A stretch of DNA of 64,000 nt, taken from contig NZ_JAEMEF010000004.1 in assembly GCF_016785945.1 (NCBI RefSeq), positions 1 through 64,000 on the forward strand, read 5' to 3'. Of this stretch, positions 1 to 64,000 are shown piece by piece. The stretch is from Olleya sediminilitoris (GTDB taxonomy: Bacteria > Bacteroidota > Bacteroidia > Flavobacteriales > Flavobacteriaceae). The notes below the pieces were generated by a model. It saw nothing but the letters and a program-made list of their open reading frames with translations. It ran no database searches and had not been told where the DNA came from. The position numbers and the translations under genes are program-made. Position 1 is the stretch's first letter. Every line of letters begins with the position of its first letter.

Positions 1-88
1 TAATTTTCTCTTTTAGAGAATTGTATTTTTTCTTTAGAGATTCAATATGGTCATTTTGTCCAAAAGAATGCAATTTTAATTCTTCCAT
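1..88 (-). CDS. Partial small protein, start only
   Basis: A minus-strand reading frame starts with ATG at 88-86 and runs off the left edge. It gives 29 residues, beginning MEELKLHSFGQNDHIESLKK and continuing as a Lys/Glu/Asn-rich, probably coiled-coil helix. An AAGGAAA-like ribosome site lies just before the ATG on the minus strand. It has the same orientation as the next two genes and is separated from them by the nested palindrome at 119-251, so it looks like another cassette gene. No family is recognised from so short a stretch. Confidence 0.5.
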   Translation of the reverse strand, partial: MEELKLHSFGQNDHIESLKKKYNSLKEKI

Positions 89-118
89 AATTTTCCTTTT
101 GAGTTCGTTCGTCAATGA

Positions 119-251
119 ATGCCAACGGTTTTGTATAAGATTAGTTGCGTTTTGACGAGGCTTATTTTCCGTAGGAAAATCAGCAGTAGTCAAAAAAGCA
201 ATGACCTTTTGATTGATCTAAAATAAGCAATTAATTTTATACAGTGTTAGC
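119..251. repeat. Cassette-boundary repeat A (attC-like)
   Basis: A ~130-bp imperfect palindrome. The left arm is GCCAACggttTTGTATAA and the right arm is TTATACagtGTTAGC, with a central short hairpin (ATTTTCC-GTA-GGAAAAT). The inner part differs from copies B and C, but the ends match them. The right end, GTTAGCTTTTAGTGC (246-260), is mirrored by GCATTAAAGCTAAC at the left end of copy B (571-584). The complementary pair therefore belongs to the DNA between A and B, as in integron cassettes. Confidence 0.6.
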
Positions 252-578
252 TTTTAGTGCTTTTAAAATTCGTTGTTTTCTTTTTTTTTACTTAGTTTTT
301 ATTCCGCAAACTTGATGAAATTCGATAGTGTTTTAATTCAGGTTTCGAGTAATAAATTCCGCAACTTGCTAAATTCAGAGTTTTAAATTCTGTTTTCTTG
401 ATTTCGCAAATAAGCTAAAAAATCAGACGTAATTCAATTTAGAGTTTGAGTGAGAATTCAGCTCGTTTTTCAAAATTCGACAACATAGTTTTTCGGTTTT
501 TACTTTCTTAAAACTCAAATAAAAATCGAAAAATAAACACGCTTTTTTTCAATTCCGCAAACTTGCTCACGCATTAAA
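252..578. other. Cassette without a recognisable gene
   Basis: About 330 bp lie between boundary repeats A and B with no reading frame longer than about 20-30 codons. It contains three copies of a direct repeat close to ATTCCGCAAACTTG (around 302-315, 356-368 and 552-565) and many related TTCG/TTCAG words. Its two ends are complementary to each other, so it behaves like a cassette. It could hold a small RNA, a promoter or the decayed remains of a gene; nothing decides between these. Confidence 0.4.
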
Positions 579-704
579 GCTAACGTGTTTGTGTATGATT
601 AGTGGCGTGTTTAAGCACCTAATTTAGCAAATAAAAACCGATTAGAAAATCCGCGAGGATTTTCGTAAGTAGGAGTGAACTAGCCATTAATTATACACGG
701 TGTT
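579..704. repeat. Cassette-boundary repeat B (attC-like)
   Basis: The left arm is GCTAACgtgttTGTGTATG and the right arm is TTATACACggtGTTCTACGC. A central hairpin, GAAAATCC-GCGA-GGATTTTC, lies at 645-664. A 31-base block around this hairpin (643-673) is identical to copy C (1369-1399). The right end reads GTTCTACGCAGTT and is mirrored by AATTGCGTAGAAC at the left of copy C (1297-1309). The stop codon of the following minus-strand gene lies inside this right end. Confidence 0.65.
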
Positions 705-1280
705 CTACGCAGTTTTTATTTCCGTTAATATTTTTCCTTCTCCATTCAGTTCATATTTATAACCTTCCCAATCTATTAATTCAATTCTGTTTTCAATAAT
801 TTTAAATTCCGTTTTTCCGTCTGGATTTACAAAAATATCTCTCGCACTAAAATTCCATTTAGTTTCTCCATTTTTATCAATTCGGCTAACTTGAATTTCT
901 CCGTGAACGATAAAATCTTCGTCAAATTCATAAATTCCGAAACAAGTTGCAACGTCATATTGATTTCTCCAATTAGCTGATAAGTCTGTTAAATTCAGAG
1001 AATATATTTGGTCAGAACAGCAAATATAAATTCGGTCATTCTTAATTAGAAATGAATTTTCAGAAATTCCAGTTGCTCCTCCAGATTCCAACAATAATGC
1101 GCTACACTTTTCAATTCCGTTTTCTGTTATTCGAATTCCGTGTTTTGAGGAAGGTTGATATTCCAATTTATATCCTAAATCGGCTGGATATTGTTTCTTA
1201 AATCTCTGACCAAATTCCGCTGAATCCAAATCAGATTCATTTGTTATTTCAATTACGGAATTTTTATATTTTACTATCAT
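705..1280 (-). CDS. Uncharacterised cassette protein, 191 aa
   Basis: No family is recognised. The protein is soluble, with no signal peptide or membrane segment. The middle (about residues 85-145) has short beta-like repeats reminiscent of PQQ/beta-propeller blades, for example DRIYICCSDQIYSLNLTD and SRIDKNGETKWNFSA. The ATG at 1280 is the only plausible start. The TAG stop falls within the arm of repeat B. The gene is flanked by mirrored GTTCTACGC and GCGTAGAAC, which makes it a discrete cassette on the minus strand. Small orphan proteins of this kind are typical cassette cargo; an immunity-like role is possible but not shown. Confidence 0.65.
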   Translation of the reverse strand: MIVKYKNSVIEITNESDLDSAEFGQRFKKQYPADLGYKLEYQPSSKHGIRITENGIEKCSALLLESGGATGISENSFLIKNDRIYICCSDQIYSLNLTDLSANWRNQYDVATCFGIYEFDEDFIVHGEIQVSRIDKNGETKWNFSARDIFVNPDGKTEFKIIENRIELIDWEGYKYELNGEGKILTEIKTA

Positions 1281-1300
1281 TTTCTTGGTTTGGTCAAATT

Positions 1301-1436
1301 GCGTAGAACGGTTTTGTATATGGTTTGTTGCGTGGTTTAAGCACTAAAGTTAGCAAATAAAAACCGAATAGAAAATCCGCGAGGATTTTCGTAAGTAGGC
1401 TAGAACTAGCAATAAATTATATACGGTGTTGGCAAC
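1301..1436. repeat. Cassette-boundary repeat C (attC-like)
   Basis: The left arm is GCGTAGAACggttTTGTATA and the right arm is TTATATACggtGTTGGCAAC, with the central hairpin at 1371-1390 identical to copy B. The right end, GTTGGCAACAGTTA, is mirrored by TAATTGTTGCCAAC just beyond the ankyrin gene (2184-2197), differing at one of 14 positions. The boundary therefore changes identity exactly between the two genes it separates. Confidence 0.65.
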
Positions 1437-1443
1437 AGTTATT

Positions 1444-2169
1444 TTACATATGTTTTTCAATCAATTCAGCAGCTTTTTTTTGACCTCTTTCTTTAGCTAA
1501 ATCAAATGCATTTTTCTTCTCTTTATTTTTTAGTTTCAAATCAGCACCGTTGTCTATTAATATCTGAATTATATCTAAATATCCTCTTTTTGCCGCTTCT
1601 CCAAGGGAAAAATCTCCATCTTTATCCTTACTGTTTACGTTTGCACCATTTTCAATAAGAAATTTAACTATTTCATAGTGTCCTTTTGAAGCAGCGTGCT
1701 CAAGAGGTGTAGCACCATCCATAGCTTTAATGTCAATTTCTGCACCATTTTGAGCTAAATATTTTACAATCTTTAGATGACCATTCCTTGCAGCTACTCT
1801 GATTGGAGTAAAATCACGGTATCCTTTAAAATTAACATCGGCTCCGTTTTCAGTTAAAAGTTTAACTATTTCAAAATAGCCTTCTTGACAAGGGAATTCT
1901 ATTGGTGTTGAGTTTCCTGGATTTACTTTGTTTACTTGATTTACATCAGCTCCATTTTTAATTAAATATTCTGAAATTTCATAGTTATTGTCGGCTGTTG
2001 CCCTCCATAGAGGAAATAGTCCATTTTTATTATATTCAGAAATATCTTCTCCTTTTTCTATAAGTGATTTAACTTTTTCTAAATTTCCTTTTTCAACAGC
2101 TTTATATAATTTTTGGGAATGTCCAATTGATGTTATTGCAATAAGTAATACAAGTAATAATTTTTTCAT
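1444..2169 (-). CDS. Secreted ankyrin-repeat protein
   Basis: 241 aa. The N-terminus MKKLLLVLLIAITSIGHSQ is a signal peptide, so the protein is exported to the periplasm or beyond. The rest consists of about six ankyrin repeats, with recurrent GHYEIVKFLIENGANVN-type units and D-G-x-T/F-P-L turns from about residue 25 to 235. Ankyrin repeats mediate protein-protein binding; no partner is evident. The gene sits between boundary C and the altered boundary D, and its cassette ends are complementary (GTTGGCAAC/GTTGCCAAC). The ATG at 2169 is directly followed by the hydrophobic signal, which supports this start. Confidence 0.85.
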   Translation of the reverse strand: MKKLLLVLLIAITSIGHSQKLYKAVEKGNLEKVKSLIEKGEDISEYNKNGLFPLWRATADNNYEISEYLIKNGADVNQVNKVNPGNSTPIEFPCQEGYFEIVKLLTENGADVNFKGYRDFTPIRVAARNGHLKIVKYLAQNGAEIDIKAMDGATPLEHAASKGHYEIVKFLIENGANVNSKDKDGDFSLGEAAKRGYLDIIQILIDNGADLKLKNKEKKNAFDLAKERGQKKAAELIEKHM

Positions 2170-2188
2170 TTATTCAGTTTTTTTAATT

Positions 2189-2262
2189 GTTGCCAACTGG
2201 TTATATGACAACTAATATAGTTGTTTTTGGGGTTATATTTCCCGTTATGACAACTTTTTGTG
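2189..2262. repeat. Divergent cassette boundary D
   Basis: It begins with GTTGCCAACTGGTTATATGA, so it carries the mirrored end of the ankyrin cassette. It lacks the B/C hairpin block and instead contains two copies of a GACAACT word (2207-2213 and near 2250) and AACTAATATAGTT. The CAACTrGTTATATrA segment recurs at 3575-3590 beside the VOC gene. This may be a second type of boundary or an insertion-point sequence. Confidence 0.4.
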
Positions 2263-2828
2263 ACTTATATCAAATAATTGTCTTTTTATTATTGTTGTTT
2301 ATTGATAGCTAAATTATAATAATGCACTTGCAAATTCAATACGTATAACTACGTATTTTTAGCCAGTGTTTATTTTGTGTTTAGATAGGTGTCTGTATTT
2401 AATTGTTTGATTTTTGTTAATGTATTGCAGAAAATTTGCTTTGGCGCATTGTGTTGAATATGTTTGTTTATGAGGTTGTTGTGTGCTTGTGTAACTAGGT
2501 TAGTAGATACAAACCGAATAGAAAATCTGGGAGTGTTTTTGTGAATAGGTTAAGGGAGTTATAAATTATGTGTAGTGTTATGTCTTGGCTTTTTAAATTC
2601 TGATTATTTTTTATAACTGTTTCGGGAACTTATGTCTAATAAACATGTTTGTTGAAAATTTGCTTTGAAGTAAGCGTAAATTTTCAGCTTGCTTTATTGT
2701 TTTTAGCATAAATCATTTATATAAGTTTTTGAAGTTGTTTTTAAGGAATATTAAAATAGTTAATTGTAAAGTGGACTTAAAAAAGAAAACGCCTTAAAAA
2801 GCAATTATTGAAGCCTGTTTTTTATAAT
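2263..2828. other. Decayed cassette region, with degenerate repeat copy E at 2452-2588
   Basis: No gene is supported here. Positions 2452-2588 align to copy C throughout: TGTTTGTTTATGAGG for the left arm, then AACCGAATAGAAAATC, AATAGGTTAAGG, and ATAAATTATGTGTAGTGTTA for the right arm. The central hairpin is broken, so this is a degenerate boundary. The right end, GTTATGTCT, resembles the inverse of AGACAAC at 3573-3579. The rest is AT-rich and shows no reading frame or structure that I can name. Confidence 0.45.
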
Positions 2829-3536
2829 TTATAGTCTTGTGCAACGGTTACTGGTGTTGGCAATCATTTTTATTTTTAATCGTTCTTCTATGTATTCTAT
2901 TTTATATTCTTTTTCATTATTTTCAATAATAGCGTTAAAAGATTGTGGTTTTATCTTTAAAGTTGTTGGAAACCAAATTTCTTTTACTTTATAGTTAGGT
3001 AACAATAAAATTCCTTCTTGATTTCCGTTAGTTCCAAATCTTTCGAAATCTCCTTTCCAAAATTTAGTACCCAATTCGTTTTCTAATTGTGTATTTATTT
3101 TTCTTACGTCATTTGTAGGCATTCCCATTTCATTTATTCCTAATACTTTTGAAATATCAAAATCAGTTTTATCGTCATTTTTCAGGTCATAACGGACAAT
3201 GAATTCAGCTACATTTCCGCTAGCATCATAAAAATAGAAAGAGTCTGCATTCCAAGATTCAAATTTTTGAGTTTTTCTACCCTTTTCAATATCTATTACT
3301 TTTGTTCTCTTTTCCATCCAATCTAATGCTTTGTTTAGATGGTTTGCTGGGATTAAAAAACAATAATGGTATTTATATTCTTTTTTGGATTTTTTAAAAG
3401 TTAATTTACTCCAACCGATTTGGACTGTAAATGAAATATCACTTTGTTTTAAAAGTTTAAAACCTAATGTTTTTGAATAGAATTTTAATTCAGACTCAAA
3501 TTTTTTTGTATAAAGTTCTAATTCTATGAATTTCAT
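2829..3536 (-). CDS. VOC-superfamily protein (glyoxalase/bleomycin-resistance fold)
   Basis: 235 aa and cytosolic. The first ~130 residues follow the VOC pattern: FIELELYTKKFESELKFYSK, TLGFKLL, and FYFYDASGNVAEFIVRYDL near residues 102-120. The C-terminal half resembles a second, diverged VOC module. VOC proteins are metal-dependent lyases, isomerases, dioxygenases or drug-binding proteins; the substrate is unknown. The last codons run through TTGCCAACACC, which looks like a boundary-repeat arm, so the natural C-terminus may have been altered by recombination. It is the right-most minus-strand gene of the cassette-like region. Confidence 0.75.
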   Translation of the reverse strand: MKFIELELYTKKFESELKFYSKTLGFKLLKQSDISFTVQIGWSKLTFKKSKKEYKYHYCFLIPANHLNKALDWMEKRTKVIDIEKGRKTQKFESWNADSFYFYDASGNVAEFIVRYDLKNDDKTDFDISKVLGINEMGMPTNDVRKINTQLENELGTKFWKGDFERFGTNGNQEGILLLPNYKVKEIWFPTTLKIKPQSFNAIIENNEKEYKIEYIEERLKIKMIANTSNRCTRL

Positions 3537-3570
3537 TAAAATTATTTTTTGTTTACGATTAGCTTAAATT

Positions 3571-3590
3571 ACAGACAACTAGTTATATAA
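3571..3590. repeat. Right-hand cassette boundary F
   Basis: ACAGACAACTAGTTATATAA shares CAACTrGTTATATrA with boundary D (2194 onward) and lies upstream of the VOC gene. It marks the last point where cassette-like boundary sequence is seen before the conserved peptidase gene. Confidence 0.35.
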
Positions 3591-3598
3591 TAATTAAA

Positions 3599-3636
3599 GG
3601 AATAAATATCCCGTAATATTACGGGATGTTTATTCC
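3599..3636 (-). terminator. Rho-independent terminator after the peptidase gene
   Basis: An 18-bp stem with one mismatch. The core is the perfect palindrome CCCGTAAT/ATTACGGG at 3610-3625, extended by GGAATAAA/TTTATTCC arms. It lies 22 bases beyond the stop of the minus-strand M3 peptidase, with T-rich sequence on both sides, so it may act in both directions. Confidence 0.65.
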
Positions 3637-3658
3637 TTTTAGTGATGATTATTTTGGT

Positions 3659-5815
3659 TTAATTATTTGTTGGTACAGGAAAACCTCTGTCGCGTAATAA
3701 GGCTTCGATTTTAGCATCACGACCTCTAAATAACCTAAAAGCTTCAGCAGGATCAATACTATTTCTTGGTGCAAATAAGTATTTAACTAATTTATCTGCT
3801 ACAGCTTTGTCATAAAAACCATCTGGTGCATTTTTAAATGCTTCAGAGGCATCACTTGTTAACACATCTGCCCACATGTATCCGTAATAGGCTGTTGCGT
3901 AGCCTTCTCCTGAAAATACGTGTCCAAAGTGTGGTGTTCTGTGACGCATTGGTAACTCGTTTGGCATATTTAATTCGGCTAAAGTTTCGCGTTCAAAAGC
4001 ATCAATATCAATGTTTTCTGGATCTGCTAAATGTAGTTTCATATCCATTAAAGCAGATGCTAAATATTCGGTTGTAGCAAATCCTTGATTAAAGGTAGAT
4101 GCTTTTTTAATTTTTTGTACTAAACTATCTGGTATAGGTTCGCCAGTTTTGTTGTGTACTAAAAATTGATTAATAACTTCGTCTGTAGATAACCAACGCT
4201 CTAATAACTGACTCTGGAACTCGGTATAATCTCTAACACCACCATTTAAAGTTGGGTATTTTACGTTAGAAGAGAAAAAGTGTAAAGCATGTCCAAATTC
4301 GTGGAAAAATGTTTCGGCATCATCCCAAGACACTAATACAGCTTCTCCTGGTGCAGGTTTTACAAAGTTTGAGTTGTTGGATGCTAATACTGTTTTTGGA
4401 CCATCAAATGTGGTGTGACTTCTGTAGGTTGTCGCCCAAGCACCTGAGCGTTTTCCTGGTCTTGCAAATGGATCTAAATACCATAAGCCTATGGCTTTAC
4501 CACTGTCTTTGTCTGTTACTTCCCAAACTTTTACATCCTCATGAAAAACAGGAACTTTACCTTCTTTTACTGGAGTAAATTTATAGTTAAATAATCGTCC
4601 AGCTGTATAAAATAGGGCTTGTGTTAACTTGTCTAATTGTAAGTATTGTTTAACCTCGTCACTGTCTAAATTATATTTTTTTTGTCTTACTTTTTCAGCA
4701 TAAAAACGGTAATCCCAAGGTTGTATTTTTAAATCATCACCTGCAACATCTTGCATGTCTGCAACTTCTTCTTTTACACGAGCTATTGCTGCTGGCCATA
4801 CAGCTTCCATTAGTCCCATAGCATTGGCTGGTGTTTTAGCCATTCGGTCTTGTAAACGCCATTCGGCATAATTACTATATCCTAATAATTTAACACGCTC
4901 TCTACGTAGTTTTAAAATTTCCGCGATAAGCGTATTATTATCATATTGGTCACCATTATCTCCTCTAGAGTAATAATTGGTCCAAACTTGTTTACGTAAT
5001 TCGCGCTCTGTACTGTAAGTCAAAAATGGATCCATTGATGATCTGGTATTGGTAATAGCATATTGTCCATCTTTACCGTTATCTGTAGCTATTTTTGCTG
5101 CCGATTTTATAAACCCATCACTTAAACCATCCAATTGGTCTTTGTTTAAGTAGGTAATGTAGTTTTCTTCGTCATGTAATACATTATCACCAAACTTATT
5201 GTAAAGGGATGATAACTCTTTATTAATTTCGGCATAGCGTTTTTTCTTTTCAGCATCCAGTTCGGCTCCATTCATTTCAAAACCTTTGTAAACCAACTCT
5301 GTCACACGTTGTTGGTCTGCAGGAAGCGGATTGGTTTGTGAGGCATCATAAACCGCTTTGACGCGTTTAAATAACGCTTCGTTTTGATTGATTTTAGAAC
5401 GATAGTCAGACAGTTTAGGTGCTAATTGACTTTGCACTTCTCTAAATTCTGGACTACTCATATTACTACTAAAAATCCCGTAGTAAGTAAATACGTTATC
5501 TAAACCGTGTCCAGCACGTTCCATAGCTTCTATGGTATTTTTAAAAGTAGGCACTTCTGTATTGTTTGCAATAGCTTCAATGTCTTTTAAACCTTGAGAC
5601 ATACCCTCAATAACTGCAGGTTGGATTTGGTCCACTTTCATTTTATCAAAAGCAGGTACACCACCATAAGGTCCAGTGTAATCTTGTAAAAGAATATTGT
5701 CACTCATGGCTGTTTCGGTTTTAGTATGTTCGGTCTTAGTTGTTTCGTCTTTACAACTTGTAGAAAACAGTAGCACTGTACAGGTTATAAAGGAATAAAT
5801 TGAGTTTGTTTTCAT
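3659..5815 (-). CDS. dcp: M3-family metallopeptidase (peptidyl-dipeptidase Dcp-like) lipoprotein
   Basis: 718 aa, a normal length for Dcp/oligopeptidase A. The N-terminus has a lipoprotein signal ending in LLFSTSC, so the enzyme is likely anchored outside the inner membrane. The zinc motif HEFGHALH lies near residue 505, inside the helical M3 fold, with the conserved region GYATAYYGYMWADVL near residue 650. M3 enzymes cut short peptides; Dcp releases C-terminal dipeptides. It is transcribed alone, ahead of a strong terminator at 3599-3636. The family call is secure; dipeptidase rather than oligopeptidase specificity is inferred from overall similarity. Confidence 0.93.
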   Translation of the reverse strand: MKTNSIYSFITCTVLLFSTSCKDETTKTEHTKTETAMSDNILLQDYTGPYGGVPAFDKMKVDQIQPAVIEGMSQGLKDIEAIANNTEVPTFKNTIEAMERAGHGLDNVFTYYGIFSSNMSSPEFREVQSQLAPKLSDYRSKINQNEALFKRVKAVYDASQTNPLPADQQRVTELVYKGFEMNGAELDAEKKKRYAEINKELSSLYNKFGDNVLHDEENYITYLNKDQLDGLSDGFIKSAAKIATDNGKDGQYAITNTRSSMDPFLTYSTERELRKQVWTNYYSRGDNGDQYDNNTLIAEILKLRRERVKLLGYSNYAEWRLQDRMAKTPANAMGLMEAVWPAAIARVKEEVADMQDVAGDDLKIQPWDYRFYAEKVRQKKYNLDSDEVKQYLQLDKLTQALFYTAGRLFNYKFTPVKEGKVPVFHEDVKVWEVTDKDSGKAIGLWYLDPFARPGKRSGAWATTYRSHTTFDGPKTVLASNNSNFVKPAPGEAVLVSWDDAETFFHEFGHALHFFSSNVKYPTLNGGVRDYTEFQSQLLERWLSTDEVINQFLVHNKTGEPIPDSLVQKIKKASTFNQGFATTEYLASALMDMKLHLADPENIDIDAFERETLAELNMPNELPMRHRTPHFGHVFSGEGYATAYYGYMWADVLTSDASEAFKNAPDGFYDKAVADKLVKYLFAPRNSIDPAEAFRLFRGRDAKIEALLRDRGFPVPTNN

Positions 5816-5897
5816 GTTTAGTTTTTAATTGAAGCTTAAAGATAAGTATTTTGTGTACTGCTAAAAAATGTAGCTTGTTAAAATGAAATCGTATTGT

Positions 5898-6575
5898 TTA
5901 GTCTAAAATTTTTACCGTTTCAATGTATATGTTTTGTAAAGGCCAATCGGCTTCATCAACATCTACACTATTAATGTTGTCTACAATGTCCATACCTTTA
6001 ATGACTTCGCCAAAAACGGTATAGTCACCATCTAAATGAAACGCATCTTGTTGCGTGATAAAAAACTCATAAGGCGAGGCTAATTTATGCGGATTTTCTA
6101 TATCACTGCTTGGCATAGATATAACTCCACGTTTGTGAGTAAACCCACGGTTTGTGTCTGTTGGTAATAAATAATGGCCAATTTTACGTCGTTTTGCAGC
6201 CACATTTACATTGTCTGTATTACCACCTTGGATAATAAAATTTTTAACCACACGATGAAATTGGGTATTGTCAAAAGCTTTTTGTTTGGCTAAAAAAATA
6301 AAATTAGCACGATGGAATTTAGTTTTGTCATACAATTGTATATCAATATCTCCAACAGAAGTTACAATACGGACTTTGTTTTCTTTATGAAGTGGCTCAA
6401 ACTCTAAAAAAAAGTCCATTACATTATCCTTATCTAAGTAAGGATATTGACGTTTAGGCGTTGTGTCTTTTTTAGTAGCGACTTCAGTTTTAATGTCTTT
6501 TGTTTTAGCTTTGGATTGTTTATCTTCACAATTAAATAAAACTAAACAGAAACTAACCAATAATAATACGCGCAT
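5898..6575 (-). CDS. Cyclophilin-type peptidyl-prolyl isomerase lipoprotein
   Basis: 225 aa from the ATG at 6575. That start gives MRVLLLVSFCLVLFNCEDK, a lipoprotein signal with a cysteine at residue 16; a longer frame from 6605 would bury it. The cyclophilin domain spans about residues 65-220, with FHRVVKNFIIQGG and FGEVIKGMDIVDNI, the usual active-site and C-terminal motifs. It is expected to speed proline isomerisation during folding of exported proteins. The start lies only 7 bases from that of the divergent NUDIX gene, so the two genes must share a promoter region that overlaps the other's coding sequence. Confidence 0.9.
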   Translation of the reverse strand: MRVLLLVSFCLVLFNCEDKQSKAKTKDIKTEVATKKDTTPKRQYPYLDKDNVMDFFLEFEPLHKENKVRIVTSVGDIDIQLYDKTKFHRANFIFLAKQKAFDNTQFHRVVKNFIIQGGNTDNVNVAAKRRKIGHYLLPTDTNRGFTHKRGVISMPSSDIENPHKLASPYEFFITQQDAFHLDGDYTVFGEVIKGMDIVDNINSVDVDEADWPLQNIYIETVKILD

Positions 6576-6582
6576 TTTTAAA

Positions 6583-7224
6583 ATGAATTTTAATGAATTT
6601 ATCATAGCGTTACCAAAAATAAAAAATATCCCTTTGCCAGCCGAAGCATCACAGCTTAAAATGGTACCACCTTATAGACAAGAGTTGGTAAAACAACAAG
6701 GTGATACTATTAAAAATGCAAGGCAAAGTGCTGTGTTAGCTTTGTTTTACCCAGATTTAGAAGCCCAAACAAAGTTAATTTTAATATTAAGAAAAACCTA
6801 CAAAGGAGTCCATTCTGGGCAAGTTGGTTTTCCTGGTGGAAAAGTAGAATTAGAAGATCATGACTTAAAACATACTGCTTTAAGAGAAACCCACGAAGAG
6901 ATTGGTGTCTCTCCAGAGTTAGTTACGGTTTATAAAAAACTTACTCAAGTTTACATTCCACCAAGTAATTTTTATGTACAACCTTTTATTGGAGTGGCAG
7001 ATAGTACACCAATTTTCACCAAACAAGATAGTGAGGTAGAGGATTTATTAGAAGTTTACCTATCCGATTTGTTAAGCGAAAGTAATTTAACACAAAAAAT
7101 AGTGACTACTAGTTATGGTGCTGATGTACAGGTGCCTGCATTTAATTTAAACAATCATTTAGTTTGGGGAGCAACTGCAATGATGCTTAGCGAAGTCAAA
7201 GACTTGTTAAAACAAACCCTTTAA
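6583..7224 (+). CDS. CoA-pyrophosphatase-type NUDIX hydrolase
   Basis: 213 aa from ATG 6583 (MNFNEFIIALPK). A longer frame from 6463 would overlap the divergent isomerase gene and add an implausible N-terminus. The NUDIX region reads HSGQVGFPGGKVELEDHDL followed by TALRETHEEIGV (about residues 80-110). This is the UPF0035 signature of the NudL/YeaB group, which splits coenzyme A into 3',5'-ADP and 4'-phosphopantetheine. The metal-binding glutamates of REtxEE are intact. It is followed by the acyltransferase gene on the same strand, 47 bases away. The family is certain; CoA as substrate is inferred from the signature. Confidence 0.85.
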   Translation: MNFNEFIIALPKIKNIPLPAEASQLKMVPPYRQELVKQQGDTIKNARQSAVLALFYPDLEAQTKLILILRKTYKGVHSGQVGFPGGKVELEDHDLKHTALRETHEEIGVSPELVTVYKKLTQVYIPPSNFYVQPFIGVADSTPIFTKQDSEVEDLLEVYLSDLLSESNLTQKIVTTSYGADVQVPAFNLNNHLVWGATAMMLSEVKDLLKQTL

Positions 7225-7238
7225 CCTAAAGGTTTTGC

Positions 7239-7246
7239 TATATTTG
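7239..7246 (+). promoter_or_regulatory. Bacteroidota -7 box upstream of the acyltransferase
   Basis: TATATTTG matches the -7 consensus TAnnTTTG exactly and lies 25 bases before the ATG at 7272. No clear TTG-type -33 box is found at the usual distance, so the assignment is moderate. Confidence 0.4.
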
Positions 7247-7271
7247 TATCTACTAAATGTAAAATTAAACT

Positions 7272-8075
7272 ATGGGTTTATTTAAAAAAAATCCTTTTGG
7301 ACACATCCTTTTTGTAAAAAAATGGTTGATTAGGATCTTAGGTGTCTTAACACACAGACGTTACAGGGGTTTTAACGAATTGCAGATTGAAGGGTCTGAT
7401 ATTATTAGAGACTTACCAGATACTAACGTATTATTTATATCAAATCACCAAACTTATTTTGCAGATGTAATAGCCATGTTTCATGTTTTTAATGCAGCTT
7501 TAAGTAATCGTCAAGATACTATCAAAAATGTTGGGTATTTATGGAATCCTAAGCTTAACTTTTATTACGTTGCAGCCAAAGAGACTATGAAGTCTGGATT
7601 AATTCCTAAAATATTTGCTTACACAGGCTCTATAAGTATAGAGCGTACATGGCGTAGCCAAGGTAAAGATGTTAAACGACAAGTAAAAATGTCTGACATA
7701 TCTGCTATTAAAACAGCATTAGATGATGGTTGGGTAGTGACTTTTCCGCAAGGGACAACAACACCATTTAAACCCATCCGTAAAGGTACAGCACACATAA
7801 TAAAACATTACAAACCAGTAGTAGTACCAATTGTTATTGATGGTTTTAGACGTAGTTTTGATAAAAAAGGTTTACGCGTTAAAAAGAAAAACGTATACCA
7901 ATCTTTTGAAATTAAAGCGCCTTTAAAAATTGATTACGAAAACGATAGTATTGCAGATATTGTAGAGCAAATAGAATATGCAATCGAGCAACATCCTTCG
8001 TTTTTAAAAGTAATACCAGAAAAAGAATTATTAGCACAGGAAGAACTTAATAAACAACGTGAGTTTTTAAGTTAA
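7272..8075 (+). CDS. PlsC-like 1-acyl-glycerol-3-phosphate acyltransferase family protein
   Basis: 267 aa. It has the acyltransferase blocks SNHQTYFADV (about residues 57-66), SIERTWRS (block II) and FPQGTTTPF (block III, in place of FPEGT), so it probably acylates a glycerolipid or lysophospholipid at the membrane. The catalytic histidine and aspartate are separated by five residues, where the textbook motif is HX4D. The block-III glutamate is a glutamine. It may therefore belong to a distinct subfamily with another acceptor, such as an ornithine or amino lipid. It ends just before a bidirectional terminator. Confidence 0.8.
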   Translation: MGLFKKNPFGHILFVKKWLIRILGVLTHRRYRGFNELQIEGSDIIRDLPDTNVLFISNHQTYFADVIAMFHVFNAALSNRQDTIKNVGYLWNPKLNFYYVAAKETMKSGLIPKIFAYTGSISIERTWRSQGKDVKRQVKMSDISAIKTALDDGWVVTFPQGTTTPFKPIRKGTAHIIKHYKPVVVPIVIDGFRRSFDKKGLRVKKKNVYQSFEIKAPLKIDYENDSIADIVEQIEYAIEQHPSFLKVIPEKELLAQEELNKQREFLS

Positions 8076-8093
8076 GCTAAATATTACAACATA

Positions 8094-8131
8094 AAAAAAG
8101 CATCAAAATATATTTATTTTGATGCTTTTTT
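8094..8131. terminator. Bidirectional terminator between convergent genes
   Basis: A 17-bp perfect stem, AAAAAAGCATCAAAATA paired with its complement around a 4-base loop. An A-run on the left and a T-run on the right let it serve both the acyltransferase (+) and the membrane protein (-). Confidence 0.85.
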
Positions 8132-8146
8132 AGTTTGTGTTTAAAC

Positions 8147-8779
8147 TTAGATTTCTATCTTTTTAAGTTCTTTATAATTTCTGTTTAATCGCTTCAGTAA
8201 TATACCATAAATCAAGCTGTAAAACGCATAAACAATACCAACAGTAATTAAAGTAAGTAAGGTAACTACACCAATAAATTTTGACAATTCAATGGTAGAT
8301 AGTGCAGAAACATCAAACTCAGTACGTTTAGTTTTTAATGATAAATAGGTGTAGTAAGGTGCCATTACTACTATCATAAACAAATTATAAACCACATAGT
8401 ATTTAATAATTTTTCTGGTTTTTAAAATGTTTTTCATTAGCTGTTTGGTACTATCCACAACCGAAATTGTTTTGTACGACTTGTACAGCAAATAGATAAA
8501 AATTACAATAACCACATAGGATAAGCCCAAGATTATATAATGAAAAGTGCCATTGTTGTAAGTTTCGTTAAACTGATTTTTATAATCCTCAGAAACAAAA
8601 AACGGAATAAAATTACAGAATAATATAAACACCAACTCAGCAATACTTATATAAAATAACGTCTTTACAATGCTAGACGATTTTTTTAATAGCATTGGAT
8701 ATATTTGGGAAGCCGATTTTTTTTCAAATTTATCGTCGCTCTTAACCCAGTCTTTCTTTAATAATTCTAATTCATCCAT
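8147..8779 (-). CDS. Four-TM membrane protein paired with an ECF sigma factor
   Basis: 210 aa. A short acidic/basic cytosolic N-terminus (MDELELLKKDWVKSDDKFEK) is followed by four hydrophobic segments at about residues 38-60, 82-102, 128-147 and 170-195. It starts 3 bases after the sigma gene, so the two are co-translated. The position suggests it controls or senses for the sigma factor, but it has no zinc-type anti-sigma motif. The N-terminal cytosolic stretch could be the contact site; this is inference. Confidence 0.7.
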   Translation of the reverse strand: MDELELLKKDWVKSDDKFEKKSASQIYPMLLKKSSSIVKTLFYISIAELVFILFCNFIPFFVSEDYKNQFNETYNNGTFHYIILGLSYVVIVIFIYLLYKSYKTISVVDSTKQLMKNILKTRKIIKYYVVYNLFMIVVMAPYYTYLSLKTKRTEFDVSALSTIELSKFIGVVTLLTLITVGIVYAFYSLIYGILLKRLNRNYKELKKIEI

Positions 8780-8782
8780 AGG

Positions 8783-9277
8783 TTACGGATTTAAAATGGT
8801 TCTTAATTTAGTTTTCACTCTATTCATTTTCACTCTAGCATTAACTTCAGTAATACCCATTGTTTCACTTATTTCTCTATAATTTTTGTCCTCCAGATAT
8901 AAAAACACCAAAGCCTTTTCAATATCATTTAATTGGTGGACAGCCTTGTATAACAATTTTAATTGTTCCTCTTCAGTACTATCGTACTCTTCCGCACTAA
9001 TTTTAAATTGTACAGTATCAAATTGCTGAGTATTAATAGTACGTTTAGACTTTCTGTAAAGTGTAATTGCGGTATTTAATCCCACACGATACATCCAAGT
9101 ACTAAACTTACTATCACCTCTAAACTTCGGGAAAGCTTTCCATAGTTGGATCGTTATTTCCTGAAATAAATCGTTGTGCGCATCATAATTATTGGTATAA
9201 AGTCTACAAACTTTATGCACAATATTTTGGTGCTGTTCCAACAATTCAACAAAATTTTGTTCTAGTGGTTTACTCAA
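8783..9277 (-). CDS. ECF RNA polymerase sigma factor (TTG start)
   Basis: 164 aa. Region 2 includes DLFQEITIQLWKAFPKF and FSTWMYRVGLNTA (about residues 35-70). Region 4 includes the helix-turn-helix YREISETMGITEVNARVKMN (about 133-152). It directs polymerase to a dedicated promoter set. The frame can only begin at TTG 9277: an in-frame TAA lies 12 bases upstream, and the next methionine would delete most of region 2. The following gene encodes its probable membrane partner, and a TonB receptor gene lies divergently, 265 bases away. Confidence 0.9.
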   Translation of the reverse strand: MSKPLEQNFVELLEQHQNIVHKVCRLYTNNYDAHNDLFQEITIQLWKAFPKFRGDSKFSTWMYRVGLNTAITLYRKSKRTINTQQFDTVQFKISAEEYDSTEEEQLKLLYKAVHQLNDIEKALVFLYLEDKNYREISETMGITEVNARVKMNRVKTKLRTILNP

Positions 9278-9350
9278 TGGTTTGATTAGTTAGTTTAACT
9301 ATTAGTAGCAATTAATATAAAGATGTTACACAAAAATAAAAATATTTTTT

Positions 9351-9445
9351 TTGGCGTTACCACGAGGGTCGCGTTTTACGTTAAAATCTTTTTTTGCCAT
9401 ATGTGGCAGCAAAAAAAGGATACCACTGCAACCGCTAACGCAACT
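9351..9445. repeat. Nested-palindrome intergenic element
   Basis: The outer arms are GGCGTTA (9353-9359) and TAACGC (9436-9441). An inner hairpin is made of ATCTTTTTTTGCC (9387-9399) against GGCAGCAAAAAAAGGAT (9405-9421). Elements with the form GGCGTTaCC..GGGTCG...CTAACGC recur between genes in Bacteroidota genomes as I remember them; the function is not established. It fills much of the gap between the divergent sigma and TonB receptor genes (9278-9542), and the remaining sequence shows nothing I can name. Confidence 0.5.
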
Positions 9446-9542
9446 CATCCGCCAAAAACAACAATTCAGAAATTTAAAATTCCAAATCCTAGAGGTTCAG
9501 TACATCTTTGTACCATCAAACAATCAAAAAACAAACACCGTT

Positions 9543-11696
9543 ATGAAATCTTTATTATCATGTCTACTATTACTTTTAACCCTAACGCTACAAGCGCAAA
9601 CCACAATATCTGGTACAGTAATAGATCAAAACAAACAACCCGTTTTAGGAGCCAATGTCTACCTAAAAGGAACCTACGATGGAGCCAGTACCTTAGACAA
9701 TGGTCGTTTTAGTTTTACAAGTACAGCAACAGGAACGCAAACCTTAATAATCTCGTTTTTATCCTATGAGACTAAAACCTTAGTTAATAATATAAACCAG
9801 TTTAAGGATTTAAAAATTACATTACGTGAAGATGTTAACACATTAGATGCAGTAGTCATATCAGCTGGTACATTTGCAGCAGGAGATAATAGTAAAGTTT
9901 CAGTTTTAAAACCATTAGACGTCGTGACAACAGCTAGTGCTTTAGGAGACTTTGTTGGAGCATTACAAACCCTTCCAGGAACCACAACAGTTGCTGAAGA
10001 TGGACGTTTATTTGTACGTGGTGGAGAAGCCGAAGAAACGCAAATATTTATTGACGGAATACGTGTGTTTACACCTTACTCGCCAACTACAAATAATGTA
10101 CCAACACGTGGACGATATTCTCCATTTTTATTTGACGGAATCACCTTTTCAACAGGAGGTTATAGCGCAGAATATGGACAAGCTTTGTCAAGTGTTTTAG
10201 AGTTGAATACAATACATCAGCCAGATCAAGAAAAAACAGATATAGGTATCATGAGTGTAGGAGCAAATCTAGGTAATACTCAAATTTGGGGTAAAAATAG
10301 TTTAAGCGTCAATGCATCTTATATTAATTTAGCGCCATATTTAGAGCTTTTTAAAGATAGAAACGACTGGAAAAAACCTTTTGAAACCCTTTCTGGAGAA
10401 GCCGTATTTAGACATAAAACTAACAATGGATTATTAAAATTATACTCAGCTTTTGATACCACAGATTTTAGCTTAGTCCAAGACGATATAAATTACAGTA
10501 ATGGTATTCCGTTTGGTCTAAATAATAACAACCTATATTTTAATGGTTCTTATAAAGAAGCATTAAATAATAATTGGACTATTTCAGGAGGTATTAGTTA
10601 TACTTTTGCAAACGCTAAAACAGAGGTTTTTGAAAGTAAAATTAAAAGCACACAAAACTCGGTTCATGCTAAAGTAAAATTAAAATATCGTTTTAATAAT
10701 CGATTTAAATTAAACTTTGGAGTAGAGCAGTTTACCACACAATTTACAGAAAACTATAATGACGAAACTATCACTAATGTTAATTATGGTTATAATAATA
10801 ACCTATCTGCTGCATTTACGGAAGCAGATGTGTTTTTCTCGAAAAAGATAGCTTTAAAAGCTGGTTTTCGTGCAGAATATAGTGCTTTGTTTGATGCTGT
10901 TAATGTGTCACCACGATTGTCTTTAGCTTATAAAACAGGATCTAAAAGTCAGTTGTCATTAGCTTATGGACGTTTTTTTCAGCAACCCAATAGTGATATC
11001 TTAAAATTTAATCAAGATTTGCAAGCACAACAAGCGCAACATTATATATTAAACTATCAATATAATGCAGATGGAAAGATTTTTAGAGCAGAAACCTATT
11101 ACAAACAATACAGTGATTTAGTAAAATACGATTCAGATTTTACAAGTTTTGATACTGATTTCAATAATTCAGGAGATGGATTTGCAAAAGGTATCGATTT
11201 GTTTTTTCGTGATAATAAAAGCATTAAAAATATAGATTACTGGGTAAGCTATTCGTTATTAGATACGCAACGTGATTATAAAAATTATGCAAATGCAGCC
11301 CAACCTAATTTTGCTAATGCCCATAATTTATCAGTCGTAGGTAAATACTGGATTGATAATTTAAAAAGTCAAGTGGGATTAAGTTATAATTTTGCTTCAG
11401 GGCGTAGTTATACAGATCCAAATCAAGAAGGATTTTTAAATCAGAAAACAAAAAGCTATAATAGTTTAAGTTTAAATTGGGCTTACCTTTTAAGTCCTCA
11501 AAAAATCTTATATTTTTCGGTAAATAATGCCTTAGGATTTAATAATATAAACGGTTACCAATACGCTAATACACCAGATTTAAATGGACAGTTTAATAGT
11601 CGTGCGTTGCGTCCTGCAGCAGATCAGTTTTTCTTTGTAGGTTTCTTTTGGACCATAAGTGAAAAAGGTACTGACAATCAATTGGATAATTTATAA
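9543..11696 (+). CDS. TonB-dependent outer-membrane receptor
   Basis: 717 aa from ATG 9543, which gives a clean signal peptide, MKSLLSCLLLLLTLTLQAQ. Frames extended upstream run through the intergenic palindrome and are rejected. A carboxypeptidase-regulatory-like domain follows at about residues 22-105 (ISGTVIDQNKQPVLGANVYL). Next comes the plug, with RLFVRGGEAEETQIFIDG near 155-172, and then a beta barrel of short aromatic-rich strands ending in FFFVGFFW. It imports a ligand across the outer membrane using TonB energy; the ligand is unknown. No SusD partner is adjacent. It is slightly short but complete. Confidence 0.92.
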   Translation: MKSLLSCLLLLLTLTLQAQTTISGTVIDQNKQPVLGANVYLKGTYDGASTLDNGRFSFTSTATGTQTLIISFLSYETKTLVNNINQFKDLKITLREDVNTLDAVVISAGTFAAGDNSKVSVLKPLDVVTTASALGDFVGALQTLPGTTTVAEDGRLFVRGGEAEETQIFIDGIRVFTPYSPTTNNVPTRGRYSPFLFDGITFSTGGYSAEYGQALSSVLELNTIHQPDQEKTDIGIMSVGANLGNTQIWGKNSLSVNASYINLAPYLELFKDRNDWKKPFETLSGEAVFRHKTNNGLLKLYSAFDTTDFSLVQDDINYSNGIPFGLNNNNLYFNGSYKEALNNNWTISGGISYTFANAKTEVFESKIKSTQNSVHAKVKLKYRFNNRFKLNFGVEQFTTQFTENYNDETITNVNYGYNNNLSAAFTEADVFFSKKIALKAGFRAEYSALFDAVNVSPRLSLAYKTGSKSQLSLAYGRFFQQPNSDILKFNQDLQAQQAQHYILNYQYNADGKIFRAETYYKQYSDLVKYDSDFTSFDTDFNNSGDGFAKGIDLFFRDNKSIKNIDYWVSYSLLDTQRDYKNYANAAQPNFANAHNLSVVGKYWIDNLKSQVGLSYNFASGRSYTDPNQEGFLNQKTKSYNSLSLNWAYLLSPQKILYFSVNNALGFNNINGYQYANTPDLNGQFNSRALRPAADQFFFVGFFWTISEKGTDNQLDNL

Positions 11697-11700
11697 TTAT

Positions 11701-11852
11701 AGCTTCTCGATACAATTTGTTCGTGCCTCACAAATCACTCGAAGTGACGAATTGAGTAATTAGTACTAATAAAGTTAGCGCAAGTAATAGTTTTGAGTCA
11801 TCACATAACGTCAGTTCTAGTACTTTGACGTAGTAGAGGTGTATCGAGGACT
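11701..11852. repeat. REP-like inverted-repeat element
   Basis: The end arms CTTCTCGATACA (11703-11714) and TGTATCGAGGA (11840-11850) are inverted repeats. Two small hairpins lie inside: CACT-CGA-AGTG (11737-11747), and an ACGTCA...TGACGT stem (11808-11832). The words TCTCGATACA and ACTCGAAGTGACG are typical of scattered repeats in Flavobacteriaceae, as I recall them. No transposase is present here. The element fills the 182-base gap between the TonB receptor and the convergent membrane-protein gene, where it may also stop transcription. Confidence 0.6.
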
Positions 11853-11878
11853 ATTAGCAATGATTTAATGAATAAAAA

Positions 11879-12313
11879 TCACTGCTTCTTACTACTTTGT
11901 CTCCAAAAAATAAAAGCCATTATAAACCCAAAAGCCATGTAAATACCATGAGCAATGCGTATGTCGTTTTCGGTTGGTCCAATAAGAGTTTCAACTTTAG
12001 TACCTAAGCTAAACCAGTAAATAAAAATAGCAAAAACAACCAAAATGATACTACCTACAGTACCACTGACTAGTAAAACGTGTTTTGTTGTAAAAAAGAA
12101 ATTGGCAGCCAAAGCTCCCCAAAAAAAGGTTAATACATATAAGCCATTATCTGTGTACGTTTTTATAATTCGGCTGATGGTATCGTTATCAGTTGTATTA
12201 TCTACAGCTAAATAGATGTCAAACCCAATTAGTAGTATAAATAAAATAATAATTAGGTATTGTACTTTTTTTACAAAAGCATCATTGTCTAATAATTGAT
12301 TTAAAGGTCGCAT
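11879..12313 (-). CDS. Small four-TM membrane protein, paralogue of its neighbour
   Basis: 144 aa with four predicted membrane segments (about residues 18-37, 54-73, 78-98 and 115-136). The second segment region, TFFWGALAANFFFTTK, lines up with PFLWGVFGGHFFLGSK in the gene just upstream. Both are preceded by NDTI followed by an I-K-x-y motif, so the pair arose by tandem duplication. No functional family is recognised. It starts 4 bases after its paralogue, implying an operon and perhaps a hetero-oligomer in the inner membrane. Confidence 0.65.
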   Translation of the reverse strand: MRPLNQLLDNDAFVKKVQYLIIILFILLIGFDIYLAVDNTTDNDTISRIIKTYTDNGLYVLTFFWGALAANFFFTTKHVLLVSGTVGSIILVVFAIFIYWFSLGTKVETLIGPTENDIRIAHGIYMAFGFIMAFIFWRQSSKKQ

Positions 12314-12317
12314 ACTA

Positions 12318-12731
12318 TTAGTTATTTAATGTAAATTGGATAAATTCTTCATGACGTTGTGACCATATAAAATGACCAAATAGTAAACCGCTAACCAATA
12401 AGATAATTTGATACTTGGTCTTAATTATGTAATCCTTAGGCAATTTTCTACCATATATAATCATAATAATAACTATTACAGCTAACACAATTGGAGGAAT
12501 TTCCCAATGGGTAATAAAAATATCAAGTACAGGTTTTTTACTTCCTAAAAAAAAGTGACCACCAAAAACTCCCCAAAGAAAAGGTATAAAAAAGTACTTG
12601 TTATAGCTCCAATTTTTAATTACAACATTAATAGTATCATTTTTATAGTAGTTAATATTTAAAATCGTGTTTAATAAAATTAATAAGCCAATGGTACTAA
12701 ATACAATAATTTCAACAGTTGTTATGGACAT
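12318..12731 (-). CDS. Small four-TM membrane protein, paralogue of its neighbour
   Basis: 137 aa from ATG 12731 (MSITTVEIIVF). The longer frame from a TTG at 12782 adds a poor, non-hydrophobic lead and is rejected. Four hydrophobic segments are present. Shared features with the next gene are NDTINVVIKNW and WGVFGGHFFLGSK. It is the first gene of a two-gene operon on the minus strand, divergent from the secreted TPR-like gene. Function unknown; the conserved W-G...F-F-x-G motif might line a channel or bind a partner, but this is speculation. Confidence 0.6.
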   Translation of the reverse strand: MSITTVEIIVFSTIGLLILLNTILNINYYKNDTINVVIKNWSYNKYFFIPFLWGVFGGHFFLGSKKPVLDIFITHWEIPPIVLAVIVIIMIIYGRKLPKDYIIKTKYQIILLVSGLLFGHFIWSQRHEEFIQFTLNN

Positions 12732-12909
12732 GAATAGCGAGTTTAAAGACTTAAAGTTAGTGGTTTTGTATTGTAAAAACAATGCTAAATGAAGACAAAT
12801 GATAAAACTATTACAATTCAGACTAAAAAAGTTACAGTTGGGTCATCTGCTTTTTTTTAAACTGTAGTAGTGTTGGATATTTGTAGTGTTAATATCTAAA
12901 TCATTAATT

Positions 12910-13536
12910 ATGTACAAAATAGCAATTATTATTACACTAATGTTCAGTCAGATTTTATCTGCACAAAGCACTTATGAAACTGGTATGAATAAAGCCTTCG
13001 AGCTTTGGAAATCTGGACAACCTGCTGAAGCTTCTAATTTATTTGAGCGTATAGCAACAGTAGAAAGCGATAACTGGTTACCATCTTATTATGCAGCTCA
13101 AGTTTTAATTCTAGACAGTTTTACAAAATTAAAAGATAAACACGCTTTAGAAGCACAATTAAAAAAAGCACAAACTTTTTTAGATGATGCAGTTTCTAGA
13201 TCAAAGGATAATCCTGAAAATATGGTTTTACAAGCCATGCTACACACCGCTTATGTCGCTAGTGATGGTGCAAATTACGGTATGTCATTATCTCCAAAAA
13301 TTAATGCATTATATGCTAAAGCAGCACAATTAGCACCAAATAACCCTCGTGTGATATTGTGTAAAGCAGAATGGGATATGGGAAGTGCTAAATATTTTGG
13401 ACAGGACACAAAGCCATTTTGTGAGCAAATAGAAAAATCTCTGCAACTTTTTGCTAACTTTAAACCAGAAACTACTTTTGATCCCAATTGGGGAAAAGAG
13501 CGTGCAGAGCAATTAACAGCACAATGTAAAGCTTAA
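12910..13536 (+). CDS. Secreted TPR-like protein
   Basis: 208 aa from ATG 12910, which gives the signal peptide MYKIAIIITLMFSQILSAQ. An upstream GTG frame would only lengthen the lead. The mature part is helical, with TPR-like spacing: AFELWKSGQPAEASNLFERIA (about residues 30-50) and a second unit, AAQLAPNNPRVILCKAEWDM (about 140-160). It probably acts as a periplasmic scaffold. It is followed after 30 bases by the histidine kinase gene and may be co-transcribed with it, which would suggest a link to the signalling system, but there is no direct evidence. Confidence 0.75.
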   Translation: MYKIAIIITLMFSQILSAQSTYETGMNKAFELWKSGQPAEASNLFERIATVESDNWLPSYYAAQVLILDSFTKLKDKHALEAQLKKAQTFLDDAVSRSKDNPENMVLQAMLHTAYVASDGANYGMSLSPKINALYAKAAQLAPNNPRVILCKAEWDMGSAKYFGQDTKPFCEQIEKSLQLFANFKPETTFDPNWGKERAEQLTAQCKA

Positions 13537-13566
13537 TTATTGCAACTGTTTTAATAACAAAACATT

Positions 13567-14907
13567 ATGAACAAAGTATTTAAAAATATAATATTAACTT
13601 TTGCTATAGGCTGTGTAGTCTTTGTTATAGGGCAATATTTATCCAATGGGTTTAAGTATGACACTACATCACAATTTATAGAAGATTTTATATTTTATCA
13701 ATTATATGCTTTTGTTTTAGGTTTTTCAAACATGACGTTTTTCTCATATATGGAACGTCGTAAATGGATGTCAGGACAGTATGTTAAACGTGTGCTTTTA
13801 GGCATTTTAGGATCTACACTAATTACACTTTTAGGTCTGTTTTTATTAAGGGCATTTACCTCTGTAGTGTATTTTGGTAATTCGTTTTCGTTTTTTATAT
13901 CAAATGAAACTTGGAAAGGCTATTCGTTTGGATTATGGATAACATTAACCATTGTATCTATCTTTCATGTGGTTTATTTTTACAACAGATATCAAAAAAA
14001 TAAGCTGAAAGAACAAAAAGTAATTGCAGGAACAGCAAGTGCTAAATTTGATGCTTTAAAAAACCAATTAGATCCTCATTTTTTATTCAATAGTTTAAAT
14101 GTATTAACTAGTTTAATTGAAGAAAATCCAGATAACGCACAAAAGTTTACAACCAGTTTGTCAAAAGTATATCGTTATGTTTTAGAACAAAAAAATAAAG
14201 ATTTAGTAACTGTAGATGAAGAACTTAAGTTTGCTAAAACCTATATGTCTTTATTAAAAATGAGATTTGAAGACAGTATTATTTTTGACATACCAAAACA
14301 AGCCACAAATCCAGAAAGTAAAGTCGTGCCTTTATCATTACAATTGTTATTAGAAAACGCAGTAAAGCACAATATTGTTACCAGTAGTAAACCGTTGCAT
14401 ATTAAAATTTATGAAACTAACGGTAGTCTAGTGGTTGAAAACAATTTACAAACCAAAGAAATAGTAAAAAAGAGTAGTGGAGTTGGTCTTGAAAACATCA
14501 AACAACGTTACCAATTATTAACCAATAAACGTGTAGTAATTAACCAAAGTCAAAACGATTTTATGGTTGCAATTCCTATACTAACAAAAGAAATAGTAAT
14601 TATGAAACAAATACCAAAACAACAATTAGACGACTCATATGTAAGAGCACGTAAGCATGTAGAAGAATTAAAAGAATTTTATTATAACCTGATTTCATAT
14701 TGTATCGTTATTCCTTTTTTAATTTTTATAAATTATAAAACAAGTTGGGATTACAAATGGTTTTTCTTTCCAATGTTTGGTTGGGCAGTCGGCATATCAT
14801 TTCACGCATACAAAGTGTTTGTAAATGACGGAATGCTAGGAAAATCTTGGGAAGAAAAGAAGATTAAAAAGTTTATGGAAGAAGACAATCAAAAACGTTG
14901 GAACTAA
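13567..14907 (+). CDS. LytS-type sensor histidine kinase fused to a 2TM domain
   Basis: 446 aa. Residues 1-150 hold four membrane segments. The His_kinase domain has its phosphorylation motif DPHFLFNSLN (His at about residue 171) and an ATPase part with LLLENAVKHNI and GVGLENIKQRYQLL (about 258-320). This is the kind of kinase that pairs with LytTR regulators, two genes downstream. From residue 346 (an in-frame ATG at 14602) the protein continues as a complete 2TM-domain protein, resembling the separate protein that follows. Just before that ATG, TAG and TAA stand side by side (14594-14599) in the neighbouring frame, so loss of one A in the preceding run would separate the two proteins. The join may be a genuine fusion or a one-base sequence error. 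Confidence 0.85.
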   Translation: MNKVFKNIILTFAIGCVVFVIGQYLSNGFKYDTTSQFIEDFIFYQLYAFVLGFSNMTFFSYMERRKWMSGQYVKRVLLGILGSTLITLLGLFLLRAFTSVVYFGNSFSFFISNETWKGYSFGLWITLTIVSIFHVVYFYNRYQKNKLKEQKVIAGTASAKFDALKNQLDPHFLFNSLNVLTSLIEENPDNAQKFTTSLSKVYRYVLEQKNKDLVTVDEELKFAKTYMSLLKMRFEDSIIFDIPKQATNPESKVVPLSLQLLLENAVKHNIVTSSKPLHIKIYETNGSLVVENNLQTKEIVKKSSGVGLENIKQRYQLLTNKRVVINQSQNDFMVAIPILTKEIVIMKQIPKQQLDDSYVRARKHVEELKEFYYNLISYCIVIPFLIFINYKTSWDYKWFFFPMFGWAVGISFHAYKVFVNDGMLGKSWEEKKIKKFMEEDNQKRWN

Positions 14908-14918
14908 AATTTAATATT

Positions 14919-15266
14919 ATGAAAAGCGATATAGATAATTATATAGAAAATAATCATCAAAATAATTTTGAAAAAGAAGAAGCTTATATTAGAGCTAAGA
15001 AAAAAGTAGAGAAAATTGTTGGCTTTTATTGGCATTTTGCAATTTACATTGTAGTTAATATTTTTTTAATGATAATGATTTATTCTAAATCAGGAGAACC
15101 CTTTTGGAGCTTTGCTGTTTGGTCGACACCTTTATTTTGGGGAATAGGTATAGGATTTCATTTTTTAGGTGTTTTTGGGACAGATTTTTTATTTGGTAAA
15201 AACTGGGAAGAACGTAAAATTGAAAAATACATGAATAAAGAAAAAGATAATAAACGTTGGGAATAA
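14919..15266 (+). CDS. 2TM-domain protein
   Basis: 115 aa from ATG 14919. A TTG at 14898 overlapping the previous stop is not needed. The domain has an amphipathic lead (YIRAKKKVEKIVGFYWH), two membrane segments at about residues 45-63 and 68-92, and the typical tail FGKNWEERKIEKYM..KRWE. It is a close relative of the C-terminal 100 residues of the preceding kinase (KSWEEKKIKKFM..KRWN). Such 2TM proteins accompany LytS/LytTR systems in Flavobacteriaceae and may modulate the kinase in the membrane. The role is inferred from neighbourhood. Confidence 0.75.
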   Translation: MKSDIDNYIENNHQNNFEKEEAYIRAKKKVEKIVGFYWHFAIYIVVNIFLMIMIYSKSGEPFWSFAVWSTPLFWGIGIGFHFLGVFGTDFLFGKNWEERKIEKYMNKEKDNKRWE

Positions 15267-15325
15267 GCAGTTGTTTAATAAACCTAAACCAAACTAAATA
15301 AATACAAAAAACAAATATTAAAACC

Positions 15326-16081
15326 ATGAAAGTAATAATTATAGAAGACGAAAAACCATCTGCGAGACGCTTACAACGTATGCTTAAAGCAATTAATGTG
15401 GAAGCAGACACCATGTTGCATTCGGTTGAAGAATCTATAGATTGGTTTAATAATAATACACATCCAGATTTAATATTTTTAGATATTCAGCTTAGTGATG
15501 GTTTGTCTTTTGAAATTTTTGATCAAGTAGAAGTCAAGTCAGCTATTATTTTTACAACTGCTTATGATGAATATGCATTGCAAGCTTTCAAATTAAATAG
15601 TATTGATTATTTACTTAAACCTATTGATGATGAAGATTTAGAAGCTGCTGTAACAAAATATAAGGCTAGGCTTCCGCAGAAAACAAATATTGCTTTAGAC
15701 TTTGAGGATATTAAAAAACTATTGGTTAATCCAATTGATAGAGTCTACAAAAAACGTTTTTCTGTTAAAGTTGGACAACATATAAAATTAGTAAATATTG
15801 ATGAGGTTGAATGCTTTTATAGCGAAAATAAAGGGACTTACTTACATACCACAGAAGGTAGAAACTACCTTTTAGATACCACTTTAGAAGCACTTGAAAA
15901 CGAGCTGCAACCAGAAACGTTTTACAGAATTAACCGTAAGTTTTTTGTAAACATCAATGCTATTAAAGACATTATTAGCTATACAAATTCACGTTTACAA
16001 ATCAAGTTAAATAATTATAATGATGATCAGGTTATTGTGGCTAGAGAGCGTGTAAAGGACTTTAAACAATGGTTGGAGTAG
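15326..16081 (+). CDS. LytTR-family response regulator
   Basis: 251 aa. The receiver domain (about residues 1-115) has the acidic pair IIEDEKPSARRL, the phospho-acceptor region LIFLDIQLSDG (Asp near 53), the conserved TTAYDEYALQAF and the LLKPI lysine. The LytTR DNA-binding domain covers about residues 145-248 (IKLVNIDEVECFYSENKGTYL, FYRINRKFFVNINAI). Together with the LytS-like kinase at 13567 it forms a two-component system that probably controls envelope genes. It ends 3 bases from the convergent LETM1-like gene, with no visible terminator between them. Confidence 0.93.
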   Translation: MKVIIIEDEKPSARRLQRMLKAINVEADTMLHSVEESIDWFNNNTHPDLIFLDIQLSDGLSFEIFDQVEVKSAIIFTTAYDEYALQAFKLNSIDYLLKPIDDEDLEAAVTKYKARLPQKTNIALDFEDIKKLLVNPIDRVYKKRFSVKVGQHIKLVNIDEVECFYSENKGTYLHTTEGRNYLLDTTLEALENELQPETFYRINRKFFVNINAIKDIISYTNSRLQIKLNNYNDDQVIVARERVKDFKQWLE

Positions 16082-16084
16082 GTG

Positions 16085-17266
16085 TTACTCTTCTTCATCT
16101 TCAATTCTATTATCATCAAACGCGCTAGGTAATAATTTAGGAATAAATTTTACAACCAATGGTAATAACAAAGCACCTCCTGGTAAAATAAAAATAGCAA
16201 GACTAGGTATGGATTTAAACACATCTAATAGCTGTTCTTGTACTTTTTTTTGTTCGTCTTTGCTTAAATCTCTAACTGTAGATTGGGTTAAAAGTATTAA
16301 TAGTTCTTTACTTTCTAAAAGCTCTTGCGTTAGACGTTTACTATTGCGTTTTATTAACTTTAATACCATGTTGGTAGAGTTGTCATAAAACGTTTTTACA
16401 ATGTTTTTAGAGCCTAATAAAGGGACTTTACTTCTATAAGTTTTATAAAATTGGGCAATAGTTTTAGACGCCTCATTGGTTTGGTGTTGTGTTAGATTTA
16501 GTTGTTCGCCTAAGTTGTTTAAAAATAAAACCTCTTCATTATCTAATTTTGCATCAGTCCATGTTGCCATAGCAGCTAGGTCTAAACAGTATCTAGCAAA
16601 TAAATTAGTGTCAACAGAGGCAATAGCTTCATTAAACAATAAAACACTATCTCTTTGGTATCTTAATGATTGTTCAAAAAGTTCAATTAAGCTATTATCG
16701 TAATCAGATTTTTGTTTTTTACTATTTAAAGTGTTTAAAACAATACTTTCTATTATAGATTCATATTCTTTTATAGTTTCATCATTAGCAACTCCAGTTT
16801 TTAAATAATTTCTAAAGGCTAATACATCAACAAATAATAAGGCATTGGTGATAAAGTAATTAAAGCTTTTGTCAATTAAATTATCATCAATTTGAATACG
16901 TTTATTTATAATCTTTTCGGTTTGATCTTTAATATCTTTAGACCTAATTATAGATTGTAAAAATGTAACTTTTCCTTTGTTAATAGTATTATAAAAATTA
17001 ACCACTTCGGTATAAAAATCTTCTGTGGTATTATGGTTTGTGTAGGCAATATGCAGTGCAATGACTAAATTTATTTTACAAATTTCGTCTGCTTCAAAAT
17101 CGTTGTCTTTTACCCAATTATTTACAACTGTTACATTACTTCCGTATATAAAACCACAATCTCTAAAGTGTCTGTAATACACCTCCAAGTCATTGTCTTT
17201 AAACAGCTCATGTGGTTTAAGCTCTTTAAGTAATTTTTTAATCCAGCCTGAAGCAGAAGGGTTCAT
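16085..17266 (-). CDS. LETM1-related protein with a TerB-like middle domain
   Basis: 393 aa. The C-terminus carries a LETM1-like segment, SIPSLAIFILPGGALLLPLV followed by KFIPKLLPSAF (about residues 350-382), which is hydrophobic and ends in an acidic tail. The middle (about 225-265) has AAMATWTDAKLDNEEVLFLN, resembling the acidic-cluster TerB fold. The rest is helical. Eukaryotic LETM1 works in mitochondrial cation exchange; the bacterial relatives are uncharacterised. Membrane attachment through the LETM1 segment is likely. The gene is monocistronic, with its stop abutting the LytTR gene. Confidence 0.7.
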   Translation of the reverse strand: MNPSASGWIKKLLKELKPHELFKDNDLEVYYRHFRDCGFIYGSNVTVVNNWVKDNDFEADEICKINLVIALHIAYTNHNTTEDFYTEVVNFYNTINKGKVTFLQSIIRSKDIKDQTEKIINKRIQIDDNLIDKSFNYFITNALLFVDVLAFRNYLKTGVANDETIKEYESIIESIVLNTLNSKKQKSDYDNSLIELFEQSLRYQRDSVLLFNEAIASVDTNLFARYCLDLAAMATWTDAKLDNEEVLFLNNLGEQLNLTQHQTNEASKTIAQFYKTYRSKVPLLGSKNIVKTFYDNSTNMVLKLIKRNSKRLTQELLESKELLILLTQSTVRDLSKDEQKKVQEQLLDVFKSIPSLAIFILPGGALLLPLVVKFIPKLLPSAFDDNRIEDEEE

Positions 17267-17422
17267 TCAACATTTTTATTAGAAAGGTTAAAGATACTTT
17301 TTTAAAATTATTTTTCACATTTTTTCATTTAAACTAAACTTTAATAAAACCGCTTTTATAAAAGTTGCGTAAGTGTATGCGAGAACCAAAAATATTAATT
17401 AACAAAAAATCTCAAAAACATT

Positions 17423-18070
17423 ATGAAAAATTTCAAATTTATTTTAGGAGTAGGTGTATTTGCAGCAGCAAGTTTCTTCTTCTTATCAGCAGATCATATT
17501 GATGCTCCTGCTGTACAAGGTGGTACAAGTGATATTACAGATTTTTACGCTTTTCAGGGTGAAGACACAAACAATTTAGTGTTTGTTGCTAATGTACAAG
17601 GTCTATTAAGTCCAACAGCAAGTGCTAGTGCAAGTTTTGACGAAAACGTGATGATCGAGTTTAACATTGACAATACAGGAGACAATGTTGAAGATCTAGT
17701 GATCCAAGCTATACCAAGAGATGGTAAAATGTACTTTTTTGGACCAGTTGCTCCAGGAACAACAGGTTTAAGTAGTAGAGTAATGACGGATGCAACACAA
17801 ACTGTTGTAGACATTACTGCTTATGGTGAGTCTGCAATGACAGAAACTAGCAATGGTATTACTGCTTTTGCAGGACCAAGAGACGATCCGTTTTTCTTTG
17901 ATTTTAACCAGTATTCTGCAATTATAGCAGGTGATGCAACAGCATTTAACGATCCAGGAACAGACACTTTTGCAGGTACAAATGTAATGTCAATAGTAGT
18001 TGAGGTGCCAAAATCTATGATTGGTGGTACAGGAACAATCAATACTTGGGTAGAATCTAAGTCTAAATAA
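17423..18070 (+). CDS. DUF4331-family protein, N-terminal half (exported)
   Basis: 215 aa. A signal sequence, MKNFKFILGVGVFAAASFFF, is followed by SADHIDAPAVQGGTSDITDF and YAFQGE, the standard opening of DUF4331 proteins. The usual family member is about twice this length and ends in a DDVI...NDKPFLASFPYLA block, which is absent here but present in the next gene. The pair therefore looks like a family member split into two exported proteins. Function unknown; DUF4331 genes often sit with TPR and TonB receptor genes, as here. Confidence 0.8.
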   Translation: MKNFKFILGVGVFAAASFFFLSADHIDAPAVQGGTSDITDFYAFQGEDTNNLVFVANVQGLLSPTASASASFDENVMIEFNIDNTGDNVEDLVIQAIPRDGKMYFFGPVAPGTTGLSSRVMTDATQTVVDITAYGESAMTETSNGITAFAGPRDDPFFFDFNQYSAIIAGDATAFNDPGTDTFAGTNVMSIVVEVPKSMIGGTGTINTWVESKSK

Positions 18071-18097
18071 TTACAAACTTTCAAAAACATATAAATT

Positions 18098-18658
18098 ATG
18101 AAAAATTTAAAAAATATATTTACAGTATTACTAATAACTTTGGTTGCCTTTAATTGTTCTGATGACGATGATGCAACTATGGTTGTAACTCCAACAGGAA
18201 CTGATTTTTCTGGGACATACACGCAACAAGATCAAATGGGTAGACCTGCTGTAAACACAGTATTTGTGTCTTCAGGATCAAAGGATACTTTTAACACCAC
18301 TATACCTACAGACCAAAATGCTGGATTTCAGTCTATGTTTGAAGCTAATTTAACAGCTTTAAGTCCTGCATTTGCTAATCCAGGTGATGCTAATGCATTA
18401 GGTCAAGATGCTGCTGCTTTTACAGGATTATTAGCTACAGATGTACTTAATGTGTCTTTAGACGGAACCACTACTTTTTATGACGGAACAAATGTTTTAA
18501 CTGGTCGTAACTTAGCAGATGACGTAATAACAGTTGAGTTGTTATTAATTTTTGGAGGTGAAGATTTCTCTGAAAACCCAACACTTTCTAATGACAATGT
18601 AAGCGAAAATGATAAACCATTTTTAGCCTCTTTCCCTTATTTAGCGTCTCCTTGGTAG
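18098..18658 (+). CDS. DUF4331-like lipoprotein, C-terminal half
   Basis: 186 aa. The lipoprotein signal ends in LVAFNCSDDDD. The body has MGRPAVNTVFV, KDTFNTTIPTDQN and GRNLADDVITVELLLIFGG, and ends in NDKPFLASFPYLASPW. These are hallmarks of the C-terminal half of DUF4331 proteins. It starts 27 bases after the N-terminal-half gene, has its own export signal, and is followed by a terminator-like hairpin. The two halves probably assemble after export. Independent paralogues rather than a true split cannot be excluded. Confidence 0.75.
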   Translation: MKNLKNIFTVLLITLVAFNCSDDDDATMVVTPTGTDFSGTYTQQDQMGRPAVNTVFVSSGSKDTFNTTIPTDQNAGFQSMFEANLTALSPAFANPGDANALGQDAAAFTGLLATDVLNVSLDGTTTFYDGTNVLTGRNLADDVITVELLLIFGGEDFSENPTLSNDNVSENDKPFLASFPYLASPW

Positions 18659-18668
18659 ACGGTATTTT

Positions 18669-18701
18669 AATCCAGAGTGTTTTAAACAACCACTCTGGAT
18701 T
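18669..18701 (+). terminator. Hairpin after the DUF4331 pair
   Basis: An 11-bp perfect stem (AATCCAGAGTG and its complement) with an 11-base loop, 10 bases past the stop. The following ATTTC is only weakly T-rich, so it may attenuate rather than fully stop read-through to the TPR gene. Confidence 0.55.
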
Positions 18702-18759
18702 ATTTCAAAACCCATAATATTTCCCACATAAAACAAACAAACAACAAAACAAAAATATC

Positions 18760-20043
18760 ATGAACACAAAACTATACATGCTACTACTTGTTATTATTAT
18801 AGTAACTAGTTGTTCAGACAAAAACCAAGCAATTACCAATCCAGAAGACTATAATAAATACCTAGTTAAACAACCCAGTAACGAGACCCTAGAAGCCACT
18901 GCAGATTATAATTTTTGGAACAAAAAAATAGAAGCTGCTCCAAATCAATTATCTTACTTATCACAAATAGCAAGTGCAGAAACTAGATTGTTTAAATCTA
19001 CTGGTTATATTAAATATTTAAAACATGCCGAAAAATCTTTATTAACTTTAAATACACGTACACATTATAATTGGGCCGGACATTTAAGAAGCTTAGCCCG
19101 TAATTATATTTCACAACATAAATTTAAGGAGGCTTTAGAGATGCTTAAAAAAGCAGAAGCTAATGGACAAAATTTAGACGGAACAAAAAAAATGCTATTT
19201 GATGTACACATGGAGTTGGGTAACTTTACTGTAGCAAAAAACTATTTAGAACAAACCAAAGATTTAAACGATTTTGGATATTTAATCAGATTATCAAAAT
19301 GGAGTGATTATCAAGGCGATTTAGATGCAGCAATTAAGTATTTAGAAAAAGCAACAGCTAAAGCTGAATCTTCAAAATTAGATCATTTAATGGAGTGGTC
19401 TTATACTAATTTAGCAGATTTTTACGGTCATGATGGACAAATAGAAGAATCCTACAAGCATTATTTAAAAGCATTAGCTTTAAATCCTGATGATGCCTAC
19501 GCTAAAAAAGGAATTGCTTGGATAGTGTATTCTTACGAGAAAAATACGACCGAAGCTAATCGTATTTTAGATGCATTAACCCAATTACACCATGCACCTG
19601 ATTATTTATTGTTTAAAGCAGAAATTGCAGAATATGAAAACAATGATACTGCAAAAAACAAGTATTTAAACACTTACTTTGAAGCCATTAAAGACACCAG
19701 TTATGGCAACATGTATAATGTGTATTCTTCAAAAATATTAGCAGATTCCAAAAACAAAAAAGCGATAGCTTTAGCTAAAATTGAAGTCCAAAATAGGCCA
19801 ACACCTTTATCTTATGATTTATTAGCTTGGAGTTATTTTAGTAATGGAAATATTACAGAGGCTTTAAACATTGTAGAAAAGCACGTTGTAGGACAAACTT
19901 TTGAGCCTGAAGCACAATACCATATTGCCCAAATATATAAAGCCAACGGTAAATTAAAAGAAATGGCTTTAATTAAAAAAGAATTACAAGAAAGTAGTTA
20001 CGAATTAGGTCCATTAACTTCAAAAATTGTAAACAAATTATAA
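18760..20043 (+). CDS. TPR-repeat lipoprotein
   Basis: 427 aa. The signal peptide ends in VIIVTSCSDK, giving a lipidated cysteine at residue 18. About eight helical TPR-type units follow, for example KHAEKSLLTLNTRTHY, FKEALEMLKKAEANG and YKHYLKALALNPDDAYAKKG (near residues 230-250). It probably serves as a periplasm-facing or surface scaffold. It lies between the DUF4331 pair and a TonB receptor, with 11 bases to the latter, and so forms a likely outer-membrane uptake or assembly unit with them. Confidence 0.85.
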   Translation: MNTKLYMLLLVIIIVTSCSDKNQAITNPEDYNKYLVKQPSNETLEATADYNFWNKKIEAAPNQLSYLSQIASAETRLFKSTGYIKYLKHAEKSLLTLNTRTHYNWAGHLRSLARNYISQHKFKEALEMLKKAEANGQNLDGTKKMLFDVHMELGNFTVAKNYLEQTKDLNDFGYLIRLSKWSDYQGDLDAAIKYLEKATAKAESSKLDHLMEWSYTNLADFYGHDGQIEESYKHYLKALALNPDDAYAKKGIAWIVYSYEKNTTEANRILDALTQLHHAPDYLLFKAEIAEYENNDTAKNKYLNTYFEAIKDTSYGNMYNVYSSKILADSKNKKAIALAKIEVQNRPTPLSYDLLAWSYFSNGNITEALNIVEKHVVGQTFEPEAQYHIAQIYKANGKLKEMALIKKELQESSYELGPLTSKIVNKL

Positions 20044-20054
20044 TCTTTGGAACC

Positions 20055-22283
20055 ATGAAAAATATTTTAATACTACTAGTTTTAGTAGGCTTTACGCTTA
20101 CTATTAGCGCTCAGACAGTTAAAGGGTTTGTTACAGATAACAATCAGCCTTTAGAAAATGCTTATGTGTATAATCAAAACTCAAAACAGCATTCACATAC
20201 TAATCAATTAGGACAATTTATAATTAATGACACTAAGGTTGGAGACAGCTTAGTTATTGGTTTATTAGGATACCAAAAACAAAGTGTGTTATTAACAGAA
20301 GCGCTTTTGCAACAACCTTTAGTTATAAACTTAAAAACTAAAGCATTTTTGTTAGATGAATTAGTGCTAACCGAACCTGTTAATGTTATTAATAGTATGG
20401 TTAAGATAGATTTGGCTACAGATCCAATAAATTCTTCTCAAGAAATTTTACGTAAAGTTCCTGGATTAATTATTGGTCAACACGCAGGAGGTGGTAAAGC
20501 CGAACAAATATTTTTAAGAGGTTTTGACGTAGATCATGGTACTGATGTTGCATTATCAGTAGACGGAATGCCAGTAAATATGGTCTCTCATGCACATGGT
20601 CAAGGCTATAGTGATTTACACTTTTTAATTCCAGAAACTATTAATAATATAAGTTTTGGTAAAGGTCCATATTATGCAAATCATGGTGATTTTAATACTG
20701 CTGGTTTTGTAGATTTTAAAACCAAAGATAAGTTAGATGATAATCTAATAAGTTTTTCGGCTGGACAATTTAATTCCTTAAGAACCTTAGGGTTGTTTAA
20801 TTTACTAGATAATAAAAATGCCCAAAATGCCTATGTTGCAGTTGAGTATATTGAAACAGATGGACCTTTTGAGTCTCCTCAAAATTTTGACAGATTAAAC
20901 CTAATGACTAAATACAATGCATATTTAAATAACAATTCAAAAATTGGAGTAACCCTAAGTCATTTTACAAGTCAATGGGATGCCTCAGGTCAAATTCCAC
21001 AACGTTTAGTAGATGATGGTACAATCTCAAATTTTGGAGCAGTAGATGATACTGAAGGAGGAGAAACTAGTCGTACTAACTTTAATATTCAGTATAGCAC
21101 CATTTTAGATAATGATGTCGAAATGCAAACTAATGCATTTTATTCAAATTATGATTTTTTGTTATATTCTAACTTTACTTTCTTTTTAGACGATCCAGTA
21201 AATGGTGATCAAATTAAACAAAAAGAAGACAGAAATATCTTTGGTTTTAACACACAATTCAAAAAAAATAAAAACTATAATTCATTTGATGTTAATTATA
21301 CTTCAGGTGTTGGATTACGTTTTGACGATGTTAATGATATCGAGTTATCACACACATTAAACCGAAAAGAAACACTAGAAAACATACAATTAGGAAATGT
21401 TAATCAACGTAATTTATATGGTTTTTTTAATGCTGAAATTGACCTAGGAAAAGTAACTATTACTCCAGCTTTACGTTTAGAGTACATCAAGTTTCAATAC
21501 CAAGACCAATTAAGTGATACTTATAGTAACCTAACAGATACTGAAGTCGCATTGTTACCAAAGCTTAGCATACAGTACAATCAAAATAATAATGTACAAT
21601 GGTTTTTAAAATCAGGAATTGGATTTCATTCTAACGATTCTAGAGTTGTGTTAAATCAAAATATAGATAATGCTTTGCCTAAAGCGTATGGTGTAGATTT
21701 AGGTAACATCTGGAAACCAACAGATAAATTAGTGCTAAACTCTGCATTATGGTATTTGTTTTCTGAAGAAGAATTTGTTTACGTTGGTGATGCAGGAATT
21801 ATAGAACCTAGCGGAAAATCTGAACGTTATGGCGTTGATTTTGGTGTAAGGTATCAAGTGTCAGATAACATTTATTTTAATACTGATGCGACCTATACTA
21901 GAGCAAGAAGTTTAGAAGAAGACAATGGTAATGATTACATACCATTAGCACCAGATTTTACTGTAGTAGGAGGATTGTCTTTTAAAGATATTAATAATTT
22001 TTCAGGAGGAATCAATTATAGATATGTTGATGATAGACCTGCAAACGAGGATAATTCGGTACAAGCAGAAGGTTATTTTGTAACCGATTTAAATCTTAAT
22101 TATGCGTTTGATAATCATTGGAAATTAGGTGTTAGTATCGAAAATTTATTTGATACAAACTGGAAAGAAACTCAGTTTTTAACAGAGTCAAGATTGCAAA
22201 ATGAAGCAGCCTCTGTTGAAGAAATTCATTTTACACCAGGAACCCCTTTTTATTTTAAAACAACATTAAGTTATTCGTTTTAA
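20055..22283 (+). CDS. TonB-dependent receptor
   Basis: 742 aa. It has a signal peptide (MKNILILLVLVGFTLTISAQ) and a carboxypeptidase-regulatory-like domain at about residues 22-95 (VKGFVTDNNQPLENAYVYN). The plug begins near 125, with EQIFLRGFDVDHGTDVALSV and GMPVNMVSHAHGQGYSDLHF. The barrel ends in the aromatic terminus TPFYFKTTLSYSF. The His/Asp-rich plug loop (HAHGQGYSDLH) suggests a metal or metal-chelate ligand, but that is only a guess. It forms an operon with the TPR lipoprotein and is followed by a strong hairpin. Confidence 0.92.
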   Translation: MKNILILLVLVGFTLTISAQTVKGFVTDNNQPLENAYVYNQNSKQHSHTNQLGQFIINDTKVGDSLVIGLLGYQKQSVLLTEALLQQPLVINLKTKAFLLDELVLTEPVNVINSMVKIDLATDPINSSQEILRKVPGLIIGQHAGGGKAEQIFLRGFDVDHGTDVALSVDGMPVNMVSHAHGQGYSDLHFLIPETINNISFGKGPYYANHGDFNTAGFVDFKTKDKLDDNLISFSAGQFNSLRTLGLFNLLDNKNAQNAYVAVEYIETDGPFESPQNFDRLNLMTKYNAYLNNNSKIGVTLSHFTSQWDASGQIPQRLVDDGTISNFGAVDDTEGGETSRTNFNIQYSTILDNDVEMQTNAFYSNYDFLLYSNFTFFLDDPVNGDQIKQKEDRNIFGFNTQFKKNKNYNSFDVNYTSGVGLRFDDVNDIELSHTLNRKETLENIQLGNVNQRNLYGFFNAEIDLGKVTITPALRLEYIKFQYQDQLSDTYSNLTDTEVALLPKLSIQYNQNNNVQWFLKSGIGFHSNDSRVVLNQNIDNALPKAYGVDLGNIWKPTDKLVLNSALWYLFSEEEFVYVGDAGIIEPSGKSERYGVDFGVRYQVSDNIYFNTDATYTRARSLEEDNGNDYIPLAPDFTVVGGLSFKDINNFSGGINYRYVDDRPANEDNSVQAEGYFVTDLNLNYAFDNHWKLGVSIENLFDTNWKETQFLTESRLQNEAASVEEIHFTPGTPFYFKTTLSYSF

Positions 22284-22415
22284 AAAAACAATAAAACCTT
22301 ACTAGTTTAATTTACGTAAGTATAATGCAATCGATTTAAGGGAAACAATTAATTGCATAACTAACAATACGTGAAGACTATGAAAAAGTGAGGTTGTTTT
22401 TTGTTAGTTTGTTTT

Positions 22416-22451
22416 GAAAGTGTTTGATAACAATGTTTATCAAACACTTTC
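22416..22451 (+). terminator. Hairpin downstream of the TonB receptor
   Basis: A 15-bp perfect stem, GAAAGTGTTTGATAA and its complement, with a 6-base loop. It lies 132 bases past the receptor stop and is followed by only a short T-rich stretch. The other sequence in this gap shows nothing further. Confidence 0.55.
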
Positions 22452-22535
22452 TTTATGTAATAAAGTTGCTATTAATTAAAATCAATAGACCTGTATAAGT
22501 GTAATACAGATAAAATTGTAGAAGTTTTTAAAACT

Positions 22536-22563
22536 AAAAAAGACACCACATGGTGTCTTTTTT
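22536..22563. terminator. Bidirectional terminator
   Basis: AAAAAAGACACCA-CA-TGGTGTCTTTTTT is a 13-bp stem with A- and T-runs. It lies 23 bases past the end of the minus-strand anti-sigma gene and also guards against read-through from the left. Confidence 0.85.
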
Positions 22564-22586
22564 AGTACTATTAAAATAGTAATTTG

Positions 22587-23384
22587 TTATATTGAAGCTA
22601 AAGCTCCTAACGTATATAATTGCTCTAATGTAGGCGATTTGCTTCCTCCAGCTGGTTCTAAAGTGATACCAAATGCTTGCGATTGATTTGCATTTTTAAG
22701 CTTAAAAATCTTATTGTCATCTTGTATAAAGTCGTCAATAGTACCTAAACTAGTAGGTGTTAACGGGTTTAATGTTAAGGACCAAACTTGATAAACTTTA
22801 CCCTCTGGTGGTTCTGGTAAACCTTGTAAATCTAGATATACAGTATCATCATTTTTATCCCAATATACATTTGCATAAGCTCCAGGTGCAGCTGCTTGAC
22901 CTTCTAAAGGGATATTAATAATACTTTTGTCTCTAATGATGTTTAGTAGATTTTTAGTTTCGGCTAGATCCGTTTTAGAAGTTTCCATTTGGATTTCTAA
23001 AAAGTCTTTTTCAGTATTTACTATTTGTATCTGGTCTTCTAAATTAGATTTTTGATTAATTGTCCAAATAAGACCACCAGCTAATATTACAGCTGCAGCC
23101 CAACCAGTATAGTTAAACCACTTAGTTTTTGGTCTATTTAAACTAATAACTTTAGTCTCGCTATTTGTATTTAAACGTCCTTTAATAGTATTAAAATCAA
23201 TGTCTTTTTTAGGTGCAACACTTGCGGTTAGTTTTACTAAAGCAGCTTCAATTTCTAAAACTTCTTTTAAAACTTCAGGGTGTTTTAACATTAGGTCATA
23301 CACCTCTTTGCTTTCTTTTTCAGAAAGCTGACCAGCAACGTATAGTTCTAGTACACCTGAGTTTATGTAGTCGTTAATGTTCAT
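22587..23384 (-). CDS. Anti-sigma factor, RskA type
   Basis: 265 aa. The N-terminal cytosolic anti-sigma part has SGVLELYVAGQLSEKESKEV and LMLKHPEVLKEVLEIEAAL (about residues 9-47). A single membrane segment lies at about 92-110 (WAAAVILAGGLIWTI), followed by a coiled-coil stretch. The C-terminal RskA domain (YVNVYWDKNDDTVYLD-like, GLPEPPEGKVYQVWSL, ITLEPAGGSKSPT) faces the periplasm. It should hold the upstream sigma factor at the membrane until a signal triggers its proteolysis. It starts 1 base after the sigma stop. Confidence 0.9.
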   Translation of the reverse strand: MNINDYINSGVLELYVAGQLSEKESKEVYDLMLKHPEVLKEVLEIEAALVKLTASVAPKKDIDFNTIKGRLNTNSETKVISLNRPKTKWFNYTGWAAAVILAGGLIWTINQKSNLEDQIQIVNTEKDFLEIQMETSKTDLAETKNLLNIIRDKSIINIPLEGQAAAPGAYANVYWDKNDDTVYLDLQGLPEPPEGKVYQVWSLTLNPLTPTSLGTIDDFIQDDNKIFKLKNANQSQAFGITLEPAGGSKSPTLEQLYTLGALASI

Positions 23385-23385
23385 A

Positions 23386-23913
23386 TTATAATACGGATTC
23401 TCTTAATTCTTTAATACAATTTCTGTTTCTAGTTTTGATAGTTCCAATTGGCATATCTAAAGCTTCTGAGGCTTCTTTTTGTGTGAAACCTTTAAAATAT
23501 AATAGCTCGATTACCTGAATACATTTTTTAGCTAGTTTGTCTACAAACTTTTTTATTCCAATAGCATCTGTACTATTATCTAAATTATCTTGCGACTCTA
23601 TAATATCTACGAAAAAATCCGAGTTAAGGTTTTTACTAGCATTTTTGTAAGCCTTTGATCTGGTTTTATCTATCGCAGCATTTCTAGCAATATTAATTAG
23701 CCAAGTAAAAAAACGACCTTTGGTTGCATCATAACTATCTGATTTATGCCAAGCTTTGATAAATACATCTTGCATGATTTCTTCTGCAATATCATTATCT
23801 CTAACAATATTATAAATTACACCATGCATGCTGTCTTTATACATGTTGTATAATTTTTCAAACGCTTTTTCGTCTTTTTGTTTAAATTTTGAAACTAAAA
23901 GTTCTAATTGCAT
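23386..23913 (-). CDS. ECF sigma factor, SigK-like
   Basis: 175 aa. Region 2 contains YNIVRDNDIAEEIMQDVFIK and FFTWLINIARNAAIDKTRSK (about residues 34-80). Region 4 has LLYFKGFTQKEASEALDMPI and GTIKTRNRNCIKELR (about 137-170). It is cognate to the RskA-type anti-sigma encoded next. The YceI-like lipoprotein gene upstream, and perhaps the DUF4331/TonB genes nearby, are candidate targets, but I could not find a shared promoter motif. Confidence 0.92.
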   Translation of the reverse strand: MQLELLVSKFKQKDEKAFEKLYNMYKDSMHGVIYNIVRDNDIAEEIMQDVFIKAWHKSDSYDATKGRFFTWLINIARNAAIDKTRSKAYKNASKNLNSDFFVDIIESQDNLDNSTDAIGIKKFVDKLAKKCIQVIELLYFKGFTQKEASEALDMPIGTIKTRNRNCIKELRESVL

Positions 23914-23940
23914 AAATTGAATTAATGGTTAAGGCTAAAA

Positions 23941-23965
23941 AAAGCAGCTAATATTTAGCTGCTTT
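23941..23965 (-). terminator. Terminator of the YceI-like gene
   Basis: AAAGCAGCTAA-TAT-TTAGCTGCTTT is an 11-bp stem followed on the minus strand by seven Ts. It separates the YceI-like gene from the sigma gene. Confidence 0.8.
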
Positions 23966-23992
23966 GTTTGGTATAAAGATAATAAATTATAA

Positions 23993-24625
23993 TTAATTTT
24001 CTCTTAAAAAGGTATTCACATTAATTGCAACTTCTTCCCAAGTTTTACTAACTCCATCTGCACCTTTGTGTAGATCAAAACAAACTTTATTTAAAGCACT
24101 TAAAGCACCTAAAGCATCCCAATCTTTTAATTGCATAGTTGCTGTCATAGCCACACGTCTTTTGTCAGTAATTTTTACATCTAATGGTAAATCTTTAGTA
24201 ACATTATTCATTGTGATAGAAGCAACATACTTGTTGTTAACGTATTTAATGGTTCCTTTAATAAACTCAGGATTAAGCATTTCTCCAAAAAATGAAGTCT
24301 TTAATTTTAAATCTCTGGCTTCGTTATCTGTAAATAATCCAGTAATTGGAATAGAAAAACTTAAGTCATTAAGTGCTTCTTGAGGTGTGCTTCCTGTTTT
24401 TTGGTCAAATTTTAATACATTAAATTGTCCTCCAACTGGTACTTTTTCAGTGGTTTTATAAGCTGTAAACTTTACTGTTGTTGCTTCAGGTTTAACTACA
24501 AATTTTTCAGTTTTAACATCTGTTTTAGTCGTCTCTTTTTCAGCATCATTTGTTTTAGCTTCATCTTTACAACTTACCGCTAAAATAAGTGTAAAAGCTA
24601 ATACTAATTGTGTTATTTTTTTCAT
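23993..24625 (-). CDS. YceI-like lipid-binding lipoprotein
   Basis: 210 aa. The lipoprotein signal ends in LILAVSCKDE, and a Lys/Thr-rich linker follows. The YceI domain (about residues 40-208) includes TVKFTAYKTTEKVPVGGQFN, ITMNNVTKDLPLDV and MQLKDWDALGALSALNKVC. YceI proteins form lipocalin-like barrels that bind isoprenoids and respond to base or osmotic stress. It is transcribed alone, just upstream of the SigK-like sigma and anti-sigma pair, which makes it a candidate member of their regulon. Confidence 0.88.
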   Translation of the reverse strand: MKKITQLVLAFTLILAVSCKDEAKTNDAEKETTKTDVKTEKFVVKPEATTVKFTAYKTTEKVPVGGQFNVLKFDQKTGSTPQEALNDLSFSIPITGLFTDNEARDLKLKTSFFGEMLNPEFIKGTIKYVNNKYVASITMNNVTKDLPLDVKITDKRRVAMTATMQLKDWDALGALSALNKVCFDLHKGADGVSKTWEEVAINVNTFLREN

Positions 24626-24695
24626 TTTAAATAGTTGTTTTCTTTAATAATTATAAAGTTAAGCAGATAAATGTGCTTATCCAAATTACTGTACC

Positions 24696-27600
24696 TTAAT
24701 CTAAGCTAAAGGTCTTTATTTCTTCGATAGGTTTAGTCATATTAATTTTAATGATAGACTGGTAATATGGTTTGAAACTGTCATTAAAAAAGGTGTTTGT
24801 TTTTTCTAATGCAGTTTTTAAATCTGTTTTAGCATGTTCTATCAACGTTGTTTCTGTTTTTGTTAGACCATTTTGTCTAGTCGCTGTATACCAAGACGCT
24901 GTACCTAATCTACTATTAACACTAACATCTAATGTTCTAGTTATACCTTGTCGTTTGTCTTGTTTTCCTGTGTAAATGTCTAACAGTGTATCAATCTCCT
25001 TAATAATGTCTTTAGACGCTTTTATCTCTTCTTTGTATTTTGACTTATCTAAATCGGTTAATTCTTTTTTATATTTTTCAGCTAGTTTTTTATTTTCAGC
25101 TAATTGTTTTGTCGCGTCAGCAGCAATTTGACGTAATTTTTCAATTTCTTTTAAAGCAGCATAAACTTCATCTGTGTTTTTAGAAGACACCTCTAATCTA
25201 GGGTCAGAAGCGACAGTAATCATACTTTCAGAAGTTTGATCACCATATTCTAAAACCGCTTTGTAAGTTCCTGGTTTAACATCAACTCCACCTGGTTCTC
25301 TTTTTTGTTTTCTAATGGTTCTTGAAGGTCTACTACTACCTTTTTCATCCATGTACCAAGTCCATTTATGTAACCCTTTTTCTTTAGGAACTTTTCGTTT
25401 TAAAGTTCTAATTAACTTATCGTTGTTATAGATTTTAAGTGACATAGAATCCCATTCAACTTCATTTTCTTTGGTTTCAGAATCTTCTTTCTTTTCCTCT
25501 TTGTCATCTCCTTTTTTAGTTTCTTTTGAAGCTTTTTCTGGTGTTACATAGTAAGTAAATTGTGCACCACGACCTCTATTTTGACCATGAAACATAGCGT
25601 CTGCACCAAAACGACTTCCTGTTGGCTGTTGGTATGCAGCTTGGTAAGCAGTAGGAGGAGAAAATAGTTGAATTTTATTGTTTATAATTTGTTTGTTTTT
25701 AGCTATTGCTCTTAACGGTCTAATATCGTCTAAAACCCATGCAGCACGACCAAATGTACCAATAACTAAATCATGTTCTCTTGGATGGATCACTAAATCT
25801 TTTACTGAAACCGTAGGAAAACCTTTGGTCCATTTTGTCCATTTGTTTCCTGCATCAATAGATACATATAAACCATCATCAGTACCTAAAAACATAAGGT
25901 TTGGTTCAACTAAATCTTCAACAATGGACAACGCATAACTTTTAACATCGTTTTGGTCTACAATTCTTTCCCAAGTTTTTCCATAGTTTTTAGTTCGGTA
26001 AGCATATGGTGTGTAGTTAAAGCGTCTGTAATCATTAGCAATAAGTAATGCTTCACCTTTATTTTTATTACTAGCTTTAATTTGTGCAATCCAGCTTCCT
26101 TTAGGTAAGCCTTTAATATTACTAGAAACATCACTATAAGTTTGACCTCCATTTTGTGTGATATGTACACGTCCATCGTCAGTACCAACCCAAAATACAT
26201 CCTTTTCAACAGTAGAAGGTTCAATAACTAAAATAGTACAGTGGTTTTCAGCACCTGTTGCATCTAAAGTTAATCCACCACTTTCATGTTGTTTTAATTT
26301 GTTAGGATCATTAGTAGATAAATCTTCAGATATTACTTCCCAAGTTAAACCTTTGTCTGTAGATTTATGTACAAACTGACTACCAAAATAGACTGTATTA
26401 TTATCAAAAGGATCCACATTTATAGCAGCATTCCAGTTAAAACGTAGTTTAACATCCTTATCAGGATGTGTTGGTTGTACTCCAAAATTATTACCAGTTT
26501 GCCAATCGTAATAACTAACATAACCTTGTTGACTCATAGTCCAACCGTAACGCGAATTGTCTTTATCTGGTATAACATCAAAACCGTCACCAAAACTAAT
26601 CTCTTGCCAATAGCTATTACGTATACCTTGAGCACGCCAAACATAAGCAGGTCCTCTCCAAGATCCATTATCTTGCATTCCTCCATACACATTATATGGA
26701 TACTCGTTATCTACATTAATATGATAAAATTGTGCAACAGGCATGTTACCAATAAAACGCCAATTTTTTCCACCATCTTTGGTTATGTTTAGTCCACCAT
26801 CATTTCCATCTATCATAAAGTTTCCGTTAGTAGGATGGATCCACCAAGCATGATGATCTGGATGTACACCATTATCTGCACCATAAGCTGGCATTAATTG
26901 CGAAAAGTTTTTTCCACCATCTTCACTAACATTTATGTAAGTAAAAACAGAGTATACTCTATTTTCGTTTTGAGGATCTACATATATTTCAGAGTAGTAA
27001 AATGGTCTGTTACCAATATCACTTTTATCGTTAACTTTTTTCCATTTAAAACCACCATCTTCACTTTTGTATAACGCATTTTTTTTAGCTTCAACTAAAG
27101 CATAAACATTATTGGGTTTGTTTCTAGCAATAGCAACTCCAATACGTCCTAATTCCCCTTTAGGGAAACCTTCTTTTTCTGTTACTTTAGTCCAGTTTTT
27201 ACCACCATCATGTGTAATGTGTAAACCCGAACCTGCTCCACCAGATTTAAAAAACCATGGATCACGCTTGTGCTCCCATAAAGTTGCAATTAATTTATTA
27301 GGATTAGTAGGATCCATAACTAAATCTGCTGCTCCTGTTTTGTTGTTAGCAAACAGTATTTTTTTCCAGGTTAATCCACCATCTGTGGTTTTAAAAACAC
27401 CACGTTCAGGATGTTCTCCCCAAGGACTACCAATTGCAGCTGCATAAACTATGTCTGGATTTGTTGGATCTATTACCACACGATGTATGTGTCTGGTTTT
27501 TTCTAATCCCATAGACGTCCAAGTTTTTCCAGCATCTAAAGACTTGTAAATGCCGTAACCACCATTTAAACTGTTTCTTGGGTTTCCTTCACCTGTTCCA

Positions 27601-27905
27601 ACCCAAATGACACTTGGATTAGATTGTTGTATTGCAACAGACCCTACAGACGCTGTTACTTCTTTGTCAAATAAAGGATCCCATTTAATACCACCAGAAG
27701 TAGACTTCCATAAACCTCCAGATGCTGTACCAACGTACATAATATCAGGGTTGCTATGGACAACGTCAATTGCAGTTACACGACCAGACATACCACCTGG
27801 ACCAATGTTTCTTGGTGTCATGTTTTTAACTAAATCCATCGAGAATTCTTGCGAAAAAGCTGTGATAGAGAAGAGTAATAAAAGTAAAAAGGATAATTTT
27901 TTCAT
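24696..27905 (-). CDS. Large exported BNR/sortilin-type beta-propeller protein
   Basis: 1069 aa from ATG 27905, which opens with the signal peptide MKKLSFLLLLLFSITAFSQ; the longer frame from 27941 adds a non-signal lead. The first ~720 residues are many BNR/sortilin-type repeats (SxDxGxTW-like units such as SLDAGKTWTSM, TTDGGLTWKKI, THDGGKNWTKV) forming one or two propellers. Then come a Lys/Glu linker (about 795-820) and an immunoglobulin-like segment (DVKPGTYKAVLEYGDQ). A long charged coiled coil lies at about 945-1000. Members are predicted glycosyl-hydrolase-like or binding proteins; no catalytic site is identified. It is monocistronic. Confidence 0.85.
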   Translation of the reverse strand: MKKLSFLLLLLFSITAFSQEFSMDLVKNMTPRNIGPGGMSGRVTAIDVVHSNPDIMYVGTASGGLWKSTSGGIKWDPLFDKEVTASVGSVAIQQSNPSVIWVGTGEGNPRNSLNGGYGIYKSLDAGKTWTSMGLEKTRHIHRVVIDPTNPDIVYAAAIGSPWGEHPERGVFKTTDGGLTWKKILFANNKTGAADLVMDPTNPNKLIATLWEHKRDPWFFKSGGAGSGLHITHDGGKNWTKVTEKEGFPKGELGRIGVAIARNKPNNVYALVEAKKNALYKSEDGGFKWKKVNDKSDIGNRPFYYSEIYVDPQNENRVYSVFTYINVSEDGGKNFSQLMPAYGADNGVHPDHHAWWIHPTNGNFMIDGNDGGLNITKDGGKNWRFIGNMPVAQFYHINVDNEYPYNVYGGMQDNGSWRGPAYVWRAQGIRNSYWQEISFGDGFDVIPDKDNSRYGWTMSQQGYVSYYDWQTGNNFGVQPTHPDKDVKLRFNWNAAINVDPFDNNTVYFGSQFVHKSTDKGLTWEVISEDLSTNDPNKLKQHESGGLTLDATGAENHCTILVIEPSTVEKDVFWVGTDDGRVHITQNGGQTYSDVSSNIKGLPKGSWIAQIKASNKNKGEALLIANDYRRFNYTPYAYRTKNYGKTWERIVDQNDVKSYALSIVEDLVEPNLMFLGTDDGLYVSIDAGNKWTKWTKGFPTVSVKDLVIHPREHDLVIGTFGRAAWVLDDIRPLRAIAKNKQIINNKIQLFSPPTAYQAAYQQPTGSRFGADAMFHGQNRGRGAQFTYYVTPEKASKETKKGDDKEEKKEDSETKENEVEWDSMSLKIYNNDKLIRTLKRKVPKEKGLHKWTWYMDEKGSSRPSRTIRKQKREPGGVDVKPGTYKAVLEYGDQTSESMITVASDPRLEVSSKNTDEVYAALKEIEKLRQIAADATKQLAENKKLAEKYKKELTDLDKSKYKEEIKASKDIIKEIDTLLDIYTGKQDKRQGITRTLDVSVNSRLGTASWYTATRQNGLTKTETTLIEHAKTDLKTALEKTNTFFNDSFKPYYQSIIKINMTKPIEEIKTFSLD

Positions 27906-28002
27906 TTTTGGTAAATTAGTTTGCATAAAGTTAAGCAACATATTCTTAAAAAGCTGTTAACACGTTTATTTAGATGTTAATTTGTTGTATTTTTATACTG
28001 CA

Positions 28003-29130
28003 ATGAAAGAAAAAAATATACACAAAAAAGGTTTCGTATTTAAACCCTACGAAGCACCTTCACTATCACCTTTCGAGAAGCTTTTTGACATATTTAAAGA
28101 GTTGATTACACATACTTCAGGAGATTTTGACGAAGCTATAGATTGGCTTCGTGAATTAGATAAAGAATATAAGTTAACCACTCCAGAATATACCATTGAT
28201 GACTTTATTGAAGATTTGAAAGCTAAAGGTTTTATTCGTGAAGAGATTAAACCCGATGGAAAAAAAGGAAATGCCATTACTGCCAAAACCGAACGCGCAA
28301 TCAGGCAATCTGCTTTAGACCAAATTTTTGGTAACATAAAACGTAGTGGCTCTGGTAACCATAAAAGTAAAGGTACAGGAGTAGGAGATGAGCATACTGG
28401 CGATTTTAGAAATTACCAGTTTGGAGACAGCTTGGATAAAGTGTCCATGACAGAAAGTCTAAGAAATGCCCAAATTAACAACGGAATAGGAGATTTTAAC
28501 TTAACCGAAGATGATTTAGTGGTTGAAGAAACGACCCACAAATCTCAAATGAGTACGGTTTTGATGATTGATATTAGTCACAGTATGATTCTTTATGGAG
28601 AAGATAGAATTACTCCTGCAAAAAAAGTAGCTATGGCTTTAGCTGAATTGATTACGACACGTTACCCAAAAGATACATTAGATATTCTAGTTTTTGGTAA
28701 CGATGCTTGGCCAATTAAAATTAAAGATTTACCCTATTTAAACGTTGGTCCTTATCATACAAATACTGTAGCAGGATTAAAATTAGCAATGGATTTATTA
28801 AGACGTAAACGAAACACCAACAAACAAATTTTTATGATTACCGATGGTAAACCCAGTTGCTTGCGTTTACCTGATGGAACCTATTATAAAGACAGTAATG
28901 GCTTAAATCCTTACATAACCAATAAGTGTTATGCACAAGCACAGCAAGCTAGAAAATTACATATTCCTATTACAACTTTTATGATTGCTCAAGATCCTTA
29001 TTTAATGCAATTTGTTGAAGAATTTACGCATGCTAATCAAGGTAAAGCTTTTTATACAGGTTTAAAAGGTTTAGGAGAAATGATTTTTCAAGATTACGAA
29101 ACAAACAGAAAAAAAAGAATTAAAGGATAA
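28003..29130 (+). CDS. VWA-domain protein partnered with a MoxR-type ATPase
   Basis: 375 aa from ATG 28003; an upstream TTG is not needed. The C-terminal von Willebrand A domain (about residues 180-370) has an intact MIDAS motif, MIDISHSM, and ITDGKPSC further on. The N-terminal half is helical and charged. VWA proteins of this type work with AAA+ ATPases as a substrate-remodelling or metal-insertion machine, as in magnesium chelatase D/I. The stop codon overlaps the start of the ATPase gene by one base (TAATG), so the two are translationally coupled. Confidence 0.85.
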   Translation: MKEKNIHKKGFVFKPYEAPSLSPFEKLFDIFKELITHTSGDFDEAIDWLRELDKEYKLTTPEYTIDDFIEDLKAKGFIREEIKPDGKKGNAITAKTERAIRQSALDQIFGNIKRSGSGNHKSKGTGVGDEHTGDFRNYQFGDSLDKVSMTESLRNAQINNGIGDFNLTEDDLVVEETTHKSQMSTVLMIDISHSMILYGEDRITPAKKVAMALAELITTRYPKDTLDILVFGNDAWPIKIKDLPYLNVGPYHTNTVAGLKLAMDLLRRKRNTNKQIFMITDGKPSCLRLPDGTYYKDSNGLNPYITNKCYAQAQQARKLHIPITTFMIAQDPYLMQFVEEFTHANQGKAFYTGLKGLGEMIFQDYETNRKKRIKG

Positions 29131-30596
29131 TGAAAATAGAAACAATAAAAACTTTAGGCGAATTAAAAAAAGCTGGATACCAAAGCAAATCGATTAAAGA
29201 CGAATTAAGAGATAATTTAATTGAAAAAATAAAGAATAAAACAACCGTTTTTGAAGGTGTTCATGGTTATGAAAATACTGTAATACCAGAGTTAGAACGT
29301 GCTATTTTATCACGACATAATATTAATTTTTTAGGATTACGTGGTCAAGCTAAAACACGTTTAGCACGTTTAATGCTTAATTTGCTAGACGAATATATTC
29401 CTGTTGTAGAAGGTAGTGAAATTAATGACGATCCTTTACAACCAATCTCACGTTTTGCTACAGAGTTGATTACAGAAAAAGGTGATGATACACCAATTAC
29501 TTGGATGCACAGAAGTGAGCGTTTTGCCGAAAAATTAGCGACTCCAGACGTAACTGTTGCAGATATTATTGGAGATGTAGATCCTATAAAAGCAGCCAAT
29601 TTAAAACTAAGCTATGCAGACGATCGTGTGATACATTACGGAATGATTCCTCGTGCCAATCGTTGTATTTTTGTAATTAATGAGTTGCCAGATTTACAAG
29701 CAAGAATTCAGGTTGCTTTATTTAATATTTTACAAGAAGGAGATATTCAAATTAGAGGGTTTAAATTGCGTTTACCTTTAGATATGCAATTTATTTTTAC
29801 TGCAAATCCTGAGGACTATACTAATAGAGGAAGTATTGTAACACCATTAAAAGACAGAATTGGATCGCAAATATTAACGCATTATCCAACAGATATTGAA
29901 ACCGCTAAAACCATCACACAGCAAGAAGCTAAGTCTGATGGAAGACAAAAAGAGAGTATTCATGTACCCGAATTAGCCAAAGATTTGTTAGAACAAATTG
30001 TTTTTGAAGCTCGTGATAGTGATTTTATAGACGAGAAAAGTGGTGTAAGTGCACGTTTAAGTATTACTGCTTTTGAAAACTTATTAAGTGCAGCAGAGTT
30101 ACGATCGTTAAAATCTGGAGACGAAAAGACAACCATTCGATTATCAGACTTTTTAGGGATTATTCCTGCAATTACAGGTAAAGTAGAATTGGTTTATGAA
30201 GGAGAACAAGAAGGTGCAGCGCAAGTCGCTTATAATTTAATTGGTGAAGCTGTAAAAAGTTTGTTTCCAGAGTACTTCCCTAAGATAGAGAAATTGAAAA
30301 AGCAAGAAGACGAAAGTCCTTACGACACTATTGTATCATGGTTTTTTAATAATTCTGATGGTTTTGAATTGTTAGACGATTTACGTGATAAAGAATATAT
30401 TAGCTTATTAGATGCAGTGTCGCCATTAGATGATTTACTTGGAGAGCATCAACCTAAATTATTAAAAGAAGAAAGCTATTTTGTGAAAGAATTCGTGCTT
30501 TGGGCTTTAGTAGAATATAAGTTGTTAAGCAAATATAGATTTACAGAAGGTATTCAATTTAAAGACCCTTATGGAAGTTTTATAAGTGGATTATAA
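29130..30596 (+). CDS. MoxR / magnesium-chelatase-like AAA+ ATPase
   Basis: 488 aa. The AAA+ core spans about residues 45-290, with Walker A GLRGQAKTR (near 70), Walker B CIFVINELPDL (near 185) and sensor region FIFTANPEDYTNRG (near 225). The helical lid and a C-terminal extension follow. It is predicted to couple ATP hydrolysis to remodelling of a target together with the VWA protein encoded just before. The actual substrate is unknown; no chlorophyll or cobalamin genes are nearby, so a chelatase role is not supported. It is followed by a clear terminator. Confidence 0.88.
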   Translation: MKIETIKTLGELKKAGYQSKSIKDELRDNLIEKIKNKTTVFEGVHGYENTVIPELERAILSRHNINFLGLRGQAKTRLARLMLNLLDEYIPVVEGSEINDDPLQPISRFATELITEKGDDTPITWMHRSERFAEKLATPDVTVADIIGDVDPIKAANLKLSYADDRVIHYGMIPRANRCIFVINELPDLQARIQVALFNILQEGDIQIRGFKLRLPLDMQFIFTANPEDYTNRGSIVTPLKDRIGSQILTHYPTDIETAKTITQQEAKSDGRQKESIHVPELAKDLLEQIVFEARDSDFIDEKSGVSARLSITAFENLLSAAELRSLKSGDEKTTIRLSDFLGIIPAITGKVELVYEGEQEGAAQVAYNLIGEAVKSLFPEYFPKIEKLKKQEDESPYDTIVSWFFNNSDGFELLDDLRDKEYISLLDAVSPLDDLLGEHQPKLLKEESYFVKEFVLWALVEYKLLSKYRFTEGIQFKDPYGSFISGL

Positions 30597-30626
30597 GTTC
30601 TTGAAATAAAAACTGCAATAGATAAT

Positions 30627-30657
30627 AGTGCCTGAATTTTTTTAGGCACTTTTTTTT
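30627..30657 (+). terminator. Terminator of the VWA/MoxR operon
   Basis: AGTGCCT and AGGCACT form a 7-bp stem around a 10-base loop, followed by a run of eight Ts, 30 bases past the ATPase stop. Confidence 0.85.
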
Positions 30658-30734
30658 ATAAAAAAATATATTTTGAGCAACCATAAAAGGTGGTTTGTTC
30701 GTATATATTTAAACCCAAAAAAAATATATCAACC

Positions 30735-32129
30735 GTGAAACATTTTTACAACTTAACCTTTTTAACTGCTTTTCTGTTTTTTACAACGCTTAATGCACAG
30801 ATTTCAGCAGTAAGTTTTCAAAATCAGACTTACCTACACGGTATACAGCCTGATAACATTCAATCTAATGACATTTATGATGTATACGTGTCTTGGAGAA
30901 CCACTTTTGCCGAACCCTGTAATAATGGTCGCTATCGTATAAAATTTGATACTCCAACTGAAACAGTATCAGAAGGAATTGCTTACGGTATGTTATTATC
31001 TGTTTACGCCAATGACAAAGAGTTGTTTGATGGCTTATGGTTATACTACCAAGATTTTGTAAACGCTAATGGAGTTATGAATTGGAAAATCGATGGCTGT
31101 AATAGTGTTATTGGTAATAATGGAGCTACTGATGCAGAACTAGATGCAGCTTATGCATTAATAGTTGCTGACCAACGTTGGCAAAGTTTAGGTGCAATTG
31201 ACTATCAAAGTGATGCTATATCACTAATTACTATTATTAAAAATCATGAGGTTGAAGCTGGATCAAACGTCCTTAAACCAGGTGATGCTTGGGGAGGAAG
31301 TAACACGACTAACCCGTCTTATCTAGCTCCTGGTTACTTTAAAGTTTTTGGTGTCTATACTGATGATAGTGCTTATTGGAATGCTGTTGCAGATAAAAGC
31401 TACGCTATTATTAATGCCAATTTAGCTCAGAATAATGCGAGTTATAATTTAGTATCTGATTGGTGTAAAGCAGATGGAACCTACTCAACAGAAGTATCAT
31501 GGGCTTATAACCAAGGTCAATCTTATTACTATGATGCAGCACGTACACCATGGAGATTTGCTACCGATTATATCTGGTATGGTAATACAGAAGCTAGTAA
31601 TTACAATCAATTATGTATTGATTTTGTTAATGCGCAAGGTGGTTTTAATCAGATTTATCCAGGTTACTCTCAATCTGGTGTAGCCATTAACACTTCTTAC
31701 AAAGATCCAACTTTTACAGGAGCTTATGCTACTGCAGCAATGACTTCAACCAATCAATCTTTTGTAAATAATGGGTATTCTGAATTAAAAAATCAAGCAA
31801 CAACAGCGTATTTTGGAGCGACTTTACGTGCTATTTATATGTTTGCTTTATCAGGAAATATGTATAATGCAATTCAAGATAACACGCTAAGTACAACTGA
31901 AAATGTTTTAGATACATTTAAATATTATCCAAACCCAGTTAAAGATACTTTGCATATTCAGTTTAAAACAGCACAATCTAGAACTGTAGAAGTGTATTCG
32001 ATTAATGGTCAGCAACTTTATCAAAACCAAGTAAAAAAATCAGAATTAAAATTGGATATTTCACAATTTAAAACTGGTGTTTATTTTCTTAAAATAGATA
32101 ATAAAAGCTTTAAAATAGTTAAGTCTTAG
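30735..32129 (+). CDS. Exported GH8 glycoside hydrolase with T9SS sorting domain
   Basis: 464 aa from GTG 30735, which opens directly into a signal peptide (KHFYNLTFLTAFLFFTTLNA). The longer GTG frame at 30690 has a poor lead. The family-8 (alpha/alpha)6 barrel is indicated by VSEGIAYGMLLSVYANDKEL and FDGLW (about residues 75-100), PGDAWGGSN, DWCKADGTYS and TPWRFATDYIWYGN. GH8 enzymes cut beta-1,4-linked glucan, xylan or chitosan. The last ~75 residues are a T9SS sorting domain (FKYYPNPVKDTLHIQF...GVYFLKI), so the enzyme is sent to the surface or the medium. No other polysaccharide-utilisation genes are adjacent. Confidence 0.9.
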   Translation: MKHFYNLTFLTAFLFFTTLNAQISAVSFQNQTYLHGIQPDNIQSNDIYDVYVSWRTTFAEPCNNGRYRIKFDTPTETVSEGIAYGMLLSVYANDKELFDGLWLYYQDFVNANGVMNWKIDGCNSVIGNNGATDAELDAAYALIVADQRWQSLGAIDYQSDAISLITIIKNHEVEAGSNVLKPGDAWGGSNTTNPSYLAPGYFKVFGVYTDDSAYWNAVADKSYAIINANLAQNNASYNLVSDWCKADGTYSTEVSWAYNQGQSYYYDAARTPWRFATDYIWYGNTEASNYNQLCIDFVNAQGGFNQIYPGYSQSGVAINTSYKDPTFTGAYATAAMTSTNQSFVNNGYSELKNQATTAYFGATLRAIYMFALSGNMYNAIQDNTLSTTENVLDTFKYYPNPVKDTLHIQFKTAQSRTVEVYSINGQQLYQNQVKKSELKLDISQFKTGVYFLKIDNKSFKIVKS

Positions 32130-32153
32130 ATATAACTATTTTTAATTAAAGGT

Positions 32154-32705
32154 TTAATCAAGTAATCGTTTATTCCTTTTAATTTGTTTTGGTTTTAACC
32201 ACAAATAAAAACCACTAACACAAATAAATAATAATCCTAAACCAAGAACTGTAGAGTAGATTAATTTTGAATATTTAAAATGAAATAAATAATCTACGAT
32301 TGATCCATCATGAATCATTTCAATTAAATCTGCAGTTCTTGTTTTTTCTGAAACAATGTTTCCGGTGTAACAGTCAATCTGTAATTCGGTAAAATGGGTT
32401 TCAAATCTAACCTTAGCAATACCTTTTCTAGGTCTGTAATCAATTCTGTTAATTTCAGTTGAAAGATTAAGGCTATCAATATAATGTATTGCATGTTGTT
32501 CAATTTCATTTAAAGAAATTAAAGATCTATTATCAGAGTGTACAGTAACAGAGGAAGGTTTAATACCTAACTGATCTTTCCATGCTAATAATAAACCTGT
32601 AGCACTCATTACTACAATAAAAAGAAGTAACACAATAGCTACCTTGCGATGCGTTTGTCTATACCAACGTGCTGATTTGGCTAAGTTTTTATTTTTTTGT
32701 TTCAC
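32154..32705 (-). CDS. PepSY-domain membrane protein
   Basis: 183 aa starting at GTG 32705. The N-terminus has the cytosolic lead KSARWYRQTHRKVAIVLL and a membrane segment (about residues 22-42). A periplasmic PepSY-like region follows (YRPRKGIAKVRFETHFTELQ, IDCYTGNIVSEKTR), and a second membrane segment lies at about 147-168. It belongs to the short PepSY-TM proteins related to the iron-uptake reductase family, but lacks a reductase domain. Transcribed alone. Function is only general: possibly an accessory to envelope redox or peptidase control. Confidence 0.8.
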   Translation of the reverse strand: MKQKNKNLAKSARWYRQTHRKVAIVLLLFIVVMSATGLLLAWKDQLGIKPSSVTVHSDNRSLISLNEIEQHAIHYIDSLNLSTEINRIDYRPRKGIAKVRFETHFTELQIDCYTGNIVSEKTRTADLIEMIHDGSIVDYLFHFKYSKLIYSTVLGLGLLFICVSGFYLWLKPKQIKRNKRLLD

Positions 32706-32794
32706 AGCTTATAATTAACAACTAATCTGACAAAAGTTGATACATTAACTTCTTAAAAATTAGTTAATATTAAGACTGCCAATTTTTAATAAAT

Positions 32795-34006
32795 TTAGAC
32801 TAAAGTGGTAACCACTTCAATATCATTGTGTAATGTTTTGTGAACTGGACATTTATCTGCAATTTGAAGTATACGTTGTATTTGTTTATCGTCTAAAGCT
32901 CCAGTTAGTTTAATGACTCTATTAAAGGTATCTACTTTAATCTCTTTTGACTCATTATTTTCAATAACTTGTTTTGAAACTTTAGTATGTGAAGTATGAA
33001 CTTCAATATTTTGTAGATCCCAACCTTTTCGTTTTACATACATTTGAACTGTCATTGCAGTGCAAGCAGATAATCCTGCAGAAACAAACTCATAAGGAGA
33101 AGGACCAAAATCATTACCTCCATAACTAATTGGTTCATCTGCCATCATGGTATGATTTCCGACCGTCATTTGTGTTGTAAAACCATCTTCTTTATCTAAA
33201 CTAGCAACCGCTTGATGAGTGGTTTTAAGGGTATCAATAATAGGGATAGAAATATAGCGTTTTGCCCAAGTAGCAATGACACTTCCTGCGTAAACAGAAT
33301 CTTCTTTTTTCAATAATAAATGATCAGCACCATCTAGAGTTACAAAACTTTTTGGATGTCTTGAAGCTACATAAATGTCTTCTGCATTTTCAATACCAAC
33401 CGTTGTGTCTTGAGGCGAATGCATTACTAATAATGCTTTGCGCAAGTTTTGTGCAACATCAGGTAGCGATTTGGTTTCGATATCATCTAAAAATTGTTTT
33501 TTAATAGTAAATGGACGTCCTCCAATATTAACATTTGCTTTTCCTGTAGTGTTAATTTCTTTGACGCTACTTTGTATTAAATGTTGTACGTGTTTTGGGT
33601 TAGAAGGCGCACCAATAGTTGCGACTGCCTTAATAGATTTTATTTTTGAGGCAGCAAAAATAACAGCAGCTCCACCTAAAGAGTGTCCAATTAATAGGGA
33701 AGGAGCAATATAGTTTTCTTCTAGATAATTAGATGCACTAATTAAGTCCTCTACGTTTCCAGAAAAATTTGTGTTTTCAAAATTACCCTCGCTTTCTCCT
33801 AATCCAGTAAAATCAAAGCGTAATACTCCAAAACCATTGGCTGTTAATTCTCTTGAAATATTTTTTACAGCAGATAAATTTTTATTACAAGTAAAACAAT
33901 GTGCGAAAATGACAAAATTATGAGGATGTTGGTTTATAGGAAGCTCTAAACGTCCAACTAGTTGTTGTCCTTCTGTATTTATAAAATTTACTTTTTGAAT
34001 GTTCAT
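32795..34006 (-). CDS. Fused alpha/beta hydrolase and OsmC-family protein
   Basis: 403 aa. The alpha/beta-hydrolase half (about residues 1-255) has nucleophile elbow GHSLGG (Ser near 110), an acid in HSPQDTTV and a histidine in DGADHLLL. The OsmC half (about 265-403) has the two redox cysteines in SAGLSACTAMTVQMY and DKCPVHKTLH, which reduce organic hydroperoxides. One protein could thus both cleave an ester and reduce a peroxide. This two-domain arrangement is known among bacteria; substrates are undefined. It is monocistronic. Confidence 0.9.
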   Translation of the reverse strand: MNIQKVNFINTEGQQLVGRLELPINQHPHNFVIFAHCFTCNKNLSAVKNISRELTANGFGVLRFDFTGLGESEGNFENTNFSGNVEDLISASNYLEENYIAPSLLIGHSLGGAAVIFAASKIKSIKAVATIGAPSNPKHVQHLIQSSVKEINTTGKANVNIGGRPFTIKKQFLDDIETKSLPDVAQNLRKALLVMHSPQDTTVGIENAEDIYVASRHPKSFVTLDGADHLLLKKEDSVYAGSVIATWAKRYISIPIIDTLKTTHQAVASLDKEDGFTTQMTVGNHTMMADEPISYGGNDFGPSPYEFVSAGLSACTAMTVQMYVKRKGWDLQNIEVHTSHTKVSKQVIENNESKEIKVDTFNRVIKLTGALDDKQIQRILQIADKCPVHKTLHNDIEVVTTLV

Positions 34007-34062
34007 TGTAATTGGTTTTTAATTCAGTCGGAAAATATTTGAAGCCTTTCAAAATGATTATA

Positions 34063-34635
34063 TCACCACGTCTCTCTAGATTTAATATTTGCTTCGCATA
34101 ATTTAATAATTTCTGTAACTCTTTTTTGCTTAGTCGTCTCTCTTTTAGCTTGGTTTAACCAATATAAGTAACTTTTTCTGTAGGAAGGCGCAAAGTTATT
34201 GTAGTTATTAAATGCTTTTGGATTTTTATCAAATGCTAGTTGTAACAGGTCTGGAATAATACCTTTTTCAACAGCATCTAAAGCGGTCCAACTTCCGTTT
34301 TTCTTACCAATATCTATTATTTCTAAACCTTTAGGATGCATTAAATCCTCAGCTATTAAAGTTTTAATATGTTTTTTGTTTAAAGCACTCCACACACTTT
34401 TTGGGTTGCGTTTGCAAAAATATTGTCTACGTTTTCCGTCACCTAAACTTTTAACAGTACTATCAATCCAGCCATAACATAACGCTACTTTTACAGCCTC
34501 TTCCCAACGCATGCTTAGCTTTTTGTGACTTACTTTGTAAAAGATGAGGTAAATGCCTTCATCGTTATCATGGTTTTCGTGTAGCCACGCTCTCCATTCA
34601 GAATCAGTTTTAAAATAGAGTTCTTCTTGTTTCAT
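34063..34635 (-). CDS. YdeI/OmpD-associated family protein
   Basis: 190 aa, cytosolic. It follows the family pattern: WRAWLHENHDNDEGIYLIFY (about residues 13-32), VKVALCYGWIDSTVKSLGDG, RNPKSVWSALNKKHIKTLI, and the C-terminal YRKSYLYWLNQAKRETTKQK RVTEI region. Distant members affect resistance to cationic peptides, which is how they acquired the bacteriocin-protection name, but the biochemistry is unknown. It begins 1 base after the M1 peptidase stop on the minus strand, so the two are probably co-transcribed. Confidence 0.8.
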   Translation of the reverse strand: MKQEELYFKTDSEWRAWLHENHDNDEGIYLIFYKVSHKKLSMRWEEAVKVALCYGWIDSTVKSLGDGKRRQYFCKRNPKSVWSALNKKHIKTLIAEDLMHPKGLEIIDIGKKNGSWTALDAVEKGIIPDLLQLAFDKNPKAFNNYNNFAPSYRKSYLYWLNQAKRETTKQKRVTEIIKLCEANIKSRETW

Positions 34636-34636
34636 T

Positions 34637-36286
34637 TTAAATGTTTTTTGTCTCTATAAAGAAATCTCTATCTATAACGATCGTGGCATTTTTGCTTTTT
34701 AATTTTAAAGTTTTATTTTTTGAAGTAGGTGTAATCCACTGTGAAACACCATTGATTTCAATTTGAATTGGGATTACAAAGTTTTCAACTGTATTATTCC
34801 ATTTGTACGTTAGTTTTTTACCATCAATACTATACTGTAATTCAGGAATTTTAGTAGAACGTAAATACTGATTAAAAAAGCCTTTTAAATCCAAACCAGA
34901 TTCTTGAATTATACAATCTTCTATTTGTTGTGTGGTTACTGTTTGATGATAAAACTTACTGTTTAAAGTACGCAGTATTTGTCTCCACTTTTCATCGTTA
35001 TTAACTAGTTGACGTATGGTGTGAAGCATATTTGCACCTTTATAGTACATGTCTCCAGATCCTTCTTTATTAACATTATAATATCCAATTAAAGGTCTAT
35101 CGTTTTGAATGTTTCGTCTTGTTCCAATAACATAATCTGCTGAAGCTTTTGTACCATAATAATAGTCTAAGAATAAACTTTCAGAATAAGCTGTAAAGCT
35201 TTCGTGAATCCACATGTCTGCAATATCTACATTTGTAATATTGTTAGCAAACCACTCGTGTCCAGCTTCATGTATAATTATAAAGTCGAATTTTAAACCC
35301 CAACCTGATCCAGATAAATCACTACCTAAATAGCCTTTCATGTAACGGTTTCCGTAGGTTACAGAGCTTTGGTGTTCCATACCTAAATAAGGGACTTCAA
35401 CTAGTTTGAAACTATCTTCGTAAAAAGGATAAGGACCAAACCAATGCTCAAAAGCTTTCATCATTTTTGGAGCATCCTTAAAATGTTTTTTAGCTTTTTC
35501 TAGATTGTCTTTTAGTACATAATAATTCATGTCTAAATCTCCTTTTTCTCCTTTGTATACTTCAGAGAAATTTGCGTAATCACCAATATTAATATTTACA
35601 CCATAGTTATTAATTGGATTTGCTACGTGCCAATGGGTTGTAATGGTTTCGTCTTTATTATTTACAATACTTTTAAGTCTACCATTAGAGACATTCATTA
35701 AATTTTTAGGGATTGTAACGCTAATATCCATACTATCAACTTCATCATACATATGGTCTTTATTGGGCCACCAAACACTAGCACCTAAACCTTGACAAGA
35801 GGAGGCTATAAAATGCTTTCCGTTATTGTCTTTTTTCCAAGAAATTCCACCATCCCAAGGTGCTCTAACAGCTTCACGTGGTTTACCTTCGTAATAAGCA
35901 ATAACACTATTAATTTCGCCTATGTTTTGTTGTTTTTTAAGAGTTACAAAATGCGCATTTCCATCATGCTTTATCTCTAATTCCTTTTCATTTTGTGTCA
36001 CTTTTGTTAAAGTTAATGGCTCTTGTAAGTCTATTTGTAAAACCTGATACGGTTTTAAAACTTTGTATGTGATTGTATTTTTTCCAGTAATAGTTTTGTT
36101 TTCAGGATTAACCTTAATGTCTAAGTGATAATACGTTAAATCCCACCATTCACGCTCTGGAGTAATACTACCACGAAGTGTATCTTGATGTGTAAAATTG
36201 TTTTTTTCTTGAAGTAAGCCTTCGTTATTTTGAGATATACAATAAGTTGCGATAAAACAAGTAATTAATATAACTAGATTTTTCAT
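34637..36286 (-). CDS. M1-family zinc aminopeptidase, exported
   Basis: 549 aa with a signal peptide (MKNLVILITCFIATYCIS). The zinc site HEAGHEW followed by ...WIHE is a complete HEXXH-X18-E motif (about residues 335-360). The substrate-binding GxMxN-type loop is YLGMEHQSS (near 300). It lacks the long C-terminal helical domain of PepN and is therefore a short M1 enzyme. It is expected to trim N-terminal residues from peptides in the periplasm or at the surface. A -7 box lies 23 bases upstream of the ATG. Confidence 0.92.
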   Translation of the reverse strand: MKNLVILITCFIATYCISQNNEGLLQEKNNFTHQDTLRGSITPEREWWDLTYYHLDIKVNPENKTITGKNTITYKVLKPYQVLQIDLQEPLTLTKVTQNEKELEIKHDGNAHFVTLKKQQNIGEINSVIAYYEGKPREAVRAPWDGGISWKKDNNGKHFIASSCQGLGASVWWPNKDHMYDEVDSMDISVTIPKNLMNVSNGRLKSIVNNKDETITTHWHVANPINNYGVNINIGDYANFSEVYKGEKGDLDMNYYVLKDNLEKAKKHFKDAPKMMKAFEHWFGPYPFYEDSFKLVEVPYLGMEHQSSVTYGNRYMKGYLGSDLSGSGWGLKFDFIIIHEAGHEWFANNITNVDIADMWIHESFTAYSESLFLDYYYGTKASADYVIGTRRNIQNDRPLIGYYNVNKEGSGDMYYKGANMLHTIRQLVNNDEKWRQILRTLNSKFYHQTVTTQQIEDCIIQESGLDLKGFFNQYLRSTKIPELQYSIDGKKLTYKWNNTVENFVIPIQIEINGVSQWITPTSKNKTLKLKSKNATIVIDRDFFIETKNI

Positions 36287-36309
36287 GTATTTAAATTGAA
36301 TGTAAAGAA

Positions 36310-36317
36310 CAAAAATA
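36310..36317 (-). promoter_or_regulatory. Bacteroidota -7 box of the M1 peptidase gene
   Basis: On the minus strand the site reads TATTTTTG, an exact TAnnTTTG match. It lies 23 bases before the ATG at 36286. A -33 box is not obvious. Confidence 0.4.
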
Positions 36318-36341
36318 GATTAGTTTTTTAAATAAGAATAA

Positions 36342-38540
36342 TTAAACTAGCTGCTTTAAAAGTGCTCTTACTTTTTCTGGATCCTTAATTTGATATTTAG
36401 CTTTTGTTTTAACGTATCCTATTTTTATGGTTGTGGCTAAATCAGGAGCAGCTTCAAACATATACTCATCTGTCCAATCGTCTCCCATTATTAAAATAAA
36501 ATCATAATCTTCTTTCATTAATAATTGTGTTGTAGCTCTACCTTTGTTAACGTTACTACTTTTTATCTCGATAACTTTGTTTCCTTGTAAAACAGACAAC
36601 TCGTTATTAGCAACCATACTGGTTAAAACAGTATTTAACTCCATAGTACGAATTTGTGCTAGTTCTGGATCTGCTGTTCTGTAATGCCAAGCTAAAGAGT
36701 ATTCTTTTTCTTCTATAAAGGTACCAGGAGTCCTGTCTACAAAAGTTTCTAGAATGGGTTTGATGTTTGTCATCCATTCGGTTTTTAAAATTTCTAACGG
36801 TGTCCATTGACTACGTTCTCTCATCCAGACTCCATGATCTGTAATTAAATCATAAGATTTATTACCATACCAGTTTTCAAAAGTGGCTTTGTCTCTTCCG
36901 CTTATTAAGCACAACTTAGTATTATTTTGATTTTCAAATTGGTCTAATAAACCGTAAAGTTCTTCATCTGGTTTAGCATCTTGAGGATTGTCTTTAAAAC
37001 CAACTAAAGTACCATCATAATCAAGAAGGACTAATCGTTTTTTTGCTTTTTTATAGGCTTCAACAATATCGTTTTGTAAAGATTCGTTTATTTTTTTAGA
37101 CACGACTACGTCTTGTAATTTGTTAGTAGCCTCTAGGGTTTTAAAAAACTCATCAGCCCATTTTTCAACATCATAACGTTTTAAACGTTTTTGAAGGATT
37201 TTCATTCTGTTATTTTGTTCTTCTAAAGGCATTGTTAATGCTTTTTTAAGTGCAGAAGCAAAATCTTCAAAACTATTTGGGTTAATAAGTAAGGCTTCAT
37301 TCATTTCTTTTGCAGCTCCAGCCATTTCACTTAAAATTAAGACACCATCTTGTTTAGTTCTAGTAGCAACATACTCTTTAGCAACTAAATTCATACCATC
37401 TCTTACAGGAGTAATTAATGCAATGTCTGAAGAAGTATATAAGTCTATTAAGTTTTCAAAGGGTAATGATCTGTAAAAATACCAGATTGGAGTCCAGCTT
37501 ACAGTAGAAAATTCTCCATTAATCCTTCCGACTAATTCATCGGTTTCTTTTTTTAATAATTGGTATTGTGGTACGCCAGATCTAGATGGTACAGCAAGCA
37601 TTACTAGTCTTACTTTTTCTTTGTATTCTGGATGTTTATTCAAGAAATATTCAAAAGCTCTAATTCTATTTGGTATTCCTTTGGTATAATCTAATCGGTC
37701 TATGGATAAGATTAATTTTTTATCACCATCTTCATTTAAATGTGTGTCAATTCTTTTTTGAAGTTCAGAAATTTCAGTGTTGGGGTTATCATGTTCTAAA
37801 GCAGCGTCATGAAATTTATTATAATCAATTCCCATTGGGAAAGAGTCCACTTTTACAATCCTATCATGATAAGTAATTTCATTAAAATTAACGTCTAAAC
37901 GTAAAATTCTTTTAACAGAACTTAAAAAATGACGTTCATAATCGTAGGTATGAAAACCAATAAGATCTGCACCAAGCATACCAGTTAGTAATTCTTCACG
38001 CCAAGGAAACGTCCTAAATATTTCGTAAGAAGGGAAGGGTATATGTAAAAAGAAACCAATAGTTACTTCTGGTTTAACGTCTTTAATTAGCTGAGGTAGT
38101 AATAATAATTGGTAATCGTGTATCCAAACCGTATCTCCATCTTCAATGGTATCTAAAACGACTTCAGCAAATTTTTGATTAACACGTTTATAAGCTTCCC
38201 ATTGGCTGTCTTCAAACTCAGTATATTCTAAAAAATAATGAAATAAAGGCCATAAAGTACGATTACTAAATCCTAAATAAAACTGGTCAATATCGTCTTG
38301 TGTCAGTCCAACAGCTTTACATTTTACGTCTTTAACTTTTGCATCAACCTCTTTTTTTAGGTCAGCATCTAGTTCTTCATCAGTAATACCAGTCCAACCA
38401 ACCCAAAGTCCATTACCATCTGCATGAACAGATTTCATACCTGTTGCCAATCCACCAACACTAGGTGTTACATTAAGCTGGTCTTGTTCTATTGAAATTT
38501 GTAGCGGTAACCTATTAGAAACTATTATTGTTTTATTCAT
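36342..38540 (-). CDS. Bifunctional trehalose-6-phosphate synthase/phosphatase
   Basis: 732 aa. Residues 1-465 are a GT20 synthase (IIVSNRLPLQISI, VGGLATGMK, WIHDYQLLLLP, LSIDRLDYTKGIPNRI, RDGMNLVAKEYVA), which makes trehalose-6-phosphate from UDP-glucose and glucose-6-phosphate. Residues 495-732 are a HAD phosphatase (LVLLDYDGTLVGF, CLISGRD, GDDWTDEYMFE), which removes the phosphate. OtsA and OtsB are thus fused in one chain and make the osmoprotectant trehalose directly. It is divergent from the GH15 gene, with 81 bases between the starts and no clear motif in them. Confidence 0.95.
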   Translation of the reverse strand: MNKTIIVSNRLPLQISIEQDQLNVTPSVGGLATGMKSVHADGNGLWVGWTGITDEELDADLKKEVDAKVKDVKCKAVGLTQDDIDQFYLGFSNRTLWPLFHYFLEYTEFEDSQWEAYKRVNQKFAEVVLDTIEDGDTVWIHDYQLLLLPQLIKDVKPEVTIGFFLHIPFPSYEIFRTFPWREELLTGMLGADLIGFHTYDYERHFLSSVKRILRLDVNFNEITYHDRIVKVDSFPMGIDYNKFHDAALEHDNPNTEISELQKRIDTHLNEDGDKKLILSIDRLDYTKGIPNRIRAFEYFLNKHPEYKEKVRLVMLAVPSRSGVPQYQLLKKETDELVGRINGEFSTVSWTPIWYFYRSLPFENLIDLYTSSDIALITPVRDGMNLVAKEYVATRTKQDGVLILSEMAGAAKEMNEALLINPNSFEDFASALKKALTMPLEEQNNRMKILQKRLKRYDVEKWADEFFKTLEATNKLQDVVVSKKINESLQNDIVEAYKKAKKRLVLLDYDGTLVGFKDNPQDAKPDEELYGLLDQFENQNNTKLCLISGRDKATFENWYGNKSYDLITDHGVWMRERSQWTPLEILKTEWMTNIKPILETFVDRTPGTFIEEKEYSLAWHYRTADPELAQIRTMELNTVLTSMVANNELSVLQGNKVIEIKSSNVNKGRATTQLLMKEDYDFILIMGDDWTDEYMFEAAPDLATTIKIGYVKTKAKYQIKDPEKVRALLKQLV

Positions 38541-38621
38541 AGTAATATTTTGGATGGTTTTATAGTTTTTTGTTAATTTAAAGAAATTAGTATTTATACC
38601 ACTACTTTAAACAGAAAAATA

Positions 38622-40421
38622 ATGAACAATTTAGATTACGGAATTATAGGAAATTGTAGAAGTGCAGCTTTAATATCAAAAGATGCATCAGTAGATTGGT
38701 GTTGTTTGCCTAAATTTGATTCAGCATCTGTTTTCGCTAAGTTGTTAGATGATAATATAGGAGGTAGTTTTGGATTTACTGTTGACGATGGCTATACTAC
38801 AGAACAATTTTATCTAGAAGATACAGCAATATTAGTAACACGATTTACAGAAGGAGATAATATATTTGAAGTTGTTGACTTTATGCCAAGATATCATAAG
38901 CCAAACGGAAGCTACCATTCTCCTCCAGAGTTTATTAGATATATAAAATACATCTCTGGACAACCAAAAATAAAGGTAGCTTATGACCCTAAATTAGAAT
39001 ATGCTAAAGGTGTAACTTCAACCTATGTAAAAGATGATTTTATTGTCAGTTTAAATAATGAAGACACTTATGATACATTATTTTTATATACAGATTTAGA
39101 CAAAGAAAAGGTCTTAAATGGAGATGTTATAACATTAGATTCTGATCATTTTTTCTTGGTAGGTTATAACGAAAAATTATTTGTACCAAACTTGAAATAT
39201 GCAAGTTTAGAATATGAGCGTACTAAAGTTTATTGGTTAAATTGGTTAGAGCGTACACCTACATATAAGAAATATAACAAACAGATTTCACGAAGTGCCA
39301 TGACTTTAAAATTACTAAGTTATGATAAAACAGGAGCAGTTTTAGCAGCTGCGACCACATCTTTACCAGAAACTATAGGAGAAGTCAGAAACTGGGATTA
39401 TCGTTTTTGTTGGATTAGAGATGCATCCATGGTCATTAAGGTCATGTCAAAACTTGGTCATAAAAATATAGCCAGACGTTACTTGAAGTTTATTATAGAT
39501 TTGATGCCTGATAAGGATGAAAAACTGCAAATCATGTATGGTATAAGTGGAGAAAAAAAATTAACAGAAACCTCTTTAGACCATCTATCAGGTTACAAAA
39601 ACTCAAGTCCAGTTAGAGTTGGTAATGCTGCTTATATGCAAAAGCAAAATGATATATATGGTATATTAATGGATGTAATACATCAGTTACTTCTTAATTT
39701 TAGTAATGATATCGATAATGGAGAAGAGTTGTGGACCATGACCAAAGGTATTGTTTGGGTAGTAAGTAGTCATTGGCAAGAACCAGATAAAGGTATTTGG
39801 GAATTTAGAGAAGGAGATCAGCATTTTACGTTTTCAAAAGTATTATGTTGGACAGCAGTAGATAAAGCTTTAAAAGTAGCCAAAATATTAGGTAAAACAT
39901 CCAAATTACCACGTTGGGAAGCTTTAGAACAAGATATTAGAAAAGACATCATGCAAAATGCTTGGAACGAAAAAGCACAAGCTTTTACACAAGCTTATAA
40001 CTCTGAGGATTTAGATGCCTCAGTCTTATTAATGGAATCTTATGGATTTATTGATGCAAAACACCCTAAATTTGTAAGCACAGTTAAAGCCATAGAACGC
40101 GACTTATGTTATGAAGGTTTATTATATAGATATAAAAATAAAGACGATTTTGGTTTACCTTCATCATCTTTTACTATTTGTACGTTTTGGTTTATAAATA
40201 GTTTATATAAAATAGGAGAGGAGCAAAAAGCAACAGAACAATTCGAAAAACTGTTGTCTTACAGTAATCATTTAGGCTTGTTTAGTGAAGATATAGATTT
40301 TAAAACAAAACGATTACTAGGTAATTTCCCACAAGCTTATTCGCATTTAGCTTTAATTGAAACTGCTATTAATTTATCTAATGTTACAGCAGAAGAAAAA
40401 GTAAAAGACTCTATAAGTTAA
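38622..40421 (+). CDS. GH15 glycoside hydrolase (glucoamylase- or trehalase-like)
   Basis: 599 aa, cytosolic with no signal peptide. The N-terminal GH15 beta-domain opens with YGIIGNCRSAALISKDASVD followed by WCCLPKFDS. The catalytic (alpha/alpha)6 barrel has EVRNWDYRFCWIRDASMV (about residues 252-270), GIWEFREGDQHFTFSK (about 395-410, likely catalytic Glu) and a late acid in GLFSEDIDF. The family splits alpha-glucosidic bonds, and some bacterial members are trehalases. The divergent pairing with the trehalose synthase suggests trehalose breakdown or recycling; this is contextual inference. A long terminator follows. Confidence 0.88.
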   Translation: MNNLDYGIIGNCRSAALISKDASVDWCCLPKFDSASVFAKLLDDNIGGSFGFTVDDGYTTEQFYLEDTAILVTRFTEGDNIFEVVDFMPRYHKPNGSYHSPPEFIRYIKYISGQPKIKVAYDPKLEYAKGVTSTYVKDDFIVSLNNEDTYDTLFLYTDLDKEKVLNGDVITLDSDHFFLVGYNEKLFVPNLKYASLEYERTKVYWLNWLERTPTYKKYNKQISRSAMTLKLLSYDKTGAVLAAATTSLPETIGEVRNWDYRFCWIRDASMVIKVMSKLGHKNIARRYLKFIIDLMPDKDEKLQIMYGISGEKKLTETSLDHLSGYKNSSPVRVGNAAYMQKQNDIYGILMDVIHQLLLNFSNDIDNGEELWTMTKGIVWVVSSHWQEPDKGIWEFREGDQHFTFSKVLCWTAVDKALKVAKILGKTSKLPRWEALEQDIRKDIMQNAWNEKAQAFTQAYNSEDLDASVLLMESYGFIDAKHPKFVSTVKAIERDLCYEGLLYRYKNKDDFGLPSSSFTICTFWFINSLYKIGEEQKATEQFEKLLSYSNHLGLFSEDIDFKTKRLLGNFPQAYSHLALIETAINLSNVTAEEKVKDSIS

Positions 40422-40444
40422 TTTTTTTTTAAGTGAAAAGCAGA

Positions 40445-40489
40445 ATAAGCAAACAAGCCATTTCAATCTGAAATGGCTTGTTTGCTTAT
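40445..40489. terminator. Bidirectional terminator between convergent genes
   Basis: A 20-bp stem (left arm 40445-40464, right arm 40470-40489) with a 5-base loop. T-rich sequence lies on one side and A-rich on the other. It separates the GH15 gene from the convergent M28 peptidase gene. Confidence 0.85.
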
Positions 40490-40508
40490 ATTATAAAAAG
40501 GTGTAAGG

Positions 40509-41840
40509 TTATCTCATGATTTTATTAGGAAACACAACAGGACTTTCAAAACCATCTTTTCCTACCGAAGCTATGCCAAAAAAATAGTTATCTATTACAA
40601 TACCATCTAACATAAACTCTGAAACATCACCAACATAACGACTATGATCCCAAGTTGGCGACGTGGTATCTCTCCAATATATTTTATAACCAACAGCACC
40701 TTCAACTTTATCCCATTTAAATTTAACCGACGGTTCTACAATACCACCAATAGCAACAGTTGTTGGAGCAGGAGGAGCCCAAGCCAAATTGGCCATATTT
40801 ATAGCATTAACAGTTGTTAGTTTTTTAGCGTACTCAAAATTAACATGCTCTATAACATCTCCATATTTAATTCCATTTTCTTCTCTAATATCTTGATGTT
40901 GTTGCGTATAGTTTTCATGTGCTTCCATAATTCTAATTCCTGCAAAACCAAGGTCATTAAAAGGTCTGTGGTGTCCACCACGTCCAAAACGATCTAAACG
41001 ATAAACCATTATTGGATTCATTTCTGGCATATACGTTTTTACAGTTTTATGGATATATCGTGCTAATTGACGTGAAATACCATCAACTTCACCACCATAA
41101 AAACGTCTTAATCTTCGCTGTTTTTCAGTCTCGTTAGCAGGAACAGGTTCAGAGAAAATTCTAAACGTACGGTTGTCAATAACACCATCTACACCTTTAA
41201 TGTTTCCAATCATGTCATTATTAAGTATACCAATAATATCCCAGTTTTGTTCCTTAGCATATTTAGCTAAACCACCACCACCAAAAAGACCTTGTTCTTC
41301 ACCAGATAAGCCAACATAAACAATACTGTTTTCAAATTGATGTTTAGATAAAACCCTAGCAGCTTCAATTGTTCCAGCCATACCAGACGCATTGTCGTTA
41401 GCACCTGGAGCGTCTTTAGTAAACTCCATGGTATCACTACCTCTAGAATCAATATCTCCACTCATTATAATGTAACGATTTGGATATTTTGTACCTTTCT
41501 GAATCGCAACCACGTTTACTACCCAAGCATCGTGTGGTACACGTCTGTTACCTTCTTTGGTTACAAAATCCTTTTGGTAAAACACCTCTAAACAATCTTT
41601 ACAGTCTTTTGATATAGTTTCAAATTCAGATTTTATCCAACGTCTGGCGGCACCAATGCCTCTTGTTTCAGAAATAGTATCACTAAACGTATTTCTAGTA
41701 CCAAAATCGACTAATTTTTGAATGTCTTTTTCTATACGTTCTGCAGAAACAGCATCAATAATATCGTATATTTTTTGACTAGTTTGCGCAGAGACTATAA
41801 CAGTTGTTAATAGTAATAAGGGAAGAATTAATTTTTTCAT
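40509..41840 (-). CDS. M28-family zinc peptidase, exported
   Basis: 443 aa with a signal peptide (MKKLILPLLLLTTVIVSAQ). The M28 domain has metal ligands in IMSGDIDSRG, APGANDNASGM, LSGEEQGLFGG (catalytic and metal Glu pair) and NNDMIG (about residues 125-215), plus HHRPFNDLGFAGIR later. The third ligand and the final histidine are in place, so it should be an active aminopeptidase or carboxypeptidase. The last ~90 residues form a fibronectin-III-like domain (VKFKWDKVEGAVGYKIYWRD). No T9SS tail is visible. Confidence 0.9.
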   Translation of the reverse strand: MKKLILPLLLLTTVIVSAQTSQKIYDIIDAVSAERIEKDIQKLVDFGTRNTFSDTISETRGIGAARRWIKSEFETISKDCKDCLEVFYQKDFVTKEGNRRVPHDAWVVNVVAIQKGTKYPNRYIIMSGDIDSRGSDTMEFTKDAPGANDNASGMAGTIEAARVLSKHQFENSIVYVGLSGEEQGLFGGGGLAKYAKEQNWDIIGILNNDMIGNIKGVDGVIDNRTFRIFSEPVPANETEKQRRLRRFYGGEVDGISRQLARYIHKTVKTYMPEMNPIMVYRLDRFGRGGHHRPFNDLGFAGIRIMEAHENYTQQHQDIREENGIKYGDVIEHVNFEYAKKLTTVNAINMANLAWAPPAPTTVAIGGIVEPSVKFKWDKVEGAVGYKIYWRDTTSPTWDHSRYVGDVSEFMLDGIVIDNYFFGIASVGKDGFESPVVFPNKIMR

Positions 41841-41869
41841 TTATTTTTTTCCTAAAAATACGAAAAAAG

Positions 41870-41899
41870 AAAAGCTGTTTCAAAATAGAAACAGCTTTT
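41870..41899 (-). terminator. Terminator after the small membrane protein
   Basis: AAAAGCTGTTTC and its complement form a 12-bp stem with a 6-base loop, ending in a T-run on the minus strand, 21 bases past the small gene's stop. Confidence 0.8.
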
Positions 41900-41920
41900 A
41901 AACTTTTATAACAATATTTG

Positions 41921-42145
41921 TTACTCAACAACTTCATTTTTAGTTTCATTTTCTATTGTTGGTTCTTCTGATTTGCCCATAAAAAATAAAGCACCTCCAA
42001 TAACAATAAGTCCTATTTTAATGATCCAAGCAGGTGTTTCTCCCCATTCATAAATCCACATTAAAATTGTAGGAACACGTCCCATAAAACTTAAAACAAT
42101 AGCGAATAACCCGAAAAAGGCCATATAACCTCCAATTTTTTTCAT
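41921..42145 (-). CDS. Small two-TM membrane protein
   Basis: 74 aa with two hydrophobic segments (about residues 5-22 and 43-58: YMAFFGLFAIVLSFM and IIKIGLIVIGGALFFMG) and an acidic tail (KSEEPTIENETKNEVVE). It is a small inner-membrane protein with a gene and terminator of its own. No family function is recognised. The ATG at 42145 begins MKKIGG, typical of a real membrane-protein start. Confidence 0.75.
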   Translation of the reverse strand: MKKIGGYMAFFGLFAIVLSFMGRVPTILMWIYEWGETPAWIIKIGLIVIGGALFFMGKSEEPTIENETKNEVVE

Positions 42146-42456
42146 ATTTATATATTTAGTTGGTTTTTGAATTTAAATATATAAAAAAAAGTTTTTATAA
42201 ATTTTAAGCTCAGTTTTTTATTGTTTTTAAAGAATAAATTATCTTGTTTTTTTAATTAGTAGTTTTGGTGATATAATTGTTTGACAAACTTAATTCCAAA
42301 CAATTCTCTGCTATACTAGAGGATTGATTATACTTTTTAAATTTATTAAAGCTTAAATGATTTATATAATTAAGATTGTGAAGAGTAAGTTTTAAGTAAC
42401 AAAAAAAGGCTACTTCATTACAAAGTAGCCTTTTTAAGATAATTAAAACTAAATTT
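42146..42456. other. Gene-free stretch with the beta-oxidation operon terminator
   Basis: The only recognisable feature is a terminator at 42403-42435: AAAAAGGCTACTT and its complement around a 7-base loop, with T-runs on both sides, 22 bases past the end of the acyl-CoA dehydrogenase gene. The remainder is AT-rich, with no reading frame or repeat that I can support. Confidence 0.7.
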
Positions 42457-44265
42457 TTAGAAGCAGTATTTGTTTTCTGCTTTTACTTTTTCAGCAATCT
42501 CGATACGTAAGTCTACGATATCTGGATAGTTAGCGTATTTTGTAAAACGCTTAAGACCCATTAACATCATACGTTGTTCGTCTCCTTCAGCAAAAGAAAT
42601 AATGCTTTCTTTTCCTTTTTCTTCAACGATATCAACAGCGTGATATAAATATAATTTAGCCATTGCAATTTGAGCAGATTGCTCAGCTTCGCTAGTACGT
42701 TTAACGTTTTTCTCAGTTCTTAAAATTGCAGACTCTGCCATGTAGATCTCAATTAAGATATCTGCAGCTGCAATTAATAATTGTTGGTGCTCTTCTAATT
42801 GAGGACCAAATTTTTGAACAGCTCCACCAGCAACCATTAAAAATGCTTTTTTAAGCTTTTTAATCATTTCTTTCTCTTCTGAAAACAATTCAGAATAATC
42901 AGGAGTTTCAAAAGATGGTATTCCCATTAATTCTTCTTGAACTTTAGATGCAGGACCTAATAAATCAACGTGACCTTTCATAGCTTTTTTAACAAGCATA
43001 CCAACGGTTAACATTCTGTTGATTTCATTAGTACCTTCGTATATACGTGCAATTCTAGCATCTCTCCAAGCAGATTCCATAGGAGTTTCTTCAGAGAATC
43101 CCATTCCACCAAAAATTTGGATACCTTCATCTGCTGCGTTTTGTACATCTTCAGATACCGCAACTTTTAAGATAGAACATTCAATTGCATATTCTTCAAC
43201 ACCTTTAAGCTCTGCTTCTTGGTGTGTATTTCCAGCAGCTTCACGCATTGCGATTCTGTCTTCAATATTTTTAGCAGCTCTATAAGTAGCAGATTCACCA
43301 GCATACGCACTAGCAGCCATTTCAGCTAATTTAGTTTTTATAGCACCAAATTCAGCAATAGGTGTTTTAAATTGTTTACGCTCGTTTGCATAATTTACAG
43401 CTGTTGTTAAGATTCTTCTTTGAGAATCTAAACATGCAGCAGCTAATTTAATACGTCCAACGTTAAGTGCATTCATGGCAATTTTGAAACCTTCACCACG
43501 TCCAGCTAGCATATTTTCAGCAGGAACAACAGTGTCGTTAAAAAATACTTGACGCGTAGAAGACGCACGAATACCTAATTTATGTTCTTCTTCTCCTAAA
43601 GTAATTCCGTTAGGATTTTCACCATCATATTCTACGATAAATCCAGTAATGTTTTTATCATCTTCAATACGAGCAAAAACGATCATCACGCTACAGAAAC
43701 CTGCATTTGAGATCCACATTTTTTGTCCGTTAATTTTGTATGATTTTCCGTCTGCAGAAAGTTCAGCAGTAGTTTTACCAGAATTAGCATCAGATCCAGC
43801 TCCAGGCTCTGTTAAACAGTAAGCACCAAACCACTCTCCAGAAGCTAATTTTGGTACGTATTTTTGTTTTTGTTCATCAGTACCATAAAGAGTAATTGGC
43901 ATAGTACCAATACCTGTATGTGCACCAAAAGCAGTACTAAATGATCCAGTTCCAGAAGAAATGTAATCACATGTTAATACTGTAGAAACAAATCCCATTC
44001 CCATTCCTCCAAAATCCTCAGGAACAGCAACACTTAAAAAGCCCATTTCTCCAGCTTTACGCATAACTTCTTCAGTTAGTGCGTAGTCTTTAGCTTCAAA
44101 ACGTGCTTTATGTGGTATAATTTCACGGTCATTAAATTCCATTACAGAATCTTTCATCATTGCTTGTTCTTCTGAAAAATCTTCAGGAGTAAACACATCG
44201 TCACAATTTGTTTCTTTTACTAAGAATTGACCACCTCTTAAGATGTCTTTTTCTAAATCTGCCAT
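42457..44265 (-). CDS. fadE: Acyl-CoA dehydrogenase (FadE-like)
   Basis: 602 aa. The N-terminal helical and middle beta domains of the family are clear (AYCLTEPGAGSDANSGKTTA near residue 155, KMWISNAGFCSVMIVFARI). The C-terminal helical domain carries IARIYEGTNEINRMLTVGML, with the expected catalytic-loop glutamate near residue 415. An extra ~150-residue helical C-terminus follows, as in longer prokaryotic members. It catalyses the first, FAD-dependent step of fatty-acid beta-oxidation and is the last gene of the MarR-fadN-fadA-fadE operon. The gene order matches Bacillus fadNAE. Confidence 0.93.
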   Translation of the reverse strand: MADLEKDILRGGQFLVKETNCDDVFTPEDFSEEQAMMKDSVMEFNDREIIPHKARFEAKDYALTEEVMRKAGEMGFLSVAVPEDFGGMGMGFVSTVLTCDYISSGTGSFSTAFGAHTGIGTMPITLYGTDEQKQKYVPKLASGEWFGAYCLTEPGAGSDANSGKTTAELSADGKSYKINGQKMWISNAGFCSVMIVFARIEDDKNITGFIVEYDGENPNGITLGEEEHKLGIRASSTRQVFFNDTVVPAENMLAGRGEGFKIAMNALNVGRIKLAAACLDSQRRILTTAVNYANERKQFKTPIAEFGAIKTKLAEMAASAYAGESATYRAAKNIEDRIAMREAAGNTHQEAELKGVEEYAIECSILKVAVSEDVQNAADEGIQIFGGMGFSEETPMESAWRDARIARIYEGTNEINRMLTVGMLVKKAMKGHVDLLGPASKVQEELMGIPSFETPDYSELFSEEKEMIKKLKKAFLMVAGGAVQKFGPQLEEHQQLLIAAADILIEIYMAESAILRTEKNVKRTSEAEQSAQIAMAKLYLYHAVDIVEEKGKESIISFAEGDEQRMMLMGLKRFTKYANYPDIVDLRIEIAEKVKAENKYCF

Positions 44266-44292
44266 TTTATAGTATTGTATTAAGTTCTTTGA

Positions 44293-45483
44293 TTAATTTA
44301 AAAATTCGAATATTCCACAAGCACCTTGACCTGTACCAACACACATGGTAACTGCACCATATTTACCTTTCATGTCTTGCTTACGCATTTCATCAAAAAG
44401 TTGTACAGATAATTTAGCTCCCGTACATCCTAATGGGTGACCCAATGCAATTGCACCACCATTTACGTTAATAATATCTGGGTTAAGACCAAGTTCTCTA
44501 ATTACTGCTAAAGATTGAGAAGCAAAGGCTTCGTTTAATTCAATTAAAGCTAAATCATCTTGTTTTAATCCTGCTTGTTTTAATGCTTTTGGTATTGCTT
44601 TAACTGGTCCAATTCCCATAATACGAGGCTCAACACCTGCAGCAGCATAGTTTACCATTCTTGCAATTGGCTCTAAACCTAGTTCTTTAACCATGTCTTC
44701 ACTCATAACCATTACAAAAGCAGCTCCATCACTCATTTGTGACGAGTTACCAGCTGTAACACTTCCTCCAGCAGCAAATACTGCTCTAAGTTTTGCTAAA
44801 GCTTCCTTACTGGTTCCTTTTCTAGGACCTTCATCTTTAGTTACTGTATATGATTTTGTTGCTTTTTTTCCGTTAGCATCAATGTAAGTTTGTTCTACTT
44901 CAATTGGTACTATTTGATCTTGAAAACGATTTTCAGCTTGTGCTCTTAAAGCTTTCATATGTGAATTGTAAGCAAATTCATCTTGGTCTTCACGAGATAC
45001 TTTAAACTGTTTAGCAACAGCTTCAGCAGTATTTCCCATTCCCCAATAATAATCTTCGTGACCCGATTTTACGATATCGTAGTTTAATTCTGGTTTAAAA
45101 CCAGTCATTGGTACACTACTCATGCTTTCTGCACCACCAGCAATAATACAATCTGCCATTCCAGCTTGTATTTTTGCAGTTGCCATACCAATAGTTTCTA
45201 CTCCAGAAGAGCAAAAACGGTTGACAGTTACTCCTGGAACATCTACAATATCTAATCCCATTAAAGAGATTAAACGTGCCATATTTAAACCTTGAGAACC
45301 TTCTGGCATTGCATTACCAACAATAACATCGTCAATACGCTTTGGGTCTAAACCTGGCAATTCCTTCATCATATACTTGATGGTTTCTGCTGCCAATTCA
45401 TCTGTTCTTTTAAAACGGAACACGCCTTTTGGTGCTTTACCAACTGCGGTTCTATATGCTTTTACTATATATGCTGTTTTCAT
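44293..45483 (-). CDS. fadA: Acetyl-CoA C-acyltransferase (thiolase)
   Basis: 396 aa, the normal thiolase length. The catalytic cysteine is in TVNRFCSSGVETIGMA (near residue 90). The second half has GGAIALGHPLGCTGAK and CVGTGQGACGIFEF (His and Cys of the active site, near 345-390). It cleaves 3-ketoacyl-CoA to acetyl-CoA and a shortened acyl-CoA. It lies 5 bases after the hydroxyacyl-CoA dehydrogenase gene and 27 before the dehydrogenase gene in one operon. Confidence 0.95.
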   Translation of the reverse strand: MKTAYIVKAYRTAVGKAPKGVFRFKRTDELAAETIKYMMKELPGLDPKRIDDVIVGNAMPEGSQGLNMARLISLMGLDIVDVPGVTVNRFCSSGVETIGMATAKIQAGMADCIIAGGAESMSSVPMTGFKPELNYDIVKSGHEDYYWGMGNTAEAVAKQFKVSREDQDEFAYNSHMKALRAQAENRFQDQIVPIEVEQTYIDANGKKATKSYTVTKDEGPRKGTSKEALAKLRAVFAAGGSVTAGNSSQMSDGAAFVMVMSEDMVKELGLEPIARMVNYAAAGVEPRIMGIGPVKAIPKALKQAGLKQDDLALIELNEAFASQSLAVIRELGLNPDIINVNGGAIALGHPLGCTGAKLSVQLFDEMRKQDMKGKYGAVTMCVGTGQGACGIFEFLN

Positions 45484-45488
45484 TTTTC

Positions 45489-47897
45489 TTAGTTTCTTAA
45501 AGGTTTACCTTTTGTTAACATGTGTTGAATTCTTTCCAATGTCTTTCTTTCAGTACAAAGAGAAAGGAATGCTTCACGTTCTAAATCCAATAAATATTGC
45601 TCGTTAACTAAAGTAGGTTCAGATAAATCTCCACCAGCCATAACATAAGCTAATTTATTTGCAATTTTCATATCGTGTTCTGAAATGTAGTTAGAGTCCT
45701 GCATAGAGTCTGTTCCTACTAAGAACATACCTAAAGCTTGTTTACCCAATACTTTTACATCAGTACGTTTTACAGGTTGTGTGTAACCAGAATTAGCCAT
45801 TAACATCGCGTGTTGTTTTGCAACTGCTATTTGACGGTCTTTATTTACAACCACCACATCTTTTCCTTTTTGAAGTAGGTTTAAATCGAAAGCTTCATAA
45901 GCTGAAGTCGATACTTTAGCCATACCAATAGTTAAGAAATGCTCTTGTAACACGTTAAGTTGTACGTCTCCTTTTTGGAAAAGATCTTGCGCTCTTAAAG
46001 CCATTTCTTTAGATCCACCACCACCAGGAATAACACCAACACCAAACTCTACAAGTCCCATGTAAGTCTCAGCTGCTGCAACTACTTTGTCTGCATGTAG
46101 TGATAATTCACATCCACCACCTAAAGCCATTCCGTGAGGAGCAGAGATAGTTGGGATAGAAGAGTATCGCATACGCATCATTGTGTCTTGGAAATATTTG
46201 ATAGCCATGTTAAGCTCGTCATATTCTTGCTCTGCAGCCATCATGAAAATCATTCCGATGTTTGCACCAACCGAGAAGTTTGCAGCTTGGTTACCAACTA
46301 CTAATCCAGCAAAATCTTTTTCGGCTAAATCAATAGCTTTATTTAAACCTGCAAGAACGTCTCCACCAATAGTATTCATTTTAGATTGGAATTCTACGTT
46401 AAGGATTCCGTCACCTAAATCTTCAACAACAACGCCAGAATTTTTAAATACCTCGTTTGTTTTTCTGATGTTATCTAGGATGATGAAACTATCTTGACCA
46501 GGAATTTTTGTTTGTGTTTTAGAAGGAATATCATAGTAATATGTTGCACCTTCTTTTACTGTGTAAAAAGATGTATTACCAGAAGCAATCATGTCATTAA
46601 CCCAAGCAGCTGGTTCTAAACCTTCAGCTTTCATTAACTCGATACCTTTTTCTACACCAATAGCATCCCAAATTTGAAATGGTCCGTGTTCCCAACCAAA
46701 ACCAGCTTTCATAGCATCGTCAATTTTATAAACATCGTCTGAAATTTCTGGAATACGATTAGATACGTAAGCAAATAATGCAGTGAAGCTTTTTCTATAA
46801 AACTCACCAGCTTTATCTTTTCCTTTTACTAATACTTTAAAACGGTCAACAACTTTATCAATCGTTTTCGTAAGTTCTAAAGTTGCAAATTTTGCTCTTT
46901 TAGAAGGTCTATATTCTAAGGTGTTTAAGTCTAAAGCTAAAATCTCTTTTTTGCCTTCAGCAGAAACACTCTTTTTATAAAATCCTTGTTTAGTTTTACT
47001 TCCTAACCATTTGTTTTCCATCATGGTGTTGATGAAATCTGGTAATTCAAATAACTCTAAACGTTCGTCATTAGGACAGTTTTCTCTAATTCCGTTAGCC
47101 ACGTGAACTAAAGTATCTAATCCAACAACATCTACTGTACGGAAGGTTGCAGATTTAGGACGACCAATTACTGGTCCTGATAATTTATCTACTTCTTCAA
47201 TAGTTAAATCTAAATCTTTAACTGCGTGGAATAAACTTTGTATGCTGAAAATACCAACTCTGTTTCCGATGAAAGCAGGTGTGTCTTTAGCAACAACAGA
47301 AGTTTTTCCTAAGAATTTTTCACCATATTCATTTAAAAACTCTAATACAGAAGCATCTGTATTTGGTCCTGGAATGATTTCGAATAATTTTAAGTAACGT
47401 GCTGGGTTGAAAAAGTGTGTTCCACAGAAATGTTTCTGGAAATCTTCACTACGTCCTTCGTTCATGAATTTAATTGGAATACCAGAAGTATTAGAGGTAA
47501 TTAAAGTTCCTGGTGTTCTGTACTGTTCTAGTTTTTCAAAAACTTGTTGTTTAATATCAAGTCTTTCTACTACAACTTCCATAATCCAATCTACATCTGC
47601 TACTTTAGCAATGTCGTCTTCTAAATTACCTGTGGTAATGCGACTTGCAAAAGCTTGACTGTAAATAGGTGATGGTTTAGATTTTAGTGATGCAGTTAAG
47701 GCATCGTTTACTAATCTGTTTCTAACGACTTTGTCTTCTAAAGTTAGACCTTTAGCTTTTTCTTTGTCGTTTAATTCTCTAGGTACGATGTCTAATAATA
47801 GTACATCTACACCAATGTTGGCGAAGTGACAAGCGATACCGCTTCCCATAATTCCGGAACCAATAATGGCTACTTTTTTAATTCTACGTTTGCTCAT
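45489..47897 (-). CDS. fadN: 3-hydroxyacyl-CoA dehydrogenase/enoyl-CoA hydratase (FadN type)
   Basis: 802 aa. The NAD-binding dehydrogenase comes first (IIGSGIMGSGIACHFANIGV, about residues 10-29; FCGTHFFNPARYLKLFEII near 155). The crotonase-like hydratase comes last (SVGANIGMIFM, GMALGGGCELSLHADKVVAA, GVGVIPGGGGSKE, about 540-640). This order is the reverse of FadB/FadJ and matches Bacillus FadN. It performs hydration and NAD-linked oxidation in beta-oxidation. It starts 2 bases after the MarR gene, so all four genes are one transcript. Confidence 0.93.
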   Translation of the reverse strand: MSKRRIKKVAIIGSGIMGSGIACHFANIGVDVLLLDIVPRELNDKEKAKGLTLEDKVVRNRLVNDALTASLKSKPSPIYSQAFASRITTGNLEDDIAKVADVDWIMEVVVERLDIKQQVFEKLEQYRTPGTLITSNTSGIPIKFMNEGRSEDFQKHFCGTHFFNPARYLKLFEIIPGPNTDASVLEFLNEYGEKFLGKTSVVAKDTPAFIGNRVGIFSIQSLFHAVKDLDLTIEEVDKLSGPVIGRPKSATFRTVDVVGLDTLVHVANGIRENCPNDERLELFELPDFINTMMENKWLGSKTKQGFYKKSVSAEGKKEILALDLNTLEYRPSKRAKFATLELTKTIDKVVDRFKVLVKGKDKAGEFYRKSFTALFAYVSNRIPEISDDVYKIDDAMKAGFGWEHGPFQIWDAIGVEKGIELMKAEGLEPAAWVNDMIASGNTSFYTVKEGATYYYDIPSKTQTKIPGQDSFIILDNIRKTNEVFKNSGVVVEDLGDGILNVEFQSKMNTIGGDVLAGLNKAIDLAEKDFAGLVVGNQAANFSVGANIGMIFMMAAEQEYDELNMAIKYFQDTMMRMRYSSIPTISAPHGMALGGGCELSLHADKVVAAAETYMGLVEFGVGVIPGGGGSKEMALRAQDLFQKGDVQLNVLQEHFLTIGMAKVSTSAYEAFDLNLLQKGKDVVVVNKDRQIAVAKQHAMLMANSGYTQPVKRTDVKVLGKQALGMFLVGTDSMQDSNYISEHDMKIANKLAYVMAGGDLSEPTLVNEQYLLDLEREAFLSLCTERKTLERIQHMLTKGKPLRN

Positions 47898-47899
47898 GA

Positions 47900-48355
47900 T
47901 TATTTTAAAGTGTGTTCTTTTTGATTGTAAATTTTTTTGTTAGAAATCATTTCGTTAATAGTTTCAGAAACTTCAAAAAAGTGTTTCAGTTTATCCTGAG
48001 GTATTTTACTTTTTATAGCCTCATTAAAAACAAGAACGCGTTCTCTTGCATCGTTTCTTTTTTCTTTTCCGTAAGGAGTTAAATATATCAAAACACCACG
48101 ACCATCGTTAGGGTTAGGTTTACGCATAATTAAATCTAACTCTTCCATACGTTTAAGTATACGAGATAGACTTGTTGCTTCCATACCCATAATTGGTCCT
48201 AGTGATGTAGAAGGAGTCCCTTCGTCTTGATCTATGCTTAATAAAGTAAAACCAGTTGCCATTGTTGTACCAAATTTAGCAGCCTCTTCATTGTACATTT
48301 TGTTGACAGCTAACCAAGTGGTTCTTAGCATGTAATCAATGGTTTTGTCTTTCAT
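47900..48355 (-). CDS. MarR-family regulator of the beta-oxidation operon
   Basis: 151 aa. The winged helix-turn-helix lies at about residues 45-110: SLGPIMGMEATSLSRILKRM is the recognition region, then ELDLIMRKPNPNDGRGVLIY and LTPYGKEKR form the wing. MarR dimers bind palindromes and are usually released by a small ligand, here plausibly an acyl-CoA. A perfect 28-bp palindrome sits over the promoter of this gene, so the protein very probably represses itself and fadN-fadA-fadE. Confidence 0.92.
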   Translation of the reverse strand: MKDKTIDYMLRTTWLAVNKMYNEEAAKFGTTMATGFTLLSIDQDEGTPSTSLGPIMGMEATSLSRILKRMEELDLIMRKPNPNDGRGVLIYLTPYGKEKRNDARERVLVFNEAIKSKIPQDKLKHFFEVSETINEMISNKKIYNQKEHTLK

Positions 48356-48383
48356 ATTGAAAACTCAATTAGTTTGTTACTTT

Positions 48384-48423
48384 CAAAGATAATAAAAATT
48401 TATTATGCATGCATAATAAATTT
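48384..48423 (-). promoter_or_regulatory. marR-fadNAE promoter with 28-bp perfect palindrome (MarR operator)
   Basis: On the minus strand a TATCTTTG box (48391-48384) matches the -7 consensus TAnnTTTG, 28 bases before the MarR start codon. Directly upstream, 48396-48423 is a perfect palindrome with half-site AAATTTATTATGCA, covering the place where a -33 box would lie. Bound protein would block polymerase. The palindrome was seen only once in the window. Confidence 0.8.
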
Positions 48424-48440
48424 CAAAAAAATGTGCACAA

Positions 48441-48472
48441 AAAAAAGCTACCTAAAGATAGATAGCTTTTTT
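48441..48472 (-). terminator. Terminator after the acyl-CoA ligase gene
   Basis: AAAAAAGCTA and TAGCTTTTTT form a 10-bp stem with a 12-base loop, with T-rich ends. It isolates the ligase gene from the marR promoter region. Confidence 0.7.
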
Positions 48473-48537
48473 AAAATAACAATGTTTTTAATTGTAAAAT
48501 ATTGCTAACCAATTAATTGGTTGGTGATTATTTTTTA

Positions 48538-50307
48538 CTAATGACCATAAATGTCATTGTACAATGCTTTATAACGTTCTTTAATAATTTTACGACGTAA
48601 TTTTAAAGTAGGTGTAAGGTGACCTCCTTCAACCGTCCATGCTTCTGGTGTTAATCTAAATTGTTTGATCTTTTCCCATTTAGCAAAGTTTTCGTTTGCA
48701 GCATCAATTTCTTCTTGAAAACGAGCTACAACCTCAGGGTTAGTTACAATTTCTTCATTAGTACCTAATGTTTTGTTGTGTATTTTAGCCCAATCTCTTA
48801 TAAAATCAAAATCTGGTTGTACAAATGCTGCTGGCATTTTTTCGCCTTCACCAATGACCATAATTTGATCTATAAATCTAGATTGCTTACATCTGTTTTC
48901 TAAAAGTTGTGGAGCAACATATTTACCACCTGAGGTTTTGAACATTTCTTTTTTACGATCTGTAATTTTTAAGAAACCTTCATTATCAATAACACCTATA
49001 TCTCCTGTATGGAAAAAGCCATCTTTAATTACTTCTGCGGTTTTTGCATCATCTTTGTAATATCCCATCATGACTTGTGGGCCTTTTACACAAATTTCAC
49101 CATCTTCAGCTATCTTAACTTCAGTACGATCCAGTAGTTTTCCTACTGTACCAATTTTAAATCCTCCGTCTCGCATATCATTAACAGATACAACAGGAGA
49201 GGTTTCGGTTAGTCCGTAGCCTTCCATAACACCAAATCCTGCTGCGTTAAATACACGAGCAAGCCTAGGTTGTAAGGCAGCACTACCTGATGCCATTACT
49301 GCAACTTCACCACCTAAAGCAGCTTTCCATTTACTGAAAATTAATTTATTAGCTAAGTTTAATTTTTGAGTATACCACCAGCCATTTTCTCCGTAAGGTT
49401 TATAATCTAAGCCAACTTCTACAGCCCAGAAAAATAATTTTTTCTTTATTCCTGTTAAATCAGCTCCTTTGGCAATAATTTTATCGTAAACTTTTTCCAA
49501 AAGTCTAGGTACAGCAGTCATCACTTGTGGTTTTACCTCTTGAGCATATTCGCTAATTTGATCAATAGGTGCATAATGTATTGAGGCACCACAATATTGG
49601 TATAAGTAAATAAGCATACGCTCATACACGTGGCAAAGCGGTAAAAAGCTTAAAGCTCTTGCTTTACCAAGCTCAATTGGTATGCGTTTAAAACTTTCTA
49701 GAGCATTACTAACAAGGTTGTCATGAGATAACATTACACCTTTTGGTCTTCCTGTAGTACCAGAAGTGTAAATTAATGTTGCTAAATCGCTGGCTTTAAC
49801 TTTGTTTTTTAAATTTTCAACTTCATTTTGGTTAGATGTGTCTTTACCTAAATCTAAAACTTCTTGCCAATTTTTACAGTCTTCTAGTTGATCAAAGCAA
49901 TATACTTCTATTAAAGAAGGTACTTCTGATTTTATTTTTTTTACTTTATCATATACGTCTTGACAAGAAATGAAGCAATATTTAGCTTCAGAGTGGTTGA
50001 GTACGTATGCATAGTCTTCTTCAGAAATGGTTGGGTAAACAGGTACATTCTGTGCACCAAGTTGTAAAATACCAATATCCATGATATTCCATTCTGTGCG
50101 GTTTGTAGAAGATATTACCGCTATTTTGTCATTTTGAGAAATTCCTAACCTTAGTAGTCCTCTACTAATAGTATTTGCTTTTTCAATATATTCTTTAGTT
50201 GAAATAGATATCCATTTATCATCATATTTTGTTGATAAAGCTTTTTCAAGATTATATTTTTCAAGTTGATAGTAAGGAAAATCGAAGAGTCTAGTTATTT
50301 CTATCAT
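48538..50307 (-). CDS. fadD: Long-chain fatty-acid-CoA ligase
   Basis: 589 aa. The AMP-binding loop is YTSGTTGRPKGVMLSHDNLV (about residues 178-197). The motif VMEGYGLTETSPVVS lies near 360, and FHTGDIGVIDNEGFLKITDR with KKEMFKTSGGKYV near 425-455. It activates long-chain fatty acids to acyl-CoA, supplying the beta-oxidation operon that lies just downstream on the same strand. It is a separate transcript between two terminators. Chain-length preference cannot be read from the sequence. Confidence 0.92.
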   Translation of the reverse strand: MIEITRLFDFPYYQLEKYNLEKALSTKYDDKWISISTKEYIEKANTISRGLLRLGISQNDKIAVISSTNRTEWNIMDIGILQLGAQNVPVYPTISEEDYAYVLNHSEAKYCFISCQDVYDKVKKIKSEVPSLIEVYCFDQLEDCKNWQEVLDLGKDTSNQNEVENLKNKVKASDLATLIYTSGTTGRPKGVMLSHDNLVSNALESFKRIPIELGKARALSFLPLCHVYERMLIYLYQYCGASIHYAPIDQISEYAQEVKPQVMTAVPRLLEKVYDKIIAKGADLTGIKKKLFFWAVEVGLDYKPYGENGWWYTQKLNLANKLIFSKWKAALGGEVAVMASGSAALQPRLARVFNAAGFGVMEGYGLTETSPVVSVNDMRDGGFKIGTVGKLLDRTEVKIAEDGEICVKGPQVMMGYYKDDAKTAEVIKDGFFHTGDIGVIDNEGFLKITDRKKEMFKTSGGKYVAPQLLENRCKQSRFIDQIMVIGEGEKMPAAFVQPDFDFIRDWAKIHNKTLGTNEEIVTNPEVVARFQEEIDAANENFAKWEKIKQFRLTPEAWTVEGGHLTPTLKLRRKIIKERYKALYNDIYGH

Positions 50308-50378
50308 TTGTTAGTTTGCGAAGTTAATGTTTTGCAAAGTATGAAATTTTATCTCGATTTCAAATAGTAGTTAAAAAA

Positions 50379-50402
50379 AGGAGCTGTAATTAAACAGCTC
50401 CT
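50379..50402 (-). terminator. Terminator between the AraC-family and ligase genes
   Basis: AGGAGCTGT-AATTAA-ACAGCTCCT forms a 9-bp stem followed on the minus strand by a run of Ts. It lies 166 bases past the AraC gene stop. The surrounding gap shows nothing else. Confidence 0.75.
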
Positions 50403-50567
50403 AAGCTAACTGATTGATAGCGTGAAAAAATGTTTTGATGATTTTTGTTTAATAACTAACTGTGTTTAAATGAATCCCTTAACTTCCATTTAAATTAAAT
50501 AAATCACATTATTTCGAAGCTAAATTATGTAAAATCTATTTAAATAAAATGTAAATTTTCGTAAAAA

Positions 50568-51374
50568 TTATTTTTTTAAATAATTTGATAGAAAAGGGGT
50601 TTTAGTATTAAAGTAGTCTGAAGGCTTTAAATTCATGAATAATTTAAAGTCTTTTGTAAAGTGAGAAAAATCGTAATATGCGTAATAATCAATTAATTGA
50701 GAGATAGGAGTGTTAGTAGTTTCGTACTTTCTCATAAGGCTTACAAACTTGAAAAGTTTAATGAATTTTAATGGTGTAAGGCCTATTGTTTTTTTAAACT
50801 GAGTTTCTAAATGTTTTTGAGATATTGGAAAAATTTTCAAAATTTCTTCAACATTTATTCTACCTTCTTTTTTATAAATAACATGAATAGCATCATCGAC
50901 TAACTTCGTATTTTTACTTTCATATAATTCAAGTTTTAATAGCTTTTTTTCTATCTTATTAGCTAATTCTTCACCTGAAAATTCTTGTTTAAAAATAGGA
51001 TCTAGTAATTGATATAGTTTTTGATCTACTTCAGATAGATTGATATGTTGGTCTGTAAATTTTGAAATATCTGTTTTTAAAATTTTATAAAGTGCAGTAG
51101 GGTGGAAGTTTATTCCAAAATTATAATATGGTTTTTGAGCAAGTAAAGTGTACGATTTGTATGATTGCCCAAAAACCACGATGCCTTTATTTTTAAAAAT
51201 TTTATCATTGACACCTGTTTGTAATGGTAATTGAGATTTGAAAAATAAAATATGTGACTGCGCTGTAGGAATAATTCTAGAGCTTAATGGTGTACTTGAT
51301 TGTTCAACATTAAGCTCGAAAAAATTTTGAATCAACTGGTTAGGTTTGCTACATTCAATGTATCTAAAATTCAT
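50568..51374 (-). CDS. AraC-family transcriptional regulator
   Basis: 268 aa. The N-terminal ~150 residues form a DUF6597-type sensor domain (RYIECSKPNQLIQNFFEL, SRIIPTAQSHILFF). The C-terminal double helix-turn-helix (about 160-258) includes FPISQKHLETQFKKTIGLTP and AYYDFSHFTKDFKLFMNLKP SDYF. It binds DNA as an activator or repressor; target and signal are unknown. It is transcribed alone, upstream of the acyl-CoA ligase gene and behind purL, with terminators on its 3' side. Confidence 0.88.
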   Translation of the reverse strand: MNFRYIECSKPNQLIQNFFELNVEQSSTPLSSRIIPTAQSHILFFKSQLPLQTGVNDKIFKNKGIVVFGQSYKSYTLLAQKPYYNFGINFHPTALYKILKTDISKFTDQHINLSEVDQKLYQLLDPIFKQEFSGEELANKIEKKLLKLELYESKNTKLVDDAIHVIYKKEGRINVEEILKIFPISQKHLETQFKKTIGLTPLKFIKLFKFVSLMRKYETTNTPISQLIDYYAYYDFSHFTKDFKLFMNLKPSDYFNTKTPFLSNYLKK

Positions 51375-51442
51375 TAATAGCTTTTTAAATTCAATGTGGT
51401 TATACTATAAACCTAATGATTTTTTTAAATTTCAGTATGGTT

Positions 51443-54400
51443 TTAGTCTTTTTTAACATTTATCCACTCTTTTGCATTTACAAAAGCTTCAATCCAAGGT
51501 GATACTTGATCTGTTCTATTGTTTGGGTAATTAGCCCAATTCCACTGAAAAGTTGAACGCTCAATGTGTGGCATCATTACTAAGTGACGACCAGTTTTAT
51601 CACATAGCATAGCTGTATTAAAGTCTGATCCATTTGGATTAGCAGGATAACTGTTGTAACCATATTTTGCTACAATATTGTAGTCAGATTCTGTTTTAGG
51701 AAGGTTAAATTTACCTTCACCATGACTTATCCAAACACCTAAAGTTGCATCTTTTAATGTAGATAACATTACAGAATTGTTATCTTGAACGGTAACAGAA
51801 GTAAAAGCACTTTCATGTTTTTTGGAGTCATTATGCAGCATTTTGCCATGTACATCATGTTCTGGATTTATTAATTCTAATTCCATAAATAATTGACATC
51901 CATTACAGATACCAACTGAAAGTGTATCTTCCCTATTAAAGAAGTCTTTAATAGCTTTATTAGCATTTGCATTATATTTAATTGCTCCAGCCCATCCTTT
52001 TGCAGAGCCTAAAACATCACTATTAGAAAACCCTCCAACAGCTCCTAAAAACTGAATGTCTTCTAGGGTCTCTCTTCCAGAAATTAAATCGGTCATATGT
52101 ACATCCTTAACATCAAATCCTGCTAAGTACATGGCGTTTGCCATTTCACGCTCTGAGTTACTTCCTTTTTCACGTAAAATTGCAGCTTTTGGACGTGGTT
52201 TGCTAGAGTCAATTACAGGTAATTGTCCTGTAAACTGTTTTGGAAAACTATATTGTAATGGTTGTTGAGCATAATTTTTATAGCGAGCTTCAGCAAGATT
52301 ATTTGCAGTTTGTTTTTGATCTAATAAATAAGATGTTTTATACCACATATCTCTTAATCTAGAGACTGTCATAGTAAAGACTTCAGCATCATTGATGATA
52401 CTTAAAACATCAGTATCAGTTACTTTTCCTATGTTATTAAAAGTAATGTTAGCATCTTTAAGTACCTTTTCTATTGAAGCATCTTTAGATTGGAATACAA
52501 TTCCTGAATTTTCTGCAAATAGTACTTTGTGTGAATCCTTTTCTTTTAAATCAGAAATATCTAATTCGGCACCAAGATTAACATCAGCAAAACATAGCTC
52601 TAATAAAGTGGTAATTAAACCACCTGATGCAACATCATGTCCAGCTACAATTTGATTATCTTTTATTAAATTTTGAATGGTATTAAACACTGTTTTTACA
52701 TAAGTAGCATCTTTAGTATTAGGCGTGTCATTACCGACTTTATTTAATACTTGAGCAAAACTACTTCCTCCTAATTTAAACTCGTCTTGAGAGATGTTTA
52801 TATAATAAATATCACCTTCATTTTTCTTAAAAACAGGTTCTACAACTTGTTTAATATTGTTACAGTTTGCTGCAGCAGAAATGATTACTGTTCCGGGAGA
52901 AATAACCTCTTCTGTAGTATATTTTTGCTTCATTGATAACGAATCTTTTCCTGTTGGAACATTGATTTCTAAATCAATAGCATATTCAGATATTGCTTTT
53001 ACCGCTTCGTATAATCTTGCATCTTCACCTTCGTTCTTACAAGGCCACATCCAATTGGCTGATAGAGATACAGATTGTAATCCATCTTTTAAAGGCGCCC
53101 AAATAATATTAGTCAAAGCTTCGGTAATACTGTTTCTACTTCCTGCAACAGGGTTAATTAATCCTGAGATAGGAGAGTGACCAATAGAGGTTGCAATACC
53201 TTCTTTACCATTGTAATCTAAAGCCATTACACCAACATTGTTTAATGGGATTTGTAATGGTCCAACACATTGTTGTTTAGCAACCTTACCACCAACACAA
53301 CGATCTACTTTGTTTGTTAACCAGTCTTTACAAGCGACAGCTTCTAACTGTAATACTTGATCTAAATAGTTGTAAAATTCATCAGATTTGTAAGTAACAT
53401 TGTTATAATTTCTGTTAATGGTATTGTCAGTCATTATAGTTTTTGGAGAACTTCCAAACATGTCTTCTAAGGCTAAATCCATTGGCTTGTCACCATTGGT
53501 TTTAGATTTAAAAGTAAACCTGTCGTTTCCGGTTACGTCACCAACAGTGTATATTGGAGATCTTTCTCGATCTGCAATTCTGTTTAAAGTTTCTAAATGT
53601 TTTTCAGCAATTACTAATCCCATTCTTTCCTGAGATTCGTTACCAATAATTTCTTTAGCAGATAATGTTGGATCACCAACAGGTAATTTATCTAAGTCTA
53701 TTGTACCTCCTGTTTCTTCAACTAACTCTGAAAGACAATTTAAATGTCCTCCAGCTCCATGATCATGTATTGAAACAATAAAATTTTCTTCACTTTCTAC
53801 CATGCCACGTACAGCATTGGCAGCACGTTTTTGCATTTCTGGATTGGATCTTTGTACTGCGTTTAGCTCAATACCTGTAGAGAACTCTCCAGTATCAGCA
53901 GAAGATACTGCAGCTCCACCCATACCAATTCGGTAGTTTTCACCACCTAAAATTACTATTTTATCACCAGTTTTTGGTGTGTCTTTTAATGCTTGATCTG
54001 CTTTACCGTAACCAATACCTCCAGCTTGCATGATGACTTTATCATAACCTAGTTTACGTGGTTTTGCTGTAGGATTTGCGTCTGTATTTTCATCATGTTC
54101 AAAAGTTAGTACAGAACCACAGATTAATGGTTGACCAAATTTGTTACCAAAGTCAGATGCACCATTACTTGCTTTTATTAGAATGTCCATTGGTGTTTGG
54201 TACAACCAAGGACGAGCTTCCATAGTTTGTTCCCAAGATCTAGTGTCTTCTAATCTAGAGTAAGAGGTCATATATACAGCTGTTCCAGCTAATGGTAATG
54301 ACCCTTTTCCTCCTGCTAAACGGTCTCTAATTTCTCCTCCAGATCCTGTTGCAGCTCCATTAAAAGGTTCTACTGTAGTAGGAAAGTTATGTGTTTCCGC

Positions 54401-55135
54401 TTTAAGCGAAATAACAGAATCATAATTTTTTGTAGTATAAAAATCAGGAATATCAGCACGTTGTGGTGCAAATTGCTCAACAGTTGGTCCTTTTATAAAA
54501 GCCACATTGTCTTTATAAGCAGAAACGATGTCGTTTGGATGTTGTTTTGAGGTTTCTTTAATTAGTTTAAAAAGAGAGGTTGGTTTTTCTTCTCCATCAA
54601 TAATAAAAGTACCGTTAAATATTTTATGTCTACAGTGTTCTGAGTTTACTTGGCTAAATCCAAAAACTTCAGAATCTGTTAAAGGTCTTTCAATTTTTTT
54701 AGAAACACCTTCAAGGTATTCAATTTCTTCATCATTTAAAGCTAAACCTTCTTTAACATTATAAGCAGCAATGTCTTCAATGTTTAAAATAGGTTCAGGC
54801 TTAACATCTATATTAAAAGCGGTTTGTGATAAGCTGTTGTATTTTTCAGAAATCATCGGGTCAAATCCTTTGAAGTCTTTGTCGCATGCCTCAAATTCTT
54901 CAATTCTAAGGATGCCTTCAATACCCATGTTTTGGGTGATTTCTACAGCGTTAGTACTCCAAGGAGTTATCATTGCAGCTCTTGGTCCAACAAAAAAAGC
55001 ATCTAAAGATGCTTGTTCTATTTTTGGTTGGTCGCCAAATAACCATGTCAATTTTGAGATGGTGTCGGTTGATAATTCTTTTGTTGCTTGAACAGCAAAT
55101 ACGTTACTGTTTTGGTTTCCGAAGAAATGAATCAT
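51443..55135 (-). CDS. purL: Phosphoribosylformylglycinamidine synthase (large type)
   Basis: 1230 aa, the single-chain PurL with FGAM-synthase and glutaminase parts. The synthase includes EVFGFSQVNSEHCRHKIFNG (about 157-176), AETHNFPTTVEPFNGAATGS GGEIRD, and SIHDHGAGGHLNCLSELVEE. The C-terminal class-I glutaminase has SVGICNGCQLFMEL (catalytic Cys near residue 1085) and HGEGKFNLP with a final HIERS. It converts FGAR, glutamine and ATP to FGAM in purine synthesis. A -7 box lies 37 bases before the ATG. No riboswitch is seen upstream. Confidence 0.97.
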   Translation of the reverse strand: MIHFFGNQNSNVFAVQATKELSTDTISKLTWLFGDQPKIEQASLDAFFVGPRAAMITPWSTNAVEITQNMGIEGILRIEEFEACDKDFKGFDPMISEKYNSLSQTAFNIDVKPEPILNIEDIAAYNVKEGLALNDEEIEYLEGVSKKIERPLTDSEVFGFSQVNSEHCRHKIFNGTFIIDGEEKPTSLFKLIKETSKQHPNDIVSAYKDNVAFIKGPTVEQFAPQRADIPDFYTTKNYDSVISLKAETHNFPTTVEPFNGAATGSGGEIRDRLAGGKGSLPLAGTAVYMTSYSRLEDTRSWEQTMEARPWLYQTPMDILIKASNGASDFGNKFGQPLICGSVLTFEHDENTDANPTAKPRKLGYDKVIMQAGGIGYGKADQALKDTPKTGDKIVILGGENYRIGMGGAAVSSADTGEFSTGIELNAVQRSNPEMQKRAANAVRGMVESEENFIVSIHDHGAGGHLNCLSELVEETGGTIDLDKLPVGDPTLSAKEIIGNESQERMGLVIAEKHLETLNRIADRERSPIYTVGDVTGNDRFTFKSKTNGDKPMDLALEDMFGSSPKTIMTDNTINRNYNNVTYKSDEFYNYLDQVLQLEAVACKDWLTNKVDRCVGGKVAKQQCVGPLQIPLNNVGVMALDYNGKEGIATSIGHSPISGLINPVAGSRNSITEALTNIIWAPLKDGLQSVSLSANWMWPCKNEGEDARLYEAVKAISEYAIDLEINVPTGKDSLSMKQKYTTEEVISPGTVIISAAANCNNIKQVVEPVFKKNEGDIYYINISQDEFKLGGSSFAQVLNKVGNDTPNTKDATYVKTVFNTIQNLIKDNQIVAGHDVASGGLITTLLELCFADVNLGAELDISDLKEKDSHKVLFAENSGIVFQSKDASIEKVLKDANITFNNIGKVTDTDVLSIINDAEVFTMTVSRLRDMWYKTSYLLDQKQTANNLAEARYKNYAQQPLQYSFPKQFTGQLPVIDSSKPRPKAAILREKGSNSEREMANAMYLAGFDVKDVHMTDLISGRETLEDIQFLGAVGGFSNSDVLGSAKGWAGAIKYNANANKAIKDFFNREDTLSVGICNGCQLFMELELINPEHDVHGKMLHNDSKKHESAFTSVTVQDNNSVMLSTLKDATLGVWISHGEGKFNLPKTESDYNIVAKYGYNSYPANPNGSDFNTAMLCDKTGRHLVMMPHIERSTFQWNWANYPNNRTDQVSPWIEAFVNAKEWINVKKD

Positions 55136-55172
55136 TATATGTTTAGTTTGAGTGTTGTTTATAATAAAGACA

Positions 55173-55180
55173 CAAATTTA
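55173..55180 (-). promoter_or_regulatory. Bacteroidota -7 box of purL
   Basis: On the minus strand the site reads TAAATTTG, an exact TAnnTTTG match, 37 bases before the purL ATG. No TTG-type -33 element is evident at the usual spacing. Confidence 0.45.
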
Positions 55181-55252
55181 GCTTTTTTAGTTAAATTTTG
55201 CGCTTAAAAAGGAGACTTAATTTAATAGTTGTTCACGATTTTATTAACCATA

Positions 55253-55286
55253 AAAAAAAGCGATTCAGTTTAGAATCGCTTTTTTT
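55253..55286 (-). terminator. Terminator of the endonuclease gene
   Basis: AAAAAAAGCGATTC and its complement form a 14-bp stem with a 6-base loop and T-runs. It lies 19 bases past the end of the minus-strand endonuclease gene and insulates purL. Confidence 0.85.
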
Positions 55287-55304
55287 GTGAAGATTTTACG
55301 GAAT

Positions 55305-57146
55305 TTAGCTTTTTACTAGTTTTTTAGTAATGCTATTTCCGTTGGCTGTTTCTAGTTTTATGATGTAAACTCCTTTTTTTAAATTTACAACGCTAACTTT
55401 ACTATTAGTTTGAGTTACTTTTCCTGTAATAATTACTTTACCTAATATGTCGTATATTTTGTAATTTGTATCTTGATTTGTATCAATATTTAAACTAGAT
55501 CCATTAATGGGATTAGGATAAATTTTTGTTTTATTTAAATCAAAGTCTTTAGTGCTTAATAAGCTGTAACAAGTCCATTGTAAATTGTCGATAGCAACTC
55601 TAGCACCATTAGTAGCATTGTCATCCTTAATTAAAAGTGTTATATCACCTTCTATATTAATGTCCGTAATTGTTGTGGTTTGAACAGTGTCATTGTATGC
55701 TATATCTCCTTTTAAAACACCGTTTACATATATACTTAATACACCACCAGAACCTGAAAATACTTGTTGTGTTGTCATTGTTAAGTCTGCTATTCCTCCA
55801 GAAATTACAGGAGAGGTCAAAGTTCCATTACTATTAGTTCTCATGTCTATTACGATAGCTCTAGATCCATTAATGGATTGATCTGTTCTAGATCTAGTTG
55901 CATTCCAAACACCATAACCATCGGTCCAAGTTCTGTCACTATATGAACTGCTATTATCAGGAATGGTCTCAAAATCTTGATTTACAGGGTTAATACAGTT
56001 TGAATCTACAGGAGCTGCAGAAAGTGTTGTAGCAGTGTCTGTATTACTTTGTCCAGATTCATTGTTTGATGCGTCTTTAGCAACTACAGAAAATGTATAT
56101 GTAGTTTCTGGGTCTAATCCTGTAACAATGTAAGTTGTCGTATTGTTATTTGTTGATGCATATATAACACCATCAACATAAATAATGTATGTAGTAACTC
56201 CTGTGTCGTCTGTTGAGGCACTCCAATTAAGATCAACACTCGTTTCGGTTGGATTATTAGCTACTAAATTAGTAGGGTCTGTTGGTGCTTGTGTGTCGGC
56301 TGGAGGTTGTTCTCCCCATCTGTTTTCTGCAGGAATTCCTCCCCATATAACAGTTGCTAAATATGGATTGTCAATAAATGGATTTCGATTACCTTGTGCA
56401 TATGTGTTAGATAAATCACCATGAAAAGAATTTCTATTGTCTTCTATTAATGACACAGGGTCTTCTGCATTCCATTGTAACAATAAATCTACCATATTAG
56501 GGTCAATACTATTAGTAGTTCCATCTACAGCAAAATAAGGAAGGCATTGTGAGCCATATCGTGTATACATATACATGATAATTCTAGCAGCATCACCTTT
56601 AAATTCATCACCAGCATACCATAAACTAGAACCATTACTAGTGTTTCCAGCATTACCAGAACCAGCAGCAAATTTTTTATTACCGCGATTTGAGTTCATT
56701 TGAACATCAGAAGGTCTCAAATTATGCCCATCAGCATAAGGTGGGCCAGATGTACCAGAACTATTTAGGCTAGGATTTGCTAATGAATTTGGAAAAACAT
56801 GCTCTCTATTCCATTCTCCATTGTCACCTCCTGTTAAATTTTTATTTCTAGTTCTATCAGTAACACCATTTCCATCAGTATCACTATATCCATAAAATAA
56901 AATAACGTTATTTGGGTTGTCAATATCTTCGTCTGTGACTTTACTTGCTTCCCATATACCTGGTGTATAGCTTAAACTATTTGTGTGTTTTACAGCTGTA
57001 GTCACAGCTAAGTCATTAAATAAATCTAATTGAGTTTTTGTAAAATCTACATCACTATAATATGCTTGAAGCTCTGCAGGTGGAGTTAATTGACCGTAAC
57101 TTAACGAAGAAATTAAAAATAAAATTAATAAGTAAAAGTGTTTCAT
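55305..57146 (-). CDS. Exported endonuclease I with Fn3 and T9SS sorting domains
   Basis: 613 aa with a signal peptide (MKHFYLLILFLISSLSYG). The endonuclease I (EndA/NucM) domain (about residues 60-265) has the active-site NREHVFPNS motif and DGHNLRPSDVQMNSNRGNKK. A fibronectin-III domain follows (about 290-370), then a jelly-roll-like domain (about 385-525). A C-terminal T9SS sorting domain (KIYPNPINGSSLNI...GVYIIKL) ends the chain. It should be secreted to the surface and degrade extracellular DNA, giving phosphate, nucleosides or biofilm release. It starts 22 bases after the rRNA methyltransferase stop. Confidence 0.92.
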   Translation of the reverse strand: MKHFYLLILFLISSLSYGQLTPPAELQAYYSDVDFTKTQLDLFNDLAVTTAVKHTNSLSYTPGIWEASKVTDEDIDNPNNVILFYGYSDTDGNGVTDRTRNKNLTGGDNGEWNREHVFPNSLANPSLNSSGTSGPPYADGHNLRPSDVQMNSNRGNKKFAAGSGNAGNTSNGSSLWYAGDEFKGDAARIIMYMYTRYGSQCLPYFAVDGTTNSIDPNMVDLLLQWNAEDPVSLIEDNRNSFHGDLSNTYAQGNRNPFIDNPYLATVIWGGIPAENRWGEQPPADTQAPTDPTNLVANNPTETSVDLNWSASTDDTGVTTYIIYVDGVIYASTNNNTTTYIVTGLDPETTYTFSVVAKDASNNESGQSNTDTATTLSAAPVDSNCINPVNQDFETIPDNSSSYSDRTWTDGYGVWNATRSRTDQSINGSRAIVIDMRTNSNGTLTSPVISGGIADLTMTTQQVFSGSGGVLSIYVNGVLKGDIAYNDTVQTTTITDINIEGDITLLIKDDNATNGARVAIDNLQWTCYSLLSTKDFDLNKTKIYPNPINGSSLNIDTNQDTNYKIYDILGKVIITGKVTQTNSKVSVVNLKKGVYIIKLETANGNSITKKLVKS

Positions 57147-57168
57147 AGTAGTTGTGTGTTGTTGTAAT

Positions 57169-58380
57169 TTATTTTTTTTCTAATAAAGCCATATAAAATC
57201 CATCAAAACCTGATTGATGGGATAGTATTTTATTGTCTTTTACAAGTGTAAAATCTTTACCGTTTTCTGAATTTAAAAATTTAGTAACCTGTTCTTGATT
57301 TTCTGATGGTAAGATAGAGCATGTAGCATACACTAATTTACCTCCAGATTTTACCATACGCGAGTAAGTACTTAATATTTCGGCTTGAGTTTGTTTTATT
57401 TTTTCAATAAACTCCGGTTGCATTTTCCATTTAGCATCAGGATTACGACGTAAAACACCTAATCCAGAGCAAGGAGCGTCTATTAAAACACGATCTGCTT
57501 TGTCATAAAGTTTTTTAATGACTTTAGTAGACTCAATATGACGTGGTTCAATATTATGTGCACCATTACGTTTAGCACGACGCTTAAGTTCTTTTAGCTT
57601 ATTATCGTATATATCTAAAGCAATAATTTGACCTTTGTTTTCCATTAAAGCAGCAAGGTGTAACGTTTTACCTCCAGCTCCAGCACAAGTATCTACAACA
57701 CGCATACCTGGTTGTACGTCTAAATATTCTGCAACTAATTGAGAAGAGGCATCTTGTACTTCAAAATGACCATTTTGAAAAGCTTCAGTAGTAAATACAT
57801 TACCACGTTCGGCTAATTTTAAAGCAGTTGGATGTTTTGCTATTTCTTCAGTTTCAATATCTAAATCAAACAACTCAGCTTTAAGCTTTTCTTTGGTTGT
57901 TTTAAGTGTGTTGACCCTTAATATTACATCTGCTTGTTGGTTTAAAGCAGTTGCCTCTTTAGTCCAAACCACTTCCCCTAACTCTTTAGCAGCTAACTCA
58001 TCCATCCAATCTGGAAAAGATTCTTTGATTTTTCTTACTTTAGATAATTCGTCAAAACGACCTTTAATTTTTCTAGTAGGTGTATTTTCAAAATACTTCC
58101 AATCAGGTAAGGTTATTCCTTTTAAAGTTGCCCAAACAGCAAACATACGCCAGATGTCTTCTCTGCTAAAAGGTTCTTTTACTTCTGCGATTTCAGCATA
58201 TAAGCGTTTCCAACGGACAATATCGTAAGTGGTTTCTGCAACAAAACCTCTGTCACGACTTCCCCAACGTTTATCACGTTTTAATAATTGTTGTACTACT
58301 TTATCTGCATATTTGCCTTCGTTGAAAATTAATAATAATCCATCAACGGTTGCAAAGCATAAGTTTCTGTGTAAGCGCAT
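57169..58380 (-). CDS. RsmB-type rRNA (cytosine-5) methyltransferase
   Basis: 403 aa. The N-terminal ~150 residues resemble the NusB-like/RNA-binding lead of RsmB. The methyltransferase core has the SAM site VDTCAGAGGKTLHLAALM (about 233-250), motif IV DAPCSGLGVLRRNPDAKW (near 300) and motif VI YATCSILPSENQEQV (near 355). Both catalytic cysteines are present. It methylates cytosine in rRNA; the exact base (C967 in E. coli RsmB) is assumed from similarity. It is the first gene before the endonuclease gene on the minus strand. Confidence 0.9.
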   Translation of the reverse strand: MRLHRNLCFATVDGLLLIFNEGKYADKVVQQLLKRDKRWGSRDRGFVAETTYDIVRWKRLYAEIAEVKEPFSREDIWRMFAVWATLKGITLPDWKYFENTPTRKIKGRFDELSKVRKIKESFPDWMDELAAKELGEVVWTKEATALNQQADVILRVNTLKTTKEKLKAELFDLDIETEEIAKHPTALKLAERGNVFTTEAFQNGHFEVQDASSQLVAEYLDVQPGMRVVDTCAGAGGKTLHLAALMENKGQIIALDIYDNKLKELKRRAKRNGAHNIEPRHIESTKVIKKLYDKADRVLIDAPCSGLGVLRRNPDAKWKMQPEFIEKIKQTQAEILSTYSRMVKSGGKLVYATCSILPSENQEQVTKFLNSENGKDFTLVKDNKILSHQSGFDGFYMALLEKK

Positions 58381-58401
58381 TTTTTAAGTTTTAAAAGCGT
58401 G

Positions 58402-58409
58402 CAAAGTTA
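58402..58409 (-). promoter_or_regulatory. Bacteroidota -7 box of the rRNA methyltransferase gene
   Basis: On the minus strand the site reads TAACTTTG, an exact TAnnTTTG match, 21 bases before the ATG at 58380. Confidence 0.45.
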
Positions 58410-58490
58410 CGTTAAATAACACAAATTAGTATTGCTTTTTTGTTATAAGATGACTAGTTTTATTAATAAAAATAAAAAAATATCTAATAG

Positions 58491-58519
58491 CGCAAGTTTT
58501 TGGATTAGATTGCATCTAA
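58491..58519 (+). promoter_or_regulatory. ECF promoter motif, copy 1 (sigma gene)
   Basis: CGCAAGT (58491-58497), 14 bases, GCATCTAA (58512-58519). It is the first of four copies with identical spacing in this cluster and lies 28 bases before the TTG start of the sigma gene, implying that the sigma factor drives its own synthesis. Confidence 0.8.
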
Positions 58520-58547
58520 TATTTATTAATAGCACAATTAAAAATTT

Positions 58548-59126
58548 TTGACCGAAACCCAATTTATAGAAGCCCTTAAAACTCAGTCTAGAGCAGCTTT
58601 TGCCAGGCTGTTGCAAGATTATGAGCAAAAAGTATTTGGGACTTGCTTGTCATTTGTGCCAAATAAAGAAGATGCTGAAGACATTGCGCAAGAGGTATTT
58701 GTTGAGGTATTTAATTCTATTAATAAATTTAAAGGAGACTCTAAATTATCTACTTGGATTTACAGAATAACAACTAATAAGTGTCTTGAGTTGATTAGAA
58801 AACGAAAAACTAAAAAGCGTTTTGCTTTTTTACAATCGTTATCAGGTGATGATTATACATTAGATAAAGCTAGTTATTTTACAGAGATTAATCATCCTGG
58901 TTTGGTTTTAGAGCAAAAAGAAATTAGTGAAACTTTATTTTTAGCAATCAATAAATTACCTGAGACACAAAGGTTAGTATTCACTTTAAATAAGATTGAT
59001 GATAAAAGCTATAAGGAAATTGCTGAGATTACTAATAAAAGTATTGGATCTATTGAGTCATTATTATTTAGAGCAAAAAAGAATTTACAAAACATTTTAG
59101 AAGAATTTTATAAAAGTCAAATGTAG
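58548..59126 (+). CDS. ECF RNA polymerase sigma factor (TTG start), cluster regulator
   Basis: 192 aa. Region 2 has LSFVPNKEDAEDIAQEVFVE and LSTWIYRITTNKCLELIRKR (about 35-85). Region 4 has FTLNKIDDKSYKEIAEITNK and SIGSIESLLFRAKKNLQNIL (about 140-185). The frame must start at TTG 58548: an in-frame TAA lies 6 bases upstream, and no methionine follows until well inside the protein. Its gene and the three following transcription units share the motif CRCAAGT-N14-KCATCTAA, which I infer to be its own promoter. Confidence 0.92.
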   Translation: MTETQFIEALKTQSRAAFARLLQDYEQKVFGTCLSFVPNKEDAEDIAQEVFVEVFNSINKFKGDSKLSTWIYRITTNKCLELIRKRKTKKRFAFLQSLSGDDYTLDKASYFTEINHPGLVLEQKEISETLFLAINKLPETQRLVFTLNKIDDKSYKEIAEITNKSIGSIESLLFRAKKNLQNILEEFYKSQM

Positions 59127-59127
59127 A

Positions 59128-59156
59128 CGCAAGTTTTTAAAAACTATAGCATCTAA
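59128..59156 (+). promoter_or_regulatory. ECF promoter motif, copy 2 (anti-sigma/Spy-like unit)
   Basis: CGCAAGT (59128-59134), 14 bases, GCATCTAA (59149-59156). It begins 1 base after the sigma stop codon and ends 12 bases before the next ATG, so any leader would be very short. Confidence 0.8.
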
Positions 59157-59168
59157 TACTATACAATT

Positions 59169-59483
59169 ATGAAAACAGATAAAAACATACAAGATAAAGT
59201 GAATCAAACACTTGATGTGGTTGAAAGCTTACAGCAAGTTAAAGTTTCTCCTTTTTTTAAAGATCAAACGTTGCAACGTTTATTTGATAAAGAAGAAGAA
59301 AAACAGACTTTTTGGAGTTGGTTTACACCTCAATTACAACTAGCAGCTTTAGTTTGTATATTAGCAGTAAATGTTTATACTGTAACGCAAATTAAAAATT
59401 CAGTATACGAATCTTCAGTGTCTACTTTTGCATCAGATTACGGATTAGATACTTCAACAGAAGACACATTATTTAATTTATAA
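59169..59483 (+). CDS. Putative anti-sigma factor, single membrane segment
   Basis: 104 aa. A cytosolic N-terminus of ~45 residues is rich in charged helices (NQTLDVVESLQQVKVSPFFK). One membrane segment (about 50-68: PQLQLAALVCILAVNVYTV) and a ~35-residue periplasmic tail follow. It has no ZAS metal motif. Its size, topology and position directly after a sigma gene are those of a small anti-sigma factor, and 2 bases separate it from the Spy-like gene. The function is inferred from context. Confidence 0.65.
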   Translation: MKTDKNIQDKVNQTLDVVESLQQVKVSPFFKDQTLQRLFDKEEEKQTFWSWFTPQLQLAALVCILAVNVYTVTQIKNSVYESSVSTFASDYGLDTSTEDTLFNL

Positions 59484-59485
59484 AA

Positions 59486-59947
59486 ATGAAAAAAAATACA
59501 ATTTTATACTTGCTTCTTTTGGTATTAATAATAATGAATGTGTTTTTCTTAATAAATTATTTAGGAAGACCAAATCATAAAGGTCCAAGAGAATCTAGTG
59601 ATTTTATAGTTTCTGAATTAAATTTTAACGACTCACAATTACAGCAATTTAAAACGTCCGAAGCCAAACATATGGAAGTTATGAGACGTTTTGGAGACCA
59701 ACTTAAGTCAGATAAAGATCAATTGTTTAACGCCATGCAGCAGCCAAACATAGACACTAAAGTTATTGATGGTTTATTTGAATCTATTGCTAAAAAAGAA
59801 ACAACTAAAGAAAAAGAGATGTTTTACAGATTGCGTCGCATTTACCAGATATGTAATGAAGAACAAAAAAAACGATTTACAGAAATAATAAAAAACGCAA
59901 GACAATTTGATGGTCAACGACCACCAGGACCAAGTCAAAGACAATAA
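59486..59947 (+). CDS. Spy/CpxP-like periplasmic protein
   Basis: 153 aa. An N-terminal membrane anchor or signal (residues 5-25) is followed by a helical domain. Helix 1 covers SELNFNDSQLQQFKTSEAKH, then come MRRFGDQLKSDKDQLFNAM and EMFYRLRRIYQICNEEQKKR, and the tail is Pro/Gln-rich (GQRPPGPSQRQ). The spacing matches the Spy/CpxP/heavy-metal-sensor fold, whose members act as chaperones or sensors in the envelope. It forms a transcription unit with the putative anti-sigma gene and is followed by a terminator. Confidence 0.75.
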   Translation: MKKNTILYLLLLVLIIMNVFFLINYLGRPNHKGPRESSDFIVSELNFNDSQLQQFKTSEAKHMEVMRRFGDQLKSDKDQLFNAMQQPNIDTKVIDGLFESIAKKETTKEKEMFYRLRRIYQICNEEQKKRFTEIIKNARQFDGQRPPGPSQRQ

Positions 59948-59961
59948 CATTAAAACAATAG

Positions 59962-59991
59962 AGACCTTCAGTAAAACGAAGGTCTTTTTTT
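59962..59991 (+). terminator. Terminator after the Spy-like gene
   Basis: AGACCTTC and GAAGGTCT form an 8-bp stem with an 8-base loop, followed by a T-run, 14 bases past the stop. Confidence 0.85.
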
Positions 59992-60014
59992 GTGTTTTAA
60001 TTAACATAAGCTAG

Positions 60015-60043
60015 CACAAGTAAATAGTTAATGCTTCATCTAA
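60015..60043 (+). promoter_or_regulatory. ECF promoter motif, copy 3 (EF-hand genes)
   Basis: CACAAGT (60015-60021), 14 bases, TCATCTAA (60036-60043), 22 bases before the ATG at 60066. It differs from the other copies only at the second position of the first box and the first position of the second box. Confidence 0.75.
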
Positions 60044-60065
60044 AACTATATAACAAAACAATTTA

Positions 60066-60353
60066 ATGATGAAACAACAAGCAATAAAAACAGGAATATT
60101 AATATTTGGATTAACAGTATTCAATTTAACTAATGCTAAAGCGCAATCACAAGATAGAGCAAAAAGAACTCCTCCAACATTTAGTGAATTATTAAAAGAG
60201 TTGGATACAGATGAAGATGGTAAATTATCTAAAACTGAAATTAAGGGACCATTAAAAGAAAGCTTTACAGAAATTGATACTGATGAAGATGGGTTTATTA
60301 GTGAAGAAGAATTTAAAAAAGCACCAAAACCAAAACGAAGAGAACGTAATTAA
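60066..60353 (+). CDS. Exported EF-hand protein, two calcium loops
   Basis: 95 aa. A signal peptide (IKTGILIFGLTVFNLTNAKA) is followed by one EF-hand pair with loops DTDEDGKLSKTE (about 47-58) and DTDEDGFISEEE (about 72-83), and a Lys/Arg-rich tail. Both loops have all calcium ligands. Two ATGs are adjacent (60066 and 60069). It probably binds calcium in the periplasm. It is the first gene of a unit opened by motif copy 3, with a second EF-hand gene 57 bases on. Confidence 0.85.
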   Translation: MMKQQAIKTGILIFGLTVFNLTNAKAQSQDRAKRTPPTFSELLKELDTDEDGKLSKTEIKGPLKESFTEIDTDEDGFISEEEFKKAPKPKRRERN

Positions 60354-60410
60354 AATTTAATATTAAACGTTTATAAAAAAAAGTAATCTTTATAAAAAAA
60401 ACTAACCAAA

Positions 60411-60944
60411 ATGAAACAAAATATTAAAACAGCAATCACAATTTTTTCAATGGTATTATGCTTTAGCGTATTTGCTCAAGGACCTCCAGGTGGAGGGCAA
60501 GGAGGTGGACGTGGTCAAGGTGGTGGAAGAGGTCAAGGTAAACAAAAACCAGATGCTTCAAAAATAATGGAATTACTAGATAAAAATGGTGATGATGTTA
60601 TAGATAAAGAAGAGGCATCCAATGATAAAAAGGGTAAAATATCAGAGCAATTTGATACTATAGATTTTAATGAAGATGGTGTTATTGACTTAGAAGAATT
60701 AGAAGCTGTAATTAATAGTGATAAACCCAGAAAAATTTCGGCTAAAAGAGTTTTAAAAGAAGTAGATGATAATGATGATGGTACTTTAAACAAGCTTGAA
60801 GTTGCAGCACAACAAAGACAAGAATTATCAGAACATTTTAGTGAAATAGATACAAATAGAGACGGAGAATTGGATTTAGAAGAGTTAAAAGTATTTTATG
60901 AAAATACCCAAGACAACTCTAAAAAAAGAAAAAGAAGAGATTAA
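60411..60944 (+). CDS. Exported EF-hand protein, four calcium loops, glycine-rich lead
   Basis: 177 aa. The signal peptide ends in LCFSVFAQ. A Gly/Gln/Arg-rich linker follows (residues 24-45: GPPGGGQGGGRGQGGG...). Then come four EF-hand loops: DKNGDDVIDKEE, DFNEDGVIDLEE, DDNDDGTLNKLE and DTNRDGELDLEE. The Arg/Gly linker may contact phospholipid, nucleic acid or the Spy-like protein's Pro/Gln tail. It probably acts as a periplasmic calcium sensor or buffer and belongs to the EF-hand transcription unit. Confidence 0.85.
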   Translation: MKQNIKTAITIFSMVLCFSVFAQGPPGGGQGGGRGQGGGRGQGKQKPDASKIMELLDKNGDDVIDKEEASNDKKGKISEQFDTIDFNEDGVIDLEELEAVINSDKPRKISAKRVLKEVDDNDDGTLNKLEVAAQQRQELSEHFSEIDTNRDGELDLEELKVFYENTQDNSKKRKRRD

Positions 60945-60955
60945 TTTAATTTTTA

Positions 60956-60984
60956 CGCAAGTATTTTTTTAATGTAGCATCTAA
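60956..60984 (+). promoter_or_regulatory. ECF promoter motif, copy 4 (YHYH-MORN-SCO unit)
   Basis: CGCAAGT (60956-60962), 14 bases, GCATCTAA (60977-60984), 33 bases before the ATG at 61018. It starts 11 bases past the second EF-hand gene. Confidence 0.8.
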
Positions 60985-61017
60985 ATTATATAGTTATAAA
61001 TTAAAACATTTTATTAC

Positions 61018-61782
61018 ATGAAATTATTTTTTAAACCCTTTGTAGTCGTATTAAGTATAGTATTAACTACCAATGCTTGTGATAGTAATGATGATTCATC
61101 AACAGATACATCAGACTCAGTAAGTACAGATGACACAGTAACAGAGCTTCATGCTGCTTTTGAAGCATTTAACAAAGATGCTACAGACATTTATTTGTCA
61201 AATAATGGTGCTACTGTTACTATTGAAACTACAGGATTGCCAAATCATGAAACAGTATATTGGGGAGAAGGACATGATTTATACTTAGACGAACCTAGTG
61301 TAGAAACAACCCCTTCAATAATGTCAAGTAATAATAACGCAACAACAATAACAGTAGATGCTATACCTGATTTAACAGGTAGTTCAGTAGCAACAAATTT
61401 TGATACTATTGGTATAGCTGTTAGTGGTGCTTCAATTTTTAACGATCAAGAAGGTGGTGGACCACTTGATGCAGCTGCAGCAAGTTTAGATTGGACAGGT
61501 GCCCACATTGGTCCTGGTGTTTATCACTATCATTTAGAGCCAAAAGCATTCTCTAATGACGATGACGCTTTAGTGGGTGTTTTACTAGATGGTGTGTTTT
61601 TATATGGTCGTAAGTGTAATAATTTAGGGACTTACCCTTCAGATTTAGATGCCTCAGGTGGTCACACATCAGTTACTCAATATACAGATGGAGAAGAAGA
61701 ATATCACTATCATATTATTAATGAGTTATACTCAACAACTGGTTCATATCTTGCTTTTGCAGGACCATATCAAGGTTATTAA
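61018..61782 (+). CDS. YHYH-domain lipoprotein
   Basis: 254 aa. A lipoprotein signal ends in VLTTNACDSNDD, and an Asp/Ser/Thr-rich linker follows. The YHYH domain has two signature motifs, GPGVYHYHLEP (about 167-177) and EEYHYHIINEL (about 223-233), with LLDGVFLYGRKC and DASGGHTS between them. Histidine clusters of this kind suggest metal binding, but the family has no proven activity. It heads a three-gene unit with the MORN-like and SCO genes (5 and then -1 bases apart). Confidence 0.88.
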   Translation: MKLFFKPFVVVLSIVLTTNACDSNDDSSTDTSDSVSTDDTVTELHAAFEAFNKDATDIYLSNNGATVTIETTGLPNHETVYWGEGHDLYLDEPSVETTPSIMSSNNNATTITVDAIPDLTGSSVATNFDTIGIAVSGASIFNDQEGGGPLDAAAASLDWTGAHIGPGVYHYHLEPKAFSNDDDALVGVLLDGVFLYGRKCNNLGTYPSDLDASGGHTSVTQYTDGEEEYHYHIINELYSTTGSYLAFAGPYQGY

Positions 61783-61787
61783 AAAAA

Positions 61788-62414
61788 ATGAAAGTTTATA
61801 AACTTTTTTTTATTATATTAGTTTTTTTAATTGTTAGTTGTAATACTAATACAACTTCAAACAGCAATTATAAAGTAAGTGTAGTAAATGTAGCATCAAT
61901 TGATGCAGACAAAAATGTAATTAAAGATAGTTTATCGTTAGACGGAAACACAGGAGTGTGGTTCTATAAAGGTCAACCGTATACTGGCTATGCCATAAGA
62001 TTACATAAAAATAATAAGTTAAAAGAAAAAACAGGCTTCTTAAACGGAAAAAAAGAAGGCGTGTATTGTGTTTGGTTTGAAAATAGTGTACTAAAATTAC
62101 AGTCACATTACAAACAAAACGTTTTAGAAGGTAGTTATAAAACCTGGTGGCAAAACGGAACTTTAGCTTTAGATTGTAAGTATGTTAATGGAGCAGTAAA
62201 TGGTGAAGCTTTATCATGGTACAATACTGGTCAATTATCAAAACAAAGGCAATTAGCTAATGGTAAAGAAGATGGTTTACAAAAAGCTTGGTTAAAAAAC
62301 GGAAAGCTTTATGTAAATTATGAGGCTAAAAACGGAAGAATTTTTGGTATGAGACGAGCTAACTCTTGTTTTAAACTAGAAGACGAAGTTGTATTACTAG
62401 ATAAAAAAGAATAA
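61788..62414 (+). CDS. MORN/YwqK-like repeat lipoprotein
   Basis: 208 aa with a lipoprotein signal (IILVFLIVSCNTN). From about residue 60 it is made of MORN-type repeats: LKEKTGFLNGKKEGVYCVWF, YKTWWQNGTLALDCKYVNGA, SWYNTGQLSKQRQLANGKED and AWLKNGKLYVNYEAKNGRIF. These form an extended beta sheet used for membrane or partner binding. A toxin-antitoxin label is sometimes given to such YwqK-like proteins, but there is no toxin here. Its stop overlaps the SCO start (TAATG). Confidence 0.8.
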   Translation: MKVYKLFFIILVFLIVSCNTNTTSNSNYKVSVVNVASIDADKNVIKDSLSLDGNTGVWFYKGQPYTGYAIRLHKNNKLKEKTGFLNGKKEGVYCVWFENSVLKLQSHYKQNVLEGSYKTWWQNGTLALDCKYVNGAVNGEALSWYNTGQLSKQRQLANGKEDGLQKAWLKNGKLYVNYEAKNGRIFGMRRANSCFKLEDEVVLLDKKE

Positions 62415-63085
62415 TGAAACAGTTTTTAATACTCTTATTAATCATTTTTACTAGTTGCGATAGTAAAGTAAAAAAAGAAACTATTGTTATAGAAGAAAAT
62501 AGTAGGACAGACTATTTACCGTATTATAATGATGAGTCTTTTACACCAAATTGGTTAACACCAAATAGTGATGCAGAAAGGGATTTTCATAAAATACCAG
62601 AGTTTTCATTAATAAACCAACTAGGAGATACAATTACGCAAAGTACATTTAAGGGTAAAATTTATGTTACGGATTTCTTTTTTGCCACTTGTCCAGGAAT
62701 CTGTCCCAAAATGACGGGTAACATGGCAAAAATACAAGAGGCATTTAAAGATGATGATGAGGTGTTATTACTGTCACATTCTGTGACACCAACTATAGAT
62801 ACTGTAGCTGTTTTAAAAAAATATGCAACAGATTATAACGTAAAAGATAATAAATGGCACCTTGTTACAGGTGATAAAAATGAAATATATAATTTAGGAA
62901 GAGAACAATATTTTGTCGAAAATGATTTAGGTGAAAGTAAAGATATTAATGATTTTTTACACACCGAAAATTTTTTACTAATAGACAAACAAAAACATAT
63001 TAGAGGAATTTATAATGGATTAAACAGAGCTTCAATAGCCCAATTAATCACAGATATAAAAACCTTAAAGCATGAAGGTAAATAA
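62414..63085 (+). CDS. SCO1/SenC-family copper chaperone, lipoprotein
   Basis: 223 aa. The lipoprotein signal is MKQFLILLLIIFTSC. The thioredoxin-like SCO domain (about 55-215) has the copper-binding CPGIC pair in FFATCPGICPKMTGNM (near residue 95) and the distal histidine in DFLHTENFLLID (near 180), so all three ligands are present. SCO proteins load copper into the CuA site of cytochrome oxidase or act as thiol-redox proteins. Translational coupling to the MORN gene and shared control by the ECF motif tie it to this envelope-response cluster. Confidence 0.93.
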   Translation: MKQFLILLLIIFTSCDSKVKKETIVIEENSRTDYLPYYNDESFTPNWLTPNSDAERDFHKIPEFSLINQLGDTITQSTFKGKIYVTDFFFATCPGICPKMTGNMAKIQEAFKDDDEVLLLSHSVTPTIDTVAVLKKYATDYNVKDNKWHLVTGDKNEIYNLGREQYFVENDLGESKDINDFLHTENFLLIDKQKHIRGIYNGLNRASIAQLITDIKTLKHEGK

Positions 63086-63106
63086 TTTTGGTTGATTATT
63101 TTTTTT

Positions 63107-63142
63107 GAAAAGCTTCGCTGTAATGGTGGAGCTTTTCTATTT
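63107..63142 (+). terminator. Terminator after the SCO gene
   Basis: GAAAAGCTTC and GGAGCTTTTC pair over 10 bases with one G-T wobble around an 11-base loop, followed by TATTTTT. It closes the ECF-controlled cluster. Confidence 0.75.
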
Positions 63143-63159
63143 TTATGAAAATTTAAAAT

Positions 63160-64000
63160 ATGAAACAAACACTATATATTGTACTGAGCTTAACATTAAC
63201 AATAATTTTATTAAGTTGTGGAGCTGGCCAAAACAAATCAGAATTAAAAACAGAACAAAAAAGCTTCTCTTCTGTTAATATTGAAGTTTTAATTGAAGAA
63301 CAGACTCTTAATGTAAGAGCTATTGAAATAATGGATACTATTGGTTTAGCTTATTTAACCTCTGATGGTAAATTTGGAATGTATTTTCATAATGATGCAC
63401 CAGAGTTTAATTCAGTTAAAGATCTTTTTCCTATTCAAATAACACACGATACTATTACACCTAATTTTAGAGCTCTTGCTCTTGCTAATAATAAAGGTTA
63501 CGGTTTAAGTATTGGGTCACCTGCTTTGGTTTTTAATCTTGATATAGATTTGCATAAAAATAAAGTGGTTTATCAAGAAAATCATAGCAAAGCGTTTTAT
63601 GATTCGATGGAATTTTGGAATGACGAAGAAGGGATTGCAATTGGAGATCCTACAGATAATTGTCTAAGCATAATTATAACTAGAGACAAAGGTAAATCTT
63701 GGACTAAAATACCTTGTAGTAAGTTGCCTGAGGCAAAACCTGGTGAAGCTGCTTTTGCTGCAAGTGACACCAATATTGCTATAGTTGGAGATAATACTTG
63801 GGTTGCTACAGGAGGTAAAGCAAGTCGTGTTATGTTTTCACCAGATAAAGGGATGACTTGGGAAGTGTTTAATACTCCAATTATTCAAGGCTTAGAAACT
63901 ACGGGAATGTATAGTATAGATTTTTATGATCAAAACAATGGTTTCGCTATTGGTGGAGATTACACAAAAGCAGAGGATAACGTAGCTAATAAAATTATAA
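63160..64000 (+). CDS. BNR/Ycf48-like propeller lipoprotein, truncated at the window edge
   Basis: 280 residues are visible from ATG 63160; the frame is open to the edge. A lipoprotein signal ends in IILLSCGAG. Beta-propeller repeats follow, with the S-x-D-x-G-x-x-W form: TRDKGKSWTKI (about residues 182-192) and SPDKGMTWEVF (about 233-243). It also has GIAIGDPTD and GFAIGGDYTK turns. Such proteins are often annotated as oxidoreductases or photosystem-II stability-factor-like, without proof. It lies outside the ECF cluster, beyond its terminator, with no motif copy upstream. Confidence 0.8.
   Translation, partial: MKQTLYIVLSLTLTIILLSCGAGQNKSELKTEQKSFSSVNIEVLIEEQTLNVRAIEIMDTIGLAYLTSDGKFGMYFHNDAPEFNSVKDLFPIQITHDTITPNFRALALANNKGYGLSIGSPALVFNLDIDLHKNKVVYQENHSKAFYDSMEFWNDEEGIAIGDPTDNCLSIIITRDKGKSWTKIPCSKLPEAKPGEAAFAASDTNIAIVGDNTWVATGGKASRVMFSPDKGMTWEVFNTPIIQGLETTGMYSIDFYDQNNGFAIGGDYTKAEDNVANKII

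Follow-up and report, generated by a model that had tools for sequence, protein, structure and literature searches.

A cassette array at a contig start in Olleya sediminilitoris

The window, a stretch of 64,000 nucleotides of the Olleya sediminilitoris genome that begins at a contig start, opens with small minus-strand genes separated by repeats. The original prediction described these as an integron-like array with repeats of about 130 bp; hairpin sites between single genes were indeed found and the predicted array parts are real, although the sites measure about 124 bp and the coordinates were a few bases off. The first unit is a cassette piece cut by the contig start (positions 1–123, minus strand), whose gene (MTNELKRK...) belongs to a cassette also present at another locus, L041, at about 4576–4803. 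It is followed by an attC-like site running from AAC to GTT (124–248, plus strand; repeat model R1, 96.6 bits) and the ORF-less cassette body to which that site belongs (249–581, minus strand), with arms AGCTTTT/AGCTTTA matching at 6 of 7 positions. This cassette lies outside the 40 of 42 own-genome intervals that hold an ORF of at least 60 aa. Next come the site (582–704, plus strand; R1, 128.7 bits) and the 191-aa gene (705–1280, minus strand) of a cassette spanning 705–1306, whose arms CTACGCA/CTACGCA match at 7 of 7; Pfam and PADLOC searches with the gene product gave no match at E 0.001. The third complete unit (1431–2194; arms GGCAACA/GGCAACA, 7 of 7) has its site at 1307–1430 (plus strand; R1, 131.2 bits) and carries a 241-aa ankyrin-repeat ORF (1444–2169, minus strand). 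Ankyrin families were matched by one of the 45 proteins scanned, which its repeats suggest is the product of this gene.

The array is headed by an attI-like sequence (AACTGGTTATATGACAAC..., 2195–2262, plus strand), of which the genome has 14 copies; an equal sequence adjoins a recombinase gene on contig C3. Beyond the head lie a degenerate attC-like site (2457–2579, plus strand; R1, 26.4 bits, E 0.02) and an ORF outside any paired-arm cassette (2829–3536, minus strand; GGCAATC/GTCTGTA, 3 of 7), the product of which we take to be VOC-like. A second, diverged attI-like end (AACTAGTTATATAATAAT..., 3577–3640, plus strand) is tentatively assigned from our reading of the sequence and from the inverted repeat I2, a palindrome at 3596–3639. 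Across the stretches of this genome that were searched, R1 gave 63 site matches. An Rfam search of the first 8 kb yielded four matches with E up to 1, each below its gathering score.

Arms pair within cassettes and sites face one way

Each site is an imperfect hairpin with R-like arms, a spacer, an L-like stem and a variable tip. The arms had been proposed to be complementary within each cassette rather than within each repeat, and comparison of the 7 nt after GTT with the 7 nt before the next AAC bears this out. With the sites added by a covariance model, matches at 6–7 of 7 positions were found in 36 of the 42 own-genome intervals, against a mean of 2.6 and a maximum of 10 in 20,000 permutations. 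Pairing at the same level was found in 107 of 119 intervals from two other genera (87 of 92 in genome G113, highest permutation 15; 20 of 27 in G163, highest permutation 8). A set of 61 cassettes took in 29 of the own genome and 32 of five outside loci, out of 13 scanned. Their identity at eight arm positions was 6.03 within cassettes versus 2.64 within sites, with a permuted value of 2.77 (sd 0.17) and a highest value of 3.44 in 2000 permutations. Pairing covers 7 nt and then 2–3 further nt past a conserved G/T position; at position 8, G stands opposite T and bases are identical in only 7%. The own-genome arms themselves are diverse, with 34 distinct 7-mers among 42. Complementarity recurs in loci L128 and L129, but it is not universal among copies of the repeat, being found in just 1 of 4 intervals in L127, in 0 of 3 in L130 and in 0 of 4 on Tenacibaculum finnmarkense plasmids, some of whose sites are followed by an insertion element.

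The boundary consensus of attC sites is RYYYAAC/GTTRRRY. A partial fit had been foreseen for the arms: AAC and GTT bound the hairpin, and GTTRRRY itself is present in 2 of 42 own-genome arms and 22 of 119 others. The GTTRRRY form is also given in a passage of PMC9892861.

The L-stem comprises 16 pairs, 12 of which are changed on both sides, indicating covariation, and two pairs are kept as G-U in 26 of 31 and 29 of 31 copies. Among cassettes with 6–7 of 7 arm matches, to which the fold comparison was restricted, the strand opposite the genes is predicted to fold better in 47 of 47 rebuilt circular sites and in 43 of 47 sites in integrated form. ORFs run antisense to the site in 40 of 40 cases in the own genome, 48 of 49 in G113 and 25 of 26 in G163, and in arrays of 95 and 33 sites all 128 lie on one strand. 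The former, the largest array seen, lies within 80 kb beside an intact recombinase relative in another genus.

Cassette boundaries and differing cargo

One cassette occurs in two arrays at 99.3% identity, extending from the AAC of the site 3′ of its gene to the next AACG. Window positions 1–104 equal L041 exactly; identity stops at AACG and the arrays diverge beyond it. With one cassette shared in full and one end of another, these cases define the unit as one gene plus its 3′ site, the arrangement also carried by integron cassettes, and they agree with a joint at G|TT.

The combination of cargo and flanks is not fixed among relatives, a point on which the cassette interpretation had been staked. 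In the one same-genus genome compared, the neighbouring peptidase gene is kept at 79% identity and the window array is absent after it; the 20 kb compared hold a single site, 7.7 kb from the peptidase gene. Plasmids of two T. finnmarkense strains have common flanks (98.6–98.8%) and different intervening genes, the only common pieces between the flanks being composed of a site together with an insertion element. The site family is also found on phages and plasmids, including Polaribacter phage P12002L, which suggests that cassettes travel. A defence enrichment of the cargo was not supported, eight PADLOC families being matched by one member each among 45 proteins.

An XerA-like recombinase accompanies the arrays

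The array was originally described as lacking an integrase. This is true of the window array but not of the genome: a search for a tyrosine integrase beside such a repeat led to the recombinase gene adjoining the attI-like head on C3, which is broken by an in-frame TAA at codon 197. Because this is the sole copy found, the arrays of this strain may now be frozen, or another enzyme may serve them. In other genera, intact relatives are found next to arrays. All 26 members match the PF00589 core with its R, K, H..R and Y residues, which show little or no variation across the alignment. The best NCBIfam match of member 1 is NF040815 (archaeal XerA; 220.8 bits, cut-off 220), a model matched by 26 of 26 members at E 1e-5 or better, and the best solved structures are 5hxy and 4a8e. 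Despite this likeness, the family differs from archaeal XerA in accompanying cassette arrays and, in most members seen, in having about 80 extra N-terminal residues. It forms its own clade in a tree that has no row for L106; rooting this tree on Xer would make IntI its sister group.

The patch III region of IntI (about 42 residues) is missing, with 20 residues in its place versus 63 in IntI4 (2A3V). The spacing from GLR..E to H.LRH is 91 residues in 26 of 26 members, as against 93–98 in three Xer proteins and 133 in one IntI, and a second spacing is 58 residues in the 18 readable of 29 loci and 100 in two IntI proteins. Scores against the IntI model TIGR02249 fall below its 265-bit cut-off, both for the intact member 1 (207.6 bits) and for the best own-genome pieces (111.9 and 89.8 bits).

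The HARP domain binds branched DNA. Similarity of the N-terminal domain to HARP (PF07443) was detected in 2 of 25 members (best 23.0 bits, Pfam cut-off 25) and to DUF5710 in 7 of 25 (best E 0.011). Its top Foldseek match is the HARP domain of SMARCAL1 (4o66, E 0.039), and VIA Z scores are 4.3 for 4o66 and 6.6 for archaeal XPB, the latter tied with eIF1-type proteins. Genome G001 encodes a 272-aa recombinase without the extension and with the array on its 5′ side, and G159 a 305-aa recombinase without the extension and with the array on the usual side; both the extension and the orientation therefore have exceptions. The presence of these extension-less enzymes near arrays weakens the idea that the N-terminal domain substitutes for patch III.

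Five other own-genome recombinase loci were scanned, one of which, the island-type locus L004 (L037:2249–3466), has an adjacent site. We rejected its recombinase as the enzyme of the system, since we read it as the head of an unrelated set of genes.

Sites and recombinase are linked

Sites are present at 18 of 30 recombinase loci, on the 3′ side in all 18. At Polaribacter/Tenacibaculum-type loci, 48 sites in 8 of 13 loci all lie downstream, with none in the 10 kb upstream, and the recombinase is mostly oriented toward the array. A putative attI-like sequence, ATATAACNAGTT, can be read 3′ of the gene in 10 of the 12 loci displayed, with two variants. Among the matches listed, at least 33 same-contig pairs at 20 loci have the site 3′ and on the opposite strand in all 33, a tally picked by eye without the repeats of G001, which show the opposite geometry. 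The site is present in 243 and the recombinase in 190 of 299 Flavobacteriaceae genomes (both 176, recombinase alone 14, site alone 67, neither 42; Fisher p 8e-11). In the phylum sample, sites occur in 21 genomes outside Flavobacteriaceae, only one of which has the recombinase at E 1e-80.

Weighing the explanations

What the window contains is very probably a portion of an integron-like chromosomal cassette system with a dedicated Xer-type tyrosine recombinase. What tells against this reading is that 67 of the 299 genomes have sites without the recombinase and 14 the reverse, that the own-genome gene is interrupted, that a site also lies beside the island-type locus and extension-less recombinases occur in G001 and G159, and that arms are unpaired on the T. 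finnmarkense plasmids, in L130 and mostly in L127. An ordinary IntI integron, or a CALIN, whose attC sites have merely diverged would share the same logic of attI-like site, attC-like hairpin, GTT boundary and one gene per cassette, and the sister position of IntI in the Xer-rooted tree would suit it. IntI1 recombines a site of P12002L according to a passage of PMC9892861, although that site may differ from those matched by our model. In G361 a true IntI has one degenerate site some 1 kb away; being single, with a right end that lacks GTT, this site was discarded as strong evidence. Since no genome among the 299 of Flavobacteriaceae reaches the TIGR02249 cut-off for true IntI, compared with 84 of 296 phylum genomes in the positive control, and since the neighbouring recombinases lack patch III and GTTRRRY fits so few arms, we regard this explanation as most improbable.

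Dispersed REP- or MITE-like repeats, with genes shuffled by homologous recombination between them, might be suspected from sites similar enough to break assemblies and from the several contigs that begin or end near them. Such repeats leave unexplained the within-cassette pairing of such varied arms, the covariation and the single orientation, and breakpoints fall at AAC rather than within the repeat; we give this account hardly any credence. The arms also resemble 10-bp inverted ends flanking each gene, as if each gene were a small transposon with its transposase elsewhere. Yet the ends vary from unit to unit, so that a transposase recognising them would have no constant target beyond GTT/AAC, the units stand head to tail in one orientation beside a recombinase and an attI-like site, and the 124-bp site is part of the unit, which makes independent transposons extremely unlikely too.

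Arm pairing, boundaries, recombinase linkage and differing cargo instead support the initial proposal of attC-like cassette exchange by a system of Bacteroidota that is separate from classical integrons, and the best reading is a widespread functional analogue of integrons run by an Xer-type recombinase. We propose that this enzyme, encoded at its own attI-like site, would insert and excise single-gene cassettes, probably acting in trans on the scattered attI-like copies. Each cassette would end in a site of about 124 bp that folds as one DNA strand, the arms pairing only in the circular cassette or in a cassette folded across its own ends. On the gene strand the joint would fall at GTT, and predicted folds favour the strand opposite the genes as the one recombined. 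Whether this amounts to a second molecular solution to integron-type capture is, in our estimation, evenly balanced; that joint reading combines a patch-III-less XerA-like lineage, with a HARP-like domain in most members seen, folded single-stranded sites, arms that need only pair, many attI-like sites per genome and arrays of superintegron size in Flavobacteriaceae and some other Bacteroidota.

Bacteroidota are counted among integron-bearing phyla in a passage of PMC9668308, which also states that integron recombination requires the patch III region, and in passages of the IntegronFinder 2.0 paper (PMC9024848) the one complete integron named for Bacteroidetes proper is that of Salinibacter ruber. 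Titles, abstract openings and passages of the open-licence PMC papers searched contained no description of the cassette system found here. A large gene-capturing system, belonging to a family that is widely present among marine Flavobacteria, appears to have gone largely unnoticed because its likely enzyme lacks a part thought essential for integrons. If the system works, a very large reservoir of gene capture has been overlooked, the enzyme requirement of integron-type recombination needs revision, and it becomes testable whether arms need only pair.

Comparison with known integrons

Sedentary chromosomal integrons, of the Vibrio superintegron type, comprise IntI, attI and arrays of attC cassettes. 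The system described here resembles them in its head-to-tail single-gene cassettes, the attI-like site beside the recombinase, the hairpin site 3′ of the gene with its GTT joint, the strand asymmetry and the long arrays, with up to 95 sites. It differs in a recombinase that lacks patch III, forms its own clade and, in most members seen, bears an extra N-terminal domain; in arms that are nearly free in sequence and mostly depart from the R-box consensus; and in the 14 attI-like copies of one genome and a recombinase mostly directed toward the array. The Treponema integron, as presented in a passage of PMC3607928, likewise has intI transcribed toward attI, with recombinase and cassettes on one strand as here, but its enzyme is named intI, whereas the present family fails the IntI tests. 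In having no adjacent recombinase, the window array is like a CALIN, a group of attC sites that has no integrase; unlike a CALIN, it is headed by an attI-like copy and built from sites of another type.

Cassette boundaries and site structure

The window opens inside an array that is truncated at base 1, the start of contig C32 in this draft genome. The array holds three good copies (window 124–248, 582–704 and 1307–1430) and one degenerate copy (window 2457–2579) of an attC-like hairpin site that runs from AAC to GTT. As the original prediction had it, arms are complementary within cassettes and not within sites: the arms by GTT pair across the gene with those preceding the next AAC. Across 61 cassettes (29 from the Olleya genome; 13 outside loci were scanned, and five of them supplied the other 32), arm identity over 8 positions was 6.03 within cassettes, compared with 2.64 within sites and 2.77 after permutation. 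At position 8 only 7% of these cassettes have identical bases, with G opposite T, and pairing resumes at positions 9 and 10 (85% and 89%). Once a covariance model had been used to add sites missed earlier, 36 of the 42 intervals between neighbouring Olleya sites showed an arm match at 6–7 of 7 positions (permutations: mean 2.6, maximum 10). These intervals have a median length of 682 nt and a median ORF of 201 aa, and in all 40 that contain an ORF of at least 60 aa it lies antisense to the site.

Alignment of 31 site copies from the Olleya genome and Polaribacter-type loci revealed an L-like stem comprising 16 pairs. Both sides have changed at 12 of these positions; two pairs stay G-U, in 26 and 29 of the 31 copies. 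The G-T positions of the sites can pair on one strand only, the strand opposite the genes. In predicted folds of rebuilt circular sites, limited to cassettes with good arm matches, this strand folds better for all 47 (mean −26.8 versus −22.5 kcal/mol); in the integrated form it is predicted to do so in 43 of 47.

Array ends and the recombinase

To the right of the ankyrin cassette, from window 2195, the array ends in an attI-like sequence, AACTGGTTATATGACAACTAATATAG, present in 14 copies in the genome at 91–100% identity. By a tally from match positions, no fewer than 9 of these copies are accompanied, on the expected side, by a site at most ~1 kb away. On contig C3, AACTGGTTATATGACAACTAATATAG comes immediately after the 3′ end of a tyrosine recombinase gene (L040:3462–4610, minus strand). 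Of 12 loci printed, 10 carry ATATAACNAGTT downstream of the recombinase, and L083 and L057 have variants of it. The first cassette after the recombinase differs in each of five Polaribacter-type loci printed. A dispersed element of ~610 bp also starts with the attI-like sequence (L048:2014–2630, L048:4453–5066, L049:6274–6890, L037:10579–11184 and, in part, window 2191–2417), before running on into sequence that looks like the end of an IS110-type transposase.

No recombinase copy of this kind was found in the genome other than the contig C3 gene, whose reading frame is interrupted by one TAA at codon 197; the strain's cassette system may therefore be frozen. Of 299 Flavobacteriaceae genomes, 190 encode relatives at E 1e-40 or better, and 29 of the 30 loci fetched have no internal stop. 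A recombinase gene beside such repeats, the search for which the original prediction proposed as a check, was found: scanning ~1.5 kb to either side, or less at contig ends, revealed a site at 18 of these 30 loci, in every case 3′ of the gene. With flanks of up to 10 kb, 8 of 13 loci taken from Polaribacter, Tenacibaculum and related MAGs contain a total of 48 sites, every one of them downstream; of the five site-less loci, four have less than 0.7 kb of sequence after the gene. Among other recombinase loci in the Olleya genome, a site adjoins one of five scanned (L004). The geometry is not universal, because in genome G001 the array lies upstream of a short recombinase gene. The gene directly adjoining the last site of an array in G001 (L133:13048–14085) reads like a reverse transcriptase. 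At L037:2249–3466, an island-type integrase gene begins directly at an array end, suggesting that islands may insert at these sites.

An intact relative of the recombinase has the XerA-type NF040815 as its best NCBIfam match and scores 207.6 against the IntI model TIGR02249, under the cut-off of 265. Alignment to IntI4 (2A3V) is interrupted at a region that spans 63 residues in IntI and 20 in the cassette recombinase family. A 43-protein tree sets the 26 recombinases, the 12 IntI and the 5 Xer each apart by a well-supported branch (98/95, 100/99 and 98/94), with long branches that make the deep order unsure. Rooting on Xer would make the recombinase family and IntI sisters, which may reflect a common origin with later gain or loss of patch III, the IntI-specific region. 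Each of the 26 aligned members has an N-terminal extension of ~80 residues. Foldseek comparison of a predicted model of this domain (mean pLDDT 85.6) gives the SMARCAL1 HARP domain as the top match, at a weak E of 0.039; two of 25 members match Pfam HARP just under the cut-off, and seven of the 25 match DUF5710 weakly. A HARP-like identity is a lead, not proof. Recombinases lacking the domain are also present near arrays.

Distribution of sites and recombinase

The site occurs at E 1e-6 or better in 243 of the 299 Flavobacteriaceae genomes; at most 11 candidates were scored per genome, so some per-genome counts are lower bounds. Site and recombinase are both present in 176 of the genomes and both absent from 42 (Fisher p = 8e-11). 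Genomic position and this co-occurrence point to a putative link between enzyme and site. A phylum sample of 247 genomes has the site in 37, of which 21 are outside Flavobacteriaceae, and the recombinase at E 1e-80 in seven, one of them outside the family. The arm pairing extends to some of the outside arrays (L128, 5 of 7 intervals; L129, 6 of 9) and fails in others (L127, 1 of 4; L130, 0 of 3). In the complete genome G113, an 80-kb stretch that ends at the recombinase contains 95 sites, and in G163 a 40-kb stretch contains 33; all 128 are on one strand. Pairing arms bound 87 of 92 intervals in G113 and 20 of 27 in G163. In another class of the phylum, a degenerate site of the family (L126:10149–10272) and a bona fide IntI gene are separated by ~1 kb.

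Signs of cassette exchange

One cassette is common to two Olleya arrays at 99.3% identity, which starts exactly at the AAC of the gene's 3′ site and ends at the AACG of the next, indicating that the mobile unit is a gene with its 3′ site. The first cassette of the window also recurs in another array of the genome, where identity stops at the same place. A genome of the same genus keeps the flanking peptidase gene without the window's array and has one site 7.7 kb away. On a pair of T. finnmarkense plasmids, both flanks are 98.6–98.8% identical while the genes between them differ, except for shared pieces that consist of a site plus an insertion element; the arms pair there in 0 of 4 intervals. 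A tyrosine recombinase lies just beside the site in these plasmids (L113:11772–14005, L113:14998–17229 and L114:18019–19136), in L113 together with an IS91-type transposase, and the sequence after GTT is identical in both, as if such elements insert there. One array holds the same 495-nt cassette three times (L086:13195–14430 and 19235–19852).

Forty-five cassette or array-gene proteins match 41 Pfam families. Among 25 families listed, which include ankyrin, TPR and ATP-grasp, 22 match a single protein. PADLOC assigns eight families, NucC-like among them, to one protein each.

Relation to known integrons

We found no description of this cassette system in open PMC papers. The complete integron in Bacteroidetes proper named in an excerpt of the IntegronFinder 2.0 paper is that of Salinibacter ruber (PMC9024848). 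Excerpts of another study report attC-like sites in Polaribacter phage P12002L, one of them recombined by IntI1, and no recombinants from the top strand of the tested site (PMC9892861). Our site model matches this lytic phage, including a 54-nt form, with short forms of 54–56 nt beside methyltransferase genes (L108:38036–38089 and 38880–38935). If the site tested with IntI1 is one matched by the model, it would be direct evidence of a recombinogenic site family.

From these sequence comparisons, we propose that cassettes recombine through an integron-like system run by a non-IntI enzyme. A preference for one strand is also reported for known attC sites, where it acts through unpaired features (PMC8946536). 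In integrons the cassette unit is likewise a gene with its 3′ site, and sedentary integrons carry diverse cargo, as do these cassettes.
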